From: Prosthecobacter sp.
GTDB lineage: Bacteria; Verrucomicrobiota; Verrucomicrobiia; Verrucomicrobiales; Verrucomicrobiaceae
NCBI GenBank assembly: GCA_021733925.1
Contig: JAIPJY010000020.1
Coordinates: 48,019-112,018, forward strand
Length of the DNA: 64,000 nucleotides
Reading direction: 5' to 3'
Translations under genes and position numbers: made by a program
Notes under the pieces: model-generated
What the model was told of the DNA's origin: nothing
Databases searched by the model: none
Seen by the model: only the letters and a program-made list of their open reading frames with translations
In this document: piece after piece, positions 1 to 64,000 of the stretch
Numbering within the stretch: the first letter of the stretch is position 1
How the letters are laid out: every line of letters starts with the position of its first letter

Positions 1-2
1 TG

Positions 3-611
3 ATCCTCGATGTCTCGGCCTCCATGTTCGCCTTTGCCGCCAAAGAGCAGCGTGCGTTGGAATTGTTTGCCTACACCGTCGAGTCGGCACTGCAGTCAGG
101 TGCCACGCTGCGCTGCTACGCCGTCGCCGGTGCAAAGCATCAACTCCTGGAGCCGGAGGTCATTCTCAGCGGCCAGTGGCACGATCACGTCAGCGCCTTG
201 ATTCCCACCCAGGAAACTCCGGTGTTGAATCGTCTCCCGCTTCGTGCCGGGGCGATGCGCGTTTTCATCAGCGACCTGCTGTTTCCCACCGAGCCGGAAG
301 CCGTGCTCGCCTGCCTCAGCTCACGCAACGGTCGCGGCATCGTCTTCGCTCCACAGTCGCAGGAGGAGGCAGATCCCGGCTGGGACGGCAACTATGAATT
401 CATCGACCCCGAAACCGGCCTGCCACACGAGCACCGGGTCGAAGCCGCGCTGCTGCAACGTTATGAGGCAGCCTACCGCCGCCATTTTGAACTGTGGAAA
501 GCCGCCGCGCAGAAACACGGCATCGCACTGGCCCGTGTGGCGGCCGAGGCGGACTTTCAAAAAGCGCTGCAACTCGAAGGCCTTTCCAGTGGAGCTGTGG
601 AAACCGCATGA
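3..611 (+). CDS. DUF58 domain protein, C-terminal part (cut by window edge)
   Basis: The frame is open from the first bases, so the true start lies outside the window and only about 202 residues are visible. The fragment opens with ILDVSASM, the metal-ion-dependent adhesion (MIDAS, DxSxS) signature of the VWA-like half of DUF58 proteins, followed by the expected alpha/beta fold. DUF58 proteins normally sit beside MoxR ATPases and BatA/VWA membrane proteins, and that is the context here: the stop overlaps the next start as ATGA. The family is linked to envelope stress or chaperone-like functions, but its biochemistry is poorly defined. Any MoxR gene would be upstream, out of view. Confidence 0.8.
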   Translation: MLDVSASMFAFAAKEQRALELFAYTVESALQSGATLRCYAVAGAKHQLLEPEVILSGQWHDHVSALIPTQETPVLNRLPLRAGAMRVFISDLLFPTEPEAVLACLSSRNGRGIVFAPQSQEEADPGWDGNYEFIDPETGLPHEHRVEAALLQRYEAAYRRHFELWKAAAQKHGIALARVAAEADFQKALQLEGLSSGAVETA

Positions 612-2377
612 ATCTCACGCTCGCCAACACCTGGGGCCTTTGGGCGCTGCTCGGTCTTCCGGCCGTGATCGCCATTCACTTCCTTCAGCGCCGCAACCGC
701 CGCGTGCCGGCCACCACGCTGTTTCTGCTGCAGCAGATGAAACGCGAAAGCCGCAGCGGCAGCCGCTTCGAACGCCTGCGCACCTCCATTCCCTTCTGGC
801 TCCAGCTGTTGATGGTGCTGCTGCTCACCTGGCTGCTGGTGCAGCCGCGCTGGCTCAAACACGATGCCGTGCAGCGCATCGCCATCGTGATGGACACCTC
901 CGCCAGCATGCAGGCGTTTCGTGCGCCCGCATCGAAGGCGGTGGATGAAGTGCTCGGCCTGCTCGAAGGACCGCTCGCTCGCGCGGAACTCACCCTGCTG
1001 TCCTCGGATGCCGAAGCCCCCAGCCTCTACCACGGCACGCTGGCCGGTGAACTGCGGCAGGCGCTCGATCATTGGGAGCCGCTGCTCGGCGTGCATGATT
1101 TCACCCCTGCATTGCGCATCGCACGCGGCCTCGTCGGGCCGCAGGGCGTCGTGGTGCTCGTCACCGATCATCCCTTGGCTGTGCCTCCGCTGTTTGGTGC
1201 CCAGGTGGTGTCCGTGGGTCAGGAAACCGACAACGTTGGTTGGGCGGGCGTGACCGTGGAAGAAAAAGACGGCCAGTGGCTGTGGCATGCACTGGTAAAA
1301 AACTACAGCCGCACCGCTCAGGAGCGTCAGTGGCATGCGCAGGCGGGCGTGGCGGAGTCCCCATGGAAACCGGTCAAACTCGGCCCCGGTGAAACTCAGA
1401 CTCTCTCAGGTCCTTTCCCCACCGGTGAGATCCAGCAGATCGCGCTGCACCTCAGCGACGACGCGCTGTCACTCGACAACGACCTGCCTCTGGTACGGCC
1501 CCAGCCCAAGGTGCTCTCACTGTGTCCACTCGAAGGCAAAGTGCCGGTGCTGGCGGAGTTGTTCAGCCGCTACGCGCATTTGCGCATGGTCGCTGTGCCG
1601 GGCGAGTCAGATCTCGTCGCCGCAGTGATGACTGAGAACTTCGCGCTGCCAGAACAGCGACACGGCTGCTTCTTTCAAGCACCGGCGGACGAATCCGCGC
1701 CTTACCTCAAAGGCAGTATCGTCGCCGAACCGCATGCGCTCGTGGATGGGTTGAACTGGCAGGGGTTGCTGGTCCGCGAGTCGAAAATCATGCCTCGGCA
1801 GTCTCAGGATCGTGTGCTGCTGTGGCAGGGCGAGCGCCCGCTGATCGTGCTGCGCGTGATGCCCGCAGGCGGCAGGCAGTTGATCTGCCAGTTTGACTTG
1901 GAGACCTCAAACGCCCGCAAACTCCCCGCCTTTGCCGTGCTGCTGCATCGCTTTCTCGAAGAACTTCGTGCCGACAAACTCGCACCTGAAGCCGCCAACT
2001 TCGACGTGCGTCAGCACCTCGTCGTCGCGCATCGGCAGGATGCCGAAGCTGGTCCATTGAAATTCGGAGACCAGGAAATCCCCCTCGCCCAGGCACGCCT
2101 GCTGCGCGCCCCCGCACGGCCCGGACACTTCACCATTCATCAGGGTGAAAACCTTCTCCTCACCGCCGCCGCGCATTTTGCCGACACCCGCGAGGCCGAC
2201 CTCACCCAGGCGAAGCCGTTCAACGAACTCGACAAGGTTAAAGCCGTTCAAGTCGAGACCCTGCATGAGGCCGACCCCAACTGGCGTCTCTGGCTCCTCA
2301 CTCTTCTGCTTCTCCTGCTCGGCAGTTGGTGGTTCACAAACTCCAAACGCGAAGCCCGGGAGGTGGCACGGCCATGA
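608..2377 (+). CDS. BatA-like membrane protein with VWA domain
   Basis: A 589-residue protein. Residues about 1-80 match the BatA (aerotolerance regulator) N-terminal region: two hydrophobic helices flanking a basic stretch rich in R and K. A VWA-type segment follows with DTSAS at residues 96-100 (MIDAS). The long middle part looks like extracytoplasmic beta-sandwich sequence. A final membrane helix at about 558-576 precedes a short basic tail. The ATG at 608 overlaps the upstream TGA, and the stop overlaps the next ATG in the same way, so the three genes are probably translationally coupled. Known for the family: Bat proteins act with MoxR and DUF58 partners. The exact role here is unknown. 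Confidence 0.82.
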   Translation: MNLTLANTWGLWALLGLPAVIAIHFLQRRNRRVPATTLFLLQQMKRESRSGSRFERLRTSIPFWLQLLMVLLLTWLLVQPRWLKHDAVQRIAIVMDTSASMQAFRAPASKAVDEVLGLLEGPLARAELTLLSSDAEAPSLYHGTLAGELRQALDHWEPLLGVHDFTPALRIARGLVGPQGVVVLVTDHPLAVPPLFGAQVVSVGQETDNVGWAGVTVEEKDGQWLWHALVKNYSRTAQERQWHAQAGVAESPWKPVKLGPGETQTLSGPFPTGEIQQIALHLSDDALSLDNDLPLVRPQPKVLSLCPLEGKVPVLAELFSRYAHLRMVAVPGESDLVAAVMTENFALPEQRHGCFFQAPADESAPYLKGSIVAEPHALVDGLNWQGLLVRESKIMPRQSQDRVLLWQGERPLIVLRVMPAGGRQLICQFDLETSNARKLPAFAVLLHRFLEELRADKLAPEAANFDVRQHLVVAHRQDAEAGPLKFGDQEIPLAQARLLRAPARPGHFTIHQGENLLLTAAAHFADTREADLTQAKPFNELDKVKAVQVETLHEADPNWRLWLLTLLLLLLGSWWFTNSKREAREVARP

Positions 2378-5088
2378 TGTTCCGCCACCCAGAATGGTTC
2401 GCGCTGCTGCCCGTGCTGCTGCTGGCAGGCTGGCTCCTGCCTCGCCTCATGCTCATGCGTCCGGTGCGGCTGCTGCTCGTCGCTTTGATCACACTGACGC
2501 TGGCGCAGCCCCAGTGGCGGCGGATCGCTGACGGAGTGGATCTGTGGGTCCTGCTGGACAGCTCCGTGTCCGCCGAACAGCCCATGGCGAAAGGCATGCA
2601 GGAATGGGAGAAGCTGCTCGAAAAAAGCCGGGGCCGCGAAGACCGCATCTTCTACCTCAATTACGCAGCGGAGGTGATGAAGCGCGGCGCCGAAGGCGCA
2701 GAGATGTATGCCCGCAATCAGACTCAGACACGCACGGCCCAGGCAGTGACGCAGGCGCTCGCCTTTGCCCAGCGTGAAGGACGTGGCAGGCCGGCTCGCA
2801 TCCTGGCCATCACCGACGGTTATTCCACCGAGCCCCTCACAGGTCTCGCATCCAAACTCACGCAGCAGGGCGTGGAGCTGGACTACCGCCTCGCCCGTGA
2901 AATCGAGACCACCGACTACCGCGTCTCCGCCATGAAACTGCCTGCACGTGCGCAACTCGGTGAGCCGTTTCTCATCGAGATCGAACTTCGCGGAACGACC
3001 GATGGCAAGGTGCCGCTCACCCTGCTGCGCAACGGGCGGGAACTCAAAACAAGCGAGGTTACCGTGAAGCTCGGCAGCGGCATGATCCGTTTCACCGATC
3101 GCCTGCCAGCAGCGGGGGTGGCGCATTATGAGGCCATCATCCAGCCCGGCAAAGACGCGCACTCGGGCAACAACCGCCATGAGGCCATGATCGAAATCGC
3201 CGGCGGTCCCCGCGTGCTGCTGCTGACGAAGTACACCAATGATCCTGTTGCAGAAACATTGCAGCGGCAGGGATTCACCGTCGAGACCGTCACCGAACTG
3301 CGCTCTCTGCGTCCGGGTCAGCTTGCAGGAGTGAAGTGCGTCATCTTCAACAACGTCCCCGCCTTTGAGCTGCCCTCGGAGTTCCTGCCAGCCATGGATT
3401 TTTATGTGCGCGAGCAGGGCGGCAGTGTCCTCATGGCCGGTGGAAAACAAAGCTTTGCGGCAGGCGGTTATTTCGAATCCCCGCTCGATCCACTCCTGCC
3501 AGTCTCGCTGGAAATGAAGCAGGAGCATCGCAAGCTCATGGTGGCGATGGCCATCGTCATGGACCGCAGCGGCTCCATGGGCATGACCGTGCAAAACGGC
3601 TTCACGAAAATGCAGCTTGCCGACGAAGGCGCTGCCAATGCCATCCGCTTCCTCGGTCCGCAGGATCTCCTCGCGGTCTATGCCGTGGACAGCGAGGCCC
3701 ATGAAATGGTGCCGCTGCAGTCCGTGGGACCGAACCGCGAAAAAATGGAGAGCGCCGTGCGCCGCATCGAAAGCACAGGTGGTGGCATCTATGTCTACAA
3801 CGGCCTCAAGGCCGCATGGGATCAGCTCAAATCAGCACCCGCCGGTCAGCGGCACATCATTCTCTTCTCCGACGCCGCTGACTCAGAGCAGCCCGATGCC
3901 TACAAGAGCCTGATGGATGAAATCACCAAGAACAGCGGCACCGTCAGTGTCATCGCCCTCGGCAAACGCACTGATCCCGACGCATGGCTGCTGGATGACG
4001 TCGCCAAGCTCGGCAAAGGCCGCATCTTTTACACCGACAAAGCGGAGGAACTGCCAAGCATCTTCAGCCAGGAAACCGTGGCCGTGGCGCGCAGCGCATT
4101 CATTGACGAACCCGTTGGCACCAAGGCGGCAGGCGGCTGGTTTGAGATCAGCAGCCAGACCTTTGACTGGCCCGCGCAGGTGGATGGTTTCAATCTCAGC
4201 TACCTGCGTGAGTGGGCCAGCCAGGCCCTCATTTCTCAGGATGAATACGCCGCACCCCTCGTCGCCTTCGGGCCTCGTGGCACCGGCCGCACGGCCGCCA
4301 TCAGTTTCCCCCTCGGCGGCGAGCACTCCCAGCGCGTGCGCGACTGGCCCAAATACGGCGACTTTTTGCAGACGCAGGTGCGCTGGCTCATGGGTGAGAC
4401 CGTGCCGCCCGGCATCGGCGTGCGGCACCGCATTGACGGCAACACCCTCACGCTGGATCTCCTCTACGACGAGGAATGGGAGCCCAAACTGCGCACCAAA
4501 GCGCCGCGTGTCGTGCTCGCACATGGTTTGCGCGCCGAAGGCTCGCATGAGCTCGCATGGGAGCGTGTCGCGCCGGGGCATTTCCAGACCAGCACCGAAC
4601 TCCCCGAAGGAGAAATGGTGCGCGGTGCCGTGCAGGTCGGCGGTCAGGCCATCAGCTTCGGTCCCGCCATCGTCGGCACCAGCACCGAGTGGGCCTTTGA
4701 TGAAGCACGCGTGGAGGAACTGCGCCGCGTGTCGCAAACCAGCGGCGGTCGTGAGCTCCTGGAAATGAGCCAGGCATGGCGCAGCCCCGCCACGCCGCGC
4801 TTCACGGATCTGGGCCTGTATCTAGTTATTGCGACGCTGCTTCTCCTTCTGTTCGAAGCCTTCGTGACCCGCACCGGCTGGAAGCTGCCGCAGTGGGCGC
4901 GTGCCGGGGCCACGCAGCGGTCCAAAGTTGTCAAACCATCCCGCGAGGCCGTGCAGCACCAGCAACGACTGCAGCCAACGCCACCCGTGGAAGCGCCAAA
5001 AGCCACGGTCACGGAGCAGGCGGCAAAATCCCAACCCGTGGCTGATGCAGAGCGCCAAAGCCGTTTTCAGCGGGCGAAGAAGCGCTGA
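2374..5088 (+). CDS. Large membrane VWA / glutamine-amidotransferase-like protein
   Basis: A 904-residue protein starting at ATG 2374, which overlaps the upstream stop; a second ATG follows at 2377. Two hydrophobic helices (about 7-47) are followed by a VWA-like segment with DSSVS near residue 62, then a class-I glutamine-amidotransferase-like region (about 285-380) in which I see no catalytic Cys. A second, canonical VWA domain has DRSGSMG from residue 397. A C-terminal membrane helix (about 815-831) precedes a charged tail. This architecture is typical of the third gene in planctomycete and verrucomicrobial DUF58/BatA operons. Function is inferred to be a cell-envelope scaffold or metal-dependent adhesion protein. 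Confidence 0.8.
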   Translation: MMFRHPEWFALLPVLLLAGWLLPRLMLMRPVRLLLVALITLTLAQPQWRRIADGVDLWVLLDSSVSAEQPMAKGMQEWEKLLEKSRGREDRIFYLNYAAEVMKRGAEGAEMYARNQTQTRTAQAVTQALAFAQREGRGRPARILAITDGYSTEPLTGLASKLTQQGVELDYRLAREIETTDYRVSAMKLPARAQLGEPFLIEIELRGTTDGKVPLTLLRNGRELKTSEVTVKLGSGMIRFTDRLPAAGVAHYEAIIQPGKDAHSGNNRHEAMIEIAGGPRVLLLTKYTNDPVAETLQRQGFTVETVTELRSLRPGQLAGVKCVIFNNVPAFELPSEFLPAMDFYVREQGGSVLMAGGKQSFAAGGYFESPLDPLLPVSLEMKQEHRKLMVAMAIVMDRSGSMGMTVQNGFTKMQLADEGAANAIRFLGPQDLLAVYAVDSEAHEMVPLQSVGPNREKMESAVRRIESTGGGIYVYNGLKAAWDQLKSAPAGQRHIILFSDAADSEQPDAYKSLMDEITKNSGTVSVIALGKRTDPDAWLLDDVAKLGKGRIFYTDKAEELPSIFSQETVAVARSAFIDEPVGTKAAGGWFEISSQTFDWPAQVDGFNLSYLREWASQALISQDEYAAPLVAFGPRGTGRTAAISFPLGGEHSQRVRDWPKYGDFLQTQVRWLMGETVPPGIGVRHRIDGNTLTLDLLYDEEWEPKLRTKAPRVVLAHGLRAEGSHELAWERVAPGHFQTSTELPEGEMVRGAVQVGGQAISFGPAIVGTSTEWAFDEARVEELRRVSQTSGGRELLEMSQAWRSPATPRFTDLGLYLVIATLLLLLFEAFVTRTGWKLPQWARAGATQRSKVVKPSREAVQHQQRLQPTPPVEAPKATVTEQAAKSQPVADAERQSRFQRAKKR

Positions 5089-5169
5089 AGTTGTTTGGAA
5101 GGGCCGGATGAAAGCTTGCGTGGCTTCGATCCAGACTCTTTTCCAACGGCTCATGGTACTAAACTGCCG

Positions 5170-5193
5170 TTCTTTGTCTTTCGAGACAAAGAA
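5170..5193. other. Perfect 10-bp hairpin with TTCG tetraloop
   Basis: TTCTTTGTCT and AGACAAAGAA pair perfectly around a TTCG loop. No T-tract follows on either strand, so this is not a classical intrinsic terminator. It lies in the 155-bp gap between the VWA operon and the exported oxidoreductase and could be a 5' leader structure, an mRNA-stabilising 3' end or a dispersed palindrome. Confidence 0.6.
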
Positions 5194-5243
5194 TCCGGCG
5201 TGGCAACGTACTTGGGAGACATCCAAATCCATCGAAGATCATC

Positions 5244-6605
5244 ATGCCCACCTCTCGTCGCTCCTTCCTCAAGAACTCCACACTCGCCTCCGCCGCTGTC
5301 GCCTTTCCAGCTTTCGTGCGCGGCCAGAACCTCAACAGCAAGCTCCAGGTCGCCTGCGTCGGCGTCAACGGCATGGGCTACAGCGATCTGCACAACGTGG
5401 GATCTCATGCCGCGGTGAAGTTCGTCGGCTTCTGCGATGTGGATGCCAATCGCTTCGACAAGGCCGATGCGGAGTTTCCCGGCGTGAAACATTTCTCCGA
5501 CTACCGCGAGATGTTCAGCACCCTGGGCGACGGTTTCGATGCCGTCACTGTGGGCATTCCCGATCACATGCATGCGCCGGTGGCCGTGGCCGCGATGCAG
5601 AAGGGCAAGCACATCTACTGCCAGAAGCCGCTGGCGCACACGGTCTGGGAGGCACGGCAGATGAAGCTGTGGGCGGAGAAGAAAAATCTCACCACGCAGA
5701 TGGGCAATCAGATCCACTCCTCCATCGAGTACCGCATGGGCACACGCCTCATCAAGGAAGGCGCGATCGGCAAAATCAAAGAAGTCTATTCATGGGTCGG
5801 CGTGACGGGCAATGAGCGCACCCGCATGTTCCAGCCACCGGCCTCGGCCCAAGCACCGACCAATTTGAACTGGGATCTCTGGATCGGTGCCGCACCGATG
5901 CGTGAATACGCACCCGCCTACCATCCCTTCATCTGGCGCGACTGGCAGGACTTCGGCGGTGGCGGCCTCGGCGACTTCGGCTGCCACATCATGGACCCCG
6001 TCTTCACCGCGCTCGATCTGACCGCGCCGATCAGCGTCCATGCCAAGAACAGCGGCATCAACAACCAGATCTGGCCCACGCATGAAACGATCAACTACGT
6101 CTTCCCCGGCACCGAGTACACCGCAGGCAAGACCATGAAGCTCACCTGGATGGACGGGGGCTTGAAGCCGAGCCACAAGCTTGCGCAGATGCCCGGAGAC
6201 GTTGATCTCCCCGGCAGCGGCTCCATCTTCATCGGCGAAGGCGGCACCATGGTGCTCGCGCACGTGGCCGGCCCGCGCTTGTATCCTCTCGACAAGTTCA
6301 CCGGCTTCAAATATCCAAAGGAAGAACCACGCAGCCACTGGCACACCTGGGTGGATGCCTGCCTCGCCAGCAAGAAGACCAGCGATGGCTTCCACTACGC
6401 CGGCCCGCTGGCGGAAACCGTGCAGCTCGGCAACGTGGCCACACGTCTGGCCATTCCGAAGATCGACCCGGTCACGGGCCGCATGGAGGAGGCAAACAAA
6501 GTCCTGGAGTGGGACGCCGCCAATCTGAAGTTCCCGAACGCACCCGAGGCTGACAGTCTGCTCACGAAAACCTACCGCAAAGGCTTCGAAGTCGCAGCGG
6601 CTTAA
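5244..6605 (+). CDS. Tat-exported Gfo/Idh/MocA family oxidoreductase
   Basis: A 453-residue protein. The N-terminus carries a twin-arginine signal (RRSFLK at residues 5-10) followed by an alanine-rich hydrophobic stretch, so it is probably exported folded with its cofactor. A Rossmann nucleotide-binding region follows (VACVGVNGMGY, then a FCDVD segment). CQKPLAH near residues 126-132 corresponds to the EKP motif of the family, with Q replacing E. The C-terminal half is the alpha/beta substrate domain. Family members act on sugars, inositols or glycosides with NAD(P). Such periplasmic versions are abundant in Verrucomicrobia and Planctomycetes. The substrate cannot be read from sequence. It stands alone and is followed by a strong terminator. 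Confidence 0.88.
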   Translation: MPTSRRSFLKNSTLASAAVAFPAFVRGQNLNSKLQVACVGVNGMGYSDLHNVGSHAAVKFVGFCDVDANRFDKADAEFPGVKHFSDYREMFSTLGDGFDAVTVGIPDHMHAPVAVAAMQKGKHIYCQKPLAHTVWEARQMKLWAEKKNLTTQMGNQIHSSIEYRMGTRLIKEGAIGKIKEVYSWVGVTGNERTRMFQPPASAQAPTNLNWDLWIGAAPMREYAPAYHPFIWRDWQDFGGGGLGDFGCHIMDPVFTALDLTAPISVHAKNSGINNQIWPTHETINYVFPGTEYTAGKTMKLTWMDGGLKPSHKLAQMPGDVDLPGSGSIFIGEGGTMVLAHVAGPRLYPLDKFTGFKYPKEEPRSHWHTWVDACLASKKTSDGFHYAGPLAETVQLGNVATRLAIPKIDPVTGRMEEANKVLEWDAANLKFPNAPEADSLLTKTYRKGFEVAAA

Positions 6606-6634
6606 ACCATCTGGATGTCCTGATTCCATCAGAC

Positions 6635-6672
6635 GCGCGCTGACCTTGAAAAAGTCAGCGCGCATTTTTTTT
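6635..6672 (+). terminator. Intrinsic terminator after the exported oxidoreductase
   Basis: GCGCGCTGAC and GTCAGCGCGC form a perfect 10-bp stem around a 9-nt A-rich loop and are followed by A then eight T residues. It lies 29 bp after the stop codon, the clearest rho-independent terminator in the window. Confidence 0.92.
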
Positions 6673-6717
6673 GATGGCAATTGAGTGGCTGGCGTAGTTA
6701 ATGCGTCAGACATCGAT

Positions 6718-7281
6718 ATGAATTCGGAACACACCGACGAATCATCTTCTTCCCTCAGTGGAAGTCTCCTGCTCGCCTCACCGGCCATGCGCGACTCGAA
6801 TTTCGCACGCTCCGTCGTCTTCATGGCGGCGCACAACGCGAAGGACGGGGCCTTTGGCTACATCCTCAACCGGCCGCTGGAGCAAAACGTGGCCGATCTG
6901 CTGCCGGATCAGGATCTGGGAGCACTCGGTGAAGTTCCCGTCTTCATCGGCGGCCCCGTTTCCACCGACAAGCTGGCCTTTGCCGCGCTGCATTGGAACA
7001 AACGCCGCCGCACCCTGCGCTGCCAGACGCACCTGTCTGTGGCAGATGCCCTGCACGCGTTGAGCCTCGGTCATGATGTGCGCGGCTTCGTCGGCTATTC
7101 CGGTTGGACCGGCGGCCAGCTCGAAAGCGAGCTCGAAGTGCGTTCCTGGATCACCGCCGATGCACGCCCTCTGGTGCTCACCGTTGAAAAGCCGACACTG
7201 ATGTGGTCGGCCATTCTCAAGGACATGGGCCCCGTCTATCAGGTGATGGCCGGCGTGCCCGAGGATGTGGGGCTGAATTAA
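6718..7281 (+). CDS. yqgE: YqgE/AlgH family protein (UPF0301)
   Basis: A 187-residue protein with the family hallmarks: SGSLLLASPAM near the N-terminus, then FGYILNRPL, VFIGGPV, VRGFVGYSGWTGGQLE and a C-terminal PTLMW segment. YqgE/AlgH proteins are cytosolic alpha/beta proteins of unresolved function; the name AlgH comes from an alginate regulation phenotype in Pseudomonas. I chose ATG 6718 because the family core begins soon after it. A GTG at 6685 would add 11 non-conserved residues. The gene is monocistronic and lies just beyond the upstream terminator, convergent with the gene on the other strand. Confidence 0.9.
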   Translation: MNSEHTDESSSSLSGSLLLASPAMRDSNFARSVVFMAAHNAKDGAFGYILNRPLEQNVADLLPDQDLGALGEVPVFIGGPVSTDKLAFAALHWNKRRRTLRCQTHLSVADALHALSLGHDVRGFVGYSGWTGGQLESELEVRSWITADARPLVLTVEKPTLMWSAILKDMGPVYQVMAGVPEDVGLN

Positions 7282-7338
7282 CCCAACGTGGAGTGGTCCG
7301 CACTCTCCGAGTGCGGTTCTGGGTTTGCCTGCCAGCAA

Positions 7339-10014
7339 CTACTTCGTGAACTCCTTGTCGATCGCATCCAGATACTTCGAGATCGGATCGGTGCGTGGCG
7401 GGAGCTCTTTCTGAATGGTGGCAGGCAGATTGAGGTAGTCGTCAAACTTTCCTGACATACGACCGCTTTCGCTGGCCTCAAACCAGTCGAGGTAGTCACG
7501 CACGGCGATGGACTTCTGATACGCGATGATCGCAAACTCATGCAAAGCCTCGAGGCGCTTGTCCATGTCCTTGGTCCTTCCTGCTTCAATGTCATGTACC
7601 GCGACAAGATAGCCGCGCACCACAGGACGGAACAGAATGCTGACACGCAACTCCAGCGCACGCAGTGACGCGGTGTTGTAGGCCAGAATTTTGGCGCGAT
7701 CCGGGTTCTTGAGGATGTGCTGGTATTCTTCCAGCGGCAAACTCACCTGCACCTTGGCGGGCCCGGCCTCTGGGGTGGCGGCGGTGACAGCTTGGATCTG
7801 CTCAGGCGTGGCGGGCTTGGCGTTCGGATTGGTGGTTTTCGGTTTGTCCGAAGTTTTGGGGGATGATTTGGAGGCCGGTTTGGAATTGGGATTGGTCGTG
7901 CGCGGCTTGGTGCTTTTCTTGACGGGAGGTCGGTCATCCTCAGTTTTCGGCGCAGGTGGTTCCTCTTTGGGGGCTTCTTCGGCCTTGGGCTTGCGTTTGC
8001 GGAAATCAAACAGCGGCTCCGTGGTCGGATGTGCGGCGGCAGGAGCCAGCATCTGCCATGCATCCGCCATCAGGGGCGAAATCAGCCGAGCGACATCGAT
8101 TGTGTCAGGTGGTGAGAGATAGGCCTTCTTCTCCTGGGCGGGTGTCTCCTCTTTCTTTTCCTCCGCAGGTTTTTTCCCACCACGAAACCAGTTCATCGGA
8201 TTGAGCTTGGTGGGCTTCTTTTCTTCCTTGGGCTCCTCCTTGGCTTCCGGCTCCTTTTTGACGGTGACCTTGGGTTTTTCGATGGCTGCTGCCTTCTCTT
8301 TTTCGGAAGCAGTCGCGGTCACCGCCGGTTTGTCCTCAGGCTTCTTTTCATCACTCCCAGCACCAAAGAGGCGGCCCATGAAGCCGGGCTTCTTTTCCTC
8401 TTCCACGGTCTTCTCTTTTTCGACCACTGCGATGGGCGCAGGGGCAGCCGGTTTCTCAGCGACCTTGGCTGGGCTTTCTTTGACGCTTGGATCCTCCGGC
8501 GTCTTTTTATCGTCGCTGCCGGCACCGAAGAGCCGGCCCATGAATCCAGGCTTCTTTTCTTCCTCAGGTGGCGGCTCTTTCTCGGCGGGTGGGTCACCTG
8601 CCTTGGCTTCGCTTTCTTTTCCGCTGGCATTGCCCAGGAAAAGCAGGCGGCGTATAAGGCTGCGTTTTTCTTTGGGATCCTCTTCAGTTGGCTCTTCCTT
8701 GACCTCGGCGGCGCTTTCTTTCGCCTTGGGCTTGCCTGGCGCAGGGGCCGCGTGGGGCTGGGTATGCGATGGGGGAGGGGGTTCGTTTGCTGCGACGACT
8801 TGCAACGGTGCCGGGAGGACAAACGGGTGCAGCTTCACGTTCTTCGGGACTGCGGCAGGCAGCGCTTCGTAATGGATGGTGATGGCTTCCTCGATGGCCT
8901 TGAGACTTTCGGCTGCCGTCAAGGGTTCCGAGACCCCGGGCTTGGCCAGGTCAGCGAGCTGCAACGACCACCATTTGTTCAGACTTGAGGCCGAGGCGGC
9001 GAAGTTTGGAAAGGCCACGCTCAGAAGTTCACGCTCGGAGCGCGGGTCGCTCGCCAGGGCGTTGAGAAACTTGTTCAGGTTCTGCGGTCCGCTGGGCTGG
9101 TCAACGAGCGCCAGCACCAGAGCGCAGCAGGAGGTCTCGTAAATCGTGCGGGAGAGGCTGTCCATCTCCACCGGGGAGGCTTCGATGATCTCCTCGATGC
9201 CATAGATTTTACCGCTGTTAAACAGCGTGGCAAACATCGCGCTGGGCGTGGGGCTCGCGCGGTAGTCCAGCGCATGCAGCACGCCGGTCATGATCCAATC
9301 TGGCAGCAGCAGCCGTCCTTCTGGCGTCTCAATCTTCTGATGATTGCGCAGGATGCGCTCGGCCAGCAGCGCACGCACCACCTCCTTGCGCAGATCCTCC
9401 TTTTTGAGTCCGGGGCCTTCGTTGATCGTCACCTGAAGGTGAAAACCACCAAAGGTCAGCTCGGAAATGGCGGTGGAGATTGGAGGGCCTTTCGACTTGG
9501 CCGCCTCTTCACCCGTGTTCAACAACACAACGATCGGCAGCACCCACGGCTCCTTGTCATTGAGCACCTTGCGCACCTCATCGGCAATCTCCTCACAGCG
9601 CGTGGACATGGCGCTGCGAGTCTCAAACACTTTCCCATGCACGATGAACTGCCGGCTGGTGCTGGTGGAACTGGTGACGGGGACCTTGTCTGCAGGTGTC
9701 GAAACGCGCGGAACTTCGTTGCCCGCAGGCTTCTGCGTGACGGCCTCCAGCACCTGCATTTTGCTGGCGGAATTATCAGACGCCGCAGGCGTGGCAGATG
9801 GCTCCGCCGCAGGCTTTGCGGGGCCTCCATTCGGCAACTCACCAGGCACGGGCGCTGGCACGGCAGTCTTCGGCGCCTCAATGGCCGCCGCAGCTTCCTT
9901 CTGCGCCTTCGTGAGCGGAGGTGCCGGAGGTATGGCTGTCTGGCCCACCGCAATCAGGGTGGCGCAGACAAACGAGAACACGCTCACAAGGGCGGATGAG
10001 AAAAAGCGGTTCAT
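7339..10014 (-). CDS. Large secreted protein with Lys/Glu/Pro low-complexity repeats
   Basis: An 891-residue protein with a signal peptide (residues about 1-24, ending in VGQ). Three parts are visible. Residues about 115-410 are ordinary globular sequence with no HExxH or other catalytic motif I recognise. Residues about 410-720 are extremely rich in K, E, P and A and contain near-repeats PGFMGRLFGAGSD at about 486 and 539, with related RSLIRRLLFLG and LNPMNWFRGG motifs. Residues about 720-891 are again globular and helical. The start overlaps the stop of the upstream gene (ATGA), so the two form an operon. Function unknown; a periplasmic or envelope scaffold is a guess. Confidence 0.8.
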   Translation of the reverse strand: MNRFFSSALVSVFSFVCATLIAVGQTAIPPAPPLTKAQKEAAAAIEAPKTAVPAPVPGELPNGGPAKPAAEPSATPAASDNSASKMQVLEAVTQKPAGNEVPRVSTPADKVPVTSSTSTSRQFIVHGKVFETRSAMSTRCEEIADEVRKVLNDKEPWVLPIVVLLNTGEEAAKSKGPPISTAISELTFGGFHLQVTINEGPGLKKEDLRKEVVRALLAERILRNHQKIETPEGRLLLPDWIMTGVLHALDYRASPTPSAMFATLFNSGKIYGIEEIIEASPVEMDSLSRTIYETSCCALVLALVDQPSGPQNLNKFLNALASDPRSERELLSVAFPNFAASASSLNKWWSLQLADLAKPGVSEPLTAAESLKAIEEAITIHYEALPAAVPKNVKLHPFVLPAPLQVVAANEPPPPSHTQPHAAPAPGKPKAKESAAEVKEEPTEEDPKEKRSLIRRLLFLGNASGKESEAKAGDPPAEKEPPPEEEKKPGFMGRLFGAGSDDKKTPEDPSVKESPAKVAEKPAAPAPIAVVEKEKTVEEEKKPGFMGRLFGAGSDEKKPEDKPAVTATASEKEKAAAIEKPKVTVKKEPEAKEEPKEEKKPTKLNPMNWFRGGKKPAEEKKEETPAQEKKAYLSPPDTIDVARLISPLMADAWQMLAPAAAHPTTEPLFDFRKRKPKAEEAPKEEPPAPKTEDDRPPVKKSTKPRTTNPNSKPASKSSPKTSDKPKTTNPNAKPATPEQIQAVTAATPEAGPAKVQVSLPLEEYQHILKNPDRAKILAYNTASLRALELRVSILFRPVVRGYLVAVHDIEAGRTKDMDKRLEALHEFAIIAYQKSIAVRDYLDWFEASESGRMSGKFDDYLNLPATIQKELPPRTDPISKYLDAIDKEFTK

Positions 10015-10583
10015 GCGGGAGGGAAGCGGGGATCGAGCACGAGCTTGTCCTTGGCGATGGTGATTTGGTTCATGAGGAACAAGGCCCGGATTTCCGGATC
10101 AAGCACCTCCGCCAAAGCCTCGAGTGAAGGATAGAGCGGTCGCATCATGCCACGTGGCATTTGCAGGTGGCCGTAGGCACCACGCAGCACCTCGACACGG
10201 AAGTCATTGTCATTGCGACTGATGGCGAGATCAACGCTGGCCGTGCGAGTATATCCTTTGATCTTCCAGATGAGAATCAAGCGGGCGTTGCCCGGTTCCA
10301 GGTCAAGGCGTGCGCCGTCAAATGTGACCCAGCCACCCAGCATGCCGGGGATTTTTCCTGCCAGCGTCGTGGCGAGGTGGCGGTTGAGGTCAGCCTCGCT
10401 GATCTCCATCACCGCTGCGCGTTTGATGGTCGTCTGGCGCATGATGTCCAGCAGGTCATCGACTTTGGCAGTGCTCGTCGCGGCCACCTTCGGCAGTTCA
10501 GCCGGTCGGTGCGCCACCCAAGTGGCTCCGGCCAGCAGGCTGATCCCAAGCAGCCGCAAGGTCTGGAGCAGGTGGCGAATCAC
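10011..10583 (-). CDS. Secreted/membrane-anchored hypothetical protein
   Basis: A 190-residue protein with an N-terminal hydrophobic signal or anchor (LLGISLLAGATWVA). The rest resembles a small mixed alpha/beta domain with a basic central stretch. I do not recognise a family. Its stop codon overlaps the start of the downstream 891-residue secreted protein by four bases, which implies translational coupling and a shared function, probably outside the inner membrane. Confidence 0.72.
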   Translation of the reverse strand: MIRHLLQTLRLLGISLLAGATWVAHRPAELPKVAATSTAKVDDLLDIMRQTTIKRAAVMEISEADLNRHLATTLAGKIPGMLGGWVTFDGARLDLEPGNARLILIWKIKGYTRTASVDLAISRNDNDFRVEVLRGAYGHLQMPRGMMRPLYPSLEALAEVLDPEIRALFLMNQITIAKDKLVLDPRFPPA

Positions 10584-10618
10584 GGCGGCAGGTGTGGGGG
10601 ATGGAAGTGGGCTCAGGT

Positions 10619-10930
10619 CTAAGCGCCCGACGTCTTGGCAGGTGCCGCCGGCGTGGCTGCAGGAGCAGGACTGGCAGCAGGTGTCGAACTCGTGGAGGCT
10701 GCGGCGCTTTCAGAATCCTTCTTCGCCGCCGCTTTGTACGAATCACTGCGGTAGTCCGTGATGTAAAAGCCGTTGCCCTTGAAGATGAAACCTGCGCCCA
10801 GTCCTATCTTGCGCTTCACCGGACCCGGGCAGCCCTCAACTGGGCAGTCCGTGAGATGCGGATCCTTCATCGACTGTTTGGCCTCAAACTTGTGGCCGCA
10901 CGTCGTGCATTCGTAATCGTAAGTGGGCAT
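10619..10930 (-). CDS. FmdB-family zinc ribbon protein
   Basis: A 103-residue protein beginning MPTYDYECTTCGHKFE, the classic FmdB/CxxC_CxxC_SSSS regulatory zinc ribbon. The ligand cysteines are visible at residues 8, 11, 29 and 34. A GLGAGFIFKGNGFY segment, also typical, follows, then a disordered Ala/Ser/Pro-rich tail. The family binds zinc; FmdB itself was proposed as a regulator of the amidase-formamidase operon, but most members have no known target. I chose the ATG at 10930 because conservation starts exactly there; an in-frame upstream start would add 44 unrelated residues. Confidence 0.88.
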   Translation of the reverse strand: MPTYDYECTTCGHKFEAKQSMKDPHLTDCPVEGCPGPVKRKIGLGAGFIFKGNGFYITDYRSDSYKAAAKKDSESAAASTSSTPAASPAPAATPAAPAKTSGA

Positions 10931-11076
10931 GGTGTGTTGGAAATTGCGTGCGCGGGGGTAATGAGGTGCGCAGCAGGGGTCTAAGTATGCCGCTTGGCAC
11001 CCTCTGCTGCAAAAGGATTTTCCCCCTCCCTTGGGCCTTGGTCGCAATTCAATGCTCGACACCCGGGTGCTGCTGA

Positions 11077-11952
11077 ATGTATTATCCGGCCATGGCTTCG
11101 TTGTCCCAGGAAACCGTCTTCATGACGAATATTTATGCCACACCCGCCGACTGGCAGCGTGATTTGTTTTATTCCGTGGTCCGAGCAGGCCATTTGAAGG
11201 CGGGCTATGAGCACCGCATCGAGCGTGAGACCTACCCCGGTCACGAGTTAATTCTCTGCCTCAGAGGCTGCGGCTGGGTTCAGGTCGCAGGCAAACGGCA
11301 TGCCGTCGGACCGGGCGCACTGCTGTGGGTGAACTGCCATCACCCGCACATCTATGGTGCCGCAAAAAAGGATCCGTGGGAGCTGTACTGGATGCGCATT
11401 GAAGGCAGGTCACTGGACCGCATCGCCGAACTCCTGCAGGTGCGTTCTCAGCCCGTGCTCGAAGGCATCAATGAGCAGGCGGTATCGCAGGAGTTTGAGC
11501 GCGCCTTTCAATACATGAGCGGCACCCGCCCCAGCGATGCCGCACTCGCCAGCGCCGCCGTCGCCGCCATCATCGGGCTCGCATTCCACGTCCGCCTCTC
11601 CGAGCCGGGCCTCGTGCAGCCCGAGCTTCCCTCCGCCGTCTCCAAGGCCCTGGAGCGCATGCGCCTCTACTTCCACCTGCCCATGCGCGTGATCGAGCTC
11701 GCCCAGCTCAGCGGCATGAGCGAAAGTCACTTCAGCCGCCAGTTCAAATCCGCCATCGGCACCAGTCCCATCGACTGGCTGCGCCGTGAACGCATCAATC
11801 AGGCGAAGCGCCGTCTCATCGAATCCGACGATCCCGTCAAGGAAATCGCCCGCCAGGTCGGCTACCACGATCAGTTCTTCTTCTCCAAGGACTTCAAGAA
11901 AATGACCAAGCTCACCCCCACGCAGTTTCGTGAGCAGGAAAAGCAGTCATAG
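11077..11952 (+). CDS. AraC-family transcriptional regulator
   Basis: Up to 291 residues. The N-terminal 160 residues form a cupin-like sensor domain (HELILCLRGCGWVQVAGKR, then a GALLWVNCHHPHIY segment), as in sugar-sensing AraC proteins. The C-terminal 100 residues hold the two helix-turn-helix motifs: IELAQLSGMSESHFSRQFK followed by VKEIARQVGYHDQFFFSKDFKK. Known for the family: ligand-responsive activators of carbon-source genes. No sugar operon is adjacent, so the regulon is unknown. The start is uncertain: ATG codons at 11077, 11092 and 11122 are in frame, and the sensor domain tolerates any of them. Confidence 0.88.
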   Translation: MYYPAMASLSQETVFMTNIYATPADWQRDLFYSVVRAGHLKAGYEHRIERETYPGHELILCLRGCGWVQVAGKRHAVGPGALLWVNCHHPHIYGAAKKDPWELYWMRIEGRSLDRIAELLQVRSQPVLEGINEQAVSQEFERAFQYMSGTRPSDAALASAAVAAIIGLAFHVRLSEPGLVQPELPSAVSKALERMRLYFHLPMRVIELAQLSGMSESHFSRQFKSAIGTSPIDWLRRERINQAKRRLIESDDPVKEIARQVGYHDQFFFSKDFKKMTKLTPTQFREQEKQS

Positions 11953-11960
11953 ATAGTAGT

Positions 11961-11979
11961 CTTCTCGCTCCGCGAGAAG
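11961..11979. repeat. REP-like palindrome, TCTCGCTCCGCGAGA family (copy 1)
   Basis: CTTCTCG and CGAGAAG pair around CTCCG, nine bases after the AraC gene stop. A near-identical palindrome follows rlmN at 13685-13703, also preceded by GTAG. There is no T-tract, so it is more likely a dispersed palindromic repeat than a terminator. The rest of the 132-bp gap (11953-12084) shows nothing else I can name. Confidence 0.6.
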
Positions 11980-12084
11980 AACTCGACGCGCCTCAGGCAA
12001 AGATCATTCCCGAGTCATCAAAACGCATGCCAATCATCAAAGGCATGGGCTCATCGCGCTTCGCAAAATAGCCATCCGCCAGCC

Positions 12085-12486
12085 CTAACCCACCAGCGCC
12101 TTCCGCTTCATCCGCTCCTCCACCCACGCCTGCGTGCGGCGGAAAATAAAATCCAGCATCAGCGCCAGCAGCGCACCTGCAAACGCGCCACCGATGCCGC
12201 CATACACGGCGATCATCCAGCTCTCGTCCACATTCTGAAGCACCGTCCGGCCCACCCAGGCCGTCACAGCTCCGGCTGGAATGCCAGCCAGAATGCCGCA
12301 CTGCAGCAGCAGCGCCCTCACCGCCGTGGCCGGTCGCTTCGTGAGAAAACCCAGCGCCACGGAACTCGACACCACCCCCAGCATGGTCAGGCCCGCTGCA
12401 ATCGCGCAGGCAACCAACCCGATGCCGATGCCAACGCCGATCAATACGACCATGACAAGCAGCGCGATGAGGCCCGGGATTCCCAT
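12085..12486 (-). CDS. Small polytopic membrane protein
   Basis: A 133-residue protein with about three to four predicted membrane helices: a very hydrophobic N-terminus (residues 4-45, Gly/Ile/Val rich), a second around 62-80, and a third around 93-112 (GGIGGAFAGALLALMLDFIF). It ends in a basic cytoplasmic tail (RRTQAWVEERMKRKALVG). I do not recognise a family. It is divergent from rlmN with only 63 bp between the starts, so the two may share a promoter region. Confidence 0.7.
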   Translation of the reverse strand: MGIPGLIALLVMVVLIGVGIGIGLVACAIAAGLTMLGVVSSSVALGFLTKRPATAVRALLLQCGILAGIPAGAVTAWVGRTVLQNVDESWMIAVYGGIGGAFAGALLALMLDFIFRRTQAWVEERMKRKALVG

Positions 12487-12549
12487 GACACCAGCATCAA
12501 ACCCAAATCTCGAATTTCAAATCCTCATTTCACCGCCACTGTTGCACCC

Positions 12550-13674
12550 ATGACTATGCCCCCCGCACCCCAGGGCCTCCTCGGCATGAAGCCGGAGGAG
12601 ATCTCTGCCGTGTTCGCAGAGCTGGGACAGCCCTCCTTTCGTGCCAAACAACTCGTCGAGTGGGTCTTCGCCAAACGCGCCGCCACATTTGAGGAGATGA
12701 CGAATCTGCCCAAAGCCACCCGCGAAGCCCTCGCCACCCGCTTCGTCACGCGCACGATGACCATCGCCAAAGTCGCCGGCTCCAGCGATACCACCCGCAA
12801 ATTTCTCCTCAAACTGCACGACGGTCGCTACGTCGAAACCGTTCTCATCCCCGCCAATCCCGCCCTCTACGGCGGAGCCTCGGACCGCCGCACCCTCTGC
12901 GTCTCCAGTCAGGTCGGATGCGCCTACGACTGCAAATTCTGCGCCAGCGGCCTCGCTGGCTTCGCACGCAATCTGACAGCCGCGGAAATCGTCGAGCAGA
13001 TCGTGCAGGTGGAGGCCCATGCCGGAGAGCGCGTGGACAATCTCGTCTTCATGGGCATGGGCGAGCCCCTCGCCAATTACTCCAACGTCACCAAGGCCAT
13101 CGAGATCCTCAATGCCGAATGGGGCATCGGCATCGGCGCACGCCACATGACCGTCAGCACCAGCGGCCTCGCTCCGCAGATCAAAAAACTCGCCGACTTT
13201 CCGCTGCAAATCCGCCTCGCCATCTCCCTTCATGGCGCCACCGATGAAGTGCGTGAGAAAATCATGCCCGTGAACCGCAAGCACAACCTCGGCGAGCTGT
13301 TTGAGGCGCTCGACTACTGGAACCAGAAGCGGAAGCAGTTCCTCACCTTCGAGTTCATCCTCATCGCCGATGTGAACGACAGCCTTCAGCAGGCCCACGC
13401 CCTCGCCAAACGCGCCCGCAGTGCCAACGCCAAGGTCAATCTGATCCCCTACAACACCGTCGATGGCCTTGACTGGGTGCGTCCGAGTGAGGCCACCCAG
13501 GATGCCTTCCTCGCCGTGCTCCTCAATGCCGGCGTCACTGCCACCCTCCGCCGTGAAAAAGGCCACGACATCGCCGCCGCCTGCGGTCAGCTCCGCCTGA
13601 AACAGGAAACAGAACTCGGCATCATCGAATCACCGATCCCCGCCAAACGCATCACCATTGGCGCGGGCGCGTGA
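12550..13674 (+). CDS. rlmN: 23S rRNA / tRNA (adenine-C2)-methyltransferase RlmN
   Basis: A 374-residue radical-SAM enzyme of the usual RlmN length. It methylates C2 of A2503 in 23S rRNA, and of A37 in some tRNAs. The [4Fe-4S] motif CAYDCKFC is at residues 124, 128 and 131. The two cysteines used in the methyl-Cys mechanism are present, C117 (LCVSSQVGC) and C345 (AACGQL). MGMGEPLANY, TVSTSGLAP and LAISLHG motifs are all intact. It is a stand-alone gene and convergent with the next. Presence of C345 and the GMGEP box supports RlmN over other radical-SAM proteins; a Cfr-type resistance enzyme would be less likely given the context. Confidence 0.96.
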   Translation: MTMPPAPQGLLGMKPEEISAVFAELGQPSFRAKQLVEWVFAKRAATFEEMTNLPKATREALATRFVTRTMTIAKVAGSSDTTRKFLLKLHDGRYVETVLIPANPALYGGASDRRTLCVSSQVGCAYDCKFCASGLAGFARNLTAAEIVEQIVQVEAHAGERVDNLVFMGMGEPLANYSNVTKAIEILNAEWGIGIGARHMTVSTSGLAPQIKKLADFPLQIRLAISLHGATDEVREKIMPVNRKHNLGELFEALDYWNQKRKQFLTFEFILIADVNDSLQQAHALAKRARSANAKVNLIPYNTVDGLDWVRPSEATQDAFLAVLLNAGVTATLRREKGHDIAAACGQLRLKQETELGIIESPIPAKRITIGAGA

Positions 13675-13684
13675 CGAAAGTAGC

Positions 13685-13703
13685 CATCTCGCTCCGCGAG
13701 ATG
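13685..13703. repeat. REP-like palindrome, TCTCGCTCCGCGAGA family (copy 2)
   Basis: CATCTCG and CGAGATG pair around CTCCG, ten bases after the rlmN stop. It shares the loop and inner stem with the palindrome at 11961-11979; the outer base-pair change is compensated on the other arm (CTT/AAG versus CAT/ATG), so pairing is conserved. Confidence 0.6.
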
Positions 13704-13834
13704 AGCCCAGCGCTCACGCAATTCCGCAGATCTTTCAGCAGTACAGGTAGGGTAGTCCTGCTTTAGCAGTTCTGGACCCGCTGCCCAGCCCTGCAAATGC
13801 AGTCACTCTATTTTGCGCCGCTCCCTAAACCACA

Positions 13835-14431
13835 CTACCTCACCCGCGCCGGTTTCCGGACCACCTTGGCGGGGGCACGTTTCACCGGACGCTTAAGTTT
13901 CGGCTTCGGCTTGGACACCGGTTTGGCAGGAGCCTTCTCCCCACGCAGCTCGCGCAGTTCTTTCTCGACCTCGGCCAGACGGCGCGAAGTGGCCTCCAGC
14001 TTGCGCACAACAAGGCGCGCGACGAATTCATACAGCGCCGCATGGAAATCCGGGTCTTCCTCACGCGGATGGATGTCCTGCAGGAATTTCTGATCCACCG
14101 CGAGGCAGACCGCCTTTGTGGAGGCGATGACAGAAGCCAGACGCTTGTCGTGGTTCACGAGCGCCAGCTCGCCGAAAACCTCCCCAATGCGGGTGATGGC
14201 AGCCACTTTCTTGCTGCCGACCCGCACCTCCAGCTCACCGCTGAGCAGGACGTAGATGCGGGAGTCGATGCTGCCCTCCTTGATGATGTGGTCACCCGTT
14301 TCGCACTGCAGCAGGCTGCTGGAGTTCAAAACATCATCAAGCTGGTCATCGCTAAAGCTGGCGAGAGCAGGCACCGCACGCAAAGGCGACGGGCTGTGCT
14401 TCTCGTCATGGATGTAAGCAAACTCTTTCAT
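13835..14431 (-). CDS. Cyclic-nucleotide-binding domain protein with basic tail
   Basis: A 198-residue protein. Residues about 20-125 form a CRP-type cyclic-nucleotide-binding beta-roll, with GDHIIKEGSIDSRIYVLLSGE and IGEVFGELALV corresponding to the phosphate-binding cassette region. It has no helix-turn-helix, so it is not a CRP/FNR transcription factor. Residues 125-160 are a charged helix, and the last 40 residues are an Ala/Pro/Lys-rich basic tail resembling histone-like nucleic-acid-binding tails. It may sense cAMP or c-di-GMP, but the usual ligand arginine in the cassette is not clear (GEVFGELALVN). Role unknown. Confidence 0.8.
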   Translation of the reverse strand: MKEFAYIHDEKHSPSPLRAVPALASFSDDQLDDVLNSSSLLQCETGDHIIKEGSIDSRIYVLLSGELEVRVGSKKVAAITRIGEVFGELALVNHDKRLASVIASTKAVCLAVDQKFLQDIHPREEDPDFHAALYEFVARLVVRKLEATSRRLAEVEKELRELRGEKAPAKPVSKPKPKLKRPVKRAPAKVVRKPARVR

Positions 14432-14484
14432 GGAATTGCCCGGATTCTGTCAGGAGGAGGGCGGGCGGGAAAGATAAATTTTGG

Positions 14485-15456
14485 TCATTTTCCGCCACTT
14501 TTCACCGCCGCATCATACGCAGCCCAGAAGCTGGCCGGCGGCATCAGGTCCTTGCCGCCGTCGTCAAAGCGGGTGCCGATCTCCTGCAACGGCAGCGATT
14601 TCGCCACCTCAATGCCCGCCGTGATGTTCGCCGGGGTGAACACAAGCCGCGTGAGCTTCATGCCCTTTAGCGGGGTCAAATCCGTCACTGGCGTCTCCGC
14701 AATGTGCAGCCGCTGCAGGGCCGTGCCGGTCAGTGGAGAGAGATCCTTCACCTTCGTTCGGTGCAGCGTCACGCTGACCAGCGGCACCGTTTTCAGCGCG
14801 CTGATGTCCGCCACCGGGCAGTCCGTCAGCCACAGCATCTGGATCGGGCAATGGGCGATGCCCGAGATGTCCCCAATCGGGCAGCCGACCGCATTCAGCT
14901 CCACCAGCGGCATGTTTTCCAGCGCCGCCAGGTTTTCCACCGGCGTGCGGCTCAGGTACAGCTTTTCCAGCGGCATGCCACGGATCGGCGAAAGATCCCG
15001 CACCTTCGTGTCTTCAAGGTACAGCTCCACCAGCTTCTTGCCCTGCATCGGCCTCAGGTCAGTGATCGGCGTCTCGCTCAGATCCAGCGCCAGCGGCTCG
15101 ATGTGTTCGAGAAACTTCACGTTCTCAATCTTCGCACCCCGCAGGCTCAGCGCGATCACCTTCCCGTCTTCGATGTTGAACTGCCCGTCGCCGCTATAAG
15201 TCGGATTATGATACTTGATCTCCGTATGCATCATCTCCTGCGTCCAATACACCTTCTTCGGCGCGTCCTTCGCCGGAGTTGGAGCGGCTGGTGCCGCAGT
15301 CACTTTCTCCACCTTCTCCGGCGCATCCTTTGCCGGAGTTGAAGCGGCTGGGGCCGCAAGCGCTTCCGTCACCGGCTTCGGCGCAGACGCAGGTTTCTTG
15401 GCCTCATCACCACACTGGGTCAAAAGAAGAGGAAGGAGGAGCAGGCAGGGCTTCAT
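14485..15456 (-). CDS. Leucine-rich-repeat-like lipoprotein
   Basis: A 323-residue protein. I chose ATG 15456 because it gives a clean lipoprotein signal, MKPCLLLLPLLLTQC, with the lipobox Cys at residue 15; an upstream ATG would hide it. An Ala/Pro/Lys linker (about 17-75) is followed by eight or more tandem repeats of about 22 residues of the type DLSPL.G..L..L.L..T.V, a short LRR form common in Verrucomicrobia and Planctomycetes. The linker itself holds an imperfect duplication (APAAxTPAKDAPxKV). Probably a surface- or periplasm-facing protein-binding lipoprotein. The partner is unknown. Confidence 0.82.
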   Translation of the reverse strand: MKPCLLLLPLLLTQCGDEAKKPASAPKPVTEALAAPAASTPAKDAPEKVEKVTAAPAAPTPAKDAPKKVYWTQEMMHTEIKYHNPTYSGDGQFNIEDGKVIALSLRGAKIENVKFLEHIEPLALDLSETPITDLRPMQGKKLVELYLEDTKVRDLSPIRGMPLEKLYLSRTPVENLAALENMPLVELNAVGCPIGDISGIAHCPIQMLWLTDCPVADISALKTVPLVSVTLHRTKVKDLSPLTGTALQRLHIAETPVTDLTPLKGMKLTRLVFTPANITAGIEVAKSLPLQEIGTRFDDGGKDLMPPASFWAAYDAAVKSGGK

Positions 15457-15564
15457 CCCATGGGCATGGCGGATTTCAGTCAGGGTTGCAAGCCGGAAGT
15501 GAAAACATTCCAGCTTCATCGACAAGGTTGAAGACTGCATCGTTAGACGCCAGTCTCACAACCC

Positions 15565-16518
15565 ATGACAAAAGCCTTGGAGCGCGACCTCAAGAAACTC
15601 GAATCCCGCGCTTATCATGCTGCGGAATGGGCCAAGGACACTTTGCGCCGCTACCACGCTGCGTTTCCCAAGTTGCAGGATGCGGCAGCGACACGGTTAC
15701 GTGTGCTCTACGAATGGATGTTCGTCCCGCCGACGCTATGGCCGTTCAATATCCACGCGATGCTGAATGACCTTCTTGCTGCCTTGGAACAAGGCAAACG
15801 CCTGAGCCGACAGCAGTGCCTCATCATCGACATACTGCCTGCACCACCCGATGAAACCATCTGTGCAGCGGTGGCCGATCACGAGCGCCACGTCCAGAGC
15901 GGCAGCTACGAAAACCTCGTTAAAACACAGGCCAAGTTCACTCAGGCCGAACTCGCCATCCGCACCGACCCAGAGCTGCAACGCCACTGGGCATCCATCA
16001 AAGCCACCTTCAAGGTTCAGGCATACGCCGACTACAAAGGCGTGATCCGCCGCACCATGGGCACAGAGCGCAATCTGCGCCCGTCCTTTTCCGTGAACCT
16101 ACGCAGCCGTGCAGACGCCTTTCGTGCAGCCTTCGACGCCTTCTGCCTGCGCTGGCATCTCTACGGCATGCAGCACGATGAGCCCCTGCTGCTCAAGCTC
16201 GCCGTCAACATCACACCGTATGGCACCATGATCCTCATTCCCTCCTACTGGTCGTTTGATCCGAAGCGCGACATCCGCTGGGACGCCATCGCCGCACTTC
16301 ATCGCGTCCGTGTTCCGGGCCGTCAAGGTGCGGCACTCGCCGAGGGAAAAGCCGAACGAACGAAACTCGCCGAGAAACTCCAGCAGCTCGATCAGGAAGC
16401 TCGCCGTCAAAAATTGAAAGGCGAGAAAAAGCACGCCTTCCTCTGCCAAGGCCTTGGCTGGGTGCCTGGCACAAGTCCCAAACGCCTCAGCAGACTCCGC
16501 GCCGAATTCAAAAAGTAA
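15565..16518 (+). CDS. Hypothetical protein at the left end of the accessory island
   Basis: A 317-residue, Arg/Lys/Ala-rich, mainly helical soluble protein with no signal peptide or membrane helix. The last 70 residues are a charged, probably coiled-coil segment (EGKAERTKLAEKLQQLDQE) with a basic C-terminus. I do not recognise a family and see no catalytic motif. It begins about 110 bp from the divergent lipoprotein gene and is followed, 66 bp later, by the AAA ATPase in the same direction, so it may belong with that gene. Confidence 0.7.
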   Translation: MTKALERDLKKLESRAYHAAEWAKDTLRRYHAAFPKLQDAAATRLRVLYEWMFVPPTLWPFNIHAMLNDLLAALEQGKRLSRQQCLIIDILPAPPDETICAAVADHERHVQSGSYENLVKTQAKFTQAELAIRTDPELQRHWASIKATFKVQAYADYKGVIRRTMGTERNLRPSFSVNLRSRADAFRAAFDAFCLRWHLYGMQHDEPLLLKLAVNITPYGTMILIPSYWSFDPKRDIRWDAIAALHRVRVPGRQGAALAEGKAERTKLAEKLQQLDQEARRQKLKGEKKHAFLCQGLGWVPGTSPKRLSRLRAEFKK

Positions 16519-16584
16519 GACACTCTTTGGGGACATTCAGTTCCCTGTCTTCACTGCCGCTGCGGGCCTATCGCTTGGGCCGCC

Positions 16585-17742
16585 ATGCTTCCCACATCCA
16601 AACTCACCGACAGCGAAACACCACCCTCAACGGAGAAGCCAGCGCCTTCCGCTGAAGCCATCCAGCTTTCTTCCTCATTATCGGCGCGAGTTGTTTGCGA
16701 CATGTCTGAAGCCAGTGCCTTTTCACCAGGCTACAAAGGCACGCATGTTCCGGTCGTGGCCGCCTTTGGCGGGGGCCGCCTGCATGAATGCCGGATGAGC
16801 GGCTTCTACGATCTGGGCCGTGCCTTGACGGAGAATGCAGCGACCCTCCTCCGTTCGGTTCGCAGGCTTGATGCGGATCAGAGTCTGAACCAGTGGGATG
16901 ACCTCACCTTTCAATTCGGTCCGCGCTCTTTTCTCTACGCCGACGAATCCAGGGTCATAGGCTACGCGGAGACCTCACAGGAGGCTGAGCGGCTGGTGGC
17001 AAAGTTTGGCGCGAGTTACAGCAAGCCGCCAGCACCGAAAGGCGGTAGCTTTTATCTCATCAGGACCGGTCGTGAAATCAGCCGCGAGCTTGTGCAGCTC
17101 GGCACCGAAACCATCCTCGGCGATGAAGTCTTCAGCCTCCACTACGGCCAGGGAAGCTACGAATGGCACGAAGATTTCATCGCCAAACTTCGCAGCAGCA
17201 GTCACGGCCTCACCATCTTTGAAGGATCGCCCGGCACCGGCAAGACCTCCTACCTGCGCCACCTCATGGGAGTGCTCAAGGACACTCATCTATTCTACTT
17301 CATTCCCACCGCCACCATGAGCGTGCTTACCAATCCCGACTTCATCGGCTTCTGGGCCGAACAGCGCCGCCGTTTTGCCGATCGCCAGTTCGTTGTCATC
17401 CTGGAAGATTCAGACGCCGCCCTCATGACCCGTGGTGCGGACAACCGCGATCAAGTCAGCGCCATCCTCAATCTCTCCGACGGCATGCTCGCCGACTTCC
17501 TCCGCCTCCAGATCATCTGCACCATCAACTGCAAAGCCTCCGACATCGACCAGGCCCTCCTTCGTCCGGGGCGCCTGCTATGCCACCGCATCTTCCACAG
17601 ACTCGACTACACTCAGGCATCTCGCCTCGCCGAAAGCCTCGGCAGGAATCTTCCCGCTGTGCAGGATTACTCCCTCGCGGAGATCTTTGCAGAAGATGAA
17701 TCCAAGACAATTCGGCGTCCCAGCATCGGCTTTGCAGCTTAG
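16585..17742 (+). CDS. BCS1-like AAA+ ATPase
   Basis: A 385-residue protein. The N-terminal 200 residues are unassigned. The AAA core has a Walker A GSPGTGKTS (K220), a Walker B VVILEDSDAAL (residues 270-280) of the style seen in BCS1-type AAA proteins, a sensor-1 TINCKA, and the LLRPGRL box with the arginine-finger region near residue 325. Known for the family: hexameric remodellers or threaders of proteins; BCS1-like genes in bacteria often lie in accessory or phage-defence loci. It is followed after 24 bp by an exonuclease gene, so an operon is likely. Function here is inferred from context only. Confidence 0.82.
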   Translation: MLPTSKLTDSETPPSTEKPAPSAEAIQLSSSLSARVVCDMSEASAFSPGYKGTHVPVVAAFGGGRLHECRMSGFYDLGRALTENAATLLRSVRRLDADQSLNQWDDLTFQFGPRSFLYADESRVIGYAETSQEAERLVAKFGASYSKPPAPKGGSFYLIRTGREISRELVQLGTETILGDEVFSLHYGQGSYEWHEDFIAKLRSSSHGLTIFEGSPGTGKTSYLRHLMGVLKDTHLFYFIPTATMSVLTNPDFIGFWAEQRRRFADRQFVVILEDSDAALMTRGADNRDQVSAILNLSDGMLADFLRLQIICTINCKASDIDQALLRPGRLLCHRIFHRLDYTQASRLAESLGRNLPAVQDYSLAEIFAEDESKTIRRPSIGFAA

Positions 17743-17766
17743 TCCCAAACGCACCAACCCAAGCAC

Positions 17767-18336
17767 ATGAACATCGCCTCCATCGACTTTGAAACCGCCA
17801 ATCATAGTCCCGTCAGCATGTGTGCCGCCAGCGTCGCGGTCTTTGAAAATAGCGAGCTTGTAGAGTCACCTTATTGGTTGGTAAAGCCCCCCAAAGGCCA
17901 CGGCTTCTTCCTGCCAGAATGGACCGAAAGCTGCCACGGCCTCTCATGGTTTGATGTCCAACACTCACCCGAATTCTCCGCGATAGCACCTGAACTGCTG
18001 GAGCGCCTGACCAAGGCCGACATCGTCATCGCTCACAATGCTGAGTTCGACATGCGCGTGTTAAAACAGACCTTGGACCATTTCAATCTCCCAAGCCCAG
18101 ACTTCCAATACCTCTGCACCTATCGTCTGGCAGCACGCGTCTGGCCGGAACTGGTAAACCACCAACTCAACGTGCTCGCTAAGCACATCGGGCTCGAGTT
18201 TCAGCATCACCACGCTCAAGCCGATGCCGAAGCTGCCGGGAGGTTGCTGTTGGCGATGATGCGTAAGATTAACATCAGCGATTTGGATGCGCTAATACAG
18301 CGCACTGGAATTCCACTTCAGATGTTCATCGAATGA
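17767..18336 (+). CDS. DnaQ-like DEDDh 3'-5' exonuclease
   Basis: A 189-residue protein made of a single exonuclease domain. ExoI IASIDFET carries D7 and E9; ExoII IAHNAEFDM supplies the second Asp; ExoIII HHAQADAEA supplies the His and the last Asp, so all DEDDh metal ligands are present. Known for the family: removal of nucleotides from 3' ends of DNA or RNA (DNA polymerase III epsilon, oligoribonuclease). The lack of polymerase or other domains, and the location between an AAA ATPase and a GmrSD-like nuclease, suggests an accessory role rather than replication proofreading. Confidence 0.88.
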   Translation: MNIASIDFETANHSPVSMCAASVAVFENSELVESPYWLVKPPKGHGFFLPEWTESCHGLSWFDVQHSPEFSAIAPELLERLTKADIVIAHNAEFDMRVLKQTLDHFNLPSPDFQYLCTYRLAARVWPELVNHQLNVLAKHIGLEFQHHHAQADAEAAGRLLLAMMRKINISDLDALIQRTGIPLQMFIE

Positions 18337-18407
18337 TGGGTAAAAATTAATGGACACAAGCACATCTCGAATTACTTATAAATACATCTGATTTCAACAC
18401 TACTATA

Positions 18408-20699
18408 ATGCCAACTTCAACCCCTCACACACTGTCCTTACCAGAAATCGCCTCCTGGCAGTTTCCGAAACTTCTGGAGGCGCTCAAACAGGGCAAGCAA
18501 GAAAAAATAAACACACCGCAGATGATTGCTGCCATCCCTTCGCTACAACGTGGGGCGGTTTGGAAGCCAGGGCAGGTGGAGATGCTGTGGGATTCCATTC
18601 TGCGGGGGTTTCCAATCGGATCATTGGTGGTGTGTCCCAAATTTGAGGGACAGAACTTTCACAGCGGGAAACATGGACAGGGCTGGAAAGATCAGGAGGC
18701 GGTCAGTCATTATCTGCTAGATGGACAACAGCGCTGCAATGCCATCGCACTCGGCTTTTTGGACGCTCTTGTTGGACAGCCGTCCGCAACGCTCTGGATT
18801 GATTTGAATCCTCAGATCCCAAAGCATTCTACCCGCCGGTTTGTTCTTCGGGTGCTTACCACTTCTCATCCTTGGGGTTATGGCTTAGAAGATGACGCCG
18901 CATTCATCGGGGTCGGGGCTGTTCGTGACGCGCTGAAAAAGTATGCATGTGGAAAGCGCCCAGTGATTACCTCGGCGTGGCCTACTTCTAGCAAATGCAC
19001 TGTGCCGTTTTCCTGGCTCACTGCGGCAATTTTCGATAAGTATGGTGAAGCGAATTTCTGGCAGAAGATTCTGGAACAGTGTGAATTGTATGCGAGCAAG
19101 ACACGACCTTGTCAGACACATGACCAGAAGACTGTTCCGGTGCATCCATGGGCAGACGATGCCAAAACGTACATTGAAGATCATCTCAAATCGCCACAGC
19201 CAACATCTCATTTAAGCCACATCGAGGCAGCGTTACATCGGGCGCAACAATTTCGTCTCGTGGCGTTAGAGGTTCCTCAAGAGATCTTGAAACAGGAGGG
19301 TGTCCAAGAGGCAGCACAAGAGGCTTCTCTGGCAGAAGGCGACCAACGCATTCACAATGTCGAACACTTGTTCCAGCGCTTAAACAGTGCGGGAACTGAA
19401 CTGCGTGGTGAGGAATTGCTTTTCTCCTTGATCAAAGCCTACTGGCCTGGCATCGAAAAGTCGTTTGCTGGGATTCGAGATGTCCACGGTAATGCCTTCC
19501 TGCCAATGCCAGGATCACGCCTTGCTTCACTGAGCGTCCGTGCCGCCTTGATGAGCCTGCAAGATAAGCCTGAAATGCAAGCGAGTCTGAAGATACCGCA
19601 AATCAGAAGTCTTGCTTTCGATGAGAAAAACCGCGAGCAGCGCGACCTGATCAAGAAATACCTTGGCATTCCAGTTCAAGACGGAAACCTCTCCGAGGTG
19701 GTAGCCAGTGACTCCGATCTGCATCAAAACCTCAAGCAAGTAGATGACTGGTTGTTGTTTGATAAAGCCGAAAACGACATCGGCTTGCCCCCAGTCTTGC
19801 GATCAAGTCTAGCGCAGGGGGCACCTGATGTTTATCTACTACTGCTGCATTTGGCGCAGCGAGCCAGGACGGAGAAGTTGGGTGCAGATGCTTTGATCTC
19901 TCTGCGAAAGCCTGTTTTAGGACTTGCTACGGCCTTGCACTGGTTTGGAATCAAACAGGAAGTTGCGGTCCAGTCGGTGTTTGTAGAATTGAACAACCGT
20001 CCTCTATTGCCTCAATCGTTTGCGGGTCTACTGGGATGCCGGGGAGAGCAGGAAGTGCTCAAGATCCTCTCTCATGCAGAACTCGAAAGCATCATCGCAC
20101 CGATGGATGTAAACGATCCGCAGCTTCCCGATTGGACACTACAAGCTAAACTAAAGATTGAGAGGGCAGCTCTCGTACACACCCCGAATTCAGAAGCCGC
20201 TTTCTGGTATTTTGTGAACAGAGTCATCCACAGCAGGCCGCTTTTGCTATATGCTCAGCGGCGCTATTTGTGCAATTCTAGCGTATTTGTCGGCTATGAC
20301 CCTTCGTGCGTTGATATTTGGAGAGGTCACGATCGTCCGTGGGATTTCGATCACATTCTTCCCTCAGCGGTCATCTATCGAAAGCACCATCAGCGGTTCA
20401 AGAGGGCTTGCAGTCAATGGACCGGAACAATTGGCAATTTGCGTGCATGGCCGCTTGAAAAAAATCGAAGTAAAAGTGACGAGACCGCAATCAGCACCAT
20501 TAAGACGCAGGAGGACCGAGACGATAGCTTCATCAAAGACGAAGTTGAATGCGGAGCATTCTCAATTCGGGAAGCCGACATCGACTGTGCTGATAAGGCG
20601 GCTCGGTTCATGAACGCGGCGCGGGAACGCATGCTGCGTATTTATGAGGAGTGGTTTGTTAAACTAGAGATCAACCGCCTACTCTCGCCGAACAGCTAG
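18408..20699 (+). CDS. GmrSD-like DUF262 / HNH (DUF1524-type) protein, probable type IV restriction
   Basis: A 763-residue protein. The N-terminal DUF262 (ParB/Srx-fold NTPase) signature is clear: Q47-R48 in LQRGAVWK, a WDSILRGFPIGSLVV segment, and the DGQQR box at residues 105-109. The middle is a long helical region. The C-terminus has a His-Me-finger HNH-type motif, WDFDHILP, with D648 and H649, followed by GNLRAWPLEKNRSKSD, matching the layout of DUF1524. Family knowledge: GmrSD and related DUF262-DUF1524 proteins cut modified phage DNA in an NTP-dependent way. G+C and codon use are visibly lower than in flanking genes, suggesting transfer. Modified-DNA specificity is inference. Confidence 0.82.
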   Translation: MPTSTPHTLSLPEIASWQFPKLLEALKQGKQEKINTPQMIAAIPSLQRGAVWKPGQVEMLWDSILRGFPIGSLVVCPKFEGQNFHSGKHGQGWKDQEAVSHYLLDGQQRCNAIALGFLDALVGQPSATLWIDLNPQIPKHSTRRFVLRVLTTSHPWGYGLEDDAAFIGVGAVRDALKKYACGKRPVITSAWPTSSKCTVPFSWLTAAIFDKYGEANFWQKILEQCELYASKTRPCQTHDQKTVPVHPWADDAKTYIEDHLKSPQPTSHLSHIEAALHRAQQFRLVALEVPQEILKQEGVQEAAQEASLAEGDQRIHNVEHLFQRLNSAGTELRGEELLFSLIKAYWPGIEKSFAGIRDVHGNAFLPMPGSRLASLSVRAALMSLQDKPEMQASLKIPQIRSLAFDEKNREQRDLIKKYLGIPVQDGNLSEVVASDSDLHQNLKQVDDWLLFDKAENDIGLPPVLRSSLAQGAPDVYLLLLHLAQRARTEKLGADALISLRKPVLGLATALHWFGIKQEVAVQSVFVELNNRPLLPQSFAGLLGCRGEQEVLKILSHAELESIIAPMDVNDPQLPDWTLQAKLKIERAALVHTPNSEAAFWYFVNRVIHSRPLLLYAQRRYLCNSSVFVGYDPSCVDIWRGHDRPWDFDHILPSAVIYRKHHQRFKRACSQWTGTIGNLRAWPLEKNRSKSDETAISTIKTQEDRDDSFIKDEVECGAFSIREADIDCADKAARFMNAARERMLRIYEEWFVKLEINRLLSPNS

Positions 20700-20723
20700 A
20701 ACTTACTATGCGCTCATGCAGCC

Positions 20724-21179
20724 ATGAACATTCATGACCGACATCAAGTGGAAGACGCGTTGCGTGACTGCCTCCTGGCCCAACTGAAAGAGAAAGCTGA
20801 GAAACTCCGCGCCCTGGTTGAAAAGATGGAACGTCACTGGGGAATCGAGGACAGGGTTTATCGCTTCTACCATCAATCGCTGAAGGTCTATGATGTGCAG
20901 GAGATGACCCAGGAGACGGTTGATCTGCTGCAAAGCCTGCTGCCGGAGCGTCCCCTGAACGCTTGGTTCATGCAGATCGTGCGAGAGGGCACCGACAAAG
21001 AGTTCGAACTGTCCCACAACGAAGACTGGCTGCATCACACACGGCCCATGGTCGAGGCGCTGTTTCATGCGCACTACTTTGTGAAGATGGCCTGCAAGTA
21101 CGGGCAGGAGCTGGAGGCTCAGCCAGCCGCCCTGCCCAGCGGCTATGCGGCACTGCTTTATCTGTACGATTTGCGATAG
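20724..21179 (+). CDS. Small hypothetical protein downstream of the GmrSD-like gene
   Basis: A 151-residue soluble, helical protein rich in Glu, Leu and His (ALRDCLLAQLKEKAEKLRAL, then a MERHWGIEDRVYRFYHQS segment). It has no recognised domain and no signal peptide. It starts 24 bp after the GmrSD-like stop on the same strand, so co-transcription is possible, but its base composition is closer to the host average. It could be an accessory factor of the restriction gene or an unrelated resident gene at the right border of the island. Confidence 0.7.
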   Translation: MNIHDRHQVEDALRDCLLAQLKEKAEKLRALVEKMERHWGIEDRVYRFYHQSLKVYDVQEMTQETVDLLQSLLPERPLNAWFMQIVREGTDKEFELSHNEDWLHHTRPMVEALFHAHYFVKMACKYGQELEAQPAALPSGYAALLYLYDLR

Positions 21180-21271
21180 CAGTCTTCGCCAAATCGGAAA
21201 AAGGCACCATCGCCCCCATCTTCGAAAGCCCTCGTGCCGGCAAACCCGCGCCGAAGAAGAAAAAGAAATAG
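21180..21271 (+). pseudogene. Possible remnant C-terminus of a lost gene
   Basis: This 92-bp stretch between two genes reads as an open frame ending in KPAPKKKKK followed by TAG, a Lys/Pro tail typical of a genuine protein end, but it has no start codon or domain of its own. It may be the tail of a gene lost when the 15.6-21.2 kb island formed. The evidence is composition only. Confidence 0.25.
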
Positions 21272-21296
21272 GCAGCCACGACGCGTTTCTGGCAGG

Positions 21297-23558
21297 ATGA
21301 ATTTCTTCATGCTGCGCTCGCTCACTTTTCTTCTTCTTCTCTGCTCCTTCGCGCACGCGGATGAGTTTGACTCACTGCGTGCCGTGGTCAGCAAAGCCGT
21401 GGCCAAAGGCAATCCACCCGGGGCCGTGCTTTGGTTCGAGAGCGAGGACAAAAAGATGACAATGGTCGAAGGCCAGCGTGCGCTTGTCCCCGCGAAGGAG
21501 CCAATGACCGAGGACACCGTCTTTGACGCGGCATCACTGACCAAAGTGGTGGCAACGCTTCCGTGTGTCTTGATCCTGATGGAGCAGGGCAAGATCGAAC
21601 TGAATGCCGAGGTCCGGCGCTACATCCCCGAGTTTCGCGCGGGCATCACCGTGCGGCATCTCCTCACTCACACCTCAGGCCTGAAGGCGGGGATTCCCAA
21701 GGAGCCGGAATGGACGGGCTATGCGGAAGGAATCGCACGTGCCATCGCATCGGAACCGGACGGTCCGCCCGACCGCTTCTTCCGCTACTCCGACATCAAT
21801 TTCATCCTGCTCGGCGAGATCGTCCAGCGCGTGAGCGGCACGCAGTTGAATGAGTTTGCCGCCAAGCACGTGTTCGCGCCGCTGCACATGGACTCCACGC
21901 GCTTCCTGCCTCCGGAGGATTGGCGTCCACGCATCGCACCCACAGAAAAAGATGAAAACGGCGTCATGCTGCGCGGTGTAGTCCATGACCCCACCTCCCG
22001 CAAGATGGGCGGTGTCACCGGCCATGCAGGCCTCTTCACCACAGCGGGCGATCTCGCGAAGTATGCGCGCATGATCCTCCAAGGCGGCGCAGGCATCTTG
22101 AAACCGGAGACAGTCAAACTCATGACCACCCCACAAACCCTCGCCACCGTGTTTGAGCGGCGCGGCCTCGGCTGGGACATCGACTCCACCTTCAGCCGAC
22201 CTCGCGGCAAAACATTTCCCATCGGCTCCTTTGGCCACACCGGCTTCACCGGCACAAGTCTATGGATTGAGCCCGCATCGAAGACCTTCGTCATCTTCAT
22301 GAGCTCACGTCTGCATCCAAACGGCAAAGGCAGCGTGCGCGACTTGTATGAGGAGATCGGCACCGCTGCTGCAAACTGCGTAAAGCTTACCCCCGCCAAC
22401 GGCCCACCCTGGCCGCGTGCTGAGACGGAAGTGCCGACGGTGATGAATGGCATCGACGTTCTCGTGCGGCGAAAGTTCGCTGAACTTCAAGGACTCCGCA
22501 TCGGCTTAGTCACCAATCAAACCGGCATCGATGCCCAGCGCCACAGCACCATCGATCTCCTCGCCAAGGCCCCCGGCGTGAAATTGAAAAAGCTCTTCAG
22601 CCCCGAGCACGGCATCCGTGGTGAACTCGATCAGGAAAAAATCAGCAACTCCACTGACAAAAAAACCGGCCTGCCCGTGCTGAGCCTGTTCGGCGAGCAG
22701 CGCGCACCCACCCAGGAACAACTCGCAGACGTGGACGCCCTGGTCTTCGACATCCAGGACATCGGCTGCCGCTTCTACACCTACATCGGCACCATGCGGC
22801 TGTGCATGGAAGCAGCAGCGAAGGCAAAGAAGCCGTTCTACGTGCTGGACCGCGTGAACCCCATCGGCGGCACCCACGTGGAAGGCCCCGCAGTCATCGA
22901 TGCCGAAAAACCCACCGCCACGCACTCCATCCCACTGCGTCACGGCATGACCGCCGGCGAACTCGCGGCCATGATGAACACCGAGCGCCACATCGGCTGC
23001 GATTTAAAAGTGATCCCCCTCGAAGGCTGGCAGCGCCCCATGCTCTTCGATCAAACCGGCCTCCCATGGATCAATCCCTCTCCCAACATGCGCTCACTCA
23101 ATGCCGCCCTGCTCTATCCCGGCATCGGCCTCCTCGAGTTCAGCATCACCGTCGGGCGCGGCACCGACACCCCCTTCGAAGTCCTCGGCGCACCCTATGT
23201 GGACGATCTGCGCCTGTCCTATGAGCTCAACAAACTCGGCCTCGCTGGCATCCAGTTCACCCCCGTGCGCTTCACGCCGACCGCCAGCATCTTCAAAGGC
23301 GAGTCCTGCGGCGGCGTGCGCATGGCCATCACAGATCGCACCACATTGAATGCAGTCGATGCAGGCATCGCTATCGCCTGCACCCTGCAGCGGCTTTATC
23401 CCAAAGAGTTCAAGCTCGCGCTGGTGGACACCCTGCTCAATCGCGCAGCCAGTGTGAAAGCGCTACGCAGTGGCGATGCGTGGAAAAAGGTGGTCACAGG
23501 CTGGGCCACCGAGACGCAGGCGTTTGAGGCGAGAAGGCGCACCTACCTCCGCTATTGA
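21297..23558 (+). CDS. Fused serine amidase (AmiE/YbbE-like) and exo-MurNAc hydrolase (NamZ/DUF1343)
   Basis: A 753-residue exported protein; ATG 21297 gives a good signal peptide ending near SFAHA. Residues about 25-375 are a beta-lactamase-fold serine hydrolase: S80-L-T-K83 (SxxK), Y164-S-D (YxN-like) and a GHTGFTG box. Residues about 385-753 are DUF1343, now known as the GH171 exo-beta-N-acetylmuramidase NamZ, with TNQTG, FSPEHGIRGELDQ, FDIQDIGCRFYTYI and PNMRSL motifs. In Bacillus these are separate neighbouring genes (amiE/ybbE, namZ/ybbC) in the MurNAc recovery pathway. The fusion predicts one periplasmic enzyme that removes stem peptides and then releases MurNAc. Substrate is inferred. 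Confidence 0.87.
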   Translation: MNFFMLRSLTFLLLLCSFAHADEFDSLRAVVSKAVAKGNPPGAVLWFESEDKKMTMVEGQRALVPAKEPMTEDTVFDAASLTKVVATLPCVLILMEQGKIELNAEVRRYIPEFRAGITVRHLLTHTSGLKAGIPKEPEWTGYAEGIARAIASEPDGPPDRFFRYSDINFILLGEIVQRVSGTQLNEFAAKHVFAPLHMDSTRFLPPEDWRPRIAPTEKDENGVMLRGVVHDPTSRKMGGVTGHAGLFTTAGDLAKYARMILQGGAGILKPETVKLMTTPQTLATVFERRGLGWDIDSTFSRPRGKTFPIGSFGHTGFTGTSLWIEPASKTFVIFMSSRLHPNGKGSVRDLYEEIGTAAANCVKLTPANGPPWPRAETEVPTVMNGIDVLVRRKFAELQGLRIGLVTNQTGIDAQRHSTIDLLAKAPGVKLKKLFSPEHGIRGELDQEKISNSTDKKTGLPVLSLFGEQRAPTQEQLADVDALVFDIQDIGCRFYTYIGTMRLCMEAAAKAKKPFYVLDRVNPIGGTHVEGPAVIDAEKPTATHSIPLRHGMTAGELAAMMNTERHIGCDLKVIPLEGWQRPMLFDQTGLPWINPSPNMRSLNAALLYPGIGLLEFSITVGRGTDTPFEVLGAPYVDDLRLSYELNKLGLAGIQFTPVRFTPTASIFKGESCGGVRMAITDRTTLNAVDAGIAIACTLQRLYPKEFKLALVDTLLNRAASVKALRSGDAWKKVVTGWATETQAFEARRRTYLRY

Positions 23559-23582
23559 TGAAGCGAACGAGTACGTGTTACC

Positions 23583-24542
23583 ATGCAGTCGATGAAATTC
23601 CGCCGCTTCCTTCTGGTCAGCACCCTCCTGATTGCCGCCTGCGGCAAAACTTCGGATGAGCATGCGGCATCTCGCGGCACCATCGCAGTCTCACTTCTCT
23701 CATTGCAGAACCCCTTTTTCAAAGTCATCGGCGACAGCATCATCGCCGAGGCCAAAAAGAACGGCTATGACACACTCGTGGTCAGCGCAGATGGCGACGT
23801 TGCGCGCCAGAGCAACCAGATCAAAGACTTCATCGTGAAGGATGTCGCCGCCATCGTGCTGAGCCCCACGGATTCGAAAGCAATCGTAACAGTTATCCAA
23901 GAAGCAAACGCAGCCGCTATTCCCGTCTTCACCGTGGACGTGCCCTGCAACGAACCCGGCGTGAAAATCGTGACGCAGGTGGCCACGGACAACTTTGGCG
24001 GCGGCAAAATGGCGGCCGAGGCCATGATCGAAGCACTTCAAGGGCAGGGCGGAAAAATCGGCGTGCTCGACATGAAGCAGGTCGAGTCCTGCATCCTGCG
24101 CGTCAAGGGCTTCAAGGAAGTGCTCGCCGCCCACAACGCCACAGCGGCGAGAAAAATCGAGATCGTGAGCGAACTCGACTGCCACGGCGCGAATGACAAA
24201 GGCTACAAGGCCACCGAGGACATGCTGCAGGCGCATTCGGATCTCGTCGGCATCTTTGCCATCAACGACCCCGGCGCACTCGGCGCACGCGGTGCCATCG
24301 AGAAGGCGGGCCGCACGGACAAAGTCGTCATCATCGGCTTCGATGGCCAGCCCGAAGGCAAACAAGCCATCAAGGAAGGCAAGATCTACGCCGACCCCAT
24401 TCAGTTCCCCGACAAAATGGGCGCGGAAGTCGTGCGCGCCTTCATGCGCTACTCCAAAGGCGAGGAACTCCCGCCCCAGATGCTCATCCCGACAAGTCTT
24501 TATCGCAAAGCCGATGGAGTGGCGGATGCTTCGCTGAAATGA
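23583..24542 (+). CDS. Sugar-type periplasmic binding lipoprotein (RbsB-like)
   Basis: A 319-residue type-1 periplasmic binding protein. The signal peptide ends in a lipobox, LLIAAC (C20, or C17 if ATG 23592 is used). GTIAVSLLSLQNPFFKVIGD, IVLSPTDSKA, a VFTVDVPC segment, VATDNFGGGKMAAE and VVIIGFDGQPEGKQAI are all family hallmarks of ribose/xylose-class substrate-binding proteins. No permease or ATPase gene is adjacent, so it must pair with components elsewhere or act as a sensor. It starts 24 bp after the AmiE/NamZ fusion on the same strand, so binding of an amino sugar or muropeptide product is a plausible inference. Confidence 0.86.
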   Translation: MQSMKFRRFLLVSTLLIAACGKTSDEHAASRGTIAVSLLSLQNPFFKVIGDSIIAEAKKNGYDTLVVSADGDVARQSNQIKDFIVKDVAAIVLSPTDSKAIVTVIQEANAAAIPVFTVDVPCNEPGVKIVTQVATDNFGGGKMAAEAMIEALQGQGGKIGVLDMKQVESCILRVKGFKEVLAAHNATAARKIEIVSELDCHGANDKGYKATEDMLQAHSDLVGIFAINDPGALGARGAIEKAGRTDKVVIIGFDGQPEGKQAIKEGKIYADPIQFPDKMGAEVVRAFMRYSKGEELPPQMLIPTSLYRKADGVADASLK

Positions 24543-24558
24543 TCCCATCCTCAATCTC

Positions 24559-25092
24559 ATGAACCCGCTCACCCTCCTCACCCTGCTGGCGTTTGGCACG
24601 GACTCTCTCTCTGCCGCTGATCCAAAACCCGAGTCTGAATTCACCACCACCGACCCCAAGAAGGTCAAAATCCTGGAGGACTCGGCACTCGAGAAAGATC
24701 CCGAGATCGATCACTTCAAGCATCTCTGCCCCGGTCTTGGCGGCTATCAGGTCATCCATGAAGGCGGCGATCTGCGCAGTTGGATCAATCTGATCTACGA
24801 CGGCAACAAGACCGACCTCATGAGCGACACGCTCAGCGCCTGCCCCGGTCAGTTTCCGGCAAAGGCCAACAACGTCGTGCAATGGCGCGGCTTCCGCAAG
24901 GGCGGCACCTTTGTCCCTTACGCGATCATCTACCGCATGATGTCGAGCGACGATGACGAAAAGCAGACGCGCCTTGAAACTCTCGTCATCATCAAGCTCG
25001 ACAAGGACAAATCCACCGTCGTCGGCCATGTGCCCGCGAAGGAAGGTAACGAAAAAGCCGAGCTGCTCGCGGACAAGCTCTGCAAGCCATGA
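24559..25092 (+). CDS. Secreted hypothetical protein
   Basis: A 177-residue protein with a short signal peptide (to about residue 20, LSAAD). Two cysteines are in the first mature half (HLCPGLGG, SACPGQF), and a third lies near the C-terminus. Its 16-bp spacing from the binding-protein gene suggests an operon. I do not recognise the family; nothing catalytic is visible. Confidence 0.72.
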   Translation: MNPLTLLTLLAFGTDSLSAADPKPESEFTTTDPKKVKILEDSALEKDPEIDHFKHLCPGLGGYQVIHEGGDLRSWINLIYDGNKTDLMSDTLSACPGQFPAKANNVVQWRGFRKGGTFVPYAIIYRMMSSDDDEKQTRLETLVIIKLDKDKSTVVGHVPAKEGNEKAELLADKLCKP

Positions 25093-25235
25093 GCAAACAC
25101 GCATGAAGGCAGTCATGAATGACACTTGGTCAAAGCGTCGCCTGGTTCTTTTCCGCAGTCCCCGCAGCTTCGAATCTGACGCCCAGACATTTCCATCGCT
25201 GGATGCCGCTGTCTTTCCTCACACCGCTCCGCCTT

Positions 25236-25384
25236 GCACCAGTCCCAAAGGGACTGCGCATCATAGCGAAGGGTTGCCGAGCCTCAGCGAGGCTACCCTG
25301 GTAAACCGCCATCCAATCCGGAAAGCAAACCCATCTCTCCTTCACACCCCACGCACACCAGCAGCGTCTGCAATCTGCCCCGCT
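25236..25384. repeat. Dispersed intergenic repeat, copy 1
   Basis: This part of the 327-bp gap (25093-25419) matches, block by block, a second copy at 52229-52384. Shared blocks include GCCGAGCCTCAGCGAGGC, TCGGAAAGCAAACCCA (with CCGG here), CACCAGCAGCG and CCCCGCTGCAGCG. Each copy starts with a short stem (AGTCCC-AAA-GGGACT here; AGCCCT-GAA-AGGGCT there) whose paired bases co-vary. It looks like a non-coding dispersed element. The rest of the gap shows nothing I can name. Confidence 0.75.
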
Positions 25385-25419
25385 GCAGCGTGGACGTACC
25401 GCCAGCCGCAAAACCCACG

Positions 25420-26307
25420 ATGAACACCCTTAACCAAATGCCATTCAGGGCCGTTGCTTCACTCATTCAATGCTCCCGACGCACGCTGCTGCTGGCAGCT
25501 CTCGCCGCCTGTTTCTGCTGGCAGGCAAAGGCCGCCGACGAGGTGCCGCATGTTCGCATCCTGTTTCTCGGCAACAGCTACACCGCGTTCAATCTCCTGC
25601 CCGGCATGGTGGGCGAGCTCATGCTCTCCTCCCAGATGCTGGCGCCGCACATCGGCAGCAATCTCCAGGGCAACTACACGCTGGAGCGCCACACCACCAA
25701 TGCGGAGGGCATGGCCTTGCTGAAACAAGGCGCAGACGACGGCAAGCCCTGGGATGTCGTCGTGGTGCAGGAGCACAGCGTCGTGTCTGCGGCCGCTGCG
25801 GTGGATGCAGATGCCAAACTGCTGATGGAAAACGGCCTCTCCAAGCTCGTCAAATCTGCCCACGAATTGAACCCCAAAGTGCTCGTCGTCGTCTTTCAGG
25901 TGTGGGCGCGGCACGAAAAGCTCTGGAAGGAAAAATCCGACGATGCCCTCGCCACGGGCGCAGATCCCGCGCAGGCACGCGCCCGTACCCACCTTGCAAA
26001 TGCAAACGCCGTGAAGGCGGCGCAGGAAAAAAATCCGGGCGCCAAGATCATTGTCAGCCCGGTGGGGGATTTCTGGTGGCTGGTCCATGATGAATACCCG
26101 GCCATGTCACTCTATGCCGAAGATGGCACGCATCCCGACCTCATGGGCACCTTGCTCAGCGCGTATGTCATCGCCGGCAGCATCGGCGGACGTGAGGTGG
26201 TCGAGCAGTCAACCTGGATGCCGCCAGACTGTCCTGCAGTGCAGGTGGCGCGTGCTAAGAAGGTGGTGCTGGACCACCCCGAAGTGTTCAAGGCGGCCGG
26301 CAAGTAG
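25420..26307 (+). CDS. Secreted SGNH/GDSL-like hydrolase
   Basis: A 295-residue protein. I chose ATG 25420; the signal peptide (RRTLLLAALAACFCWQAKA) ends near residue 39. The mature part opens with VRILFLGNSYTAFN, the SGNH block I with nucleophile S53. WDVVVVQEHS and a distal D-x-x-H (DGTHPD, about residues 235-240) complete the expected Ser-His-Asp set. Known for the fold: esterases and acetyl-hydrolases of polysaccharides and lipids. The substrate cannot be deduced. It is the last gene before the convergent pseudopilin, with 22 bp between the stops. Confidence 0.82.
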   Translation: MNTLNQMPFRAVASLIQCSRRTLLLAALAACFCWQAKAADEVPHVRILFLGNSYTAFNLLPGMVGELMLSSQMLAPHIGSNLQGNYTLERHTTNAEGMALLKQGADDGKPWDVVVVQEHSVVSAAAAVDADAKLLMENGLSKLVKSAHELNPKVLVVVFQVWARHEKLWKEKSDDALATGADPAQARARTHLANANAVKAAQEKNPGAKIIVSPVGDFWWLVHDEYPAMSLYAEDGTHPDLMGTLLSAYVIAGSIGGREVVEQSTWMPPDCPAVQVARAKKVVLDHPEVFKAAGK

Positions 26308-26329
26308 CGCACGCCCGGCAGAGGCCTGC

Positions 26330-26950
26330 TTATTTGGGCCGCCAGGTCGTGATGTCATCACCCGTGTGCGGTGCCTGGTCCTTGCCACTGCTGTAAACAG
26401 CCACCTTGCTGACCAGATGCGCCGCCTGATTCGTCGAAATCTTGGGGTCAGTGTTGCTGGTGTCGGGATTCTTCACCTGATTGTCACCATTCGTGTCCAG
26501 CAGGATGTGGTAGGGCTGCCCATACATGTCGACGAGCTTGAAGGGACGTGCCGCGCCCACCAGTCCATGCCGGCCATTGTTCGCAGGAAGAAAGGAGGCG
26601 AAAACAATGCGCTTGGGATTCAGGTCCACCGTGCCGCTCGATGCCGGAGGAATGCCCGTGAGGGTGTCCACCAGGGTATTGCTGCCATCGGTGAGCACCT
26701 CGGGCGCATCCTCGCTGTTGGCTCCTTGGCTGGTGGCAACAATAGGCCAGCGGTTGTAGTCGGTCTGGTACTGGTCGATGCCAGTCTTGAGTTCCATGAT
26801 CACCGTTCGCACTTTCAAACGATTGGCCTGATCAATCGCATTACTGATTCCCGATGCCGTGAGGCTGGCGAGGATCGCGATGATGGTGATCGTAATGAGC
26901 AGTTCGATCAGGGTGAACGCTCTCGAAGCAGGTAGCCGGTGCGTTTTCAT
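26330..26950 (-). CDS. Type II secretion / type IV pilin-like pseudopilin (GspG-like)
   Basis: A 206-residue protein with a class-III prepilin leader: RAFTLIELLITITIIAILASL, where cleavage before F leaves Glu at +5 and a hydrophobic N-terminal helix. The mature part is short and Thr/Asn/Asp rich, with GQPYHILLDTNGDNQVK near the C-terminus, as in the calcium-binding region of GspG-type major pseudopilins. Verrucomicrobia carry many such isolated pilin-like genes. No secretion machinery genes are adjacent, so the partner system is unknown. A sigma-70-type promoter is visible directly upstream. Confidence 0.83.
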   Translation of the reverse strand: MKTHRLPASRAFTLIELLITITIIAILASLTASGISNAIDQANRLKVRTVIMELKTGIDQYQTDYNRWPIVATSQGANSEDAPEVLTDGSNTLVDTLTGIPPASSGTVDLNPKRIVFASFLPANNGRHGLVGAARPFKLVDMYGQPYHILLDTNGDNQVKNPDTSNTDPKISTNQAAHLVSKVAVYSSGKDQAPHTGDDITTWRPK

Positions 26951-26956
26951 AATCAG

Positions 26957-26986
26957 ATTTTACCTGAAATGGCTCATCTAGGTCAA
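26957..26986 (-). promoter_or_regulatory. Sigma-70-like promoter for the pseudopilin gene
   Basis: On the minus strand, TTGACC (complement of 26981-26986) and TAAAAT (complement of 26957-26962) are separated by 18 bp, with the -10 box about 7 bp from the ATG at 26950. The match to TTGACA/TATAAT is good, but the implied leader is very short, so transcription may start at or close to the start codon. Confidence 0.5.
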
Positions 26987-27041
26987 TGCTGATTTTTCAC
27001 CCTTGATCCCACTCTGGAAACAGCGCACGGCTCCCCTCCCC

Positions 27042-27512
27042 GTGAACAAACCAGCCGTCCTCGATCAAATCCTCTCCGTTCTGAATGCCGAACTCGCCGC
27101 GCTCACCCGCGCCGCGCAGGGAGCCTTCGCCGCTGCCACGGACCCGGACAGCAAGGCGGAGAACAAATACGACACCCGCACGCTTGAAGCCTCCTACGTC
27201 GCACGCGGTCAGGCCCAGCGCGTGGCAGAGCTTCAGGAGGCCGTTCGCGCCTTTGGGGCCCTGTCAGGAAACCCAATCGAGTCAGGCGCAGTCATCACAC
27301 TCGGAGCCCTCGTGACCTTGCAGACCTCCGGCGAACAAACACACTATTTCCTCGGCCCGTTCGCCGGTGGTACAGAGATTGTGAATGAAGGCCATGAGGT
27401 CGTCGTCATCACCCCAGCGTCCGCCTTGGGTCAAAAGATCATCGCCAAACGGGCAGGGGATGTCATCGCCCTGCGACCAGGGCTTTCAGCGAAGGTGGTC
27501 GCAGTGCAGTGA
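27042..27512 (+). CDS. GreA/GreB-family-like protein
   Basis: A 156-residue protein beginning at GTG 27042 (MNKPAVLDQILSVL); a TTG at 27003 would add 13 residues. The N-terminal half is helical, with KAENKYDTRTLEASYVARGQ recalling the coiled coil of transcript-cleavage factors. The C-terminal half (GALVTLQTSGEQTHYFLGP, then ITPASALGQKIIAKRAGDVI) resembles the FKBP-like domain of GreA/GreB, including the P.S.lG..l.gk..GD pattern. It lacks a clear acidic coiled-coil tip, so it may be a divergent RNA-polymerase-channel binder rather than a true cleavage factor. Confidence 0.7.
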   Translation: MNKPAVLDQILSVLNAELAALTRAAQGAFAAATDPDSKAENKYDTRTLEASYVARGQAQRVAELQEAVRAFGALSGNPIESGAVITLGALVTLQTSGEQTHYFLGPFAGGTEIVNEGHEVVVITPASALGQKIIAKRAGDVIALRPGLSAKVVAVQ

Positions 27513-27525
27513 TTGGCGAACTCAC

Positions 27526-28131
27526 TCACCCCGCCCTGCGCATCTCCGCGATCCACTCCGGCGGAATACCCTGCCCGGGCACCGAACTGTCCGGCTGGCG
27601 TTTCAGCCCCACTGTGTGCGCCAGCAGCCACTCCAGTCCCTCCCAGAAATGCAGCGCATCCAACACAGGGTTCAGCGCATTCGTTACCGGGCAGTAGTGC
27701 ACCTCCTTCGGGTTCGTGTGGTGCAACGTGTGGTGCTGCGGCGTCTGCAAAATTCTCAGATCCTGCAGCCGCGTGATGAAGCGCCCGTTTTCCCGCCGTG
27801 TCCGGTGCGACCACTTGTGCACCTCGTTCGCATTCCCACCCACCAGCGCAAAGAGCCACACATGCCACGTCAGGCAGCCCAGCCACGCCGCCGCGATGAC
27901 CAGCACCCCCATAGCCACCACCAGCTCCTTGTTGCTCTCCCACCAAGTGTTCCGCGTCATCCGTCTCGGCAGATGATGATGCACAATGTTAGGCCGTCCG
28001 ATCCAGCGGCCCAGCCACGGCGTATCTTCACGGATGTAAGCATCCTCCATCCAATGGACAAAACCGGCGGCAAAATCCGCAGCAAGCACCACGCCTGCCG
28101 CCTGTAGAGAGAGTGAAATAAGGTCGTTCAT
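27526..28131 (-). CDS. CarF/TMEM189-type plasmanylethanolamine desaturase-like protein
   Basis: A 201-residue membrane protein with the histidine pattern of the lipid desaturase family (PF10520): H26 in GFVHWMED, HHH at 51-53, H105 and H109 in HKWSH, H133, H134, H137 and H138 in QTPQHHTLHH, and H145. Hydrophobic segments surround them. In Myxococcus (CarF) and animals (TMEM189/PEDS1) these enzymes make the vinyl-ether bond of plasmalogens in aerobes. The close motif match suggests that reaction, which needs ether lipids in this bacterium; no ether-lipid synthesis genes are in the window. I chose the ATG at 28131 over upstream starts because the family begins there. Confidence 0.85.
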   Translation of the reverse strand: MNDLISLSLQAAGVVLAADFAAGFVHWMEDAYIREDTPWLGRWIGRPNIVHHHLPRRMTRNTWWESNKELVVAMGVLVIAAAWLGCLTWHVWLFALVGGNANEVHKWSHRTRRENGRFITRLQDLRILQTPQHHTLHHTNPKEVHYCPVTNALNPVLDALHFWEGLEWLLAHTVGLKRQPDSSVPGQGIPPEWIAEMRRAG

Positions 28132-28343
28132 GACCCCGCATTCCTTCTCCACAAAGTGACGCCTCAGGACATTGATAGTCTTGAAGCTTCGATTGAGAGG
28201 ATCAATGGGTGCATTCCAGGCCAACACCATGCCTCTCAGCAGCAACTAGTTGCTGGGCAGCATGACGAAAACCAGTTGGGTTTTGGATATCCAGACTCAC
28301 AAAAAAATTGCTGTCGCAGCTCTCCTTGAGGCAACATGAACAG

Positions 28344-29054
28344 ATGAATCCAACAGCGAAAATCTGGCTCCTTCGTTTGGCTGGCATTCCCATCACGATT
28401 CTCGTTCCCATGATTGGTTCGAATCTCTTGATGTATCTGTGCAAGTGGCTCCTGGGTGATGGCAGCCTGTTCTTCGTGTCCATTCCGATACTGGTAGTCC
28501 TGATCTGGTCAACGCTCCGGATGGCTGGCCGGACCGTTTTTGCTTCACGCGAGAATTTGTTAAGTCATGGCATCCGCCGCCTCGGTTATGCCGCGGGTTT
28601 TATGGCATTTTTGATCTTGGCATTCTGGGGCATCCGCATCCCAGAACGACCATATGATCGTGCAACGCTTGAATTCTCTGAGACCACGCCGGCAACAGTG
28701 AACGTCTCCGGAACTTGGACTGGCACATGGACAGATCCGAGAGCCGGATACGAAGAGCTTATTTCTTTAACTCTCGATCAAACGGGCAATACCATCTCCG
28801 GCACCATTCACAGCGAAAAGGAGAGGATGCCGGGAGTTAAAAAAGAGCGGGAGTGGGATATCATCGATGGCCAGATCAGTGGTGACCGGATCAATTTGTA
28901 TTATAGGCGAGGAGATTTCCGGATGGACATCCCCGCGACGCTTCTTGGTCTGTGCAAACAAGGTGAAATGTCAGGGGAGTACTTCGGTCATGTGGCTGCT
29001 AGAACTGGCTTCTCAACCAAGGGCACCTGGCATGTGACTAAGACCAAGCCATGA
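28344..29054 (+). CDS. Membrane protein with C-terminal lipocalin-like domain
   Basis: A 236-residue protein starting at ATG 28344 (MNPTAKIWLL). Two or three membrane helices fill residues about 5-110. The soluble part (about 130-236) has repeated beta-strand patterns beginning VSGTWTGTWTDPRAGYEELI and ending FSTKGTWHVTK, like small secreted beta-barrel domains. No catalytic motif is seen and I do not recognise a named family. It is divergent from the desaturase gene, 212 bp away. Confidence 0.7.
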   Translation: MNPTAKIWLLRLAGIPITILVPMIGSNLLMYLCKWLLGDGSLFFVSIPILVVLIWSTLRMAGRTVFASRENLLSHGIRRLGYAAGFMAFLILAFWGIRIPERPYDRATLEFSETTPATVNVSGTWTGTWTDPRAGYEELISLTLDQTGNTISGTIHSEKERMPGVKKEREWDIIDGQISGDRINLYYRRGDFRMDIPATLLGLCKQGEMSGEYFGHVAARTGFSTKGTWHVTKTKP

Positions 29055-29132
29055 GACACCCGCCTCCCGCGCGCTTGCGCAGGAAGCTCACTGTCCGTGG
29101 TAAAGGTCAATGTCTTTGGAATGCCAGACCCA

Positions 29133-29258
29133 TCACTTCACCAGCCTCACCATCAAATCCTTGCTCTCCACACTCTCACTGATCTTCACGCAAATCTCAC
29201 TCACCGTCCCCGCAATCGGTGACGCAACCGCCGCGAACATCTTCATCGCCTCCAGGGT
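29133..29258 (-). pseudogene. Displaced duplicate of the 3' end of pyc
   Basis: The minus strand encodes about 41 residues in frame, TLEAMKMFAAVASP then IAGTVSEICVKIS and onward to MVRLVK, followed by TGA. It matches the last 41 residues of the pyruvate carboxylase gene at 30159-33674 except for two residues; by eye there are about 10 mismatches over 123 bp (compare 29136-29258 with 30162-30284), mostly silent. It has no start and only the last part of the biotin domain, including the biotinyl-lysine motif. It lies beyond two small genes downstream of pyc, so a segment has been inserted or duplicated between them. Confidence 0.85.
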
Positions 29259-29277
29259 GAAGATTGCTCGAAATGGC

Positions 29278-29460
29278 TCAAGCGTCCTCTTTGGCCTTTT
29301 TCACGACTTTGCGGCGGCGGCGAGGCAGGGGCTTGGCAATAAAGAAACTGTTCTTGTTGCCGAGGTAGCCGGGGAAAAGGTGTTCGGCCCCGGCCAGCTT
29401 CATGAGGTGCTTGCGGAGGCTGGCCATCTCTTTTGGCGTGAGGTCTGCAAAAGGTTTCAT
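29278..29460 (-). CDS. Small basic hypothetical protein
   Basis: A 60-residue protein: an acidic/helical first half (PFADLTPKEMASLRKHLMKL) and a strongly basic tail (PRRRRKVVKKAKEDA). The composition suggests nucleic-acid or ribosome binding. It lies 18 bp downstream of the 222-residue gene, inside the segment bounded by the two copies of the pyc 3' end. No family recognised. Confidence 0.55.
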   Translation of the reverse strand: MKPFADLTPKEMASLRKHLMKLAGAEHLFPGYLGNKNSFFIAKPLPRRRRKVVKKAKEDA

Positions 29461-29477
29461 AACGCAAGGAGCCTAGT

Positions 29478-30146
29478 TCAAGCGGCCATGGGGTGCAACC
29501 CTGGTTTCAGATGGATTCTTAACTGCGAGGCGAGACCCTTGATTTGAGTTTTCTCGATGGTGAAGTGGTCTTCGATGCCCTTGCCGAGATGATACTGATA
29601 AAAAGGAGCGGAATCCTGTGTGGCCTCACCCCACACACGTTTGCACCCGAGTTCGCGAGCCAGCAGACAGATCGACTGCAGTATCTGCACCCCGACTGTC
29701 TTGATCGGCAGAAGACGCCCGCTGATGTCGGGATGGGCAAATAGGAAATCGATCATCAGATGATGGCACCAAGTGCGGCGGATCATCGCAGCGCCCATGA
29801 TTTCGGAAAACCAATCGGCAGTGACTTTGAGGTGAAAACTGAATTCGCCGTGCGGATTGGCTGCAATGAGTGAATTTAAGTGCTCGAAGCTGGTGGCGAA
29901 GGTTCGGCTGTCTCGATAGTAGCGCCAGCGTTTCGCGGCGAGCCGGGCGAGTTCGCAGGCCTCGCTGGCTCGGTGTTTCATCTCTGGCCGCTTGGTGAGA
30001 CGTGGTGAAACGCTCCAATTCTTCGCAGCCATAACATCCTTCCCAGAAGCAAAATCGAGATGTGCCTCTTCGACGACGTCATCTCTGACCACACCGAGCC
30101 GGAGGGGCATCTGGAAGGATTCAGAGGATGACTTTTTCGAGGCCAT
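29478..30146 (-). CDS. Hypothetical protein with GNAT-like C-terminus
   Basis: A 222-residue soluble protein. The C-terminal half has features of an N-acetyltransferase fold: a helix after GVQILQSICLLAREL, then CKRVWGEATQDSAPFYQYHLG, which recalls the last GNAT motif (N...A..FY...G) where Tyr often acts as general acid. The acetyl-CoA pyrophosphate loop is not clear, so the family call is weak. The gene starts 12 bp after the pyc stop on the same strand and lies in the segment flanked by duplicated pyc 3' ends, so it may have arrived with that rearrangement. Confidence 0.6.
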   Translation of the reverse strand: MASKKSSSESFQMPLRLGVVRDDVVEEAHLDFASGKDVMAAKNWSVSPRLTKRPEMKHRASEACELARLAAKRWRYYRDSRTFATSFEHLNSLIAANPHGEFSFHLKVTADWFSEIMGAAMIRRTWCHHLMIDFLFAHPDISGRLLPIKTVGVQILQSICLLARELGCKRVWGEATQDSAPFYQYHLGKGIEDHFTIEKTQIKGLASQLRIHLKPGLHPMAA

Positions 30147-30158
30147 GTGACGTGCAGA

Positions 30159-33100
30159 CTACTTCACCAGCCTCACCATCAGATCCTTGCTCTCCACACT
30201 CTCACTGATCTTGACGCAGATCTCCTTCACAGTCCCCGCGCTCGGTGACGCAACGGCCGCGAACATCTTCATCGCCTCCAAGGTCAGCAGCGTCTCCCCC
30301 TCCTTCACCTTCTGCCCCACACTCACCGCGATGCTCGCCACCATCCCCGGCATCGGCGCTCCCACCTGAGTGGAATCCGCAGGATCAGCCTTCGTCTTGG
30401 TCACCGCATTCTTCGCCAGAGACTTGTTGGTCACTGTTGTGTGACGTGGGTAGCCGTTCAGCTCAAAGATTGCCGTCTGCTGACCCGCAGCATCTGCCTC
30501 GGTCATGTTGAGCAGGCGCACAAAGAGCGTCTTGCCTTCTTCCAGGCTGATGTGGATTTCCTCCTTGTCCTGCAGCCCGTAGTAATACGCCGGCGTGGGC
30601 AGGGCGGACACGTCACCGTAGGTCTTGCGGAATTCGGCGAACTTCAGGAACACATCCGGATACATGAGGTAGCTCCACACATCGTCTTCGGTAGGCTCCT
30701 TCTTCATCTTGCCCTTCAGCTCGGCGCGCACGTCCTCCAGCTTGATCTTCGCAGCGTGCGTGCCCGGGCGGCCTTTGATCCGCTTGCCGCCTTTGCCCAC
30801 GATGGCATCAGCCAGCGCGTTCCACTTCTTGCGTGAATCAGCCGCCTTCGCGGGCTCCATGCCGTAGAAGGGCTCGCCCAGCCAGCCTTCAAACATGCTG
30901 GTGACGTCCTTGCTCCACTTGGTGCCTTGCAGGTTGATGATGTCCGTGGGCTTCACGCCACGGGCCACACACTCGATGGCAAGGTCACCGACGACCTTGC
31001 TCGATGGTGTCACTTTGACGATGTCGCCGCACAGCTGGTTCACCTCCGCATACGCATGCGCGATCTCCGGCCAGCGTGGCCCGAGGCCCATGCCGATGGC
31101 CTGCTCCTTGAGATTCGTGTACTGCCCGCCGGGCATCTCATGCAGATAGACTTCGGCGGTGCCGTAGGGCTCCGCAGTGTCGAAGGGCTTGTAGAAGCTG
31201 CGCACCGCAGCCCAGTAGTCGCTGAATTCCTGCAACGCCTCGACATCCAGTCCGGTGTCACGCGGCGTGTTCTGCATGGCAGCCACGATGGAGTTCAGGT
31301 TCGGCTGCGAAGTGCCGCCGGACATGGAGGCGATGGCCGCATCCACCACATCGACACCCGCCGTGGCGGCTTCGATGATGCTCGCGGCGTTCAGCCCGCT
31401 GGTATCATGCGTGTGAAAGTGAATCGGGATGCCCACTTCATCCTTGAGCGCCTTGACCAGCTTCTTCGCAGCAAAGGGGCGGACGAGTCCGGCCATGTCC
31501 TTGATGCAAAGCATGTGCGCCCCCATCTTTTCCAGCTCCTTGGCCAGTTTGACGTAGTACTTCAGGTCATACTTGTCGCGCTTCGGATCCATGATGTCGC
31601 CCGTGTAGCACAGCGTGCCTTCACAGATGGACTTCGTGTCCTCACGCACCGCATCCATCGCCGCCTTGAGGTTGGGCAGGTAGTTCAGCGAATCAAAAAT
31701 GCGGAAGATGTCCATGCCGTTCTCAGCGGCATGTTTGATGAAACCCTTCACCACGTTGTCCGGGTAGTTCGTGTACCCGACCGCGTTGGAGCCACGGAAG
31801 AGCATCTGCAGCAGGATGTTCGGCACCTTGGCGCGGATGGAGCGCAGACGCTCCCACGGATCTTCGCGCAGGAAGCGCATGGTCACGTCAAAGGTCGCAC
31901 CACCCCACATTTCCAGGGAGAACAAATTCGGCGTACGCCGCGCCACGCTGTCCGCCACGGCCAGCATGTCAAAGGTGCGCATGCGCGTCGCCAGCAGCGA
32001 CTGATGCGCGTCACGCATCGTCGTGTCGGTGATCAGCAGCTTCTTCTGCTTCGCAATCCAGTCATTGCAAAAACGTTCCGGCCCCATCTCCGTGAGGAGC
32101 TGCTTCGTGCCTTTGGCCGGCTCGATGCGGTGGTCAAACTTCGGAATCGGCGATGCGGTAAACGCCTTGCTGATCTTGTGACCTTTCGCGAACGGATTGC
32201 CGTTCACATTGGTGTCCGCGAGGTAGCTCAGCAGCTTCGAGGCGCGGTCCTTGCGCGCCACAAACTTGAGCAGGTCGGGATTGTTGTCGATGAAGCGCGT
32301 TGTCGCCTGGCCCGCCATGAAGTCTGGGTGATGCACCACGTTCATGAGGAAGGGGATGTTCGTCTTCACGCCACGGATGCGGAACTCGCGCAGGCCACGG
32401 TCCATGCGGTCCAGCGACTGCTTGTACGTGCGGGCATACACCGTCATCTTCACCAGCATCGAGTCATAATAAGGCGTGATGACCGCGTTCGTCGCGCCGA
32501 GCGCACCATCAAGTCGAATGCCAAAACCACCCGCGCTGCGGTAGGTCAAAATCTTGCCAAAGTCCGGCGTGAATCCGTTTTCAGGATCTTCCGTCGTGAT
32601 GCGGCACTGGATCGCGTAGCCGCTCTTCTCGATCTTGTCCTGCGGCGGCAGCGCCAGCGGCTCCTGATGCATCTGGTAGCCCTGCGCGATGAGAATCTGA
32701 CTGCGCACGATGTCGATGCCCGTGATCTCCTCCGTCACCGTGTGCTCCACCTGGATGCGCGGATTCATCTCAATAAAGAACCATTCGCCCGTTTCGTGAT
32801 CCACCAGGAATTCCACCGTGCCCGCGTGCGTGTAGTTCACCGCATGCGCCAGTTTGACGGCCGCTTCACACAGGCCGTCGATGATCGACTGCTTGATGCC
32901 GTAGCTCGGTGCCTGCTCGATCACCTTCTGATGCCGGCGCTGCACGGAGCAGTCGCGTTCATGCAGATGCAGCACGTTGCCATGCTTGTCGGCCACGATC
33001 TGCACTTCGATGTGCTTGGCCTTGCCGACGAATCTTTCGAGGAAGACAGCCCCGTTCCCAAAGGCGCGCTCCGCCTCGGTCTGCGCCTCATCCAGCAGTT

Positions 33101-33674
33101 TTTCCAGGTCCTTGGCCTCACGCACGATGCGCATGCCGCGGCCACCACCGCCAAAGGCCGCCTTGATGATCAGCGGAAAGCCGATTTTTTTCGCTGCCGC
33201 CAGCGCTTCCTTGCGGTCGCTCACCGGCTCATCGGTGCCTTCGAGAATGGGCACCTTGAGCTTGCGGGCCACATTACGGGCCGCCGTCTTGTCGCCCATC
33301 ATGTCGAGAATCTTCGCCTCAGGACCGACGAAGATGATGCCGGCGTCCTCACACGCCTGGGAGAACTGCGGATTTTCGGACAGGAAGCCATAGCCGGGGT
33401 GAATCGCATCCACGCCCTTCTCCTTCGCCAGCGTCACAATGCCTTCGATGTCCAGGTAGGCGCCGAGGGGGCCCTTGTCCTTGTTCAGCTCGTAGGCCTC
33501 GTCCGCCTTGAAGCGATGCGGGCAAAAGCGGTCTTCCTGCGCATAAATCCCCACCGTTTTCAGTCCCAGTTCAGTGGCCGCGCGCATGACGCGGATGGCG
33601 ATTTCAGAGCGGTTCGCGACCATCAGCTTCTTGATGGGGCGGATCGAGGTGGGAGCTGGAGTTTTCTTGGACAT
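30159..33674 (-). CDS. pyc: Pyruvate carboxylase
   Basis: A complete 1171-residue, single-chain pyruvate carboxylase of normal length, converting pyruvate, bicarbonate and ATP to oxaloacetate (anaplerosis) in the cytosol. In order: biotin carboxylase domain (MVANRSEIAIR, GYGFLSEN, GGGGRGMR, FIEMNPRIQVEH), carboxyltransferase domain (about 560-830: DTTMRDAHQSLLATRMRT, CIKDMAGLVRP, HFHTHDTSG), and C-terminal biotin carrier domain with EAMKM, biotinyl-lysine K1136. The single chain with this carboxyltransferase rules out acetyl- or propionyl-CoA carboxylase alpha subunits. Its 3' end is duplicated at 29133-29258. Confidence 0.97.
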   Translation of the reverse strand: MSKKTPAPTSIRPIKKLMVANRSEIAIRVMRAATELGLKTVGIYAQEDRFCPHRFKADEAYELNKDKGPLGAYLDIEGIVTLAKEKGVDAIHPGYGFLSENPQFSQACEDAGIIFVGPEAKILDMMGDKTAARNVARKLKVPILEGTDEPVSDRKEALAAAKKIGFPLIIKAAFGGGGRGMRIVREAKDLEKLLDEAQTEAERAFGNGAVFLERFVGKAKHIEVQIVADKHGNVLHLHERDCSVQRRHQKVIEQAPSYGIKQSIIDGLCEAAVKLAHAVNYTHAGTVEFLVDHETGEWFFIEMNPRIQVEHTVTEEITGIDIVRSQILIAQGYQMHQEPLALPPQDKIEKSGYAIQCRITTEDPENGFTPDFGKILTYRSAGGFGIRLDGALGATNAVITPYYDSMLVKMTVYARTYKQSLDRMDRGLREFRIRGVKTNIPFLMNVVHHPDFMAGQATTRFIDNNPDLLKFVARKDRASKLLSYLADTNVNGNPFAKGHKISKAFTASPIPKFDHRIEPAKGTKQLLTEMGPERFCNDWIAKQKKLLITDTTMRDAHQSLLATRMRTFDMLAVADSVARRTPNLFSLEMWGGATFDVTMRFLREDPWERLRSIRAKVPNILLQMLFRGSNAVGYTNYPDNVVKGFIKHAAENGMDIFRIFDSLNYLPNLKAAMDAVREDTKSICEGTLCYTGDIMDPKRDKYDLKYYVKLAKELEKMGAHMLCIKDMAGLVRPFAAKKLVKALKDEVGIPIHFHTHDTSGLNAASIIEAATAGVDVVDAAIASMSGGTSQPNLNSIVAAMQNTPRDTGLDVEALQEFSDYWAAVRSFYKPFDTAEPYGTAEVYLHEMPGGQYTNLKEQAIGMGLGPRWPEIAHAYAEVNQLCGDIVKVTPSSKVVGDLAIECVARGVKPTDIINLQGTKWSKDVTSMFEGWLGEPFYGMEPAKAADSRKKWNALADAIVGKGGKRIKGRPGTHAAKIKLEDVRAELKGKMKKEPTEDDVWSYLMYPDVFLKFAEFRKTYGDVSALPTPAYYYGLQDKEEIHISLEEGKTLFVRLLNMTEADAAGQQTAIFELNGYPRHTTVTNKSLAKNAVTKTKADPADSTQVGAPMPGMVASIAVSVGQKVKEGETLLTLEAMKMFAAVASPSAGTVKEICVKISESVESKDLMVRLVK

Positions 33675-33778
33675 GTCAGGTTGGTTGAATGCGCGCGCAC
33701 AGTCCCGCGAAATCGTGGAGTGGCAAGGAAGAGGTGAGCTCTATTGCGAAGCTCTCAATACTCTTGTGAAGTTTCCCC

Positions 33779-36490
33779 CTATGCGCGGCGGCGGCGCAGG
33801 CAAAGACCACCCATGGCGAGGAAAAGCAGGCTCATGCGTCCTGGCTCAGGCACCACGACAATATTGCCGGAAGTCGTGAAGCGGCTGACATCCCAGAACA
33901 AACCGCTGGCGCTGATGTCCGGCAGATCAAACTGGCTGCCATTGTCACCGCTGCCATCGCGCAAATTCGTGCCCACCGAAAAACCGCTGAAATTGGTGGT
34001 CAGCACCGTCGCCCAATCCACCAGATTGATGACATCCCCCGCATGCGGCGTGTAGCTGCTGGAAAGCACGATGATGTTGCCTGCGACGGTGAGCGAGCCG
34101 CTCGTGCCGTTGAACACCAGACGGTCATGCGCACCCACACCGGTGACAGAATCCACCCAGGTGTTGTAGTCAGTGCTGCCGATGGCAAACCCGCCAAAGG
34201 CGCCGTCACTGGCGGTGGGAGATGAGATGTCGAGATAAGTATTGGAGCCAGCGGCCAGGTTGTAGCTGGCCGTGGAAACGGGTGTGAAGGTCAGTGTGCC
34301 ATGGTCTGCCGCCGTCGTGCCATCACCGGCATACAGGGAGGCGTTGGAGTTCAGCGTGAAGCTGCTTCCCCGTACGATCCCTGTGCCCGAGAGGCTGGCA
34401 TTCGCTGCTACGGACACTGCGCCGGTGCCGGTTTGCCCCACGCCCGCCTTGCCGACTTGCAGCATGCCCGCGTTGACATTGGTCGCACTGCTGTACGTGT
34501 TGGCCCCGCTGAAAATCCAGGTGCCTGTCCCCGTTTTATTGACGTTGAGGGTGTTCGACAGCACGCCTTTGATTTCCCCGGTGCCTGAGCCTGTGAGGTT
34601 GAAAGTATGCGCGGTGCTGTCGGTGGAGGCGGCGTTCACATCTCCCTTGATCAGCAGACTGCTGCCCGCCGCCACATCCAGCGTGAGCGTGGCACCCACT
34701 GTGGCACGCACGGCACCCTCCCAGGTGTTGTTTCCGCCAATGTTTTCGATGTAGGGAGTGATGACAGATTCCCCCGTCACGGTGATGTTGTTGTCCAGCT
34801 GCAGACGACCGTTGGTGGCAGTAAACAGAACGCCATTGCCGGTGCCCCCCAGCGCACCATTGCTGCGCACCAGCAAATTCCCCGCACTCACGGTAAGCAG
34901 GCCGGTAAACGTGCTGGTGCCGCCCAGCGCCAGGGTGCCACCCCCTGCTTTAATAATCTCTGTGGCCGTGGTGCCATCAGCGATGTTGCCGCTCAAGGTC
35001 AGGACTCCCGTGCTAACCGTGATGGTGCGGCTGGTTCCAGCCGCCGTGCCCAGGCTGACAGCCCCGGTGCCGAGATTCAGCGCATTGGTCAGGGCCGCGC
35101 TGAAATCCGCGTTAATCACGATGGCATTGCCGTTGGTGATGGCGACCGTCGCACCGCTGCTGTTGCCGAGCGTCCCGCCATTGATGGTGAAGATGCTCGC
35201 CGTGGCACCCAGCGCCGTGGCGCTGTTCAGATTCAGCCCGCCCTGATTGAGCGTCAGGCCGCCGGTAAAGGTGTTGGTGCCGCTGAAGCTCTGGGTGAAC
35301 GTGCCCGTTTTAATGACCGAAAGTGCCCCGCCACCACTGCCATCCGCCAGGGTGCCAGCAAAAAGGGTGTCCGAGGTGGAGCTGATCGTCAGCGTGGCGG
35401 CCGTGGCATTTTCGTTGCGCACCGTGCTGGATCCCAACCCCGCCGCAGAAACCAGCGAGGCGATGGTGATCGAGTTGCCGTTCAGCGAGAGATTTCTCAG
35501 TACCGTGCTGCTGGCAAAGGTGACGCGATTGGGTGCGGTGGAATTGAGCGCCCCCGCGTTGTCGATGCGTACGTTCGTTACATCAATGGAAAGGCCGCCG
35601 GTGAAGGTGTTGTTCCCGCTCAGCACAATCGTTCCTGTGCTGGTGCCCTGGGTGCCGAAGCTCAAGGTGCTGCCGACGACGGACTCGTCGATGTTGGAAC
35701 TGATGATCGAGATGGCGGCGCCGGTATTTTGCGTGATGAGCGCGCTGCCTGCCAGCGTGAGGCCGCCGGAAAGCGTGAGGTTATTGCCTTCCAGGCGGAT
35801 GGCCCCGCGTCCGCCTGCGCCAGTTCCGCTGAGTGAGAAAGGCACCTGCCAGTTGCCACTCGCGCCGAGCACCAGCGTGACATTGGTGCCAACATTGACA
35901 ACCGTCAGGCCGGCAGAAGGCAGGGAGTTCACATTATTGACTTGCACGAAGAGCCCGTTGGCATCCGCCGAAGTGAGTGAAAAGGTGCCGGTAAGAGTGG
36001 AGGCACTGCCAATGGTGACCAGGGCGAGGGCAGTGGTGGCCGACTTTTGCAGGGTGATGTTGTTGCCATCCAAAGTCGAATTGATGGTCAGTCGCGAGGC
36101 AATCGAGCTGGACCCCTCTTGAACGGTGATGTTGGAACCGGAAGCGAGGGTGATCTTGCCCCCTGTCAAAGTGTAAGCCGTCGGGGTGATCGCCCTGAAG
36201 ATCAGTCCATTGGCGTTCACCGTCCCGGAAACGGTGACTGTTGCGCCTGAGCCTCCCGCTCCAAAAACGGCGATGTTTCCCGCCGAGTTGGACCAGGACT
36301 GATTTTGCAGGCTGTTTGTTTCGTCGAACCAGTTGCCGCTACCATCCACCCAGGTGCCGGCGCCGTCCTGCGCACCTGTCGTTCCCGTGGTCGCGTCCCA
36401 GACGAAAGTAGCCCCTTGGGCAGTGAACGGCATCCAGACCCCAAAAAGGAGGGTGGCCAGGGAGAATGGGAGGATTTTCAATCGAGACAT
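33779..36490 (-). CDS. PEP-CTERM protein with autotransporter-associated beta-strand repeats
   Basis: A 903-residue exported protein. Signal peptide residues about 1-27 (LPFSLATLLFGVWMPFTAQG). The bulk is Gly/Thr/Ser/Asn-rich beta-helix sequence with repeated LTLSGNI.DG, GTGTWIFSGANTYSSATNV and FTGGLTLNQGG-type motifs, matching the autotransporter-associated beta-strand repeat. The end VPEPGRMSLLFLAMGGLCL followed by RRRR is a PEP-CTERM sorting signal, so no outer-membrane translocator domain is present. Export and sorting would need an exosortase encoded elsewhere. Likely a surface or exopolysaccharide-associated protein. I chose ATG 36490 because it gives the signal peptide. Confidence 0.88.
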   Translation of the reverse strand: MSRLKILPFSLATLLFGVWMPFTAQGATFVWDATTGTTGAQDGAGTWVDGSGNWFDETNSLQNQSWSNSAGNIAVFGAGGSGATVTVSGTVNANGLIFRAITPTAYTLTGGKITLASGSNITVQEGSSSIASRLTINSTLDGNNITLQKSATTALALVTIGSASTLTGTFSLTSADANGLFVQVNNVNSLPSAGLTVVNVGTNVTLVLGASGNWQVPFSLSGTGAGGRGAIRLEGNNLTLSGGLTLAGSALITQNTGAAISIISSNIDESVVGSTLSFGTQGTSTGTIVLSGNNTFTGGLSIDVTNVRIDNAGALNSTAPNRVTFASSTVLRNLSLNGNSITIASLVSAAGLGSSTVRNENATAATLTISSTSDTLFAGTLADGSGGGALSVIKTGTFTQSFSGTNTFTGGLTLNQGGLNLNSATALGATASIFTINGGTLGNSSGATVAITNGNAIVINADFSAALTNALNLGTGAVSLGTAAGTSRTITVSTGVLTLSGNIADGTTATEIIKAGGGTLALGGTSTFTGLLTVSAGNLLVRSNGALGGTGNGVLFTATNGRLQLDNNITVTGESVITPYIENIGGNNTWEGAVRATVGATLTLDVAAGSSLLIKGDVNAASTDSTAHTFNLTGSGTGEIKGVLSNTLNVNKTGTGTWIFSGANTYSSATNVNAGMLQVGKAGVGQTGTGAVSVAANASLSGTGIVRGSSFTLNSNASLYAGDGTTAADHGTLTFTPVSTASYNLAAGSNTYLDISSPTASDGAFGGFAIGSTDYNTWVDSVTGVGAHDRLVFNGTSGSLTVAGNIIVLSSSYTPHAGDVINLVDWATVLTTNFSGFSVGTNLRDGSGDNGSQFDLPDISASGLFWDVSRFTTSGNIVVVPEPGRMSLLFLAMGGLCLRRRRA

Positions 36491-36624
36491 TCGTGAAGTA
36501 GGAGGGGAAAGAGACAGCGAGGCGCCGGAAACGTTGGATTCCCAGTAGAGCACAAATGGGAACTCTTGCCTGTCATGGATGCCAAAACCTCGTGAGTAGC
36601 GTTTTTCAAATGCCCAAAGCAAGG

Positions 36625-36641
36625 TTGGCCATGAACTTGCT
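36625..36641 (+). promoter_or_regulatory. Sigma-54-like promoter (site 1 of 3)
   Basis: TTGGCCATGAACTTGCT has the -24 GG (36627-36628) and -12 GC (36639-36640) at the exact 12-bp register and shows TGGC-N7-TTGC. Transcription would start near 36652, giving a leader of about 40 nt before the transglutaminase-DUF2126 gene. The same pattern precedes two more genes in this cluster. The rest of the 201-bp gap 36491-36691 shows nothing else. Confidence 0.7.
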
Positions 36642-36691
36642 AAATATAGTCCTGCAGGCATTGAGTCCCCGTCCGCCCCCAACCCTTTCGC

Positions 36692-39600
36692 ATGTCCATC
36701 CACGTCGCACTTCACCACCGCACCAGCTATCGCTACGATCGCCCCATTGAACTGGGTCCGCAGATCATCCGGTTGCGGCCTGCGCCGCATTCCCGCTCAC
36801 GCATCCTGAGCTACTCGCTGAAGATCACCCCGGAAAAGCATTTCCTGAACTGGCAGCAGGACCCGCAGTCAAACTACCTCGCCCGGCTGGTGATCCCGGA
36901 GAAAACCCAGGAATTCAGCATCGAGGTGGATGTGGTGGTGGAGATGGCGGTCTTCAATCCCTTCGACTTCTTCCTGGAGCCTGAGGGCGAGCATTTCCCC
37001 TTCGACTACGATGCCGCGCTGGATCAAGAACTGGCCCCCTTCCTGAAGTGCGGTGAACTCACTCCGAAATTCGCGGATTACTTCACTCTGATCGAGAGCG
37101 AACTGCTCGCCATGAAACCCTGGCCGCCTCGCACCATTGACGCCCTGGTGGCGATCAATCAGCGCCTGTGGAAGGACATCGGCTACACCGTCCGCATGGA
37201 GCCCGGCGTGCAGACTCCGGAGGAGTCCCTCACCAAGCGCACCGGCTCCTGCCGCGACACCTCATGGCTCATGGTGCAGCTCATGCGCCGTCTGGGCATC
37301 GCCGCTCGCTTTGTCAGCGGTTACCTCATCCAGCTGAAGCCAGACGTGAAATCCCTCGACGGCCCCAGTGGCACCGAGGTGGATTTCACCGACTTGCACG
37401 CTTGGTGTGAGGTTTATCTGCCCGGCGCCGGCTGGGTCGGACTCGATCCGACCTCAGGCCTCTTCGCCGGGGAAGGGCACATCCCGCTGGCCGCCACGCC
37501 TGAACCCCAGAGCGCCGCGCCGATCAGCGGCATGGCTGAGCCATGCGAAACAGAGTTCGACTTCGACATGACGGTCACTCGTATTTACGAGTCGCCCCGC
37601 GTCACCAAGCCCTACACCGAAGAGCAGTGGGCGGAGATCGCCGCATTGGGCCATGCCTTGGACAAAGAACTGGAAGCCAACGATGTACGCCTGACCATGG
37701 GTGGCGAACCGACCTTCGTTTCCATCGACGATGCTGAGGGTGCCGAATGGAATACCGCCGCCGTCGGGCCGATGAAGGCCAAGCTCTCGGATATCCTGCT
37801 CAAACGCCTCAGAGACCGCTTCGCCCCCGGGGCCTTCCTCCATTATGGCCAGGGCAAATGGTATCCCGGTGAATCACTGCCGCGCTGGTCTTACGGCTGC
37901 CATTGGCGCAAGGACGGCGAGCCTCTGTGGGCGCACCCTCATCTGTATGCCGACATGCAGAAGGACTATGGCGTGGACGAGACCCACTCCGCACGTTTCA
38001 TTCACGCTCTCGCCGAGCGCCTGGGCTGCAGCGGAGACTGGATCATGCCGACGTATGAAGACGCATTCTACTACCTCTGGCGTGAGCGCAAACTCCCGGT
38101 GAACGTGGATCCCCACAAATCGAACCTCAAAGAAAAGGAGGAGCGTACACGGCTCGCCAAGGTGTTCGAAGAAGGGCTCGACAAGATCATCGGCCACGTG
38201 CTCCCGATCAAACCGGCGGAAGAAGGCTGGGAAACCGGCCCGTGGTTCCTCCGTGCCGAGCGCTGCTATCTCGTGCCGGGGGATTCCCCCATCGGATTGC
38301 GACTGCCGCTTGATTCACAGCCTTGGGTCAAGACCACCGACTATCCCTACCATCACGAGCAGGACCCGATGGAAGACCGCGATCCGCTGCCCTCGCGCCA
38401 GCAGTTTGTGCGTGGCATCGAGGGCGTGCCGTCTTCCTATTGGAAAAAAATTGCCGAGCGTCGTGGCCCATCCAGTCCAGATGGACAGACTGCGGAGGAG
38501 GAAGGGCAGCAGCGTGACATTGATCCAGCCGCCCAGCCGCCCTCGGTAGGCCAGTCCGCCGACAAAATTGTGCGCACCGCCCTCTGTGTGCAGCCTCGTG
38601 ATGGCAAGCTGTTCGTGTTCATGCCGCCGACCAAGACGCTGGAGGAATATCTCTCCGCCCTGGGTGCTGTGGAAGATGTGGCACTGGCTCTGGATCAGCC
38701 CGTCGTGATCGAAGGCTATGCGCCACCCTATGACCCGCGCCTGCACGTGCTCAAGGTCACCCCTGACCCGGGCGTGATCGAAGTGAACGTGCATCCTGCC
38801 AAAAGCTGGGACGAAATGGTCAACATCACCGAGTCCCTCTATGACGAAGCGCGGCAGACCCGTCTCGGCACCGAGAAATTCATGGTCGATGGCCGCCACA
38901 CCGGCACCGGCGGCGGCAATCACATCGTCATGGGCGCAGAGACGCCCCAGGACAGTCCCTTCCTGCGTCGCCCCGATCTGCTGCGCAGCCTCACCAGCTA
39001 CTGGCAGAATCATCCTTCGCTCTCGTTCATGTTCGCCGGCATGTTTATTGGTCCCACCAGCCAGAGCCCGCGCATCGACGAAGCTCGCAACGATTCGCTC
39101 TACGAACTCGAAGTGGCCTACAGAGCCGCAGCTGATGTCGCCGCCAAGGGCGGTCCGGTAGCACCATGGCTGGTGGACCGTTTGTACCGCAACCTCTTCA
39201 TCGACTCCAGCGGCAACACCCACCGCGCCGAGTTCTGCATCGACAAGCTCTACTCGCCGGACAGCAGCACCGGCCGCCTCGGCCTGCTCGAAATGCGCGG
39301 TTTTGAAATGCCACCGCATCCGCACATGAGCCTCGCCCAGGCTCTCATGCTGCGCACCCTCATCGCCCGCTTCTGGAAGGAGCCCTACGAGGTGCCGCTG
39401 GTGCGCTGGGGCACGGACATCCACGACCGCTGGATGCTCCCGCACTTTGCCTGGAGCGACATCGAAGACGTCTGCCATGACACCCAGCAGGCCGGTTTCG
39501 AACTCAAGCCCGAGTGGTTCGCGCCACATTATGAGTTCCGCTACCCGATCAGCGGCGACTGGTGCACCCGCAACGTCAACGTGGAAATCCGTCAGGCTCT

Positions 39601-40081
39601 GGAGCCCTGGCACGTGCTCGGTGAGGACAACGGTGCCGGTGGTGCCGTGCGCTTCGTGGATTCCTCCCTCGAACGCATTCAAATCAAGGCGCAGGGCATG
39701 GTGGAAGGTCGCTACGCCATCACCTGCAATGGGCGCACCGTGCCCATGCATCCGACCGGCACCAACGGCGAATACGTCGCCGGGGTCCGCTACCGCGCCT
39801 GGCAGCCGCCAAACTGTCTGCAGCCCACCGTGGGCGTCCACTCACCGCTTACGATTGACCTCGTCGATCAGTGGAATCAGCGCTCGCTGGGTGGCTGCAC
39901 GTATCATGTCGCACATCCAGGTGGCCTGAGCCACGAGACCTTCCCGGTGAATGCCTATGAGGCCGAAAGCCGCCGCTACTCCCGCTTCTTCCGCCACGGC
40001 CACACCCCTGGAAAGATGAAGGTGGAGCCAGCCAGGCCGAATCCGGAGTTCCCATTCACCCTGGATTTGCGGAATGGCTGA
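36692..40081 (+). CDS. Transglutaminase-like / DUF2126 protein
   Basis: A 1129-residue protein without signal peptide. Residues about 1-290 are a transglutaminase-like cysteine peptidase domain: a BTLCP-type N-terminus (HHRTSYRYDRPIELGPQIIR), then a catalytic triad C187 (GSCRDTSW), H236 (LHAWCEVY) and D252 (GLDPTSG). Residues about 330-1129 are DUF2126, with LTMGGEPTFVS, WYPGESLPRWSYG and a GTGGGNHIVMG segment. Such genes are regularly found with circularly permuted ATP-grasp and alpha-E genes, as here, and are predicted to hydrolyse or transfer peptide bonds made by those ligases. A sigma-54-like element lies upstream. Confidence 0.9.
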   Translation: MSIHVALHHRTSYRYDRPIELGPQIIRLRPAPHSRSRILSYSLKITPEKHFLNWQQDPQSNYLARLVIPEKTQEFSIEVDVVVEMAVFNPFDFFLEPEGEHFPFDYDAALDQELAPFLKCGELTPKFADYFTLIESELLAMKPWPPRTIDALVAINQRLWKDIGYTVRMEPGVQTPEESLTKRTGSCRDTSWLMVQLMRRLGIAARFVSGYLIQLKPDVKSLDGPSGTEVDFTDLHAWCEVYLPGAGWVGLDPTSGLFAGEGHIPLAATPEPQSAAPISGMAEPCETEFDFDMTVTRIYESPRVTKPYTEEQWAEIAALGHALDKELEANDVRLTMGGEPTFVSIDDAEGAEWNTAAVGPMKAKLSDILLKRLRDRFAPGAFLHYGQGKWYPGESLPRWSYGCHWRKDGEPLWAHPHLYADMQKDYGVDETHSARFIHALAERLGCSGDWIMPTYEDAFYYLWRERKLPVNVDPHKSNLKEKEERTRLAKVFEEGLDKIIGHVLPIKPAEEGWETGPWFLRAERCYLVPGDSPIGLRLPLDSQPWVKTTDYPYHHEQDPMEDRDPLPSRQQFVRGIEGVPSSYWKKIAERRGPSSPDGQTAEEEGQQRDIDPAAQPPSVGQSADKIVRTALCVQPRDGKLFVFMPPTKTLEEYLSALGAVEDVALALDQPVVIEGYAPPYDPRLHVLKVTPDPGVIEVNVHPAKSWDEMVNITESLYDEARQTRLGTEKFMVDGRHTGTGGGNHIVMGAETPQDSPFLRRPDLLRSLTSYWQNHPSLSFMFAGMFIGPTSQSPRIDEARNDSLYELEVAYRAAADVAAKGGPVAPWLVDRLYRNLFIDSSGNTHRAEFCIDKLYSPDSSTGRLGLLEMRGFEMPPHPHMSLAQALMLRTLIARFWKEPYEVPLVRWGTDIHDRWMLPHFAWSDIEDVCHDTQQAGFELKPEWFAPHYEFRYPISGDWCTRNVNVEIRQALEPWHVLGEDNGAGGAVRFVDSSLERIQIKAQGMVEGRYAITCNGRTVPMHPTGTNGEYVAGVRYRAWQPPNCLQPTVGVHSPLTIDLVDQWNQRSLGGCTYHVAHPGGLSHETFPVNAYEAESRRYSRFFRHGHTPGKMKVEPARPNPEFPFTLDLRNG

Positions 40082-40126
40082 CAGGCTGAACGTTGACGCC
40101 ACATATCCCAGAGCCTAGATTCGGAC

Positions 40127-40342
40127 ATGAGTTCACGCAGTCAGGCCATCCTGAATCAGATCCAGGCGCTGCCCCCTGAGGAGCAGCAGGAGGTCTGTGA
40201 TCATGTGATGTTATGGGCACATGCGGCTGAAGCTGTTAGGGCGAATCGAGACCCCGTTCGCTCAGCGCGGGGGATGTTCGTTGGCAGCAGGTTGAACGAC
40301 GCTCTGATGAAACATCGTCAGGAGGAGCGCCGCCGTGGCTGA
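40127..40342 (+). CDS. Probable antitoxin of a VapBC-type pair
   Basis: A 71-residue protein (helical N-terminus ILNQIQALPPEEQQEVCDHV; basic C-terminus RLNDALMKHRQEERRRG). Its end overlaps the start of the PIN-domain gene by 8 bp, the usual arrangement of antitoxin then toxin. The sequence resembles small helical antitoxins that wrap VapC toxins, though I see no clear DNA-binding motif. Inserted between transglutaminase and ATP-grasp genes. Confidence 0.72.
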   Translation: MSSRSQAILNQIQALPPEEQQEVCDHVMLWAHAAEAVRANRDPVRSARGMFVGSRLNDALMKHRQEERRRG

Positions 40343-40745
40343 GGCCATCGTGCTGGACACCTCGGCATGTTTTGCCCTGCTGGAAGATGAAGGCGGAGCC
40401 GATGTCGTCGAAAAGCATCTTTTCGAAGCCAGGGCTGGCGATGTGGCAGTCCACGGATCGTTCGTGACGCTGACGGAAGTCGAATACATCACCCTGCAAG
40501 AACGTGGGGAAGAAGACGCCGCTCGGGCGATTGCTATTCTGGAGGCATGGCCGGTGAAATGGCATCATTCTGATCCTGCCGTCTGCTCTGCTGCTGCAAA
40601 ACTCAAAGCTGCGCACAAGATCTCTTTTGCGGATGCTTTCGTCGCCTCACTGGCCCAGAGCCTGCATGCGACTCTCATTCACAAAGACCCGGAGTTCCTG
40701 GCATTGACCGGTTCATTGAAGCAGAAGATGCTTCCCCCAAAATGA
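40335..40745 (+). CDS. vapC: PIN-domain ribonuclease, VapC-type toxin
   Basis: A 136-residue PIN domain. The start is GTG 40335, inside the end of the antitoxin gene. Acidic metal ligands are in place: D8 (IVLDTSACFALLE), a mid Glu in LTEVEYITL, and D99 region (ISFADAFVASLA), with IHKDPEF at the end. VapC toxins cleave tRNA or rRNA and arrest growth when the antitoxin decays. It interrupts the transglutaminase/ATP-grasp cluster, probably as an independently mobile module. Confidence 0.88.
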   Translation: MAEAIVLDTSACFALLEDEGGADVVEKHLFEARAGDVAVHGSFVTLTEVEYITLQERGEEDAARAIAILEAWPVKWHHSDPAVCSAAAKLKAAHKISFADAFVASLAQSLHATLIHKDPEFLALTGSLKQKMLPPK

Positions 40746-40765
40746 AGACCCCGCCATGCCAATTT

Positions 40766-40782
40766 ATGGCATAAACATTGCG
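40766..40782 (+). promoter_or_regulatory. Sigma-54-like promoter (site 2 of 3)
   Basis: ATGGCATAAACATTGCG shows TGGC-N7-TTGC with GG at 40768-40769 and GC at 40780-40781. Predicted transcription starts near 40792, downstream of the TTG at 40778, so it excludes that start and supports ATG 40919 for the following gene, with a leader of about 125 nt. Confidence 0.65.
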
Positions 40783-40918
40783 TTCATTCGACAAATGGGA
40801 TGCACTGGCGGGATCGATTCCTACTGTCACCATCGCCCCTCCAGCCACCTCCAACCTCGCATTGATCTTTCAATCTCAAAGCTCCACCACCGCCGCTCCC
40901 GCTTCACAACGGGCGGTG

Positions 40919-43447
40919 ATGTCGCGCTTGGATGGACCTGAGACTCGGGGGCATTACGACGAACTTCGGGACGCCAACGGCAAGGTTCGGCCGCATTACG
41001 AGCCCATCATCACCGATCTCACACGTCGTGATGCCGCTGGCGTCAAACGGCTGGCAGACACCGGCCGCCGCCTGCTGGCAGAGCGCGGAGTCACCTTCAA
41101 CATCTACGATGACAAAGGCTTGGACACCCCGTGGCACATGGACCCGGTGCCCTTTGTCATCTCGGCGCGTGAATGGGAGGGCATTGAAAAGGCGCTGATT
41201 CAGCGCGCGACGCTGCTGAATGCGATCTTGAACGACAGCTATGGCCCGCAGCAGCTGATCCGCGATGGCAGCATGCCCGCGGCGCTCGTGCTCGCACAAC
41301 CCGGCTATCTGCGGCCCTGCCACGGCATCAAACTTAAAAATGCCAAACCTCTGCAGATGTATGGCGCTGACATCGCCCGTTCTCCCGACGGTCAGTGGTG
41401 GGTCATATCCGATCGCACCCAGATTCCGACCGGCTCTGGCTACGCTTTGGAAAACCGCCTGATCACTTCGAGGCTGCTGCCAGATGTGTTTCGTGATGCG
41501 CGCGTGCGCCGCCTCGCCGGCTTCTTCCGCCAGATGCAGCAGTCCCTTGCCGCCCTGGCACCGCGGCCGGTGGAGGAACCGCGAGTCGTGCTGCTGACTC
41601 CCGGGCCGTACAATGAAACCTACTTTGAACAGGCCTATCTGGCCCGTTATCTTGGTTACACGCTGGTGGAAGGCGAAGACCTCACCGTGCGTGATGACCG
41701 GGTCTTTTTGAAGACACTCAACGGCCTGGAACCGGTGGACGTGATTCTGCGCCGCGTGGATGACGATTTCTGCGATCCGCTGGAGCTTCGCAACGACTCC
41801 ATGCTCGGCGTGCCCGGACTCGTGCGCGCCGTGCGTGCCGGCAATGTGGCGCTGGGAAATGCACTTGGCTCAGGCCTGGCCGAAGCCCCGGCAATGATGG
41901 CCTTCCTCCCCGGCTTGTGCCGCAAGCTGCTGGGTTCGGAGTTGCTCATGCCCTCGGTGGCCACCTGGTGGTGCGGACAGGAGAGGCCTCGTGGCGAGGT
42001 GGAAAAAAATCTCGACCGCATGGTCATCAAGAGCGCCTTCCGCGTGCGCGGACGTGATGCTTGCTTTGGCGGGAAGCTCAGCGGTGCTGAGCGTGCCGCC
42101 CTCGCTGAACGCATGCGCTTTGCGCCGGATCGCTGGGCGGCGCAGGAAAAGATCGCCTTTTCCACCGCACCGATGTGGGAGGACGGCCATCTTGTGCACA
42201 AACCGGTGAGCGTCCGGGTTTACCTCGTTGCCACCAAGGACGGCTACATGGTCATGCCGGGTGCTTTGACGCGTGTGGCCGCCACGATGGATTCTCCCCT
42301 CGTGTCCATGCAGAAAGGCGGCACCAGCAAAGACACCTGGGTGCTCAGTGACGGTCCGGTGGAGAGCGTCACCCTTCTGTCCAACACCAGCACTCCGGTG
42401 GAACTCCGCCGTACGGGCCACAATCTCGGCAGCCGTGTTTCAAATCATCTTTACTGGCTCGGACGCTATGCCGAACGCGCTGAATCCAGCGCCCGCCTCC
42501 TGCGCTCCACCCTGCTGCGTTGCTCGCCTGAAAGCGGCATGAGCGAAACACCCCTGCTGCTGCCGCTGCTGGAGGCCTTGAAGTGCCTCACCGTCTTGGA
42601 TGATGTCCCGGATGCCGCCGCGCTGGCCTCCCAGCAGGAGCAGCTCGAAGCCCGGCTGCTTGAGGCGGTGTTTGATGCCAATCATCCCACCAGCATCCGC
42701 TCCTGCGTGACGCACATCCAGCGCATCGGCGTCCTGCTCCGTGACCGCATTTCGGTCGATACCTGGCGTATCATCAGCCAGCTCAGCGACGCTTTGGATG
42801 CCTACGACAACACGCCGAGCATCACGCCGATGTCTGACGCGCTGAACGTCCTCACCCGCATCATCCTTGAACTCGCCTCCTTCCACGGTCTGGCGAAGGA
42901 AAACATGACGCGCGCCCAAGGCTGGATGTTCCTGGACATCGGCCACCGCATCGAGCGCACGGTGTACATCTGCGAGCTCCTGCGGGCCGGACTGCGCAGC
43001 ACCGATGCCGAAAATCCAAGCCTGCTGGAGGCCATTCTGGAGGTGGGTGACAGCACCATCACCTACCGCAATCGCTACAGCCTGCTGCCGCAGCTGGCCG
43101 CCGTGTATGACCTGCTCATGCTCGACGAGCAGAACCCGCGCGGCCTGCGTTTCCAGTTTGAACGCATCCGCCAGCAGTTCAAGCATCTGCCCCACGAACT
43201 CAATTCAGCGGTGCTCACGCCGGCGATGCGCGTGTTTTTGGAAAACAGCACCCGGCTGCAGTTGTGTGATCCCACCGAACTCGCCCGTGTTGAGCCGGGC
43301 GGCTGGGCACAGACCCAGGTGGCCAGACTGCTCACCCAGCTCATCGAGGCCATGCCACAGCTCAATGATGCGCTGACCGCAGGTTATTTCGCGCACTCCA
43401 CCATCAGCAGCAGCGAAGCCTCGCCTGCTGACACAACACCCACGTGA
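40919..43447 (+). CDS. Fused circularly permuted ATP-grasp / alpha-E protein
   Basis: An 842-residue protein from ATG 40919 (alternative TTG 40778 rejected on promoter position). Residues about 1-480 are a circularly permuted ATP-grasp ligase (DUF404/DUF407 type): YDELRDANGKVRPHYEP, a TFNIYDDKG segment, LLTPGPYNETYFEQAYLARY and VDVILRRVDDDFCDPLELR. Residues about 510-830 are the alpha-E helical domain (DUF403): HLYWLGRYAERAESSARLLR. The ligase half is predicted, from family analysis, to form amide bonds between amino acids or on peptides with ATP. In this same cluster the two domains occur also as separate genes. The stop overlaps the next start (TGATG). Confidence 0.9.
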   Translation: MSRLDGPETRGHYDELRDANGKVRPHYEPIITDLTRRDAAGVKRLADTGRRLLAERGVTFNIYDDKGLDTPWHMDPVPFVISAREWEGIEKALIQRATLLNAILNDSYGPQQLIRDGSMPAALVLAQPGYLRPCHGIKLKNAKPLQMYGADIARSPDGQWWVISDRTQIPTGSGYALENRLITSRLLPDVFRDARVRRLAGFFRQMQQSLAALAPRPVEEPRVVLLTPGPYNETYFEQAYLARYLGYTLVEGEDLTVRDDRVFLKTLNGLEPVDVILRRVDDDFCDPLELRNDSMLGVPGLVRAVRAGNVALGNALGSGLAEAPAMMAFLPGLCRKLLGSELLMPSVATWWCGQERPRGEVEKNLDRMVIKSAFRVRGRDACFGGKLSGAERAALAERMRFAPDRWAAQEKIAFSTAPMWEDGHLVHKPVSVRVYLVATKDGYMVMPGALTRVAATMDSPLVSMQKGGTSKDTWVLSDGPVESVTLLSNTSTPVELRRTGHNLGSRVSNHLYWLGRYAERAESSARLLRSTLLRCSPESGMSETPLLLPLLEALKCLTVLDDVPDAAALASQQEQLEARLLEAVFDANHPTSIRSCVTHIQRIGVLLRDRISVDTWRIISQLSDALDAYDNTPSITPMSDALNVLTRIILELASFHGLAKENMTRAQGWMFLDIGHRIERTVYICELLRAGLRSTDAENPSLLEAILEVGDSTITYRNRYSLLPQLAAVYDLLMLDEQNPRGLRFQFERIRQQFKHLPHELNSAVLTPAMRVFLENSTRLQLCDPTELARVEPGGWAQTQVARLLTQLIEAMPQLNDALTAGYFAHSTISSSEASPADTTPT

Positions 43448-44325
43448 TGAACTACCGCATCACACATCGCACGACGTACATTTACAGCTCTCAGGTGGCT
43501 GTGTCTCACCACGCCGCGCGTCTGCGGCCGCGTGATACGGAAACGCAGCGGTGCAAGGAGTTCAGTCTCAGCTTTGATCCAGAGCCGGACCTGCTCACTG
43601 AGCATACGGACTCCTTTGGCAACCAGGTCTCCTGCTTCTCCGTTCAAAAACTGCACAAGCATTTTGAAGTCACCTCGAAAAGCTTGGTCACGCTGGCGCC
43701 CGTATTGCAGCCAGATCCGCTGCAAACGCCTCCCTGGGAGGTCGTGGCGGCAAAATTTCGTGATCCCGTGGCGGTGGATCTGCTGGATCCCTGCCAGTTC
43801 GTGTTCGGCAGTCCGCTGCTGATCCATGAGATGCCGATGCGTGATTTTGCGCTGCCCAGTTTCACCAAGGGCCGCCCCGTGCTGGCCGCCACAGCCGATC
43901 TCTGCCGCCGCATTTATCGTGAGTTTGTGTTTGATTCGAAGGCGACCACGATCAGCACGCCGCTGAACGAAGTGCTGGAGAAAAAACGCGGTGTCTGCCA
44001 GGACTTCGCGCATCTCGCCATCGCCAGCCTGCGCGCCATGGGGCTGCCCGCACGCTACATCAGCGGCTACCTGCGCACGCATCCGCCCGCAGGCAAACCG
44101 CGGCTTCAAGGCGTCGATGCCTCGCATGCCTGGGCCTCCTGCTTTGTACCCGGCTTCGGCTGGGTCGATTTCGACCCCACCAACAACTGCTTCACTTCGC
44201 TGGACCACATCACCGTGGCCATCGGTCGTGATTTCTCAGATGTCAGCCCCGTGCGTGGCATCATCACCGGGGGTGGCAAGCATACCGTCGGCGTCGGTGT
44301 GGATGTCGAACCGGTGGGTGCCTGA
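43447..44325 (+). CDS. Transglutaminase-like cysteine peptidase (BTLCP type), first small copy
   Basis: A 292-residue protein. N-terminal beta domain MNYRITHRTTYIYSSQVAVS, then the catalytic domain with C184 (RGVCQDFAHLA), H227 (SHAW) and D243 (DFDPTN), all intact. ARYISGYL is a family hallmark. The start overlaps the stop of the fused ligase gene (TGATG), so they are translated together. Known for the family: predicted peptidases or amidases acting with ATP-grasp ligases. No signal peptide, so it probably acts in the cytosol. Confidence 0.9.
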   Translation: MNYRITHRTTYIYSSQVAVSHHAARLRPRDTETQRCKEFSLSFDPEPDLLTEHTDSFGNQVSCFSVQKLHKHFEVTSKSLVTLAPVLQPDPLQTPPWEVVAAKFRDPVAVDLLDPCQFVFGSPLLIHEMPMRDFALPSFTKGRPVLAATADLCRRIYREFVFDSKATTISTPLNEVLEKKRGVCQDFAHLAIASLRAMGLPARYISGYLRTHPPAGKPRLQGVDASHAWASCFVPGFGWVDFDPTNNCFTSLDHITVAIGRDFSDVSPVRGIITGGGKHTVGVGVDVEPVGA

Positions 44326-44367
44326 TCATAACCCTCCCCCGATGTCATTTGCAAAGCTTTCAAACTC

Positions 44368-44383
44368 TGGCACAGGCCTTGCT
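44368..44383 (+). promoter_or_regulatory. Sigma-54-like promoter (site 3 of 3)
   Basis: TGGCACAGGCCTTGCT is the closest of the three to the consensus TGGCACG-N4-TTGCW, with a single mismatch. GG is at 44369-44370 and GC at 44381-44382. Transcription would start around 44393, leaving only about 6 nt before ATG 44399, so a nearly leaderless mRNA is implied. It lies in the 73-bp gap in front of the second ATP-grasp gene. Confidence 0.75.
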
Positions 44384-44398
44384 AAGTAATATCTTCTC

Positions 44399-45880
44399 AT
44401 GTCGTCACTGTTTAACGACTACCAACCAGAGGGCTTCTTCGACGAGGTGTTTTCCAAAGCTGGGAAAGCACGTCCGCACTACGGAGCCATGCTTGATAGT
44501 GTAGGTTCACTCACCCCATCCGAATATTCCACGCGCCAAAAAGCCGTGGATGCCGCGTTCCTTCGCCAGGGCGTGACATTCACCGTTTACGGTGATGATC
44601 AAGGAACGGAACGCATCTTCCCCTTCGATCTCATGCCGCGGATCATCCCGCAGCGTGAATGGGAGACGATTGAAGCCGGCCTCATCCAGCGCATCACCGC
44701 GCTGAACCTCTTCCTCAACGACATCTATCACGGCCAGAAGATCATCACGGACAAGGCCGTGCCTGCGGAGCTCGTGCTCTCCGCCTCGCATTATCGGCCT
44801 GAGTTTCGCGGCATCAAAGTGCCTCACGGCATCTACATCCACATCTGCGGCACCGACCTCGTGCGCGATGGCAAGGGCGACTACTACGTGCTTGAAGACA
44901 ACGGTCGCTGCCCCTCCGGTGCCTCCTACATGCTGGAAAATCGCAATGCGATGAAGCGTGCCTTCCCCGGCCAGCTCCAGTCACTGCCCGTGCGCCCGGT
45001 GGATGCCTACGGCTCCATGCTGCGTGAAACGCTCGCACATCTTGCCCCCAGCGGCGTCCTGGATCCTGCCATCGTGGTGCTCACTCCCGGCATCTACAAC
45101 AGCGCCTATTTCGAGCACTGCTACCTCGCCAAACAAATGGGCGTGCCGATTGTTGAAGGCCGCGATCTCATTCTCCGCAATGATCGCGTCTTCATGCGCA
45201 CGACGAAGGGCCTTGAGCAGGTGCACGTCATCTATCGCCGTATTGACGACGATTTCCTCGATCCCCAGGTCTTCCGCAAAGACTCCCTGCTCGGCGTCCC
45301 GGGCATCATCAACGCCTATCGCAAAGGCAACGTCGCCCTCGCCAACTCCATCGGTACCGGTGTCGCGGACGACAAGGCCGTCTACGCACTGGTGCCGAAG
45401 ATGATCAAATACTACCTCGATCAGGATCCCATCCTGCCGAACGTGCCGACGCACTTGGGAGTCGATCCCAAAGAATGTTCCTTCATCCTCGACAACCTCG
45501 ACAAGCTCGTGGTCAAGGCGGTGAACGAGTCCGGCGGCTACGGCATGCTCATGGGACCCCATGCTTCGAAAAAGGAGCGCGCCGATTTTGCCGAGCTCAT
45601 CAAGAAGAACCCGCGCAACTACATCGCTCAGCCCGTGCTGCAGCTCTCACGCCACCCGGTGTTCGTCGATGATCATTTTGAAGGACGTCACATCGACCTT
45701 CGCCCCTATGTGCTCTGCGGTGACCGTGTGCGCGTCGTTCCCGGCGGTCTCACACGTGTGGCGCTCAAAAAAGGATCGCTCGTCGTGAATTCCTCCCAAG
45801 GCGGCGGCAGCAAGGACACCTGGGTGCTCTGGGATGACCCCCTCGACATGCCTGACGAAACCACCCCACCCGCCGCCTGA
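44399..45880 (+). CDS. Circularly permuted ATP-grasp protein (stand-alone)
   Basis: A 493-residue protein equal to the N-terminal half of the fused gene upstream, with parallel motifs: [50 protein letters not shown] and [18 protein letters not shown]. Nucleotide-binding segments include [14 protein letters not shown] and [12 protein letters not shown]. It is a paralogue rather than a duplicate, because identity is limited to family motifs. Followed after 9 bp by the alpha-E gene and then a transglutaminase gene, giving a complete second set. Confidence 0.9.
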
Positions 45881-45889
45881 TCACACGCC

Positions 45890-46945
45890 ATGCTTAGCCG
45901 AGTCGCAGACAGCATTTACTGGATGGCACGCTACGTCGAGCGTGCGGAAAACCTCTCACGCCTCCTGCTTTCCACGCAGGACCTCCTGCTCGATGCAGGT
46001 GCCGAGGGCGTCGACGAAGCGCAGTTCTGGCAGCCCCTCCTCGCCACCACCGGTGATGAAGAGGCGTACTCCAAGCTCCACAAAAAAATCAAAGGCAAGG
46101 ACGTCACCGAATTCCTCGCCCTGCGTTCGGACAATCCGAATTCGATGATCAACAGCATCCGGGCCGCACGCGAAAATGCGCGCACCGTGCGGGATCAAAT
46201 CTCCGATGAAATCTGGGAATGCCTGAACTCCCTGCGGCTCTTCGTCGAATCCGCCGAAGGCAAGGCCATGCACCGCACCCAGAGCGCCGCATTCTACGAG
46301 CGCGTCCTGCGCGGCTCTTACCAGTTTCAAGGCATCGCCGATTCCACCACACCCCGTGGGGAGATCTGGCACTTCCTCCGCCTCGGCACCTGCCTGGAGC
46401 GTGCGGACAAGATGTCCCGCCTGCTGGACACCTGCTCCGGCCTGTCCCTCGAACTGCCTCCCCATGCACAGGCCAGGCCGCTGCGCTGGGCCGCGCTCCT
46501 GCGCTCCTGTTCCGCCTGGCATGCGTTTCAGGCGCATCACCGCCGCCTCGTTCCAACCAAAATCATCGCCTATCTCCTGCTCGACGAGACCTTCCCGCGT
46601 TCCATCGCCTGCTGTGTCGCCGAAGCAGAATCCGCCCTGAAATCGCTCTGCGCGGATGGCGGACTCAAAGGCATGCCCTCACCTCTGCGCCATGTCGGAC
46701 GCCTGCGCGCCGATCTGGCCTTCACCACCGTGGAAGAAGTTCTCGCCACCGGTCTCCATGAATACATCGACGATCTGCAGGCACGCCTGAATCAGATCGG
46801 TGAAGCCATCTTCCAAACCTTCGTGCAGCACGCGGAACTCTCGCAGTTGACCGAGGAAGCCCCGGCGGAACCCATTGCGGCAGGTGCCTATCACCACGTG
46901 AACGAAGATCTTCAGGTTCAGCAGCAGCAGCAACAACAGCAGTAA
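45890..46945 (+). CDS. Alpha-E domain protein (DUF403) with poly-Gln tail
   Basis: A 351-residue, nearly all-helical protein. MLSRVADSIYWMARYVERAE is the standard alpha-E N-terminus, and EIWHFLRLGTCLERADKMSR is the second conserved block. The family always occurs with circularly permuted ATP-grasp ligases and may hold the substrate. The last residues are QVQQQQQQQQ, encoded by a CAG/CAA run at about 46915-46942, an unusual microsatellite-like tail for a bacterial gene. It begins 9 bp after the ATP-grasp gene, so the two are co-transcribed. Confidence 0.88.
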   Translation: MLSRVADSIYWMARYVERAENLSRLLLSTQDLLLDAGAEGVDEAQFWQPLLATTGDEEAYSKLHKKIKGKDVTEFLALRSDNPNSMINSIRAARENARTVRDQISDEIWECLNSLRLFVESAEGKAMHRTQSAAFYERVLRGSYQFQGIADSTTPRGEIWHFLRLGTCLERADKMSRLLDTCSGLSLELPPHAQARPLRWAALLRSCSAWHAFQAHHRRLVPTKIIAYLLLDETFPRSIACCVAEAESALKSLCADGGLKGMPSPLRHVGRLRADLAFTTVEEVLATGLHEYIDDLQARLNQIGEAIFQTFVQHAELSQLTEEAPAEPIAAGAYHHVNEDLQVQQQQQQQQ

Positions 46946-46977
46946 CCAGATCGTCGGCATTTTCTGCCGCGTGCTCC

Positions 46978-47829
46978 ATGCGATTCCGAGTCTTCCACCG
47001 CACGCGCTATGTTTACCGGGCGGCCGTGCGTGACAGCTACAACGAAGTGCGGCTGCGGCCCGTCACCGACGACAAATCACGCCTCGAATTCTTCCTGCTC
47101 AACGTCAAGCCTCCCGCACGCCTGCAGCACTTTCGGGACAACTGGCTTAACTATGTCCACTACTTCGACATCCAGGAGCCGCACACGGATCTGACCATCG
47201 AGTCGCAGGCAACGATCAACACCACCAATCCCTACAAAGAGGGCAAGCCGCTCGGCGTGCCCTTTGAAGCACTCAAAAGCGGGGTCGACGAAATGATCGC
47301 ACCTTTTCTCGGCGACAGCCGCTATGTGGCCGTCACGCCGGAAGTCTGGCGGCTGGGTATCGACATTCGCAATGACTGCAACGACGTTTTTGAAACGGCC
47401 GAGGCCGTGATGCATCACATCTATCGCGAGTGGAGCTACTCGCCCAGCACCACCACGGCCTCCACGCACATGAACGAGGTTCTGCAGCAGAAACAAGGCG
47501 TCTGCCAGGACTTCGCCCACCTCATGATCGGCATCTGCCGCTCGCTGGGCATTCCGGCGCGCTACGTCAGCGGTTATCTCTACAACGGTCCTGAATCCCA
47601 CCTGCGCGGCACTCAGGCCTCACATGCCTGGTGTGAGGTCTTCGTCCCCGGCAAAGGCTGGTTCGGCCTCGACCCCACCAACGACACCCTGGCAGATGAA
47701 CGCCACATCCTGATCGCCACCGGGCGTGATTACCAGGATGCCGCCCCCGTCTCCGGCCACTTCGACGGCCCGCCCGGAGCCACGGCGGCGCTCCAGGTCG
47801 AACTCGAAGTGCAGCGCTTGGATGCATAA
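46978..47829 (+). CDS. Transglutaminase-like cysteine peptidase (BTLCP type), second small copy
   Basis: A 283-residue protein with the same layout as the copy at 43447: FHRTRYVYRAAVRDSYNEVR at the N-terminus, then C176 (GVCQDFAHLM), H216 (SHAWCEV) and D232 (GLDPTND). It closes the second ligase set, 32 bp after the alpha-E gene. No signal peptide. Inferred to trim or transfer the product of the adjacent ligase. Confidence 0.9.
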   Translation: MRFRVFHRTRYVYRAAVRDSYNEVRLRPVTDDKSRLEFFLLNVKPPARLQHFRDNWLNYVHYFDIQEPHTDLTIESQATINTTNPYKEGKPLGVPFEALKSGVDEMIAPFLGDSRYVAVTPEVWRLGIDIRNDCNDVFETAEAVMHHIYREWSYSPSTTTASTHMNEVLQQKQGVCQDFAHLMIGICRSLGIPARYVSGYLYNGPESHLRGTQASHAWCEVFVPGKGWFGLDPTNDTLADERHILIATGRDYQDAAPVSGHFDGPPGATAALQVELEVQRLDA

Positions 47830-47922
47830 TTCCTCTTTGATTCTTCCGTTGTCTTTCCCCCCTCGTCCGCTACATTTCTACCAGTAGCGGGTCGCGCAAC
47901 AGGGTTGGAAATCTTCAAAACC

Positions 47923-47948
47923 GATTCTGGAGCGAGGCTCCCAGAATC
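47923..47948 (+). other. Hairpin in the kdsA leader
   Basis: GATTCTGG and CCAGAATC pair, with an inner AGC/GCT pairing around GAG. It ends 13 bp before the kdsA ATG. No T-tract follows, so it is more likely a leader structure than a terminator. The remaining 130 bp of this gap show no other clear signal. Confidence 0.45.
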
Positions 47949-47961
47949 AATATAAAGTTTT

Positions 47962-48798
47962 ATGGGGTTGTTCTCTCTTCCGGTGGTGAAAATAGGCTCG
48001 GTGTCCATGGATGGCACGGAACCAGTCCTGATGCTTGGCCCTTGCGTGATCGAGAGCGAGGAATTCATCTGGAGTGTCGCCGAAAAGCTCGGTGCCATGG
48101 CGCAGCAGCACGGCTGGCGCTGGATTTTCAAGGCCTCCTACGACAAGGCCAACCGCAGCGCTATTTCCTCGTACCGGGGTCTTGGCTGTGAAGCCGGCTG
48201 CAAACTGCTCGCCCAGATCGGCGCGAAACTCGGCGTGCCAGTGACCACCGACGTCCACAGCGTCGAGGAAGTCAAACAGGCCGCCGAACACATCGACCTC
48301 CTGCAAATCCCCGCTTTCCTCTGCCGCCAGACCGATTTGATCGTCGCAGCGGGTGAAACCGGCCGGGCCGTGAATGTCAAAAAGGGTCAGTTCCTCGCCC
48401 CCTGGGACGTTCGCAACATCGCCGACAAACTCGCCAGCGTCGGCTGCCAGAATTTCATGTTCACCGAGCGCGGCACCACCTTTGGCTACAACAACCTCGT
48501 CGCCGACATGCGCTCCCTCTACTGGATGCGGGAGCTCGGCTACCGCGTCGTCATGGATGCCACCCACAGCGTTCAGCGTCCCGGCGGTCTCGGCACCGCG
48601 ACCGGTGGCGATGGCAAACTGGCCCCGGTGCTCGCACGTGCCGCCGTGGCCACCGGCTGCGACGGCGTTTTCATGGAAACTCACCCGGATCCGGCCAACG
48701 CCTTTTCAGACGGCCCCAACCAAATCCCACTTTCGCAGATCGCCGAAGTGGTCGAAACCTTGCGCAAGATTCATGCCCTCGTTCGTGACATCACTTGA
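47962..48798 (+). CDS. kdsA: 3-deoxy-8-phosphooctulonate (KDO-8-phosphate) synthase
   Basis: A 278-residue protein of standard KdsA length. It condenses phosphoenolpyruvate with arabinose-5-phosphate to KDO-8-phosphate, the first committed step of the LPS inner-core sugar KDO, in the cytosol. GPCVIES, FKASYDKANRSA, the FRGLG-equivalent YRGLG, QIPAFLCRQTD and the DATHSVQ block are all present. It leads an operon with lptC, lptA and lptB, and its end overlaps the lptC start by 26 bp. This is strong evidence for a Gram-negative envelope with LPS. Confidence 0.96.
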   Translation: MGLFSLPVVKIGSVSMDGTEPVLMLGPCVIESEEFIWSVAEKLGAMAQQHGWRWIFKASYDKANRSAISSYRGLGCEAGCKLLAQIGAKLGVPVTTDVHSVEEVKQAAEHIDLLQIPAFLCRQTDLIVAAGETGRAVNVKKGQFLAPWDVRNIADKLASVGCQNFMFTERGTTFGYNNLVADMRSLYWMRELGYRVVMDATHSVQRPGGLGTATGGDGKLAPVLARAAVATGCDGVFMETHPDPANAFSDGPNQIPLSQIAEVVETLRKIHALVRDIT

Positions 48799-49324
48799 GC
48801 TGCTCCACCGCCGCAGGCTCGCGATTTCCATCACCCTCGGCGTGCTGGCGGGCCTCGTCATGTTTGCCGCTGCCCAGCAGCCGGCGCCGGCAGACTCCGG
48901 CATCAGCGCTTTTCTGCAGATGGTCCCGCCGGGAGCGGTAAACAAAGGCGCGGTCATCCCCTCCTTCGACTCCACCGGCCGCCGCACCTCGCTCATCACG
49001 GCAGACGTGCTGCGCCGGGTGGATGACGAACGCATCTACGCGGAAAATCTGGTGGTGCAGATGTTCAATGTCGACCCGAAAAACGACGTGCACATCGACC
49101 TGAAGACCGCCTTTTATCAGATGGTCGCAGGGGGCGGCGTGCTGCGCAGCACGGAACGCAGCCACGTGAGCCGTGCCGACTTCGACATCGAAGGCGACAG
49201 TCTCATCTTTGACACCGCAAAAAATCAGGGACGCATGACAGGAAACATCCACATGGTGATCTTTGACAGCAGCACTCTCAGCGGCGAGGTACCACCCCCC
49301 GCTGAATCACGCCCCACCAAGTGA
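48773..49324 (+). CDS. lptC: LptC-like periplasmic protein of LPS export
   Basis: A 183-residue protein. ATG 48773 lies inside the kdsA gene (26-bp overlap); a GTG at 48785 is an alternative. A single N-terminal membrane anchor (ISITLGVLAGLVMFAAA) is followed by a short beta-jellyroll-like domain with ITADVLRRVDDERIYAEN and the strand pattern of LptC/LptA. In LPS export LptC links the LptBFG transporter to the LptA bridge. The sequence is divergent, so the call rests on fold pattern and on the kdsA-lptC-lptA-lptB order. The membrane partners LptF/G are not in the window. Confidence 0.7.
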   Translation: MPSFVTSLELLHRRRLAISITLGVLAGLVMFAAAQQPAPADSGISAFLQMVPPGAVNKGAVIPSFDSTGRRTSLITADVLRRVDDERIYAENLVVQMFNVDPKNDVHIDLKTAFYQMVAGGGVLRSTERSHVSRADFDIEGDSLIFDTAKNQGRMTGNIHMVIFDSSTLSGEVPPPAESRPTK

Positions 49325-49325
49325 T

Positions 49326-50318
49326 ATGAAGACGTCGTCCATACTGTACATTGCCCTGCTGCTCAGCAGCGCTGGCGCGTTGGCACAAGGCCCGGGCGGC
49401 ACTCGTCCGCTCTTTGATTTTCGCAAAAAGAAGGTGGATGAAGAGACCAAATCCAAGGCGATTGATGCGGCCAAGGAAGCCGTCAAGCAGGTCCCGGATG
49501 GGGTGAAAGACAAGACGAAGGAACTTCTGCTCTCCCCCGATAGTGCTGAAATGCGCCAGAAGGCGCTGCAAGCCGCGCAATCAATGATCCAGGGCAATTC
49601 CTCCAGCAGCCCTCCTGCAGAGGCGGCGGCCCCTGCCCCAGACACCGCCCCTCCTCCATCATCCCCCAGTGTTGCCGTCGTTGAGACTCCCCCTCCGCCC
49701 TCCGGCCCGCAGCCAAAACCTTTGCAGCCCTTGAATCTGGACGAAGCTCCAAAAGCCACCAAAGGCCAGATCGATATCACCGCGACCAAGAGTTCCTTTT
49801 TTGATGCCAACAACAATTATGGCATTTTTACCGGCGATGTGAAAGCACGTCACCCCCAGATGTACATCGAATGCGAAGAGTTGGAGCTCTTCATGACCAA
49901 ACAGGAAGGCGGAGTCCTCGGAGCCCCCAAGCCCAAAAAAGTCGGCCCGGCGGCCAAAGACGCGGACATCCTCGCCGCTCCCAAAAAGCCTGCCAACACC
50001 GATCCCCCCATCGACAAGGCGGATGCACGCGGTCCGATGGTCACCATCGAGAAAATTTCCGAGGATGGGGAACTCCAGATCGGCCACTGCAAGCACTTGA
50101 TTTACGATGGCAAAACCAAAAGGACCACCCTGCTCGAATGGCCGCAGGTGCAGGCTGGCAATCAGCTGCACAAGGCCACTGAAGCAGGCTGCATCATGAT
50201 CATCGAGAAGAACGGCAAGCTGACCACCACGGGTGGACATGAGACAATCATTCTCCAGGGAGATGAAGTCACTCCCCGGAGCAACGGTCTGAATTCGCCC
50301 GCACCCGCACCGCAGTGA
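49326..50318 (+). CDS. lptA: LptA/OstA-like periplasmic LPS bridge protein
   Basis: A 330-residue protein with a signal peptide to about residue 20 (SAGALAQ). A Lys/Glu/Pro-rich linker of about 120 residues, longer than in proteobacterial LptA, precedes the OstA-type beta domain (ITATKSSFFDANNNYGIF, TGDVKARHPQMYIECEELEL), then a repeat with DGELQIGHCKHLIYDGKTKR. The C-terminal Ala/Pro tail is short. The linker contains LFDFRKKK, a motif also seen in the 7339-10014 gene. Its stop overlaps the GTG start of lptB. Role: carrying LPS across the periplasm. Confidence 0.78.
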   Translation: MKTSSILYIALLLSSAGALAQGPGGTRPLFDFRKKKVDEETKSKAIDAAKEAVKQVPDGVKDKTKELLLSPDSAEMRQKALQAAQSMIQGNSSSSPPAEAAAPAPDTAPPPSSPSVAVVETPPPPSGPQPKPLQPLNLDEAPKATKGQIDITATKSSFFDANNNYGIFTGDVKARHPQMYIECEELELFMTKQEGGVLGAPKPKKVGPAAKDADILAAPKKPANTDPPIDKADARGPMVTIEKISEDGELQIGHCKHLIYDGKTKRTTLLEWPQVQAGNQLHKATEAGCIMIIEKNGKLTTTGGHETIILQGDEVTPRSNGLNSPAPAPQ

Positions 50319-51166
50319 ACATGGCTCCGCGAATGAAAAAAATGAAGGATGGGTGGGGGGATTCTCTGCCCGCCTCGGGCCTTGCAGATTCCAAACAGGA
50401 CGTTTACGACCCGGGTGAGCCAACGACCATCACTCCTGACCAGAACACCCTTCTGCACACGGAAGGACTGAAAAAGGTCTATGATGGCCGCGCTGTGGTC
50501 AATGGCGTCGACATCGAAGTCAAAAGCGGTGAAATCGTCGGCCTGCTCGGCCCGAACGGTGCCGGCAAGACGACCACCTTCTACATGATCGTCGGTCTCG
50601 TGCAGCCGAATGGCGGCAAGGTGATGTTCGACGGCAAAGACACCACGAATCAGCCGATGTACATGCGCTCCAGGCTTGGCATGGGCTACCTGCCGCAGGA
50701 AGAGTCCATCTTCCGCCGCCTCACCGTACGTGAAAACATCATGGGCGTGATGGAAACCCAGCCCTACTCGCGCGAGGAGCGTGAGGAGCAGACCCAGTCC
50801 CTGATGGAAAAATTCGGCATTGACCATGTCGCTGATAATCTGGCCATCACCCTCAGCGGCGGTGAAAAACGCCGTCTCACCATCGCCCGCTCCCTCGTCA
50901 CCTCGCCCAAGCTCCTCATGCTCGATGAGCCCTTCAGCGGCGTTGATCCCATCGCCGTCAGCGAAATTCAGGAGATCATCCGCATGCTGCGCAGTGCCGG
51001 CCTCGCCATTCTCATCACCGACCACAACGTGCGTGAAACTCTCAACATCGTGGATCGCGCCTACCTCATCTTTGAGGGCAAGGTGCGCCGCCACGGCAGC
51101 AAAGATTTTCTCGTCAATGATGATGAAGCCCGCCGCCTATATCTGGGCGAAGGGTTCACCATGTAA
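50315..51166 (+). CDS. lptB: LPS export ABC transporter ATPase LptB
   Basis: A 283-residue ABC ATPase. Start GTG 50315 overlaps the lptA stop; ATG 50321 is an alternative. The first 45 residues are an extra N-terminal extension. Walker A GPNGAGKTT (K85), the LptB-type GYLPQEESIFRRLTV, signature LSGGEKRR, Walker B LLMLDEPFSGVDPIAV and H-loop ITDHNVRETL all match LptB. It energises extraction of LPS from the inner membrane. Operon with kdsA, lptC and lptA. Confidence 0.95.
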   Translation: MNMAPRMKKMKDGWGDSLPASGLADSKQDVYDPGEPTTITPDQNTLLHTEGLKKVYDGRAVVNGVDIEVKSGEIVGLLGPNGAGKTTTFYMIVGLVQPNGGKVMFDGKDTTNQPMYMRSRLGMGYLPQEESIFRRLTVRENIMGVMETQPYSREEREEQTQSLMEKFGIDHVADNLAITLSGGEKRRLTIARSLVTSPKLLMLDEPFSGVDPIAVSEIQEIIRMLRSAGLAILITDHNVRETLNIVDRAYLIFEGKVRRHGSKDFLVNDDEARRLYLGEGFTM

Positions 51167-51183
51167 ATTTAATCCAACCCAAA

Positions 51184-51190
51184 AAGGAGA
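51184..51190 (+). promoter_or_regulatory. Strong Shine-Dalgarno of hpf
   Basis: AAGGAGA lies six bases upstream of the hpf ATG. Most genes in this window lack so clear a site, so hpf is probably translated efficiently on its own. Confidence 0.8.
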
Positions 51191-51196
51191 ACCACC

Positions 51197-51802
51197 ATGC
51201 AAAAACACAACGTCAACCTCCCCATCATCGTCACCGCACGACACATGGAAGTCACCGATGCGATCCGCGATTACGCCCATAAAAAAATCGAAGGACTCCA
51301 CCTTGATTATCCCCGCATCATTGAGGCCAAGGTCGTGCTCGACGTCCAGAACCATCACCGACACATCGCGGAAATCATTCTCTTCTGCGCCGACCACATC
51401 GTCATTGAAGTCAAGTCCGTCACCGAGGACATCTATGCTTCCATCGACGAAAGCGCCGCCAAAATCGCCCGGCGCATGCGCAAGTATAAGACCCGCCTGC
51501 TCAGAAACCATCGTCCCCGCGGAGAAGTCTCCATCCGTCACATCGAGGAGCACGTCTTCCATCAGGAAGTGCTGCACACCGAAGAAGAGCACGTCGAGCC
51601 TTCCTACGTGCACAAGGAGAAGTACAAAATCCGTCCGCTCTATGCTGACGAAGCCATGATGGATCTCGAAATCAGCGATCGTCCCTTCGTGATCTTCCAC
51701 AATCAGAAGACCCACAAGCTCGCCCTGCTGTTCCGCCGCAAGGATGGCGACTACGGCCTCATCGAGCCCGAAATGGAAGCCGCCAACGGCGTGGCCAACT
51801 AA
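51197..51802 (+). CDS. hpf: Ribosome hibernation promoting factor (long form)
   Basis: A 201-residue protein of the long HPF class. Residues about 5-105 form the ribosome-binding domain (IIVTARHMEVTDAIRDYAHK, EVKSVTEDIYASIDES, then a basic KIARRMRKYKTRLLR stretch). The C-terminal domain (about 145-195: YKIRPLYADEAMMDLEISDR, FVIFHNQKTHKLALLFRRKD) is the dimerisation domain that alone forms 100S ribosome dimers. Proteobacterial lptB is also followed by rpoN and hpf; here rpoN is missing between lptB and hpf. Confidence 0.95.
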   Translation: MQKHNVNLPIIVTARHMEVTDAIRDYAHKKIEGLHLDYPRIIEAKVVLDVQNHHRHIAEIILFCADHIVIEVKSVTEDIYASIDESAAKIARRMRKYKTRLLRNHRPRGEVSIRHIEEHVFHQEVLHTEEEHVEPSYVHKEKYKIRPLYADEAMMDLEISDRPFVIFHNQKTHKLALLFRRKDGDYGLIEPEMEAANGVAN

Positions 51803-51819
51803 GGCCCGCTCAGTCGATC

Positions 51820-51892
51820 AACTCACCCACGGAGCGGCCTGAATTCAGGCCGCTTCTTTTTTGTGGCTCGCCCATGCACTTGGCCAGCAGAC
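51820..51892. repeat. Left copy of a direct repeat bounding a 548-bp insertion
   Basis: This stretch repeats the block at 52441-52539: the terminator plus the last codons of the olsF-like gene. The left copy keeps LLAK.MGE codons in the minus frame but lacks about 26 bp between two CTCGCC sequences that are present in the right copy, consistent with a deletion between short repeats. The left copy is therefore a decayed duplicate. Confidence 0.75.
51833..51862 (+). terminator. Intrinsic terminator of hpf
   Basis: AGCGGCCTG and CAGGCCGCT pair around AATT, followed by TCTTTTTT. A near-identical copy is at 52454-52483, at the end of the olsF-like gene, so the terminator was duplicated along with neighbouring sequence. 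Confidence 0.9.
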
Positions 51893-52440
51893 TTAATCAG
51901 GGCGTTTAATAAATTCGTATCCGGTTGATCCAGGGCAGCCAAAGCGGTTCTCCCTCTCCCCGCCCCTGACGCACGACGACACCGAATCAGTTTCTTCGGG
52001 GGAGAGGGCCGGGGTGAGGGGATTTGCTTTGTGTCCGCACGATGTGATGTGCCAAGCAGGCCATGCAATAATTTAAAATAATCCAAGAGCATATCATACC
52101 ATGAGTCATTGAAAGCGACCTGGCTGAATGTCCTCAGTGAATGCAGTTGCTCGCTGCCTCCATGAGGCATGAAGCTCTGCCTTTTCTTGTCGCGGTGTTG
52201 CTCTCTTTCGTCATCCCGTTCCGCTTCACCCCAGCCCTGAAAGGGCTGCGGATTACAGCCCAGGGTCAGCCGAGCCTCAGCGAGGCGACCCTGGGTTAGG
52301 CCAAACCAAATCGGAAAGCAAACCCAGGACATTCTTCATCCACCGCGTCCACCAGCAGCGCCATCCCGCATCCCCGCTGCAGCGATCGGCGCTCGTTGCC
52401 ACATACTCCCAAATTCATCATGGATGCCTGCGGACAACCC
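51893..52440. other. 548-bp insertion between the two repeat copies
   Basis: No credible gene. It contains a palindromic element (about 51948-52020: CCCTCTCCCC and GGGGGAGAGGG arms, a type common between genes in many bacteria) and a dispersed repeat (52229-52384). The duplicated borders suggest it was inserted with duplication of host sequence. Confidence 0.7.
52229..52384. repeat. Dispersed intergenic repeat, copy 2
   Basis: Partner of 25236-25384 (see that entry for shared blocks). It begins with the stem AGCCCTGAAAGGGCT and continues through CCGAGCCTCAGCGAGGC to CCCCGCTGCAGCG. It lies inside the 548-bp insertion between hpf and the olsF-like gene. Confidence 0.75.
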
Positions 52441-52539
52441 AACTCACTCACGGAGCGGCCTGGTTTCAGGCCGCTTCTTTTTTGTGACTCGCCAGATACT
52501 GGCGGCAGTTTTCCTCGCCCATGTACTTCGCCAGCAGAC
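52441..52539. repeat. Right copy of the direct repeat (terminator and end of olsF-like gene)
   Basis: The intact copy, spanning the stop codon and last codons of the olsF-like gene. The hairpin AGCGGCCTG-GTTT-CAGGCCGCT with its T-run (52454-52483, plus strand) is embedded in the codons for the C-terminal HKKEAA, so terminator and protein tail share bases. Confidence 0.75.
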
Positions 52540-54274
52540 GTGCATCCGTCTCCGTGAAATCGACCATGATCAGGCCATCCACGACCGAGGAGAAATCCTT
52601 GTCCACGTTGAAGCTCAGCAGCGTCGCGTTCAGCTTCAGGTAGTGCTTCAGCAGAATCGGAATGCCCTTGCCGTCCGTCTCCAGGCTGGAGATCAGCGCA
52701 GAGCAGTCGTCCACGTTCTGCAGATCCGCGCTGATGAACTCGCGCATCATGCGGCGGCTGCGCATGTAGCGGAAGGGATTGCGCGCCTTCACAAAACTCG
52801 AGAGGTGCGGATGCATGCGGTTGTCCTGCAGAAACTCCACGATCATCTTTCTCGACAGGCTGCTGTAGTCCTTGCTGATGCTCACCGGGCCAAACAGCTT
52901 TTTGTAACGCGGATTGCGTGCGATCCAGTGCGCGATGCCCTTCCACAGCAGCGGCAGGGACGCCAGATTGCGCTGGTAGGCCTTGATGATGAAACTGCGC
53001 CCCATCTCCACCGCATGCTCCAGATTGGCCAGGAACGGTTTTTCAAATCGGAACAGCGTGCTCGTGTAAAGCCCCTTGGAACCGTACTCGCGCAGAATGA
53101 TGTCTGCACGTCCGAGCCGGTAGGCCCCCGCGACCTTTTCCTTCTCCTCATCCCACAGAATGAGGTGCTCGTAGTAGCGGTCGTACTTGTCCAGGTCGAT
53201 GTCATTGCCGCTGCCCTCACCGACTTCACGGAACGTGATTTCACGCAGACGCCCGATCTCCGGCAGCAGCGCCGGGATCTCATGGGAGTGCGCCTGATAG
53301 ACAGACAAACCGCCCTGCCCAACCAACCGCCCACCGCGCGCGCGGATGCGGTCGATCTCCTCCACCATGTGCGCCTGCTGCGTTTCAGACGGCGGTGTGA
53401 TCGTGATGTTTTCACCCGCGACAGTCAGTTTGGCCATCTCCTCCTTGCCGCGCTGATGCAGCACAAAAGTGTGAATGCGCAGGTAACGTGTCAGGGATTC
53501 ATCATCCTCAAATTTCTTCAGCCGTGAGAAGGGGATGGGCTGCCCCACGTTCATCTGCACCATCGTGTTGGCACGGTTGCAGAATTCGCGCAGCAGCAGG
53601 CCGGTGCGCAGGCGCGGGTGGATCATCCCGGCGGCATGAAACAGGGCGCTGTTGGTGCCGGGAAAGTAAACCGGCAGCACCGTCGCCTGGGTGCGGCGCA
53701 CCAGGGAGCCCACGTGAGTGCTCCAGACCGGTTCATCAATGCCGCGTCCGGGTTTGTAGGAGGCCACTTCACCTGCTGGAAAAATGATCAGCGCTCCACC
53801 ACTGCGCAGCAGCCGGATGGCTTCCTTCATCGGTCCCAGGTTGCGCTTGGCGGCGCCTTCACCACCAAAAGGGTCCACTGGAATCACATGATCTGCCAGC
53901 TCCTTCATCGCCAGCAGCAGTGAATTGGTCATCACCTTCAGATCGGGCCGGAACTGCCCCGCCCACCGGGCCAGCATGATGGGGTCAATCACCCCAAACG
54001 GATGATTGGCCACGATGATCAGCGGCCCCTGCTTGGGAAACTCAAACTCCGCCGGCAGATCGACTTCCTCTTGCAGGCTGAGCGAATGCGCCACCGAATC
54101 AAACCATGCAAATGCATTGGGATGTTGCGGGTGCATCTTGAACAACCGCGCAGACTCCTCGTAGCATTCATTGAAACCACGCAGTCCCAGAGCTTTTTCC
54201 ACGGCGGGACCGATCAGGCGGTAGATCCGCCGCTGAAATGGGGTTTTGAGATGCTCGCTGAGGTCGATAACCAT
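52466..54274 (-). CDS. olsF: Bifunctional acyltransferase, OlsF-like (ornithine-lipid synthase type)
   Basis: A 602-residue protein. Residues about 70-290 form a PlsC-type acyltransferase domain: IIVANHPFGVIDP (the NHPFG variant of the HX4D box) and IIFPAGEVASY. Residues about 320-600 are a GNAT-like acyl-ACP N-acyltransferase domain of the OlsB type: ITFREVGEGSGNDIDLDKYD, VAGAYRLGRADIILRE, GRSFI and LWKGIAHWI. This domain order matches OlsF, where the C-terminal part N-acylates ornithine and the N-terminal part O-acylates the product. I infer aminolipid synthesis; ornithine is the known but unproven substrate. Start ATG 54274 is preferred over 54319. Confidence 0.8.
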   Translation of the reverse strand: MVIDLSEHLKTPFQRRIYRLIGPAVEKALGLRGFNECYEESARLFKMHPQHPNAFAWFDSVAHSLSLQEEVDLPAEFEFPKQGPLIIVANHPFGVIDPIMLARWAGQFRPDLKVMTNSLLLAMKELADHVIPVDPFGGEGAAKRNLGPMKEAIRLLRSGGALIIFPAGEVASYKPGRGIDEPVWSTHVGSLVRRTQATVLPVYFPGTNSALFHAAGMIHPRLRTGLLLREFCNRANTMVQMNVGQPIPFSRLKKFEDDESLTRYLRIHTFVLHQRGKEEMAKLTVAGENITITPPSETQQAHMVEEIDRIRARGGRLVGQGGLSVYQAHSHEIPALLPEIGRLREITFREVGEGSGNDIDLDKYDRYYEHLILWDEEKEKVAGAYRLGRADIILREYGSKGLYTSTLFRFEKPFLANLEHAVEMGRSFIIKAYQRNLASLPLLWKGIAHWIARNPRYKKLFGPVSISKDYSSLSRKMIVEFLQDNRMHPHLSSFVKARNPFRYMRSRRMMREFISADLQNVDDCSALISSLETDGKGIPILLKHYLKLNATLLSFNVDKDFSSVVDGLIMVDFTETDARLLAKYMGEENCRQYLASHKKEAA

Positions 54275-54367
54275 GGCTTGGGATAACGGGTGCCACCCAT
54301 CCTCACGAATACGCTTCAAGCAAGCGCCATCGGTGAATCGATTTCGCCATTCTTAAAAATGAAAACG

Positions 54368-55120
54368 TCAGTTCAGAGCATTCTGGATTTGACTCATCCA
54401 GAATTCCGCTCGGGCGGCAAAGGTCAGATCATCCTTCTGGTACAGCACGCCGCGCGACACATTCACCAGCAGCGGCGCCTTTCGCCCGCTGCCCTTCAGT
54501 GACCCCAGATCGCCCCCCTGCGCCCCGAGTCCCGGGATCAGCAGTGGCACGTCCGGAATGTGATCCAGCACATTCGGCGCGGCATTCGTCAAACCCACCA
54601 CCAGCCCCGCCTGCGGATGCCCCGCCGTCATGGCGGCCACCAGTTCATACACCTGGCGGTCGCCGGTTGGCTGCAGTTCGATGTCCTTCGCGCCCGGATT
54701 CGAGGTCACCCCCAGCAGGTACAGCCCCTTGTCCGCGTATTTCAAAAACGGCTCCAGCGTATCCCGGCCCATGTAGGCGTTCAGCGTCACCGCATCCACA
54801 TTCATCGCTTCAAAACAGGCCTTCGCGTAATACCCCTGCGTCTCGCCGATGTCCCCGCGCTTCACATCCAGCACCACCGGGATCTCCTTCGGGATCTCCT
54901 TCAAAATCTCCTCCAGCATCTTCATCCCGCGCCAGCCCAGCGCCTCAAAGTACGCCGAGTTCGGCTTGAACGCCGCCGCATACGGAGCCGTCTGCTCGAT
55001 CACATCCAGAATCCACCGCTTCGTCGATTCTTCCGCGTTTTCCGCCCGCACATCCAGCCCCACGCAGAGATTGGATCCAGTCTTGGCGATGCGTTGATTC
55101 AGTTTGTCGAGAAAGGTCAT
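54368..55120 (-). CDS. pyrF: Orotidine 5'-phosphate decarboxylase
   Basis: A 250-residue type-2 PyrF, converting OMP to UMP in pyrimidine synthesis. The catalytic segment VVLDVKRGDIGET has the Lys-Asp pair, and VTLNAYMGRDTLEPF, GVTSNPGA and the C-terminal LVNVSRGV segment are typical of this class. ATG 55120 begins the conserved MTFLDKLNQRI. Start region is divergent from purE with 90 bp between the starts, so pyrimidine and purine genes may share a control region. Confidence 0.95.
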   Translation of the reverse strand: MTFLDKLNQRIAKTGSNLCVGLDVRAENAEESTKRWILDVIEQTAPYAAAFKPNSAYFEALGWRGMKMLEEILKEIPKEIPVVLDVKRGDIGETQGYYAKACFEAMNVDAVTLNAYMGRDTLEPFLKYADKGLYLLGVTSNPGAKDIELQPTGDRQVYELVAAMTAGHPQAGLVVGLTNAAPNVLDHIPDVPLLIPGLGAQGGDLGSLKGSGRKAPLLVNVSRGVLYQKDDLTFAARAEFWMSQIQNALN

Positions 55121-55210
55121 GTTCCTGATTTCATCGCACGGCTTTTCCTCCGCGCCAAATCGAAGATTTGACGCTGTCACCCTGCCCGCCATTTTGACCC
55201 CCATACCCCG

Positions 55211-55732
55211 ATGAGCAACACCACCGCCAGCAAGCCCCTCGTGGGCATCATCATGGGCTCCAGTTCCGACTGGCCCACCCTCCAAAATGCCGCCCAGGTG
55301 CTCACCGACTTCGGCATCCCCTTTGAAAAGAAAGTCGTCAGCGCCCACCGCACGCCCCAGCTCCTCTACGATTACGCCACCACCGCCTCAGACCGCGGCC
55401 TCAAGTGCATCATCGCCGGTGCCGGCGGTGCCGCCCACCTCCCCGGCATGACCGCCAGCATGACCACCATCCCCGTCCTCGGCGTCCCGGTACAAAGCCG
55501 TGCCCTCAGCGGCGTGGACAGCCTCTACTCCATCGTCCAGATGCCCGGCGGCATCCCTGTCGCCACCTTTGCCATTGGCAATGCAGGCGCTCTAAACGCC
55601 GGACTCTTCGCCGTCTCCATGCTCGCGAATGACAATCCCGACCTCGTCGCCAAACTGAAAACCTTCCGCGAGCGCCAGACCCAAAAAGTCCTCGAAAGCC
55701 AGAAGGAACTCGAAGTCGAACCCAAGGCATGA
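55211..55732 (+). CDS. purE: 5-(carboxyamino)imidazole ribonucleotide mutase
   Basis: A 173-residue class-I Pur[15 protein letters not shown] is the phosphate-binding motif, VVSAHRTP holds the catalytic His, and [13 protein letters not shown], a PVLGVPVQS segment and [14 protein letters not shown] are all conserved. It moves the carboxylate of N5-CAIR to C4 in purine synthesis. Its stop overlaps the purK start (ATGA), so product transfer between the pair is expected. The C-terminal tail is charged and slightly longer than usual. Confidence 0.96.
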
Positions 55733-56877
55733 AGTTCCCGCCTCCCTCGACCCTCGGCGTCCTCGGCGGCGGCCAGCTCGGTCGCATGCTCGCCCTCGAA
55801 GCCCGCCGCGCCGGTCACCGCATCGCCATCTTCACCGACGAACCCCAGGGCTGCCCCGCCGGCCAGTTCGCCGACATCGAGATCAACGCCGCCTACGACG
55901 ACACCTCCGCCCTGAACAACTTCCTGCAGCAGGTCGATGTCGTCACCGCCGAGTTCGAAAACATCCCCGCCGCCTGTCTCGCCGCCGTCGAATCAATCAA
56001 ACCCCTGCGCCCCGGAGCCAAGGCCCTCATCACCACCCAGCACCGCGAGCGCGAAAAAAACTTCCTGCGCGATCAAGGCATCGCCTGCGCTCCCTTCCGG
56101 TTGATAGACGACCTCCCCGGACTCGAAGCCGCCGTCGCCGAACTCGGCCGCCCCTGCGTCATCAAAACCGCCGCCTTCGGCTACGACGGCAAAGGCCAGT
56201 ACAAAGTCACCGCAGACACCAACCTCGCCGAAGCCTGGAGCGGCTTCACCGGCCAGCGCGCCGTCGTCGAGCAATGGGTCACCTTCGTCTGCGAAGTCTC
56301 CGTCGTCGGCGCCCGCGGCATCGATGGCAGCATGGCCACCCACGGCTGCGTCGAAAATCAGCACACCCACCACATCCTCGACGTCACCATCGCCCCCGCC
56401 CGTGTCGATCCAAAAATCACCGAGCAAGCCATCGCCCTCTGGAAAGCCGTCGCCGAAGGCCTCGACTACGTCGGCACCATGGCCGTCGAAATGTTCGTGA
56501 CGAGCGATGGCAAAGTCATCGTCAACGAGATCGCCCCCCGCCCCCACAACAGCGGCCACTACACCATCGACGCCTGCCGCACCAATCAGTTCCAGCAGCA
56601 GCAGCGCGCCATCTGCGGCCTCCCCCTCGGCGATGCCACCCAGCACACCCCCGCCGTGATGATCAACCTCCTCGGCGACGTCTGGCCCGCCCCCTTGACC
56701 CACCCCGACTGGTCCCCCGTCCTCAATCACCCCCGCGCCAAACTCCACCTCTACGGCAAACGCGAAGCCCGCCCCCGCCGCAAAATGGGCCACTTCACCG
56801 TCCTCGGAGACACCATCGATCAAGCCCTGTCCGACGCCCTAGCCATCCGCAAAGCACTGGGAATCGGCGTGGATTAA
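55729..56877 (+). CDS. purK: 5-(carboxyamino)imidazole ribonucleotide synthase
   Basis: A 382-residue ATP-grasp enzyme making N5-CAIR from AIR, bicarbonate and [19 protein letters not shown] opens the N-terminal domain; [14 protein letters not shown] is the ATP-grasp loop; [20 protein letters not shown] holds the metal ligands; and a YGK segment appears near the C-terminus. Overlaps purE at its start and, at its stop, overlaps the last bases of the convergent ParE-like toxin gene by four. Confidence 0.96.
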
Positions 56878-57167
56878 CGCAGTCTTTTCAGCTTCAACTG
56901 CTGAGCAAAATGCACCAGCGTGACGATCTCCACCTCGTCAAGCCGCACCCGGTAAATGATGCGGTAAGATGCCGCATGAACCTCACGCACATCCAAATCA
57001 GGTGCTTCATGCACGGGGTGTCCTGCATGCGGATGAAGCGCGAGAACATCCGTTCGTTCGATGATTCTGGCTGCCATGCGATCCGCATAAAACGCTGAAT
57101 CCTTGGCGATGTAGGCCCGAATGGCTCGGAGGTCTTTCCGTGCCTGGCTGGACCAGAAAACATTCAC
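56874..57167 (-). CDS. RelE/ParE-family toxin
   Basis: A 97-residue protein with the ParE pattern: VFWSSQARKDLRAIRAYIAK, then HPHAGHPV, REVHAASYRIIYRV and VEIVTLVHFAQQLKL. ParE toxins poison gyrase; RelE relatives cleave mRNA, and the sequence alone cannot settle which. Its start overlaps the stop of the antitoxin gene by four bases, the normal pairing. Confidence 0.88.
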   Translation of the reverse strand: MNVFWSSQARKDLRAIRAYIAKDSAFYADRMAARIIERTDVLALHPHAGHPVHEAPDLDVREVHAASYRIIYRVRLDEVEIVTLVHFAQQLKLKRLR

Positions 57168-57361
57168 GCGATACCGAACTCGCGTTTGATGCTGGCCTGG
57201 GAATGCCGCCGTCCAGCGTTCAAGTCAGCAAGGCCGGCCTCAATCTTCTGCCGCACATAAATCTGCTGCATCACGTCGTCCCATGAAGCTGAAGCGGGAA
57301 GCTTGTCGATCAACCTCCGAGCTTGTTTCTTGGCGCTGACAGCCTTGGTCTTAGCTTTCAT
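57164..57361 (-). CDS. Antitoxin of the ParE-like pair
   Basis: A 65-residue protein: basic N-terminal stretch (MKAKTKAVSAKKQARRLIDK), a helical middle (PASASWDDVMQQIYVRQKIE) and a C-terminal HSQASIKREFGIA tail that would bind the toxin. No clear DNA-binding fold is visible. Order and overlap with the toxin support the assignment. Confidence 0.78.
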   Translation of the reverse strand: MKAKTKAVSAKKQARRLIDKLPASASWDDVMQQIYVRQKIEAGLADLNAGRRHSQASIKREFGIA

Positions 57362-57458
57362 GATTCAAGATGCCCTTGTTAACGCATTTCTCAAGATCGC
57401 ACTTTAGCTCCCTCGATCACTTCGGCCCCAGGATCGGCATTTCCATCGCAGGCTCACC

Positions 57459-58025
57459 CTACATCACCTCCGCCCGCAGTTCCGGAAAAAATGCCTCAAA
57501 GTCCTCCCGAAACCCCTCATACTGAGCCTCCAGCACCGCCAGTGACGCCGCCAGATCAAACGGAAACCTCAGCCTCCGCGACATCCGCCTCAGCGTCGTC
57601 TCAATCCCCTCCAAAGTCACATAGGAGCACAGCCAGTCTCCTGCCCGCATGTGCTCCAGCACCGCGCACGCCTCTGCCGGAATGTGCCCCTGCACCTGCG
57701 GCACCGAGTCATAAAAACCGTGCACAAAGTCCCCCAGCGGCACCGCGCTATGTCCGCCCCAGCCCGCCGCCAGGAAGTGATCATAAAACACATCCGTCAG
57801 CACCCCGCCATACCTCCGAAACGGCTTCTCAAACCTCCTCACACTCCGCCTCACCAGCGGATGCGCGTCCGTAAACGCATCAATCGCCCGATGCCGCTCA
57901 ATCCCCCTCTGAAACCCCTCAGGCAGCCCCACCATCTCCCACGGCCTCAGCCAGTCCGGCAGCAAATTCCCCACCCGAAACTCCACCTCCGGCTCCGACA
58001 AGTAAAGATGCGCCAGCCAGTTCAT
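57459..58025 (-). CDS. acpH: ACP phosphodiesterase-like protein (AcpH/DUF479)
   Basis: A 188-residue protein beginning MNWLAHLYLSEPE, then GNLLPDWLRP, ERHRAIDAFTDAHP, GVLTDVFYDHFLA and FYDSVPQV, all matching the HD-like AcpH family. The metal ligands (H in NWLAHL, D in GNLLPD, H-R-x-I-D, and D-x-x-x-D-H in TDVFYDHF) are intact. In E. coli AcpH removes the phosphopantetheine arm from acyl carrier protein. ATG 58025 starts the conserved region; an upstream start would add 17 residues. Start lies 233 bp from the oxidoreductase gene stop; that gap holds no gene I recognise. Confidence 0.85.
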   Translation of the reverse strand: MNWLAHLYLSEPEVEFRVGNLLPDWLRPWEMVGLPEGFQRGIERHRAIDAFTDAHPLVRRSVRRFEKPFRRYGGVLTDVFYDHFLAAGWGGHSAVPLGDFVHGFYDSVPQVQGHIPAEACAVLEHMRAGDWLCSYVTLEGIETTLRRMSRRLRFPFDLAASLAVLEAQYEGFREDFEAFFPELRAEVM

Positions 58026-58258
58026 CAAACAAAGTGCCCGACTTCCTCCAAAAATCGAGTCCTCAAAAGCCCCCAAGCCTGCGCGAACGCGACGGCTTTT
58101 TTTGGAGTGATGTTGCGAAGCGAGGAACGAGCGCAGCTACCGCTTTCGAACAGGTGAAGGATGCACAAAGTCCGAAGTATATTCGTCCGGCTTCCAAAAG
58201 CGGTGCCGTCGATGCAGGCTTGCGACCTGCATCTCTCTCACCGCACTCAAACGCTCCC

Positions 58259-59437
58259 CTACACCTTCACCCACGTCTTCTTCTCACTGCTCTCCAAGAT
58301 CGCCTCGCACAGTTTGATCTCATGGTGGCCGTCTTCGGCCGTGGCAAACAGGACCGGGGTCTGTTTCCCGCTGGCGATGTGCTCATAAATGGCACGGTAG
58401 TGCATCTTGTGGCCATCGCTGAAGCCTTCGGCGTGGCCGGGGGGGTAGTCGGTGTAGTTGGCGACATCTTCGAGGAATCCGGGTGTGCCACGCTGGAGGA
58501 TTTGATTGGGTTCATCGCGGCGGCCGAGCGTGATTTCGTTCGGCTGCTGCAGGTCCCAGCGCACGCTGCCTTTGGTGCCGTAGATGCCGAAGCTCAGGCT
58601 GCATTTCCACCCTGCGGCCACTTGCGAGATGCTTGCATTGGCATGCACGCCATCTGCAAAACCGTGCTTCGCCTTGCCAAATTTGAGCAGTACGCTGCCG
58701 AAATCCTCGGTGTCCACCGGGTAGTCCACCATCTTCTTCGGGTCCACCTTCGCAAAGGTCTTCACCTCGCCTTTGGGGCGCTTGCGGGTTTTGTAGAAGG
58801 TCTCGATGTGGGCGAAGACGCTCTGCGTTTTGGCACCGAGCACAAAGCCGACGGCGTCGATCCAATGGGTGCCCACATCGCCCACGGCGCGCAGCTTGCC
58901 GCCTTCGCTGGAAAGGATGCGCCAGTTGTAGTCGGTTTCATGCAGCAGCCAGTCCTGGAAGAAGTGGCCTTGGACGTGGATGATCTTCCCGAGGTCGCCT
59001 CGTGCCACCATGGCGCGCATCTGGAGGATGGCGGGGAAGAAGCGGCACATGTAGTTCACTGCAAAAACCGGGCCCTTCTTGCCACCCTTGCGCACGGCAT
59101 CCACCACCAACTGCGTGTCCTTCGTCGTCATTCCCAGCGGCTTTTCGCAGATGACGTGCTTGCCCATTTCGAGGGCATGGAGGCATTGTTCGACGTGGAC
59201 CTTGTTCGGTGAGGTGATGTGCACCACGTCGATGTTCGGGCTGGTGTACATCGCCTCATAATCGTAGTCGCCATAGATCTCCGGGATGCCCCAGAGATTG
59301 CCGACCTGCCGGGCGCTTTTGGTGGAGCCGCAGATGCCGTTCACGGTCACGCCGAGACGTTTAAGTGCTTCAATATGAACGGGTCCGATGAAGCCGGTGC
59401 CGATCACGCCGGCGCGAAGTTGATGAAGGGGGGTCAT
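58259..59437 (-). CDS. Gfo/Idh/MocA family oxidoreductase (cytosolic)
   Basis: A 392-residue protein without signal peptide. GVIGTGFIGPVHIEALKRL is the dinucleotide-binding loop; HVICEKPLGMT carries the EKP motif; VGDVGTHWIDAVGFVLG holds the conserved His of the active site region. Residues 130-390 form the substrate domain. Likely acts on a sugar or inositol with NAD(P)H; the exact substrate is unknown. Its start faces the kinase gene across a 128-bp divergent region that contains a tandem repeat. Confidence 0.9.
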   Translation of the reverse strand: MTPLHQLRAGVIGTGFIGPVHIEALKRLGVTVNGICGSTKSARQVGNLWGIPEIYGDYDYEAMYTSPNIDVVHITSPNKVHVEQCLHALEMGKHVICEKPLGMTTKDTQLVVDAVRKGGKKGPVFAVNYMCRFFPAILQMRAMVARGDLGKIIHVQGHFFQDWLLHETDYNWRILSSEGGKLRAVGDVGTHWIDAVGFVLGAKTQSVFAHIETFYKTRKRPKGEVKTFAKVDPKKMVDYPVDTEDFGSVLLKFGKAKHGFADGVHANASISQVAAGWKCSLSFGIYGTKGSVRWDLQQPNEITLGRRDEPNQILQRGTPGFLEDVANYTDYPPGHAEGFSDGHKMHYRAIYEHIASGKQTPVLFATAEDGHHEIKLCEAILESSEKKTWVKV

Positions 59438-59489
59438 GCGGGTGCAGTGAAGCGTGAGGACAGAGAATGGTCAATGCAGCAAAGTACTC

Positions 59490-59533
59490 GCTGCATGATT
59501 TGGTGGATCGTGCTGTATGATTTGGTGGATCAT
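59490..59533. repeat. Two tandem 22-bp repeats in the divergent promoter region
   Basis: GCTGCATGATTTGGTGGATCGT is followed directly by the same unit with three changes, and a third partial unit (GCTGCGTT) begins next. The 22-bp period equals about two helical turns, so both copies face the same side of the DNA, as for paired operator sites. It lies between the oxidoreductase and kinase genes, 33 bp upstream of the kinase ATG. Confidence 0.7.
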
Positions 59534-59565
59534 GCTGCGTTCTTAAGGATACTCAACGCCCCTCC

Positions 59566-62163
59566 ATGCCTCCCGATTCCACTGATTTCTCAGCTACTCC
59601 ACCCGACGGTGGGGATGGGTCGTTGGAAAGGGGAGACGAAAAACCCGGCGATGTCCTGGGCGACTTTCGGCTGATCGAAAAGCTCGGCGAGGGCGGCTTT
59701 GGCCTCGTCTGGCGTGCGGAACAGACGCACCCCGTGCGGCGTGAGGTCGCGTTGAAGCTCCTGAAGCGCGGCATGGACTCGCGCCAGATCCTCGCCCGCT
59801 TTGATCAGGAGCGCCGCATGCTCGCCGCCATGGAGCACCCCTGCATCGCCACCATGCTGGATGCAGGCATGTCCCCGGACGGGCGGCCCTTTTTTGTGAT
59901 GGAACTGCTGCGCGGCAGGCCCATCACCGCGTTTTGTGAAGAGCACCACCTGACGCTGCGGGAACGCATCACGCTGTTTCGGGAGGTCTGCAGTGGCGTG
60001 CAGCACGCGCATCAGAAGGGGGTCATCCATCGCGACCTCAAGCCTTCGAACATCCTCGTTACCGAGGTGGATGGCCGGCCTATGCCGAAGATCATCGACT
60101 TCGGCATCGCCAAGGCCCTCGCCTCCGGCGGCATCGAGGCCATGACCTTCGCCACGCAGGCGAATTTCGTGCTCGGCACCCCGCAGTACATGTCCCCGGA
60201 GCAGATCGAAGACGTGGGCAGCGTGGACACCCGGAGCGACATCTACGCGCTGGGCACCGTGCTGTACGAAATGCTCACCGGCAGCCCGCCCTTTGCCGCC
60301 GAGACCAAGCAGTGCCAGAGCCGGCAGGAGTTCTGGCGCATCGTGCGTGACAAAAATCCGCCACGTCCTTCCACCAGTTTCACCACCAAGATCCTTGCTG
60401 CGCCTGTACGCGCCCAAGAGGTGCGCATGGATGTGTCCAAGCTGCCAGCGGATCTCGACTGGATCGCCCTGCGCGCCCTGGAAAAAGAGCCGCAGCGCCG
60501 CTACCAGAGCGCGGCGGAGTTTGCCGCTGATCTACAATGCTTTCTGGATGGTGCGCCGGTCTCCGCGCATCCGCCCAGCAGGGCTTACATCGCCTCGCGC
60601 TGGATCAGGCGGCACCACGTCGCTTTTGCAGCGGCTTGCATCAGTGTGCTTGCTTTGGTCACAGGTGCAGGCGTGGCCATCTGGCAGGCGAAGCTCGCCC
60701 GGGAGGCGCAGGGGCGTGCGGAGTCCGAGGCGCTGCGCAGTCGTGAGTCCGCCACCTTCCTCACCGGGCTGCTCGGGGAGGTTGCCGATGAAGTGCGCAA
60801 TGGCAGGAATCCCGAGGCCCTGCGGCTGGCGCTCATCACCAGCCAGCAGCGCATCGAAGACATGCACGAGGACCCGGATCTGCAGATCGAGCTCATGGGC
60901 CAGGTGGCCCGCCTGTTCGATCTCATGAGCGACCGCAAGCTGTCTCTGGGTGCACTAAGACGCACAGCGGAGCTCACTGCTGCACGGTTGGGGGCTGAAA
61001 ATCCAGCGGCGCGTGAGGCCGCCTTTCAGCACCTCATCATGGCCGTGGACCACGGGTCCCGGATCGAGGCGGTGGATCTGCTCAAAGCCTTGCGCACGCA
61101 CATCGAGCAGCATGAGGGGCGGGGCAGCGAGAACTGGTTCCGGGCGCAGGGCATGCTGGTGCGCGCATGGACCAAGCTGCGTCGTGGCAAGGACGCGGCG
61201 CAGGCCAGTGCCGAGGCGGTGGCGGAAGCGCGCCAAAAGCAGCTCAGTGGCGTGGCGCTGCACCGCATTCTCATGTCCCATGCCGAGGCGCTGGAGTCTG
61301 CCCGGGAGTTTGATGCGGCTGAGAAGCAGATTCAGGAGTGCATCACCCAGGCCACGCGGGGTGGCGAACTCGCGAAGCACCAGTGGGAGTTCGATATCCG
61401 GCTGGTGGAACTCATGATCCATCGTGGCAACCACGCGCGTGCCGCTGCAATGCATGGCATCGTGGTGCAGCGCCTCAAGCAGCAGCAGCCGGACGCCCCC
61501 AATCTGCCGCATCAGCTCATCTGGCTGGCGGAGATCGAAAATCGCGCCCGTTTGCACGATCAGGCCATCCAACACACCCAGGAGGCCATCGAACTCATTA
61601 AGCAGCGCACGGCAGCCATTTCGAAGGAGGATGCCCGTGCCAACACCCTGCGGGAGGACATGCAGGTGGCGTTTGAGACGCAGAGTGCCGCTTACTGCGG
61701 CTTGAAGCAACCTGAGGCAGCCATCGCCGCGGCGAAGGAAGGCCTGCGCGTGGCGCAGCAGGGCGGCAATGAAACCTACATGACGCGGGCGCTGGCCGCG
61801 CTGGCGGGGGCTCAGGAGTCAGCCGGTAATCTCGACGAGGCCTGGGAGCTGCACCACCAGCTCTATGAGAACCACGCGGAGCACAATGCGACCTATAAGA
61901 ACCGTTTGGATGATTTGAGGGAAATGAGCCGCATCCGGCTGCGCCAGGGTCGCACTGCCCAGGCCCTCAAGCATGCCCGTGAGGCCTGGCGGCAGACGCT
62001 GGCGGAGCCGTCGTCCCAGATGGAGCCTGATTACCTCGAATACATGGCGGAGTTTGCCCTCAAGACCTGGAAGACTGTTCAGGCGGCCGATCCGGCGGCG
62101 GCGGTGCCGGAGGAGGTGGGGGCATGGGAGAAAGCGGTGGGGGTGGTGGCGGCCAAACGGTGA
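59566..62163 (+). CDS. Membrane Ser/Thr protein kinase with TPR-like extracytoplasmic region
   Basis: An 865-residue protein. The kinase domain (about 35-315) has every catalytic element: glycine loop GEGGFG, K64 (VALKLLK), H155-R-D157-LKPSN, D178-F-G, and TPQYMSPEQIEDVGSVDTRSDIYALG. A single membrane helix (about 350-372) separates it from a 490-residue helical region of TPR-like repeats (AEALESAREFDAAEKQIQEC, then AQESAGNLDEAWELHHQLYE). This layout (kinase, helix, TPR) is common in Planctomycetes and Verrucomicrobia. Substrates unknown. The tandem repeats upstream may control it. Confidence 0.92.
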   Translation: MPPDSTDFSATPPDGGDGSLERGDEKPGDVLGDFRLIEKLGEGGFGLVWRAEQTHPVRREVALKLLKRGMDSRQILARFDQERRMLAAMEHPCIATMLDAGMSPDGRPFFVMELLRGRPITAFCEEHHLTLRERITLFREVCSGVQHAHQKGVIHRDLKPSNILVTEVDGRPMPKIIDFGIAKALASGGIEAMTFATQANFVLGTPQYMSPEQIEDVGSVDTRSDIYALGTVLYEMLTGSPPFAAETKQCQSRQEFWRIVRDKNPPRPSTSFTTKILAAPVRAQEVRMDVSKLPADLDWIALRALEKEPQRRYQSAAEFAADLQCFLDGAPVSAHPPSRAYIASRWIRRHHVAFAAACISVLALVTGAGVAIWQAKLAREAQGRAESEALRSRESATFLTGLLGEVADEVRNGRNPEALRLALITSQQRIEDMHEDPDLQIELMGQVARLFDLMSDRKLSLGALRRTAELTAARLGAENPAAREAAFQHLIMAVDHGSRIEAVDLLKALRTHIEQHEGRGSENWFRAQGMLVRAWTKLRRGKDAAQASAEAVAEARQKQLSGVALHRILMSHAEALESAREFDAAEKQIQECITQATRGGELAKHQWEFDIRLVELMIHRGNHARAAAMHGIVVQRLKQQQPDAPNLPHQLIWLAEIENRARLHDQAIQHTQEAIELIKQRTAAISKEDARANTLREDMQVAFETQSAAYCGLKQPEAAIAAAKEGLRVAQQGGNETYMTRALAALAGAQESAGNLDEAWELHHQLYENHAEHNATYKNRLDDLREMSRIRLRQGRTAQALKHAREAWRQTLAEPSSQMEPDYLEYMAEFALKTWKTVQAADPAAAVPEEVGAWEKAVGVVAAKR

Positions 62164-62771
62164 GTGGTGGGTGTTGGCGGAGGTCAAGGATCGTCATGGC
62201 GCTGGGGGAGTGACAGGGGGCGCTTGGGTGTGTCGGATTCGGCAATGTTGCAGGTTGGTTGCGGTTGGGTGGTTGTGGGGATGATTTTGACAGGATTAAC
62301 AGGATGGCAGAATTTCAGGATTTTTTGAATGTGGTTCTGACACGCTGCTGTTGTTGGAGGTGTTTGGGGGTGCTGGCGGGGACGTTGAGTTTTGGCAAAG
62401 GAATGAAGGAGCAAGGGAATGTTCCAGAATGTCTTTTTGGTTTCATTGCCAGTGAGGCCTTGGGTCTGATACCGCCGGAATGGATGAACCACGGAGCCGA
62501 GCGGAGCGAACCGGAGCGCAGCGGGTCGAAGACCGCCGAATGGCCAATAGCCGAAGGCAACGCAGACGACTGAAAGAAGCCCGGAGGGTGAGGGAAGGGA
62601 ATCAATGCACTGAATCCACGGAAGCCGGATGGAGGGGACGGGATAGCGGGGCGAAGGAGGTTTTGGTGCGTCCGGATTTTTAACCACGGATGACACGACC
62701 AGCACGGATCAGAGGAACCTCATGGAGGGCACGCAGAGAGGAGATGAGTTGAAGCTGCTCTCTCGGGGGTC

Positions 62772-63083
62772 GGACGGGACAGCGGGGTGAAGGGAGGAGG
62801 GCCGGAGATTTGGTAGAATCATTAGGGGTAAAATGATTTCAGAAGTGAGGCGGGACGGGACAGCGGGGCGAGGCACCAGAGTTGATGAACCACGGAATAC
62901 ACTGAATACACGGAACCCAGATGGGCGGGACGGGACAGCGGGGTGAAGGGAGGAGGGCCGGAGATTTGGTAGAATCATTGGGGGTAAAATGATTTCAGAA
63001 GTGAGGCGGGACGGGACAGCGGGGCGAGGCACCAGAGTTGATGAACCACGGAATACACTGAATACACGGAACCCAGATGGGCG
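62772..63083. repeat. Two tandem 156-bp repeat units
   Basis: Units 62772-62927 and 62928-63083 begin GGACGGGACAGCGGGGTGAA and are nearly identical (TTAGGGG versus TTGGGGG is one change). A third unit starts at 63084 and stops matching after about 20 bp. Each unit holds the sub-motif GGGACAGCGGGG twice. Unit length and lack of spacers rule out CRISPR. Confidence 0.85.
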
Positions 63084-63277
63084 GGACGGGACAGCGGGGC
63101 GAGGCGGGCCCGTTCTTCGCTAAAGCTTCCTTCTTCCCCCTTCGCTCTACGAGCTACGGAGGACACGTCGCTCTGCGAGCTACGAAGGACAGGCCTACGG
63201 GCTTGCGAGCTTCGAAGGGCAAGATGGAATCTTGGAGGCGCTGATTTTGGATGGGGAGGTGATCCAGGGGACGTGAG
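63070..63277. repeat. Duplicated cassette, copy 1
   Basis: From AACCCAGATGGGCGGG to GGGGACGTGAG; matches 63614-63841. Shared blocks include GGCGGGCCCGTTCTTCGCTA, GGACAGGCCTACGGGCTTGC, GAGCTTCGAAGGGCAAGATG and GGAATCTTGGAGGCGCTGAT. Copy 1 has one GTTCTTCGCTA unit where copy 2 has five, and has a different inner segment (about 63126-63188). Confidence 0.8.
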
Positions 63278-63613
63278 GGAGATGCGAGTGGCTTGGGTGG
63301 GTTGAGCGGCCTGGGTGCGGCGTGGGCTCTGTTTTCGGAAAGGGATGGCCGAAAAAGTGGAAAGAGGAGGAAAAAATGGGGAAGGGTTTCCATCTCTTTC
63401 AGAGCCTAGGACGGGAGGGGAATCACTGATTTTTACACCGCAGAGACTGGAACGCCGCAGAGATGAGATGAATTGAAGTTCTCTCGGGGGATGGACGTGA
63501 CAGCGGGGAAATGCCGCCGGAGTGGATTGACCACGGAATACACTGAATACACGGAGCCGAACGAAGTGAGACAGACAGCCGAAGGCTGCCCGCAGGGCAA
63601 GCGCAGCGCAGTC

Positions 63614-63841
63614 AACCCAGATGGGCGGGACGGGACAGCGGGGCGAGGCGGGCCCGTTCTTCGCTACCCGTTCTTCGCTACCCGTTCTTCGCTACCCGTT
63701 CTTCGCTACCCGTTCTTCGCTAAAGCTTCGAAGGGCTTGCGAGCTCCGAAGGACAGGCCTACGGGCTTGCGAGCTTCGAAGGGCAAGATGGAATCTTGGA
63801 GGCGCTGATTTTGGATGTTGAGGTGATCCAGGGGACGTGAG
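63614..63841. repeat. Duplicated cassette, copy 2
   Basis: Partner of 63070-63277; carries the expanded 14-bp array. Outside the array and inner segment the two copies are almost identical, so the duplication is recent or is kept alike by gene conversion. Confidence 0.8.
63653..63722. repeat. 14-bp tandem array, five copies
   Basis: CCCGTTCTTCGCTA is repeated five times without interruption; the other cassette copy has a single unit, so the number varies and slippage is likely. Confidence 0.92.
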
Positions 63842-63909
63842 ACTGCAATGAACTTCACTGCTGCCCGAGGCTCATAGCTCATTCTGTGAGGAAGCGGGGA
63901 GACAGAAAG

Positions 63910-63973
63910 AACCACAGAGGCACGATGAACGCAGAGATTTCCAGAAGAGATGTTTTTTCAGGCCTCTGTGGTT
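63910..63973. repeat. 12-bp inverted repeat near the window end
   Basis: AACCACAGAGGC (63910-63921) and GCCTCTGTGGTT (63962-63973) are exact reverse complements, 40 bp apart. They could be the ends of a small non-coding element or a dispersed palindrome. No gene lies between them. Confidence 0.65.
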
Positions 63974-64000
63974 AATCTGGCCCAGCCTGCAACCCCAAGA

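Follow-up and report, generated by a model that had tools for sequence, protein, structure and literature searches.

Transglutaminase-like, ATP-grasp and Alpha-E genes lie together in the window analysed here, a 64,000-nucleotide stretch of a Prosthecobacter genome, and the question they raise is whether they are switched on together and by what signal. The roles proposed for the related Anbu-type ATP-grasp/Alpha-E/transglutaminase operon have had no experimental confirmation, according to the available parts of the Anbu papers (PMC5666114, PMC6376114). The original prediction was that three TGGC-N7-TTGC boxes, each just upstream of a gene of the cluster, are sigma54 (RpoN) promoters of one regulon, probably nitrogen- or stress-linked. 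The cluster is laid out as follows.

36625..36641, + strand: sigma54-type promoter 1 (TTGGCCATGAACTTGCT); predicted leader about 40 nt
36692..40081, + strand: transglutaminase N-terminal and core domains fused to DUF2126, 1129 aa (Pfam PF08379, PF01841, PF09899); putative amidoligase
40127..40342, + strand: small ORF 5' of the PIN gene, 71 aa; likely antitoxin, judged by position
40335..40745, + strand: PIN-domain toxin-like gene within the cluster (PF01850)
40766..40782, + strand: probable sigma54-type promoter 2 (ATGGCATAAACATTGCG); 138 nt from C-12 to the likely start
40919..43447, + strand: GraspAE, circularly permuted ATP-grasp fused to Alpha-E (PF14403, PF04174, PF04168); start placed from homologues
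43444..44325, + strand: TG2, transglutaminase-like protein (PF08379, PF01841)
44367..44383, + strand: sigma54-type promoter 3 (CTGGCACAGGCCTTGCT); C-12 17 nt before the ATG; predicted leader about 5 nt
44399..45880, + strand: stand-alone circularly permuted ATP-grasp, 493 aa (PF14403, PF04174)
45890..46945, + strand: Alpha-E protein (PF04168)
46978..47829, + strand: TG3, transglutaminase-like protein (PF01841, PF08379)

A Pfam search at 1e-5 gave no match for the small ORF at 40127..40342; the PIN gene is also found in two related loci (L036 and L039), and a remnant of it was seen by eye in a third (L035).

All three boxes are present on the + strand, at 36626, 40767 and 44368, so that two of the predicted coordinates were one base low. 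Each has GG and GC 12 bases apart within TGGCA-N6-YTGCW, the -24/-12 register of sigma54 promoters, and each lies between genes, as had been proposed: box 1 is 5' of the DUF2126 ATG at 36692, box 2 follows the PIN stop (40745) and precedes the likely GraspAE start (40916/40919), and box 3 follows the TG2 stop (44325) and precedes the ATP-grasp ATG (44399). Box 1 also falls inside a divergent ORF if this is read at its full length (its true start is probably near 36490), and a palindrome at 40756-40772 overlaps the -24 box of promoter 2.

The counting argument, in which about two strings were expected by chance and three were well beyond that, fails: the window has 9 TGGC-N7-TTGC strings against 4.82 expected, and at least 9 occur in 5 of 100 shuffles. 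By a sigma54 weight matrix with weights drawn from background knowledge, used for all bit scores here, the 44368 site is the top score in the window at 19.1 bits (the best site per simulated 64-kb window reached 14.4-18.3 bits in ten simulations with the same matrix), and the 36626 and 40767 sites rank 7th and 19th. Taken alone, only the 44368 box stands out, and window statistics were rejected as a way of judging sites 1 and 2, since neither is exceptional by count or by score. The reality of the boxes depends on conservation across genomes. As a plain pattern count, YTGGCA-N6-YTGCT has 29 matches in the genome itself against 15 for the reversed pattern, a modest excess, and the general pattern is not enriched across 10 small Verrucomicrobiota genomes, where it has 78 matches and the reversed one 144.

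Conservation of the boxes in related genomes

Conservation of the elements in related genomes had been named as a test, and sites 1 and 3 are kept though flanks and gene order change. A box of at least 10 bits is found at site 1 in all 13 cluster loci, window included, and upstream of 28 of 29 DUF2126 genes of the genus, the sole miss having just 49 nt before the contig end. The spacing is specific, with TGGC-N8-TGCT in 27 of 30 DUF2126 upstreams and 0-2 elsewhere. For site 3 the box is upstream of 29 of 30 genus ATP-grasp loci fetched; locus L020, on a cut contig, was off register in this comparison, and the same contig shows the box (G021:C247). Among 80 ATP-grasp homologue upstreams, TGGC-N8-TGC occurs in 45, each of 15 alternative spacings giving 0-4, and matrix matches of at least 13 bits are found at 41 loci, compared with 1.06% of 1,600 random stretches from the same loci. 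Most other positions are variable across 39 aligned ATP-grasp sites, chosen by the TGGC-N8-TGC pattern. No box of at least 10 bits was found at 27 of the 80 loci, 7 Chlorobium-type homologues among them. Of 117 records of plasmid-borne homologues, 8 were examined, and 3 of these reach at least 13 bits, two of them from Caballeronia. Genes inside the units lack the signal: none of 54 upstream regions (150 nt each) reaches 7 bits, and no site of at least 7 bits lies in the 150 nt upstream of TG2 in 17 rows. Conservation is strong for 36626 and 44368, and we consider sites 1 and 3 very probably sigma54 promoters.

For 40767 it is moderate, and the expectation that the third element would be conserved was borne out in part of the clade. 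Site 2 is present in all seven members (window included) in which DUF2126 does not adjoin GraspAE, as TGGC-N7-YTGC about 135-145 nt upstream, and absent in all nine in which the two genes abut; one further row was too short to tell. This absence, together with a conserved TACTRT-like stretch downstream of site 2, leaves a minor but appreciable chance that sigma54 promoters are confined to sites 1 and 3, with site 2 a remnant and GraspAE-TG2 transcribed either from site 1 or by way of a housekeeping promoter close to its start. A remnant is at odds, however, with a box in every separated-gene row, three of which differ in sequence from that of the window and still score 14.4-18.0 bits. Further away, GraspAE genes of the far clade (n = 20) have weak boxes, of which 12 reach 10 bits and some have GT instead of GC. 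From these comparisons we regard site 2 as a probable sigma54 promoter.

RpoN, candidate activators and the proposed nitrogen link

The rpoN gene on which the prediction depends is present in the genome. As a discriminator it was rejected, because rpoN was found in 46 of the 50 hosts searched (of 80), box or no box, with one of the 46 matches a fragment. The genome also has five strong matches to enhancer-binding activators, four with a response-regulator domain and one RtcR-like; two NtrC candidates, C64:24176 and C21:17522, are related to some of the activator matches in the small genomes, of which 9 of 10 have a match, with 1-3 matches each. A comparison by eye of the regions upstream of the boxes revealed no shared activator-site dyad.

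The same promoter type precedes at least one copy of the ammonium transporter gene amtB in every one of the 13 genus genomes examined (16 of 30 amtB loci), and it also stands before glutaminase and NMT1-type binding protein genes, so that the cluster and ammonium and glutamine genes have it in common. In addition, excerpts of PMC5491218 place a transglutaminase-like cluster of Burkholderia cenocepacia H111, I35_5080-83, under sigma54 and NtrC. The nitrogen link is drawn from these promoters and this precedent and, since rpoN is present and the elements at sites 1 and 3 are conserved, the idea of a single nitrogen-linked RpoN regulon gains support despite the failed counting argument.

It is unlikely, in our judgement, that the boxes are sigma54 promoters answering another stress, a carbon signal or an envelope state. 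Five activators, one of them RtcR-like, and the many pathways served by sigma54 (in the accessible text of PMC12316311) would leave room for such a signal, but this promoter type is otherwise seen at ammonium transporter, glutaminase and NMT1-type genes, and the Burkholderia NtrC data and the induction of Anbu by nitrogen limitation in Pseudomonas putida, as cited in parts of PMC5666114 and PMC6376114, point to nitrogen.

Spacing between promoter and start codon

A feature that the original prediction missed is how close the third promoter lies to its gene. In 41 of 80 ATP-grasp loci the start codon is 13-17 nt after C-12, for which leaders of 1-5 nt are predicted; these loci form two clades, each with SH-aLRT 100, plus L099, in a tree from which L086, L092 and L105 were omitted for translated stretches of 300 aa or shorter. 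The remaining 39 loci do not have the short-spacing form. Short spacing is also seen at the NMT1-type gene (14-19 nt in 30 of 30 loci fetched), at three glutaminase genes (13-14 nt) and at three amtB genes of small genomes (16 nt). Over 48 genus genomes, the general pattern at short distance to an ATG gives 85 matches, compared with 10 for the reversed pattern, and 22 of the 85 are at ATP-grasp places; among 30 of these matches that were fetched, 14 stand ahead of an ATP-grasp, NMT1-type or glutaminase gene, and of the remaining 16 many fall within long open frames. Four NMT1-type loci, that of the window's genome included, have a Shine-Dalgarno-like GGGAGGG one base before the ATG.

Because the distance from -12 to +1 is fixed, the ATP-grasp mRNA is predicted to be leaderless or nearly so: by geometry, the predicted start is a few nucleotides from the start codon, with no room for a Shine-Dalgarno sequence. 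Use of another start codon, or transcription beginning further upstream, would mean that this gene is not leaderless. Such a case is allowed for by 14 of the 41 short-spacing loci, which have an in-frame ATG, GTG or TTG ahead of the -12 C, but we think it improbable, given that the window ATG stands directly before the conserved protein start (YQP..FFDE in the window's clade) and that 17 of the 41 loci have no start codon before position 13, including L113 and L130, in which the frame is closed by a stop codon immediately past the box.

The near-leaderless reading may extend beyond one gene. With -24/-12 elements locked 13-19 nt before the starts of ammonium transporter, glutaminase, NMT1-type and ATP-grasp genes, much of the sigma54 nitrogen response of Verrucomicrobiota might be made as leaderless or near-leaderless mRNAs, activation thereby feeding a non-Shine-Dalgarno translation that is possibly favoured in starvation. 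In view of the start codons further upstream and of the GGGAGGG sites, we hold this broader proposal to be about as likely as not.

Proposed control and comparison with known systems

We propose that the cluster forms three transcription units, transglutaminase-DUF2126, GraspAE-TG2 and ATP-grasp-AlphaE-TG3, each headed by a -24/-12 promoter for sigma54 RNA polymerase. The polymerase would sit closed until remodelled by an AAA+ enhancer-binding protein, for which an NtrC-like response regulator that answers nitrogen limitation is the most likely candidate; all three units would then be made together. The 5' ends are predicted to lie some 12 nt past each -12 C, near 36652, 40793 and 44394, which at promoter 3 is about 5 nt upstream of the ATG (in relatives, 1-5 nt). 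The use of sigma54 in the cell, the unit boundaries, the nitrogen signal and the NtrC-like activator are predictions of this scheme, and the job of the cluster would be amide-bond formation or turnover of peptide-like material. We consider the whole statement reasonably likely, and hold it no higher because it includes site 2 and nitrogen, both of which are disputed by the alternatives above; the readings that deny site 2, nitrogen or the leaderless start each deny one part of it, and they overlap. That all three boxes are functionless chance matches in a window of 60% G+C is very improbable: the 9 strings against 4.8 expected and the ranks of sites 1 and 2 would allow it, but in-register conservation across diverged genomes and altered gene neighbourhoods speaks against it for sites 1 and 3, leaving chance a possibility for site 2 alone.

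If the scheme is true, RpoN nitrogen control would be found in a second phylum beside Burkholderia, the function would be narrowed to nitrogen storage, salvage or turnover, which is testable, and promoter-to-start spacing would provide a sequence rule for finding more near-leaderless sigma54 genes.

Three of the four protein families of the Anbu operon (ATP-grasp, Alpha-E, transglutaminase and Anbu peptidase) are common to this cluster, which, unlike that operon, has an extra DUF2126 fusion and a duplicated ATP-grasp/Alpha-E set. An Anbu partner was looked for and not found: the genome (93% complete) has no PF00227 match for the Anbu proteasome-like subunit. Besides its induction under nitrogen limitation, parts of PMC5666114 also cite expression of the Anbu operon as unchanged under various conditions.

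Leaderless mRNAs are described in excerpts on Leptospira, Sinorhizobium and Bradyrhizobium (PMC5243855, PMC3616915, PMC4842269), with Deinococcus named in the Leptospira paper. As in those mRNAs, the start codon here would lie at or a few nucleotides from the 5' end, which was mapped from RNA there and is predicted from sigma54 geometry here. The Bradyrhizobium leaderless motif, in the same excerpts, is an extended -10 box, whereas here it is -24/-12. The combination of sigma54-made and near-leaderless mRNAs was not met in the parts of the literature searched.

A further related system is the B. cenocepacia H111 cluster, which likewise pairs a transglutaminase-like with a large transglutaminase-like protein (the Burkholderia side from excerpts of PMC5491218); it differs from the present cluster in phylum and in that several boxes per cluster are found here. 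In a Caballeronia relative, ATP-grasp and Alpha-E genes occur with transglutaminase-DUF2126, GraspAE and a transglutaminase, and the single site of at least 13 bits in 19.4 kb lies upstream of ATP-grasp, about 215 nt from its start, compared with 13-17 nt here. Sigma54-NtrC control of a transglutaminase-like cluster is thus already published for Burkholderia, in the available text of PMC5491218, and what is new here is the ATP-grasp box 13-17 nt before the start codon.

Boxes in the window and their cluster

The three TGGC-N7-TTGC boxes of the original prediction were seen at 36626, 40767 and 44368 (+), all intergenic and in -24/-12 register, each before a gene of the cluster: transglutaminase-DUF2126 (site 1), GraspAE, a circularly permuted ATP-grasp fused to Alpha-E (site 2), and the stand-alone ATP-grasp (site 3).

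Genes of the cluster (assignments by Pfam)
36692-40081, + strand: transglutaminase + DUF2126
40335-40745, + strand: PIN toxin-like gene
40778-43447 (ORF; start probably 40916/40919), + strand: GraspAE, circularly permuted ATP-grasp + Alpha-E
43444-44325, + strand: transglutaminase (TG2)
44399-45880, + strand: ATP-grasp
45890-46945, + strand: Alpha-E
46978-47829, + strand: transglutaminase (TG3)

The idea that three such boxes exceed chance did not hold, as the window has 9 such strings on both strands versus 4.82 expected, a total that 5 of 100 shuffles also attained. On a sigma54 weight matrix, site 3 has the top score in the window (19.1 bits; the best scores of ten simulated windows were 14.4-18.3 bits), and sites 1 and 2 score 13.1 and 11.2 bits (ranks 7 and 19). 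Counting by itself therefore backs one box, not three.

The PIN toxin-like gene and a small ORF (together 40127-40745) are present in some relatives, not found in others and, as judged by eye, left as a remnant in one; the pair is perhaps a mobile insertion. A perfect 6-bp palindrome (ATGCCA-ATTTA-TGGCAT, 40756-40772) overlaps the -24 box of site 2 and is a possible terminator or toxin-antitoxin operator. Divergent from the cluster lies a large autotransporter-like ORF with passenger-associated transport repeats (33779-36790, - strand), whose true start is probably near 36490.

Conservation of the boxes in relatives

All evidence comes from sequence comparison; the related loci are not independent, and counts among them are not probabilities. 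Many compared genomes are metagenome bins with possibly incorrect titles; Akkermansia and Polynucleobacter are among the names given. Conservation of the elements was borne out for sites 1 and 3 and, for site 2, in part of the clade.

An ATP-grasp homologue occurs in 47 of 48 genus genomes, and a box of at least 10 bits lies at most 120 nt from the start in 29 of the 30 best genus loci, the window's own included; the exception (L020) lies on a truncated contig, whose box does appear in the short-distance pattern scan. Of the upstream regions of 80 ATP-grasp homologues from titled genomes, 41 contain a box of at least 13 bits within 180 nt, against a background of 1.06% of 1,600 random stretches from the same loci. 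A spacing test independent of the matrix weights agrees: TGGC-N-TGC occurs in 45/80 upstreams at N=8, in 0-4/80 at each other N from 0 to 15, and in 0-5 on the reverse strand.

Site 1 reaches at least 10 bits in 13/13 cluster rows and in 28 of the 29 genus DUF2126 loci with an N-terminus found (30 fetched), the single miss (L165) being a contig that ends 49 nt upstream. In a clade about 63-66% identical it reads CTGGCACG-N5-TGCT, 22-31 nt from the ATG; TGGC-N-TGCT occurs in 27/30 upstreams at N=8 and in 0-2 at other spacings, and the site is kept where DUF2126 stands apart from the other cluster genes. As a negative control, 0/54 rows reach 7 bits within 150 nt before the unit-internal genes (TG2, Alpha-E, TG3).

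Many relatives (L162-L177 in part) share a stretch, TAGTCYCGCG.AA.CG...GGCAAG...TTTTC, about 15-80 nt before site 1, where the window's genome differs; this stretch may be an activator site or the tail of an adjacent gene. One DUF2126 gene (G043:C14:6775-10154) is covered by two overlapping matches, which probably reflects a frameshift in genome or assembly.

Site 2 is patchier. TGGC-N7-YTGC stands about 135-145 nt before GraspAE in 7 of 17 clade rows, the same in the window, L035, L036 and L039 (11.2 bits) and different in sequence in L041, L042 and L044 (18.0, 16.0 and 14.4 bits); in nine rows no score exceeds 8.2 bits, and the L047 sequence is too short to judge. In those nine, DUF2126 ends only about 130-150 nt upstream of GraspAE. 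In the seven the genes are kept apart by the toxin-antitoxin pair, by what remains of it or by other DNA, so the box is found where GraspAE would otherwise be without a nearby sigma54 promoter. For far-clade GraspAE (about 40% identical) a counterpart is uncertain: 12/20 reach 10 bits, several with GT for GC.

Predicted near-leaderless geometry

Transcription by sigma54 polymerase begins about 12 nt downstream of the C in the -12 box. At site 3 the ATG follows that C by 17 nt, so the predicted ATP-grasp leader is about 5 nt. Among the 80 ATP-grasp homologues, 41 have a start codon (ATG 37, GTG 4) 13-17 nt downstream of the C in a box of at least 10 bits, with exactly 13 nt in 23. Seventeen of the 41 have no in-frame start codon before position 13, and two of these (L113, L130) have their frame closed by a stop codon immediately downstream of the box; 14 have an additional in-frame start codon upstream of the C, so translation start is less sure there. 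A protein tree made with a quick method covered 77 of the 80 homologues plus the window and four loci of the genus. Its short-spacing rows represent three changes: they group into one clade of 19, largely with Opitutae titles, another of 22 that includes the window, and the single row L099. The six loci fetched from the genus's far clade have distances of 37-50 nt.

The geometry recurs at other genes. In 30/30 loci fetched, an NMT1-type gene (34 matches in 32/48 genomes) has its ATG 14-19 nt downstream of a box, which reaches at least 10 bits in 27; the box in the window's genome (L366, G000:C126:111439-112506) is weak (9.3 bits, 14 nt), and GGGAGGG directly precedes the ATG in this and three other loci. 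Spacing is 13-14 nt in three glutaminase loci and 16 nt at amtB in three of the small genomes considered below; in the window's genome the amtB on contig C102 would have a longer leader, about 27 nt. According to one survey, some Verrucomicrobia are poor in Shine-Dalgarno sites (PMC10783764).

Such spacing was not found as a described sigma54 feature in the accessible portions of the open-licence literature on leaderless mRNAs together with sigma54, RpoN or Verrucomicrobia, and the words leaderless and transglutaminase are absent from the main text of a 2025 cross-phyla sigma54 regulon survey (PMC12316311).

Nitrogen genes, regulators and known systems

At least one amtB with a box of at least 15 bits occurs in 13/13 genus genomes searched (16 of 30 loci fetched from 39 matches). 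Across the 48 genus genomes, YTGGCAC-N6-TGCT with an ATG 10-15 nt later gives 85 matches versus 10 for the reversed pattern. Thirty were fetched: ATP-grasp follows in 6, an NMT1-type binding protein (PF13379) in 5 and glutaminase (PF04960) in 3, and the other 16 are mostly inside long open frames or without clear assignment. NMT1-type proteins bind nitrate, taurine or similar. Judged by their families, ATP-grasp and DUF2126 may serve amide ligation, and the transglutaminase folds amide cleavage or transfer.

The RpoN reading presupposed rpoN, which is present as a single copy in the window's genome (7.3 Mb, 127 contigs). PF00158 has 14 matches there. Five are strong, of which four carry a response-regulator domain and one is of RtcR type. 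Nine of ten small genomes keeping the short-spacing ATP-grasp box have 1-3 strong activator matches and one has none; these matches form two families, related to activators on contigs C21 and C64 of the window's genome, which would be the two candidates for the cluster activator, neither favoured. Comparison by eye showed no common activator site upstream of the boxes.

For the related Anbu operon, two papers cite nitrogen-limitation induction, for Pseudomonas putida or in general (PMC5666114, PMC6376114), and the first additionally refers to expression that stayed the same in various other conditions (PMC5666114); the window's genome has no proteasome-family match. A Caballeronia plasmid carries ATP-grasp, Alpha-E, transglutaminase-DUF2126 and GraspAE (Pfam) plus an annotated transglutaminase, with a single box of at least 13 bits in 19.4 kb, upstream of ATP-grasp. 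Published common targets of sigma54 and NtrC in Burkholderia cenocepacia include a transglutaminase-like cluster, one member of which is a large transglutaminase-like protein; the ntrC-mutant table gives values of -9.4 and -6.0 (PMC5491218; compared by published description). As Burkholderia already offers a case of sigma54-NtrC control over such a cluster, the RpoN regulon idea is an extension of a known kind.
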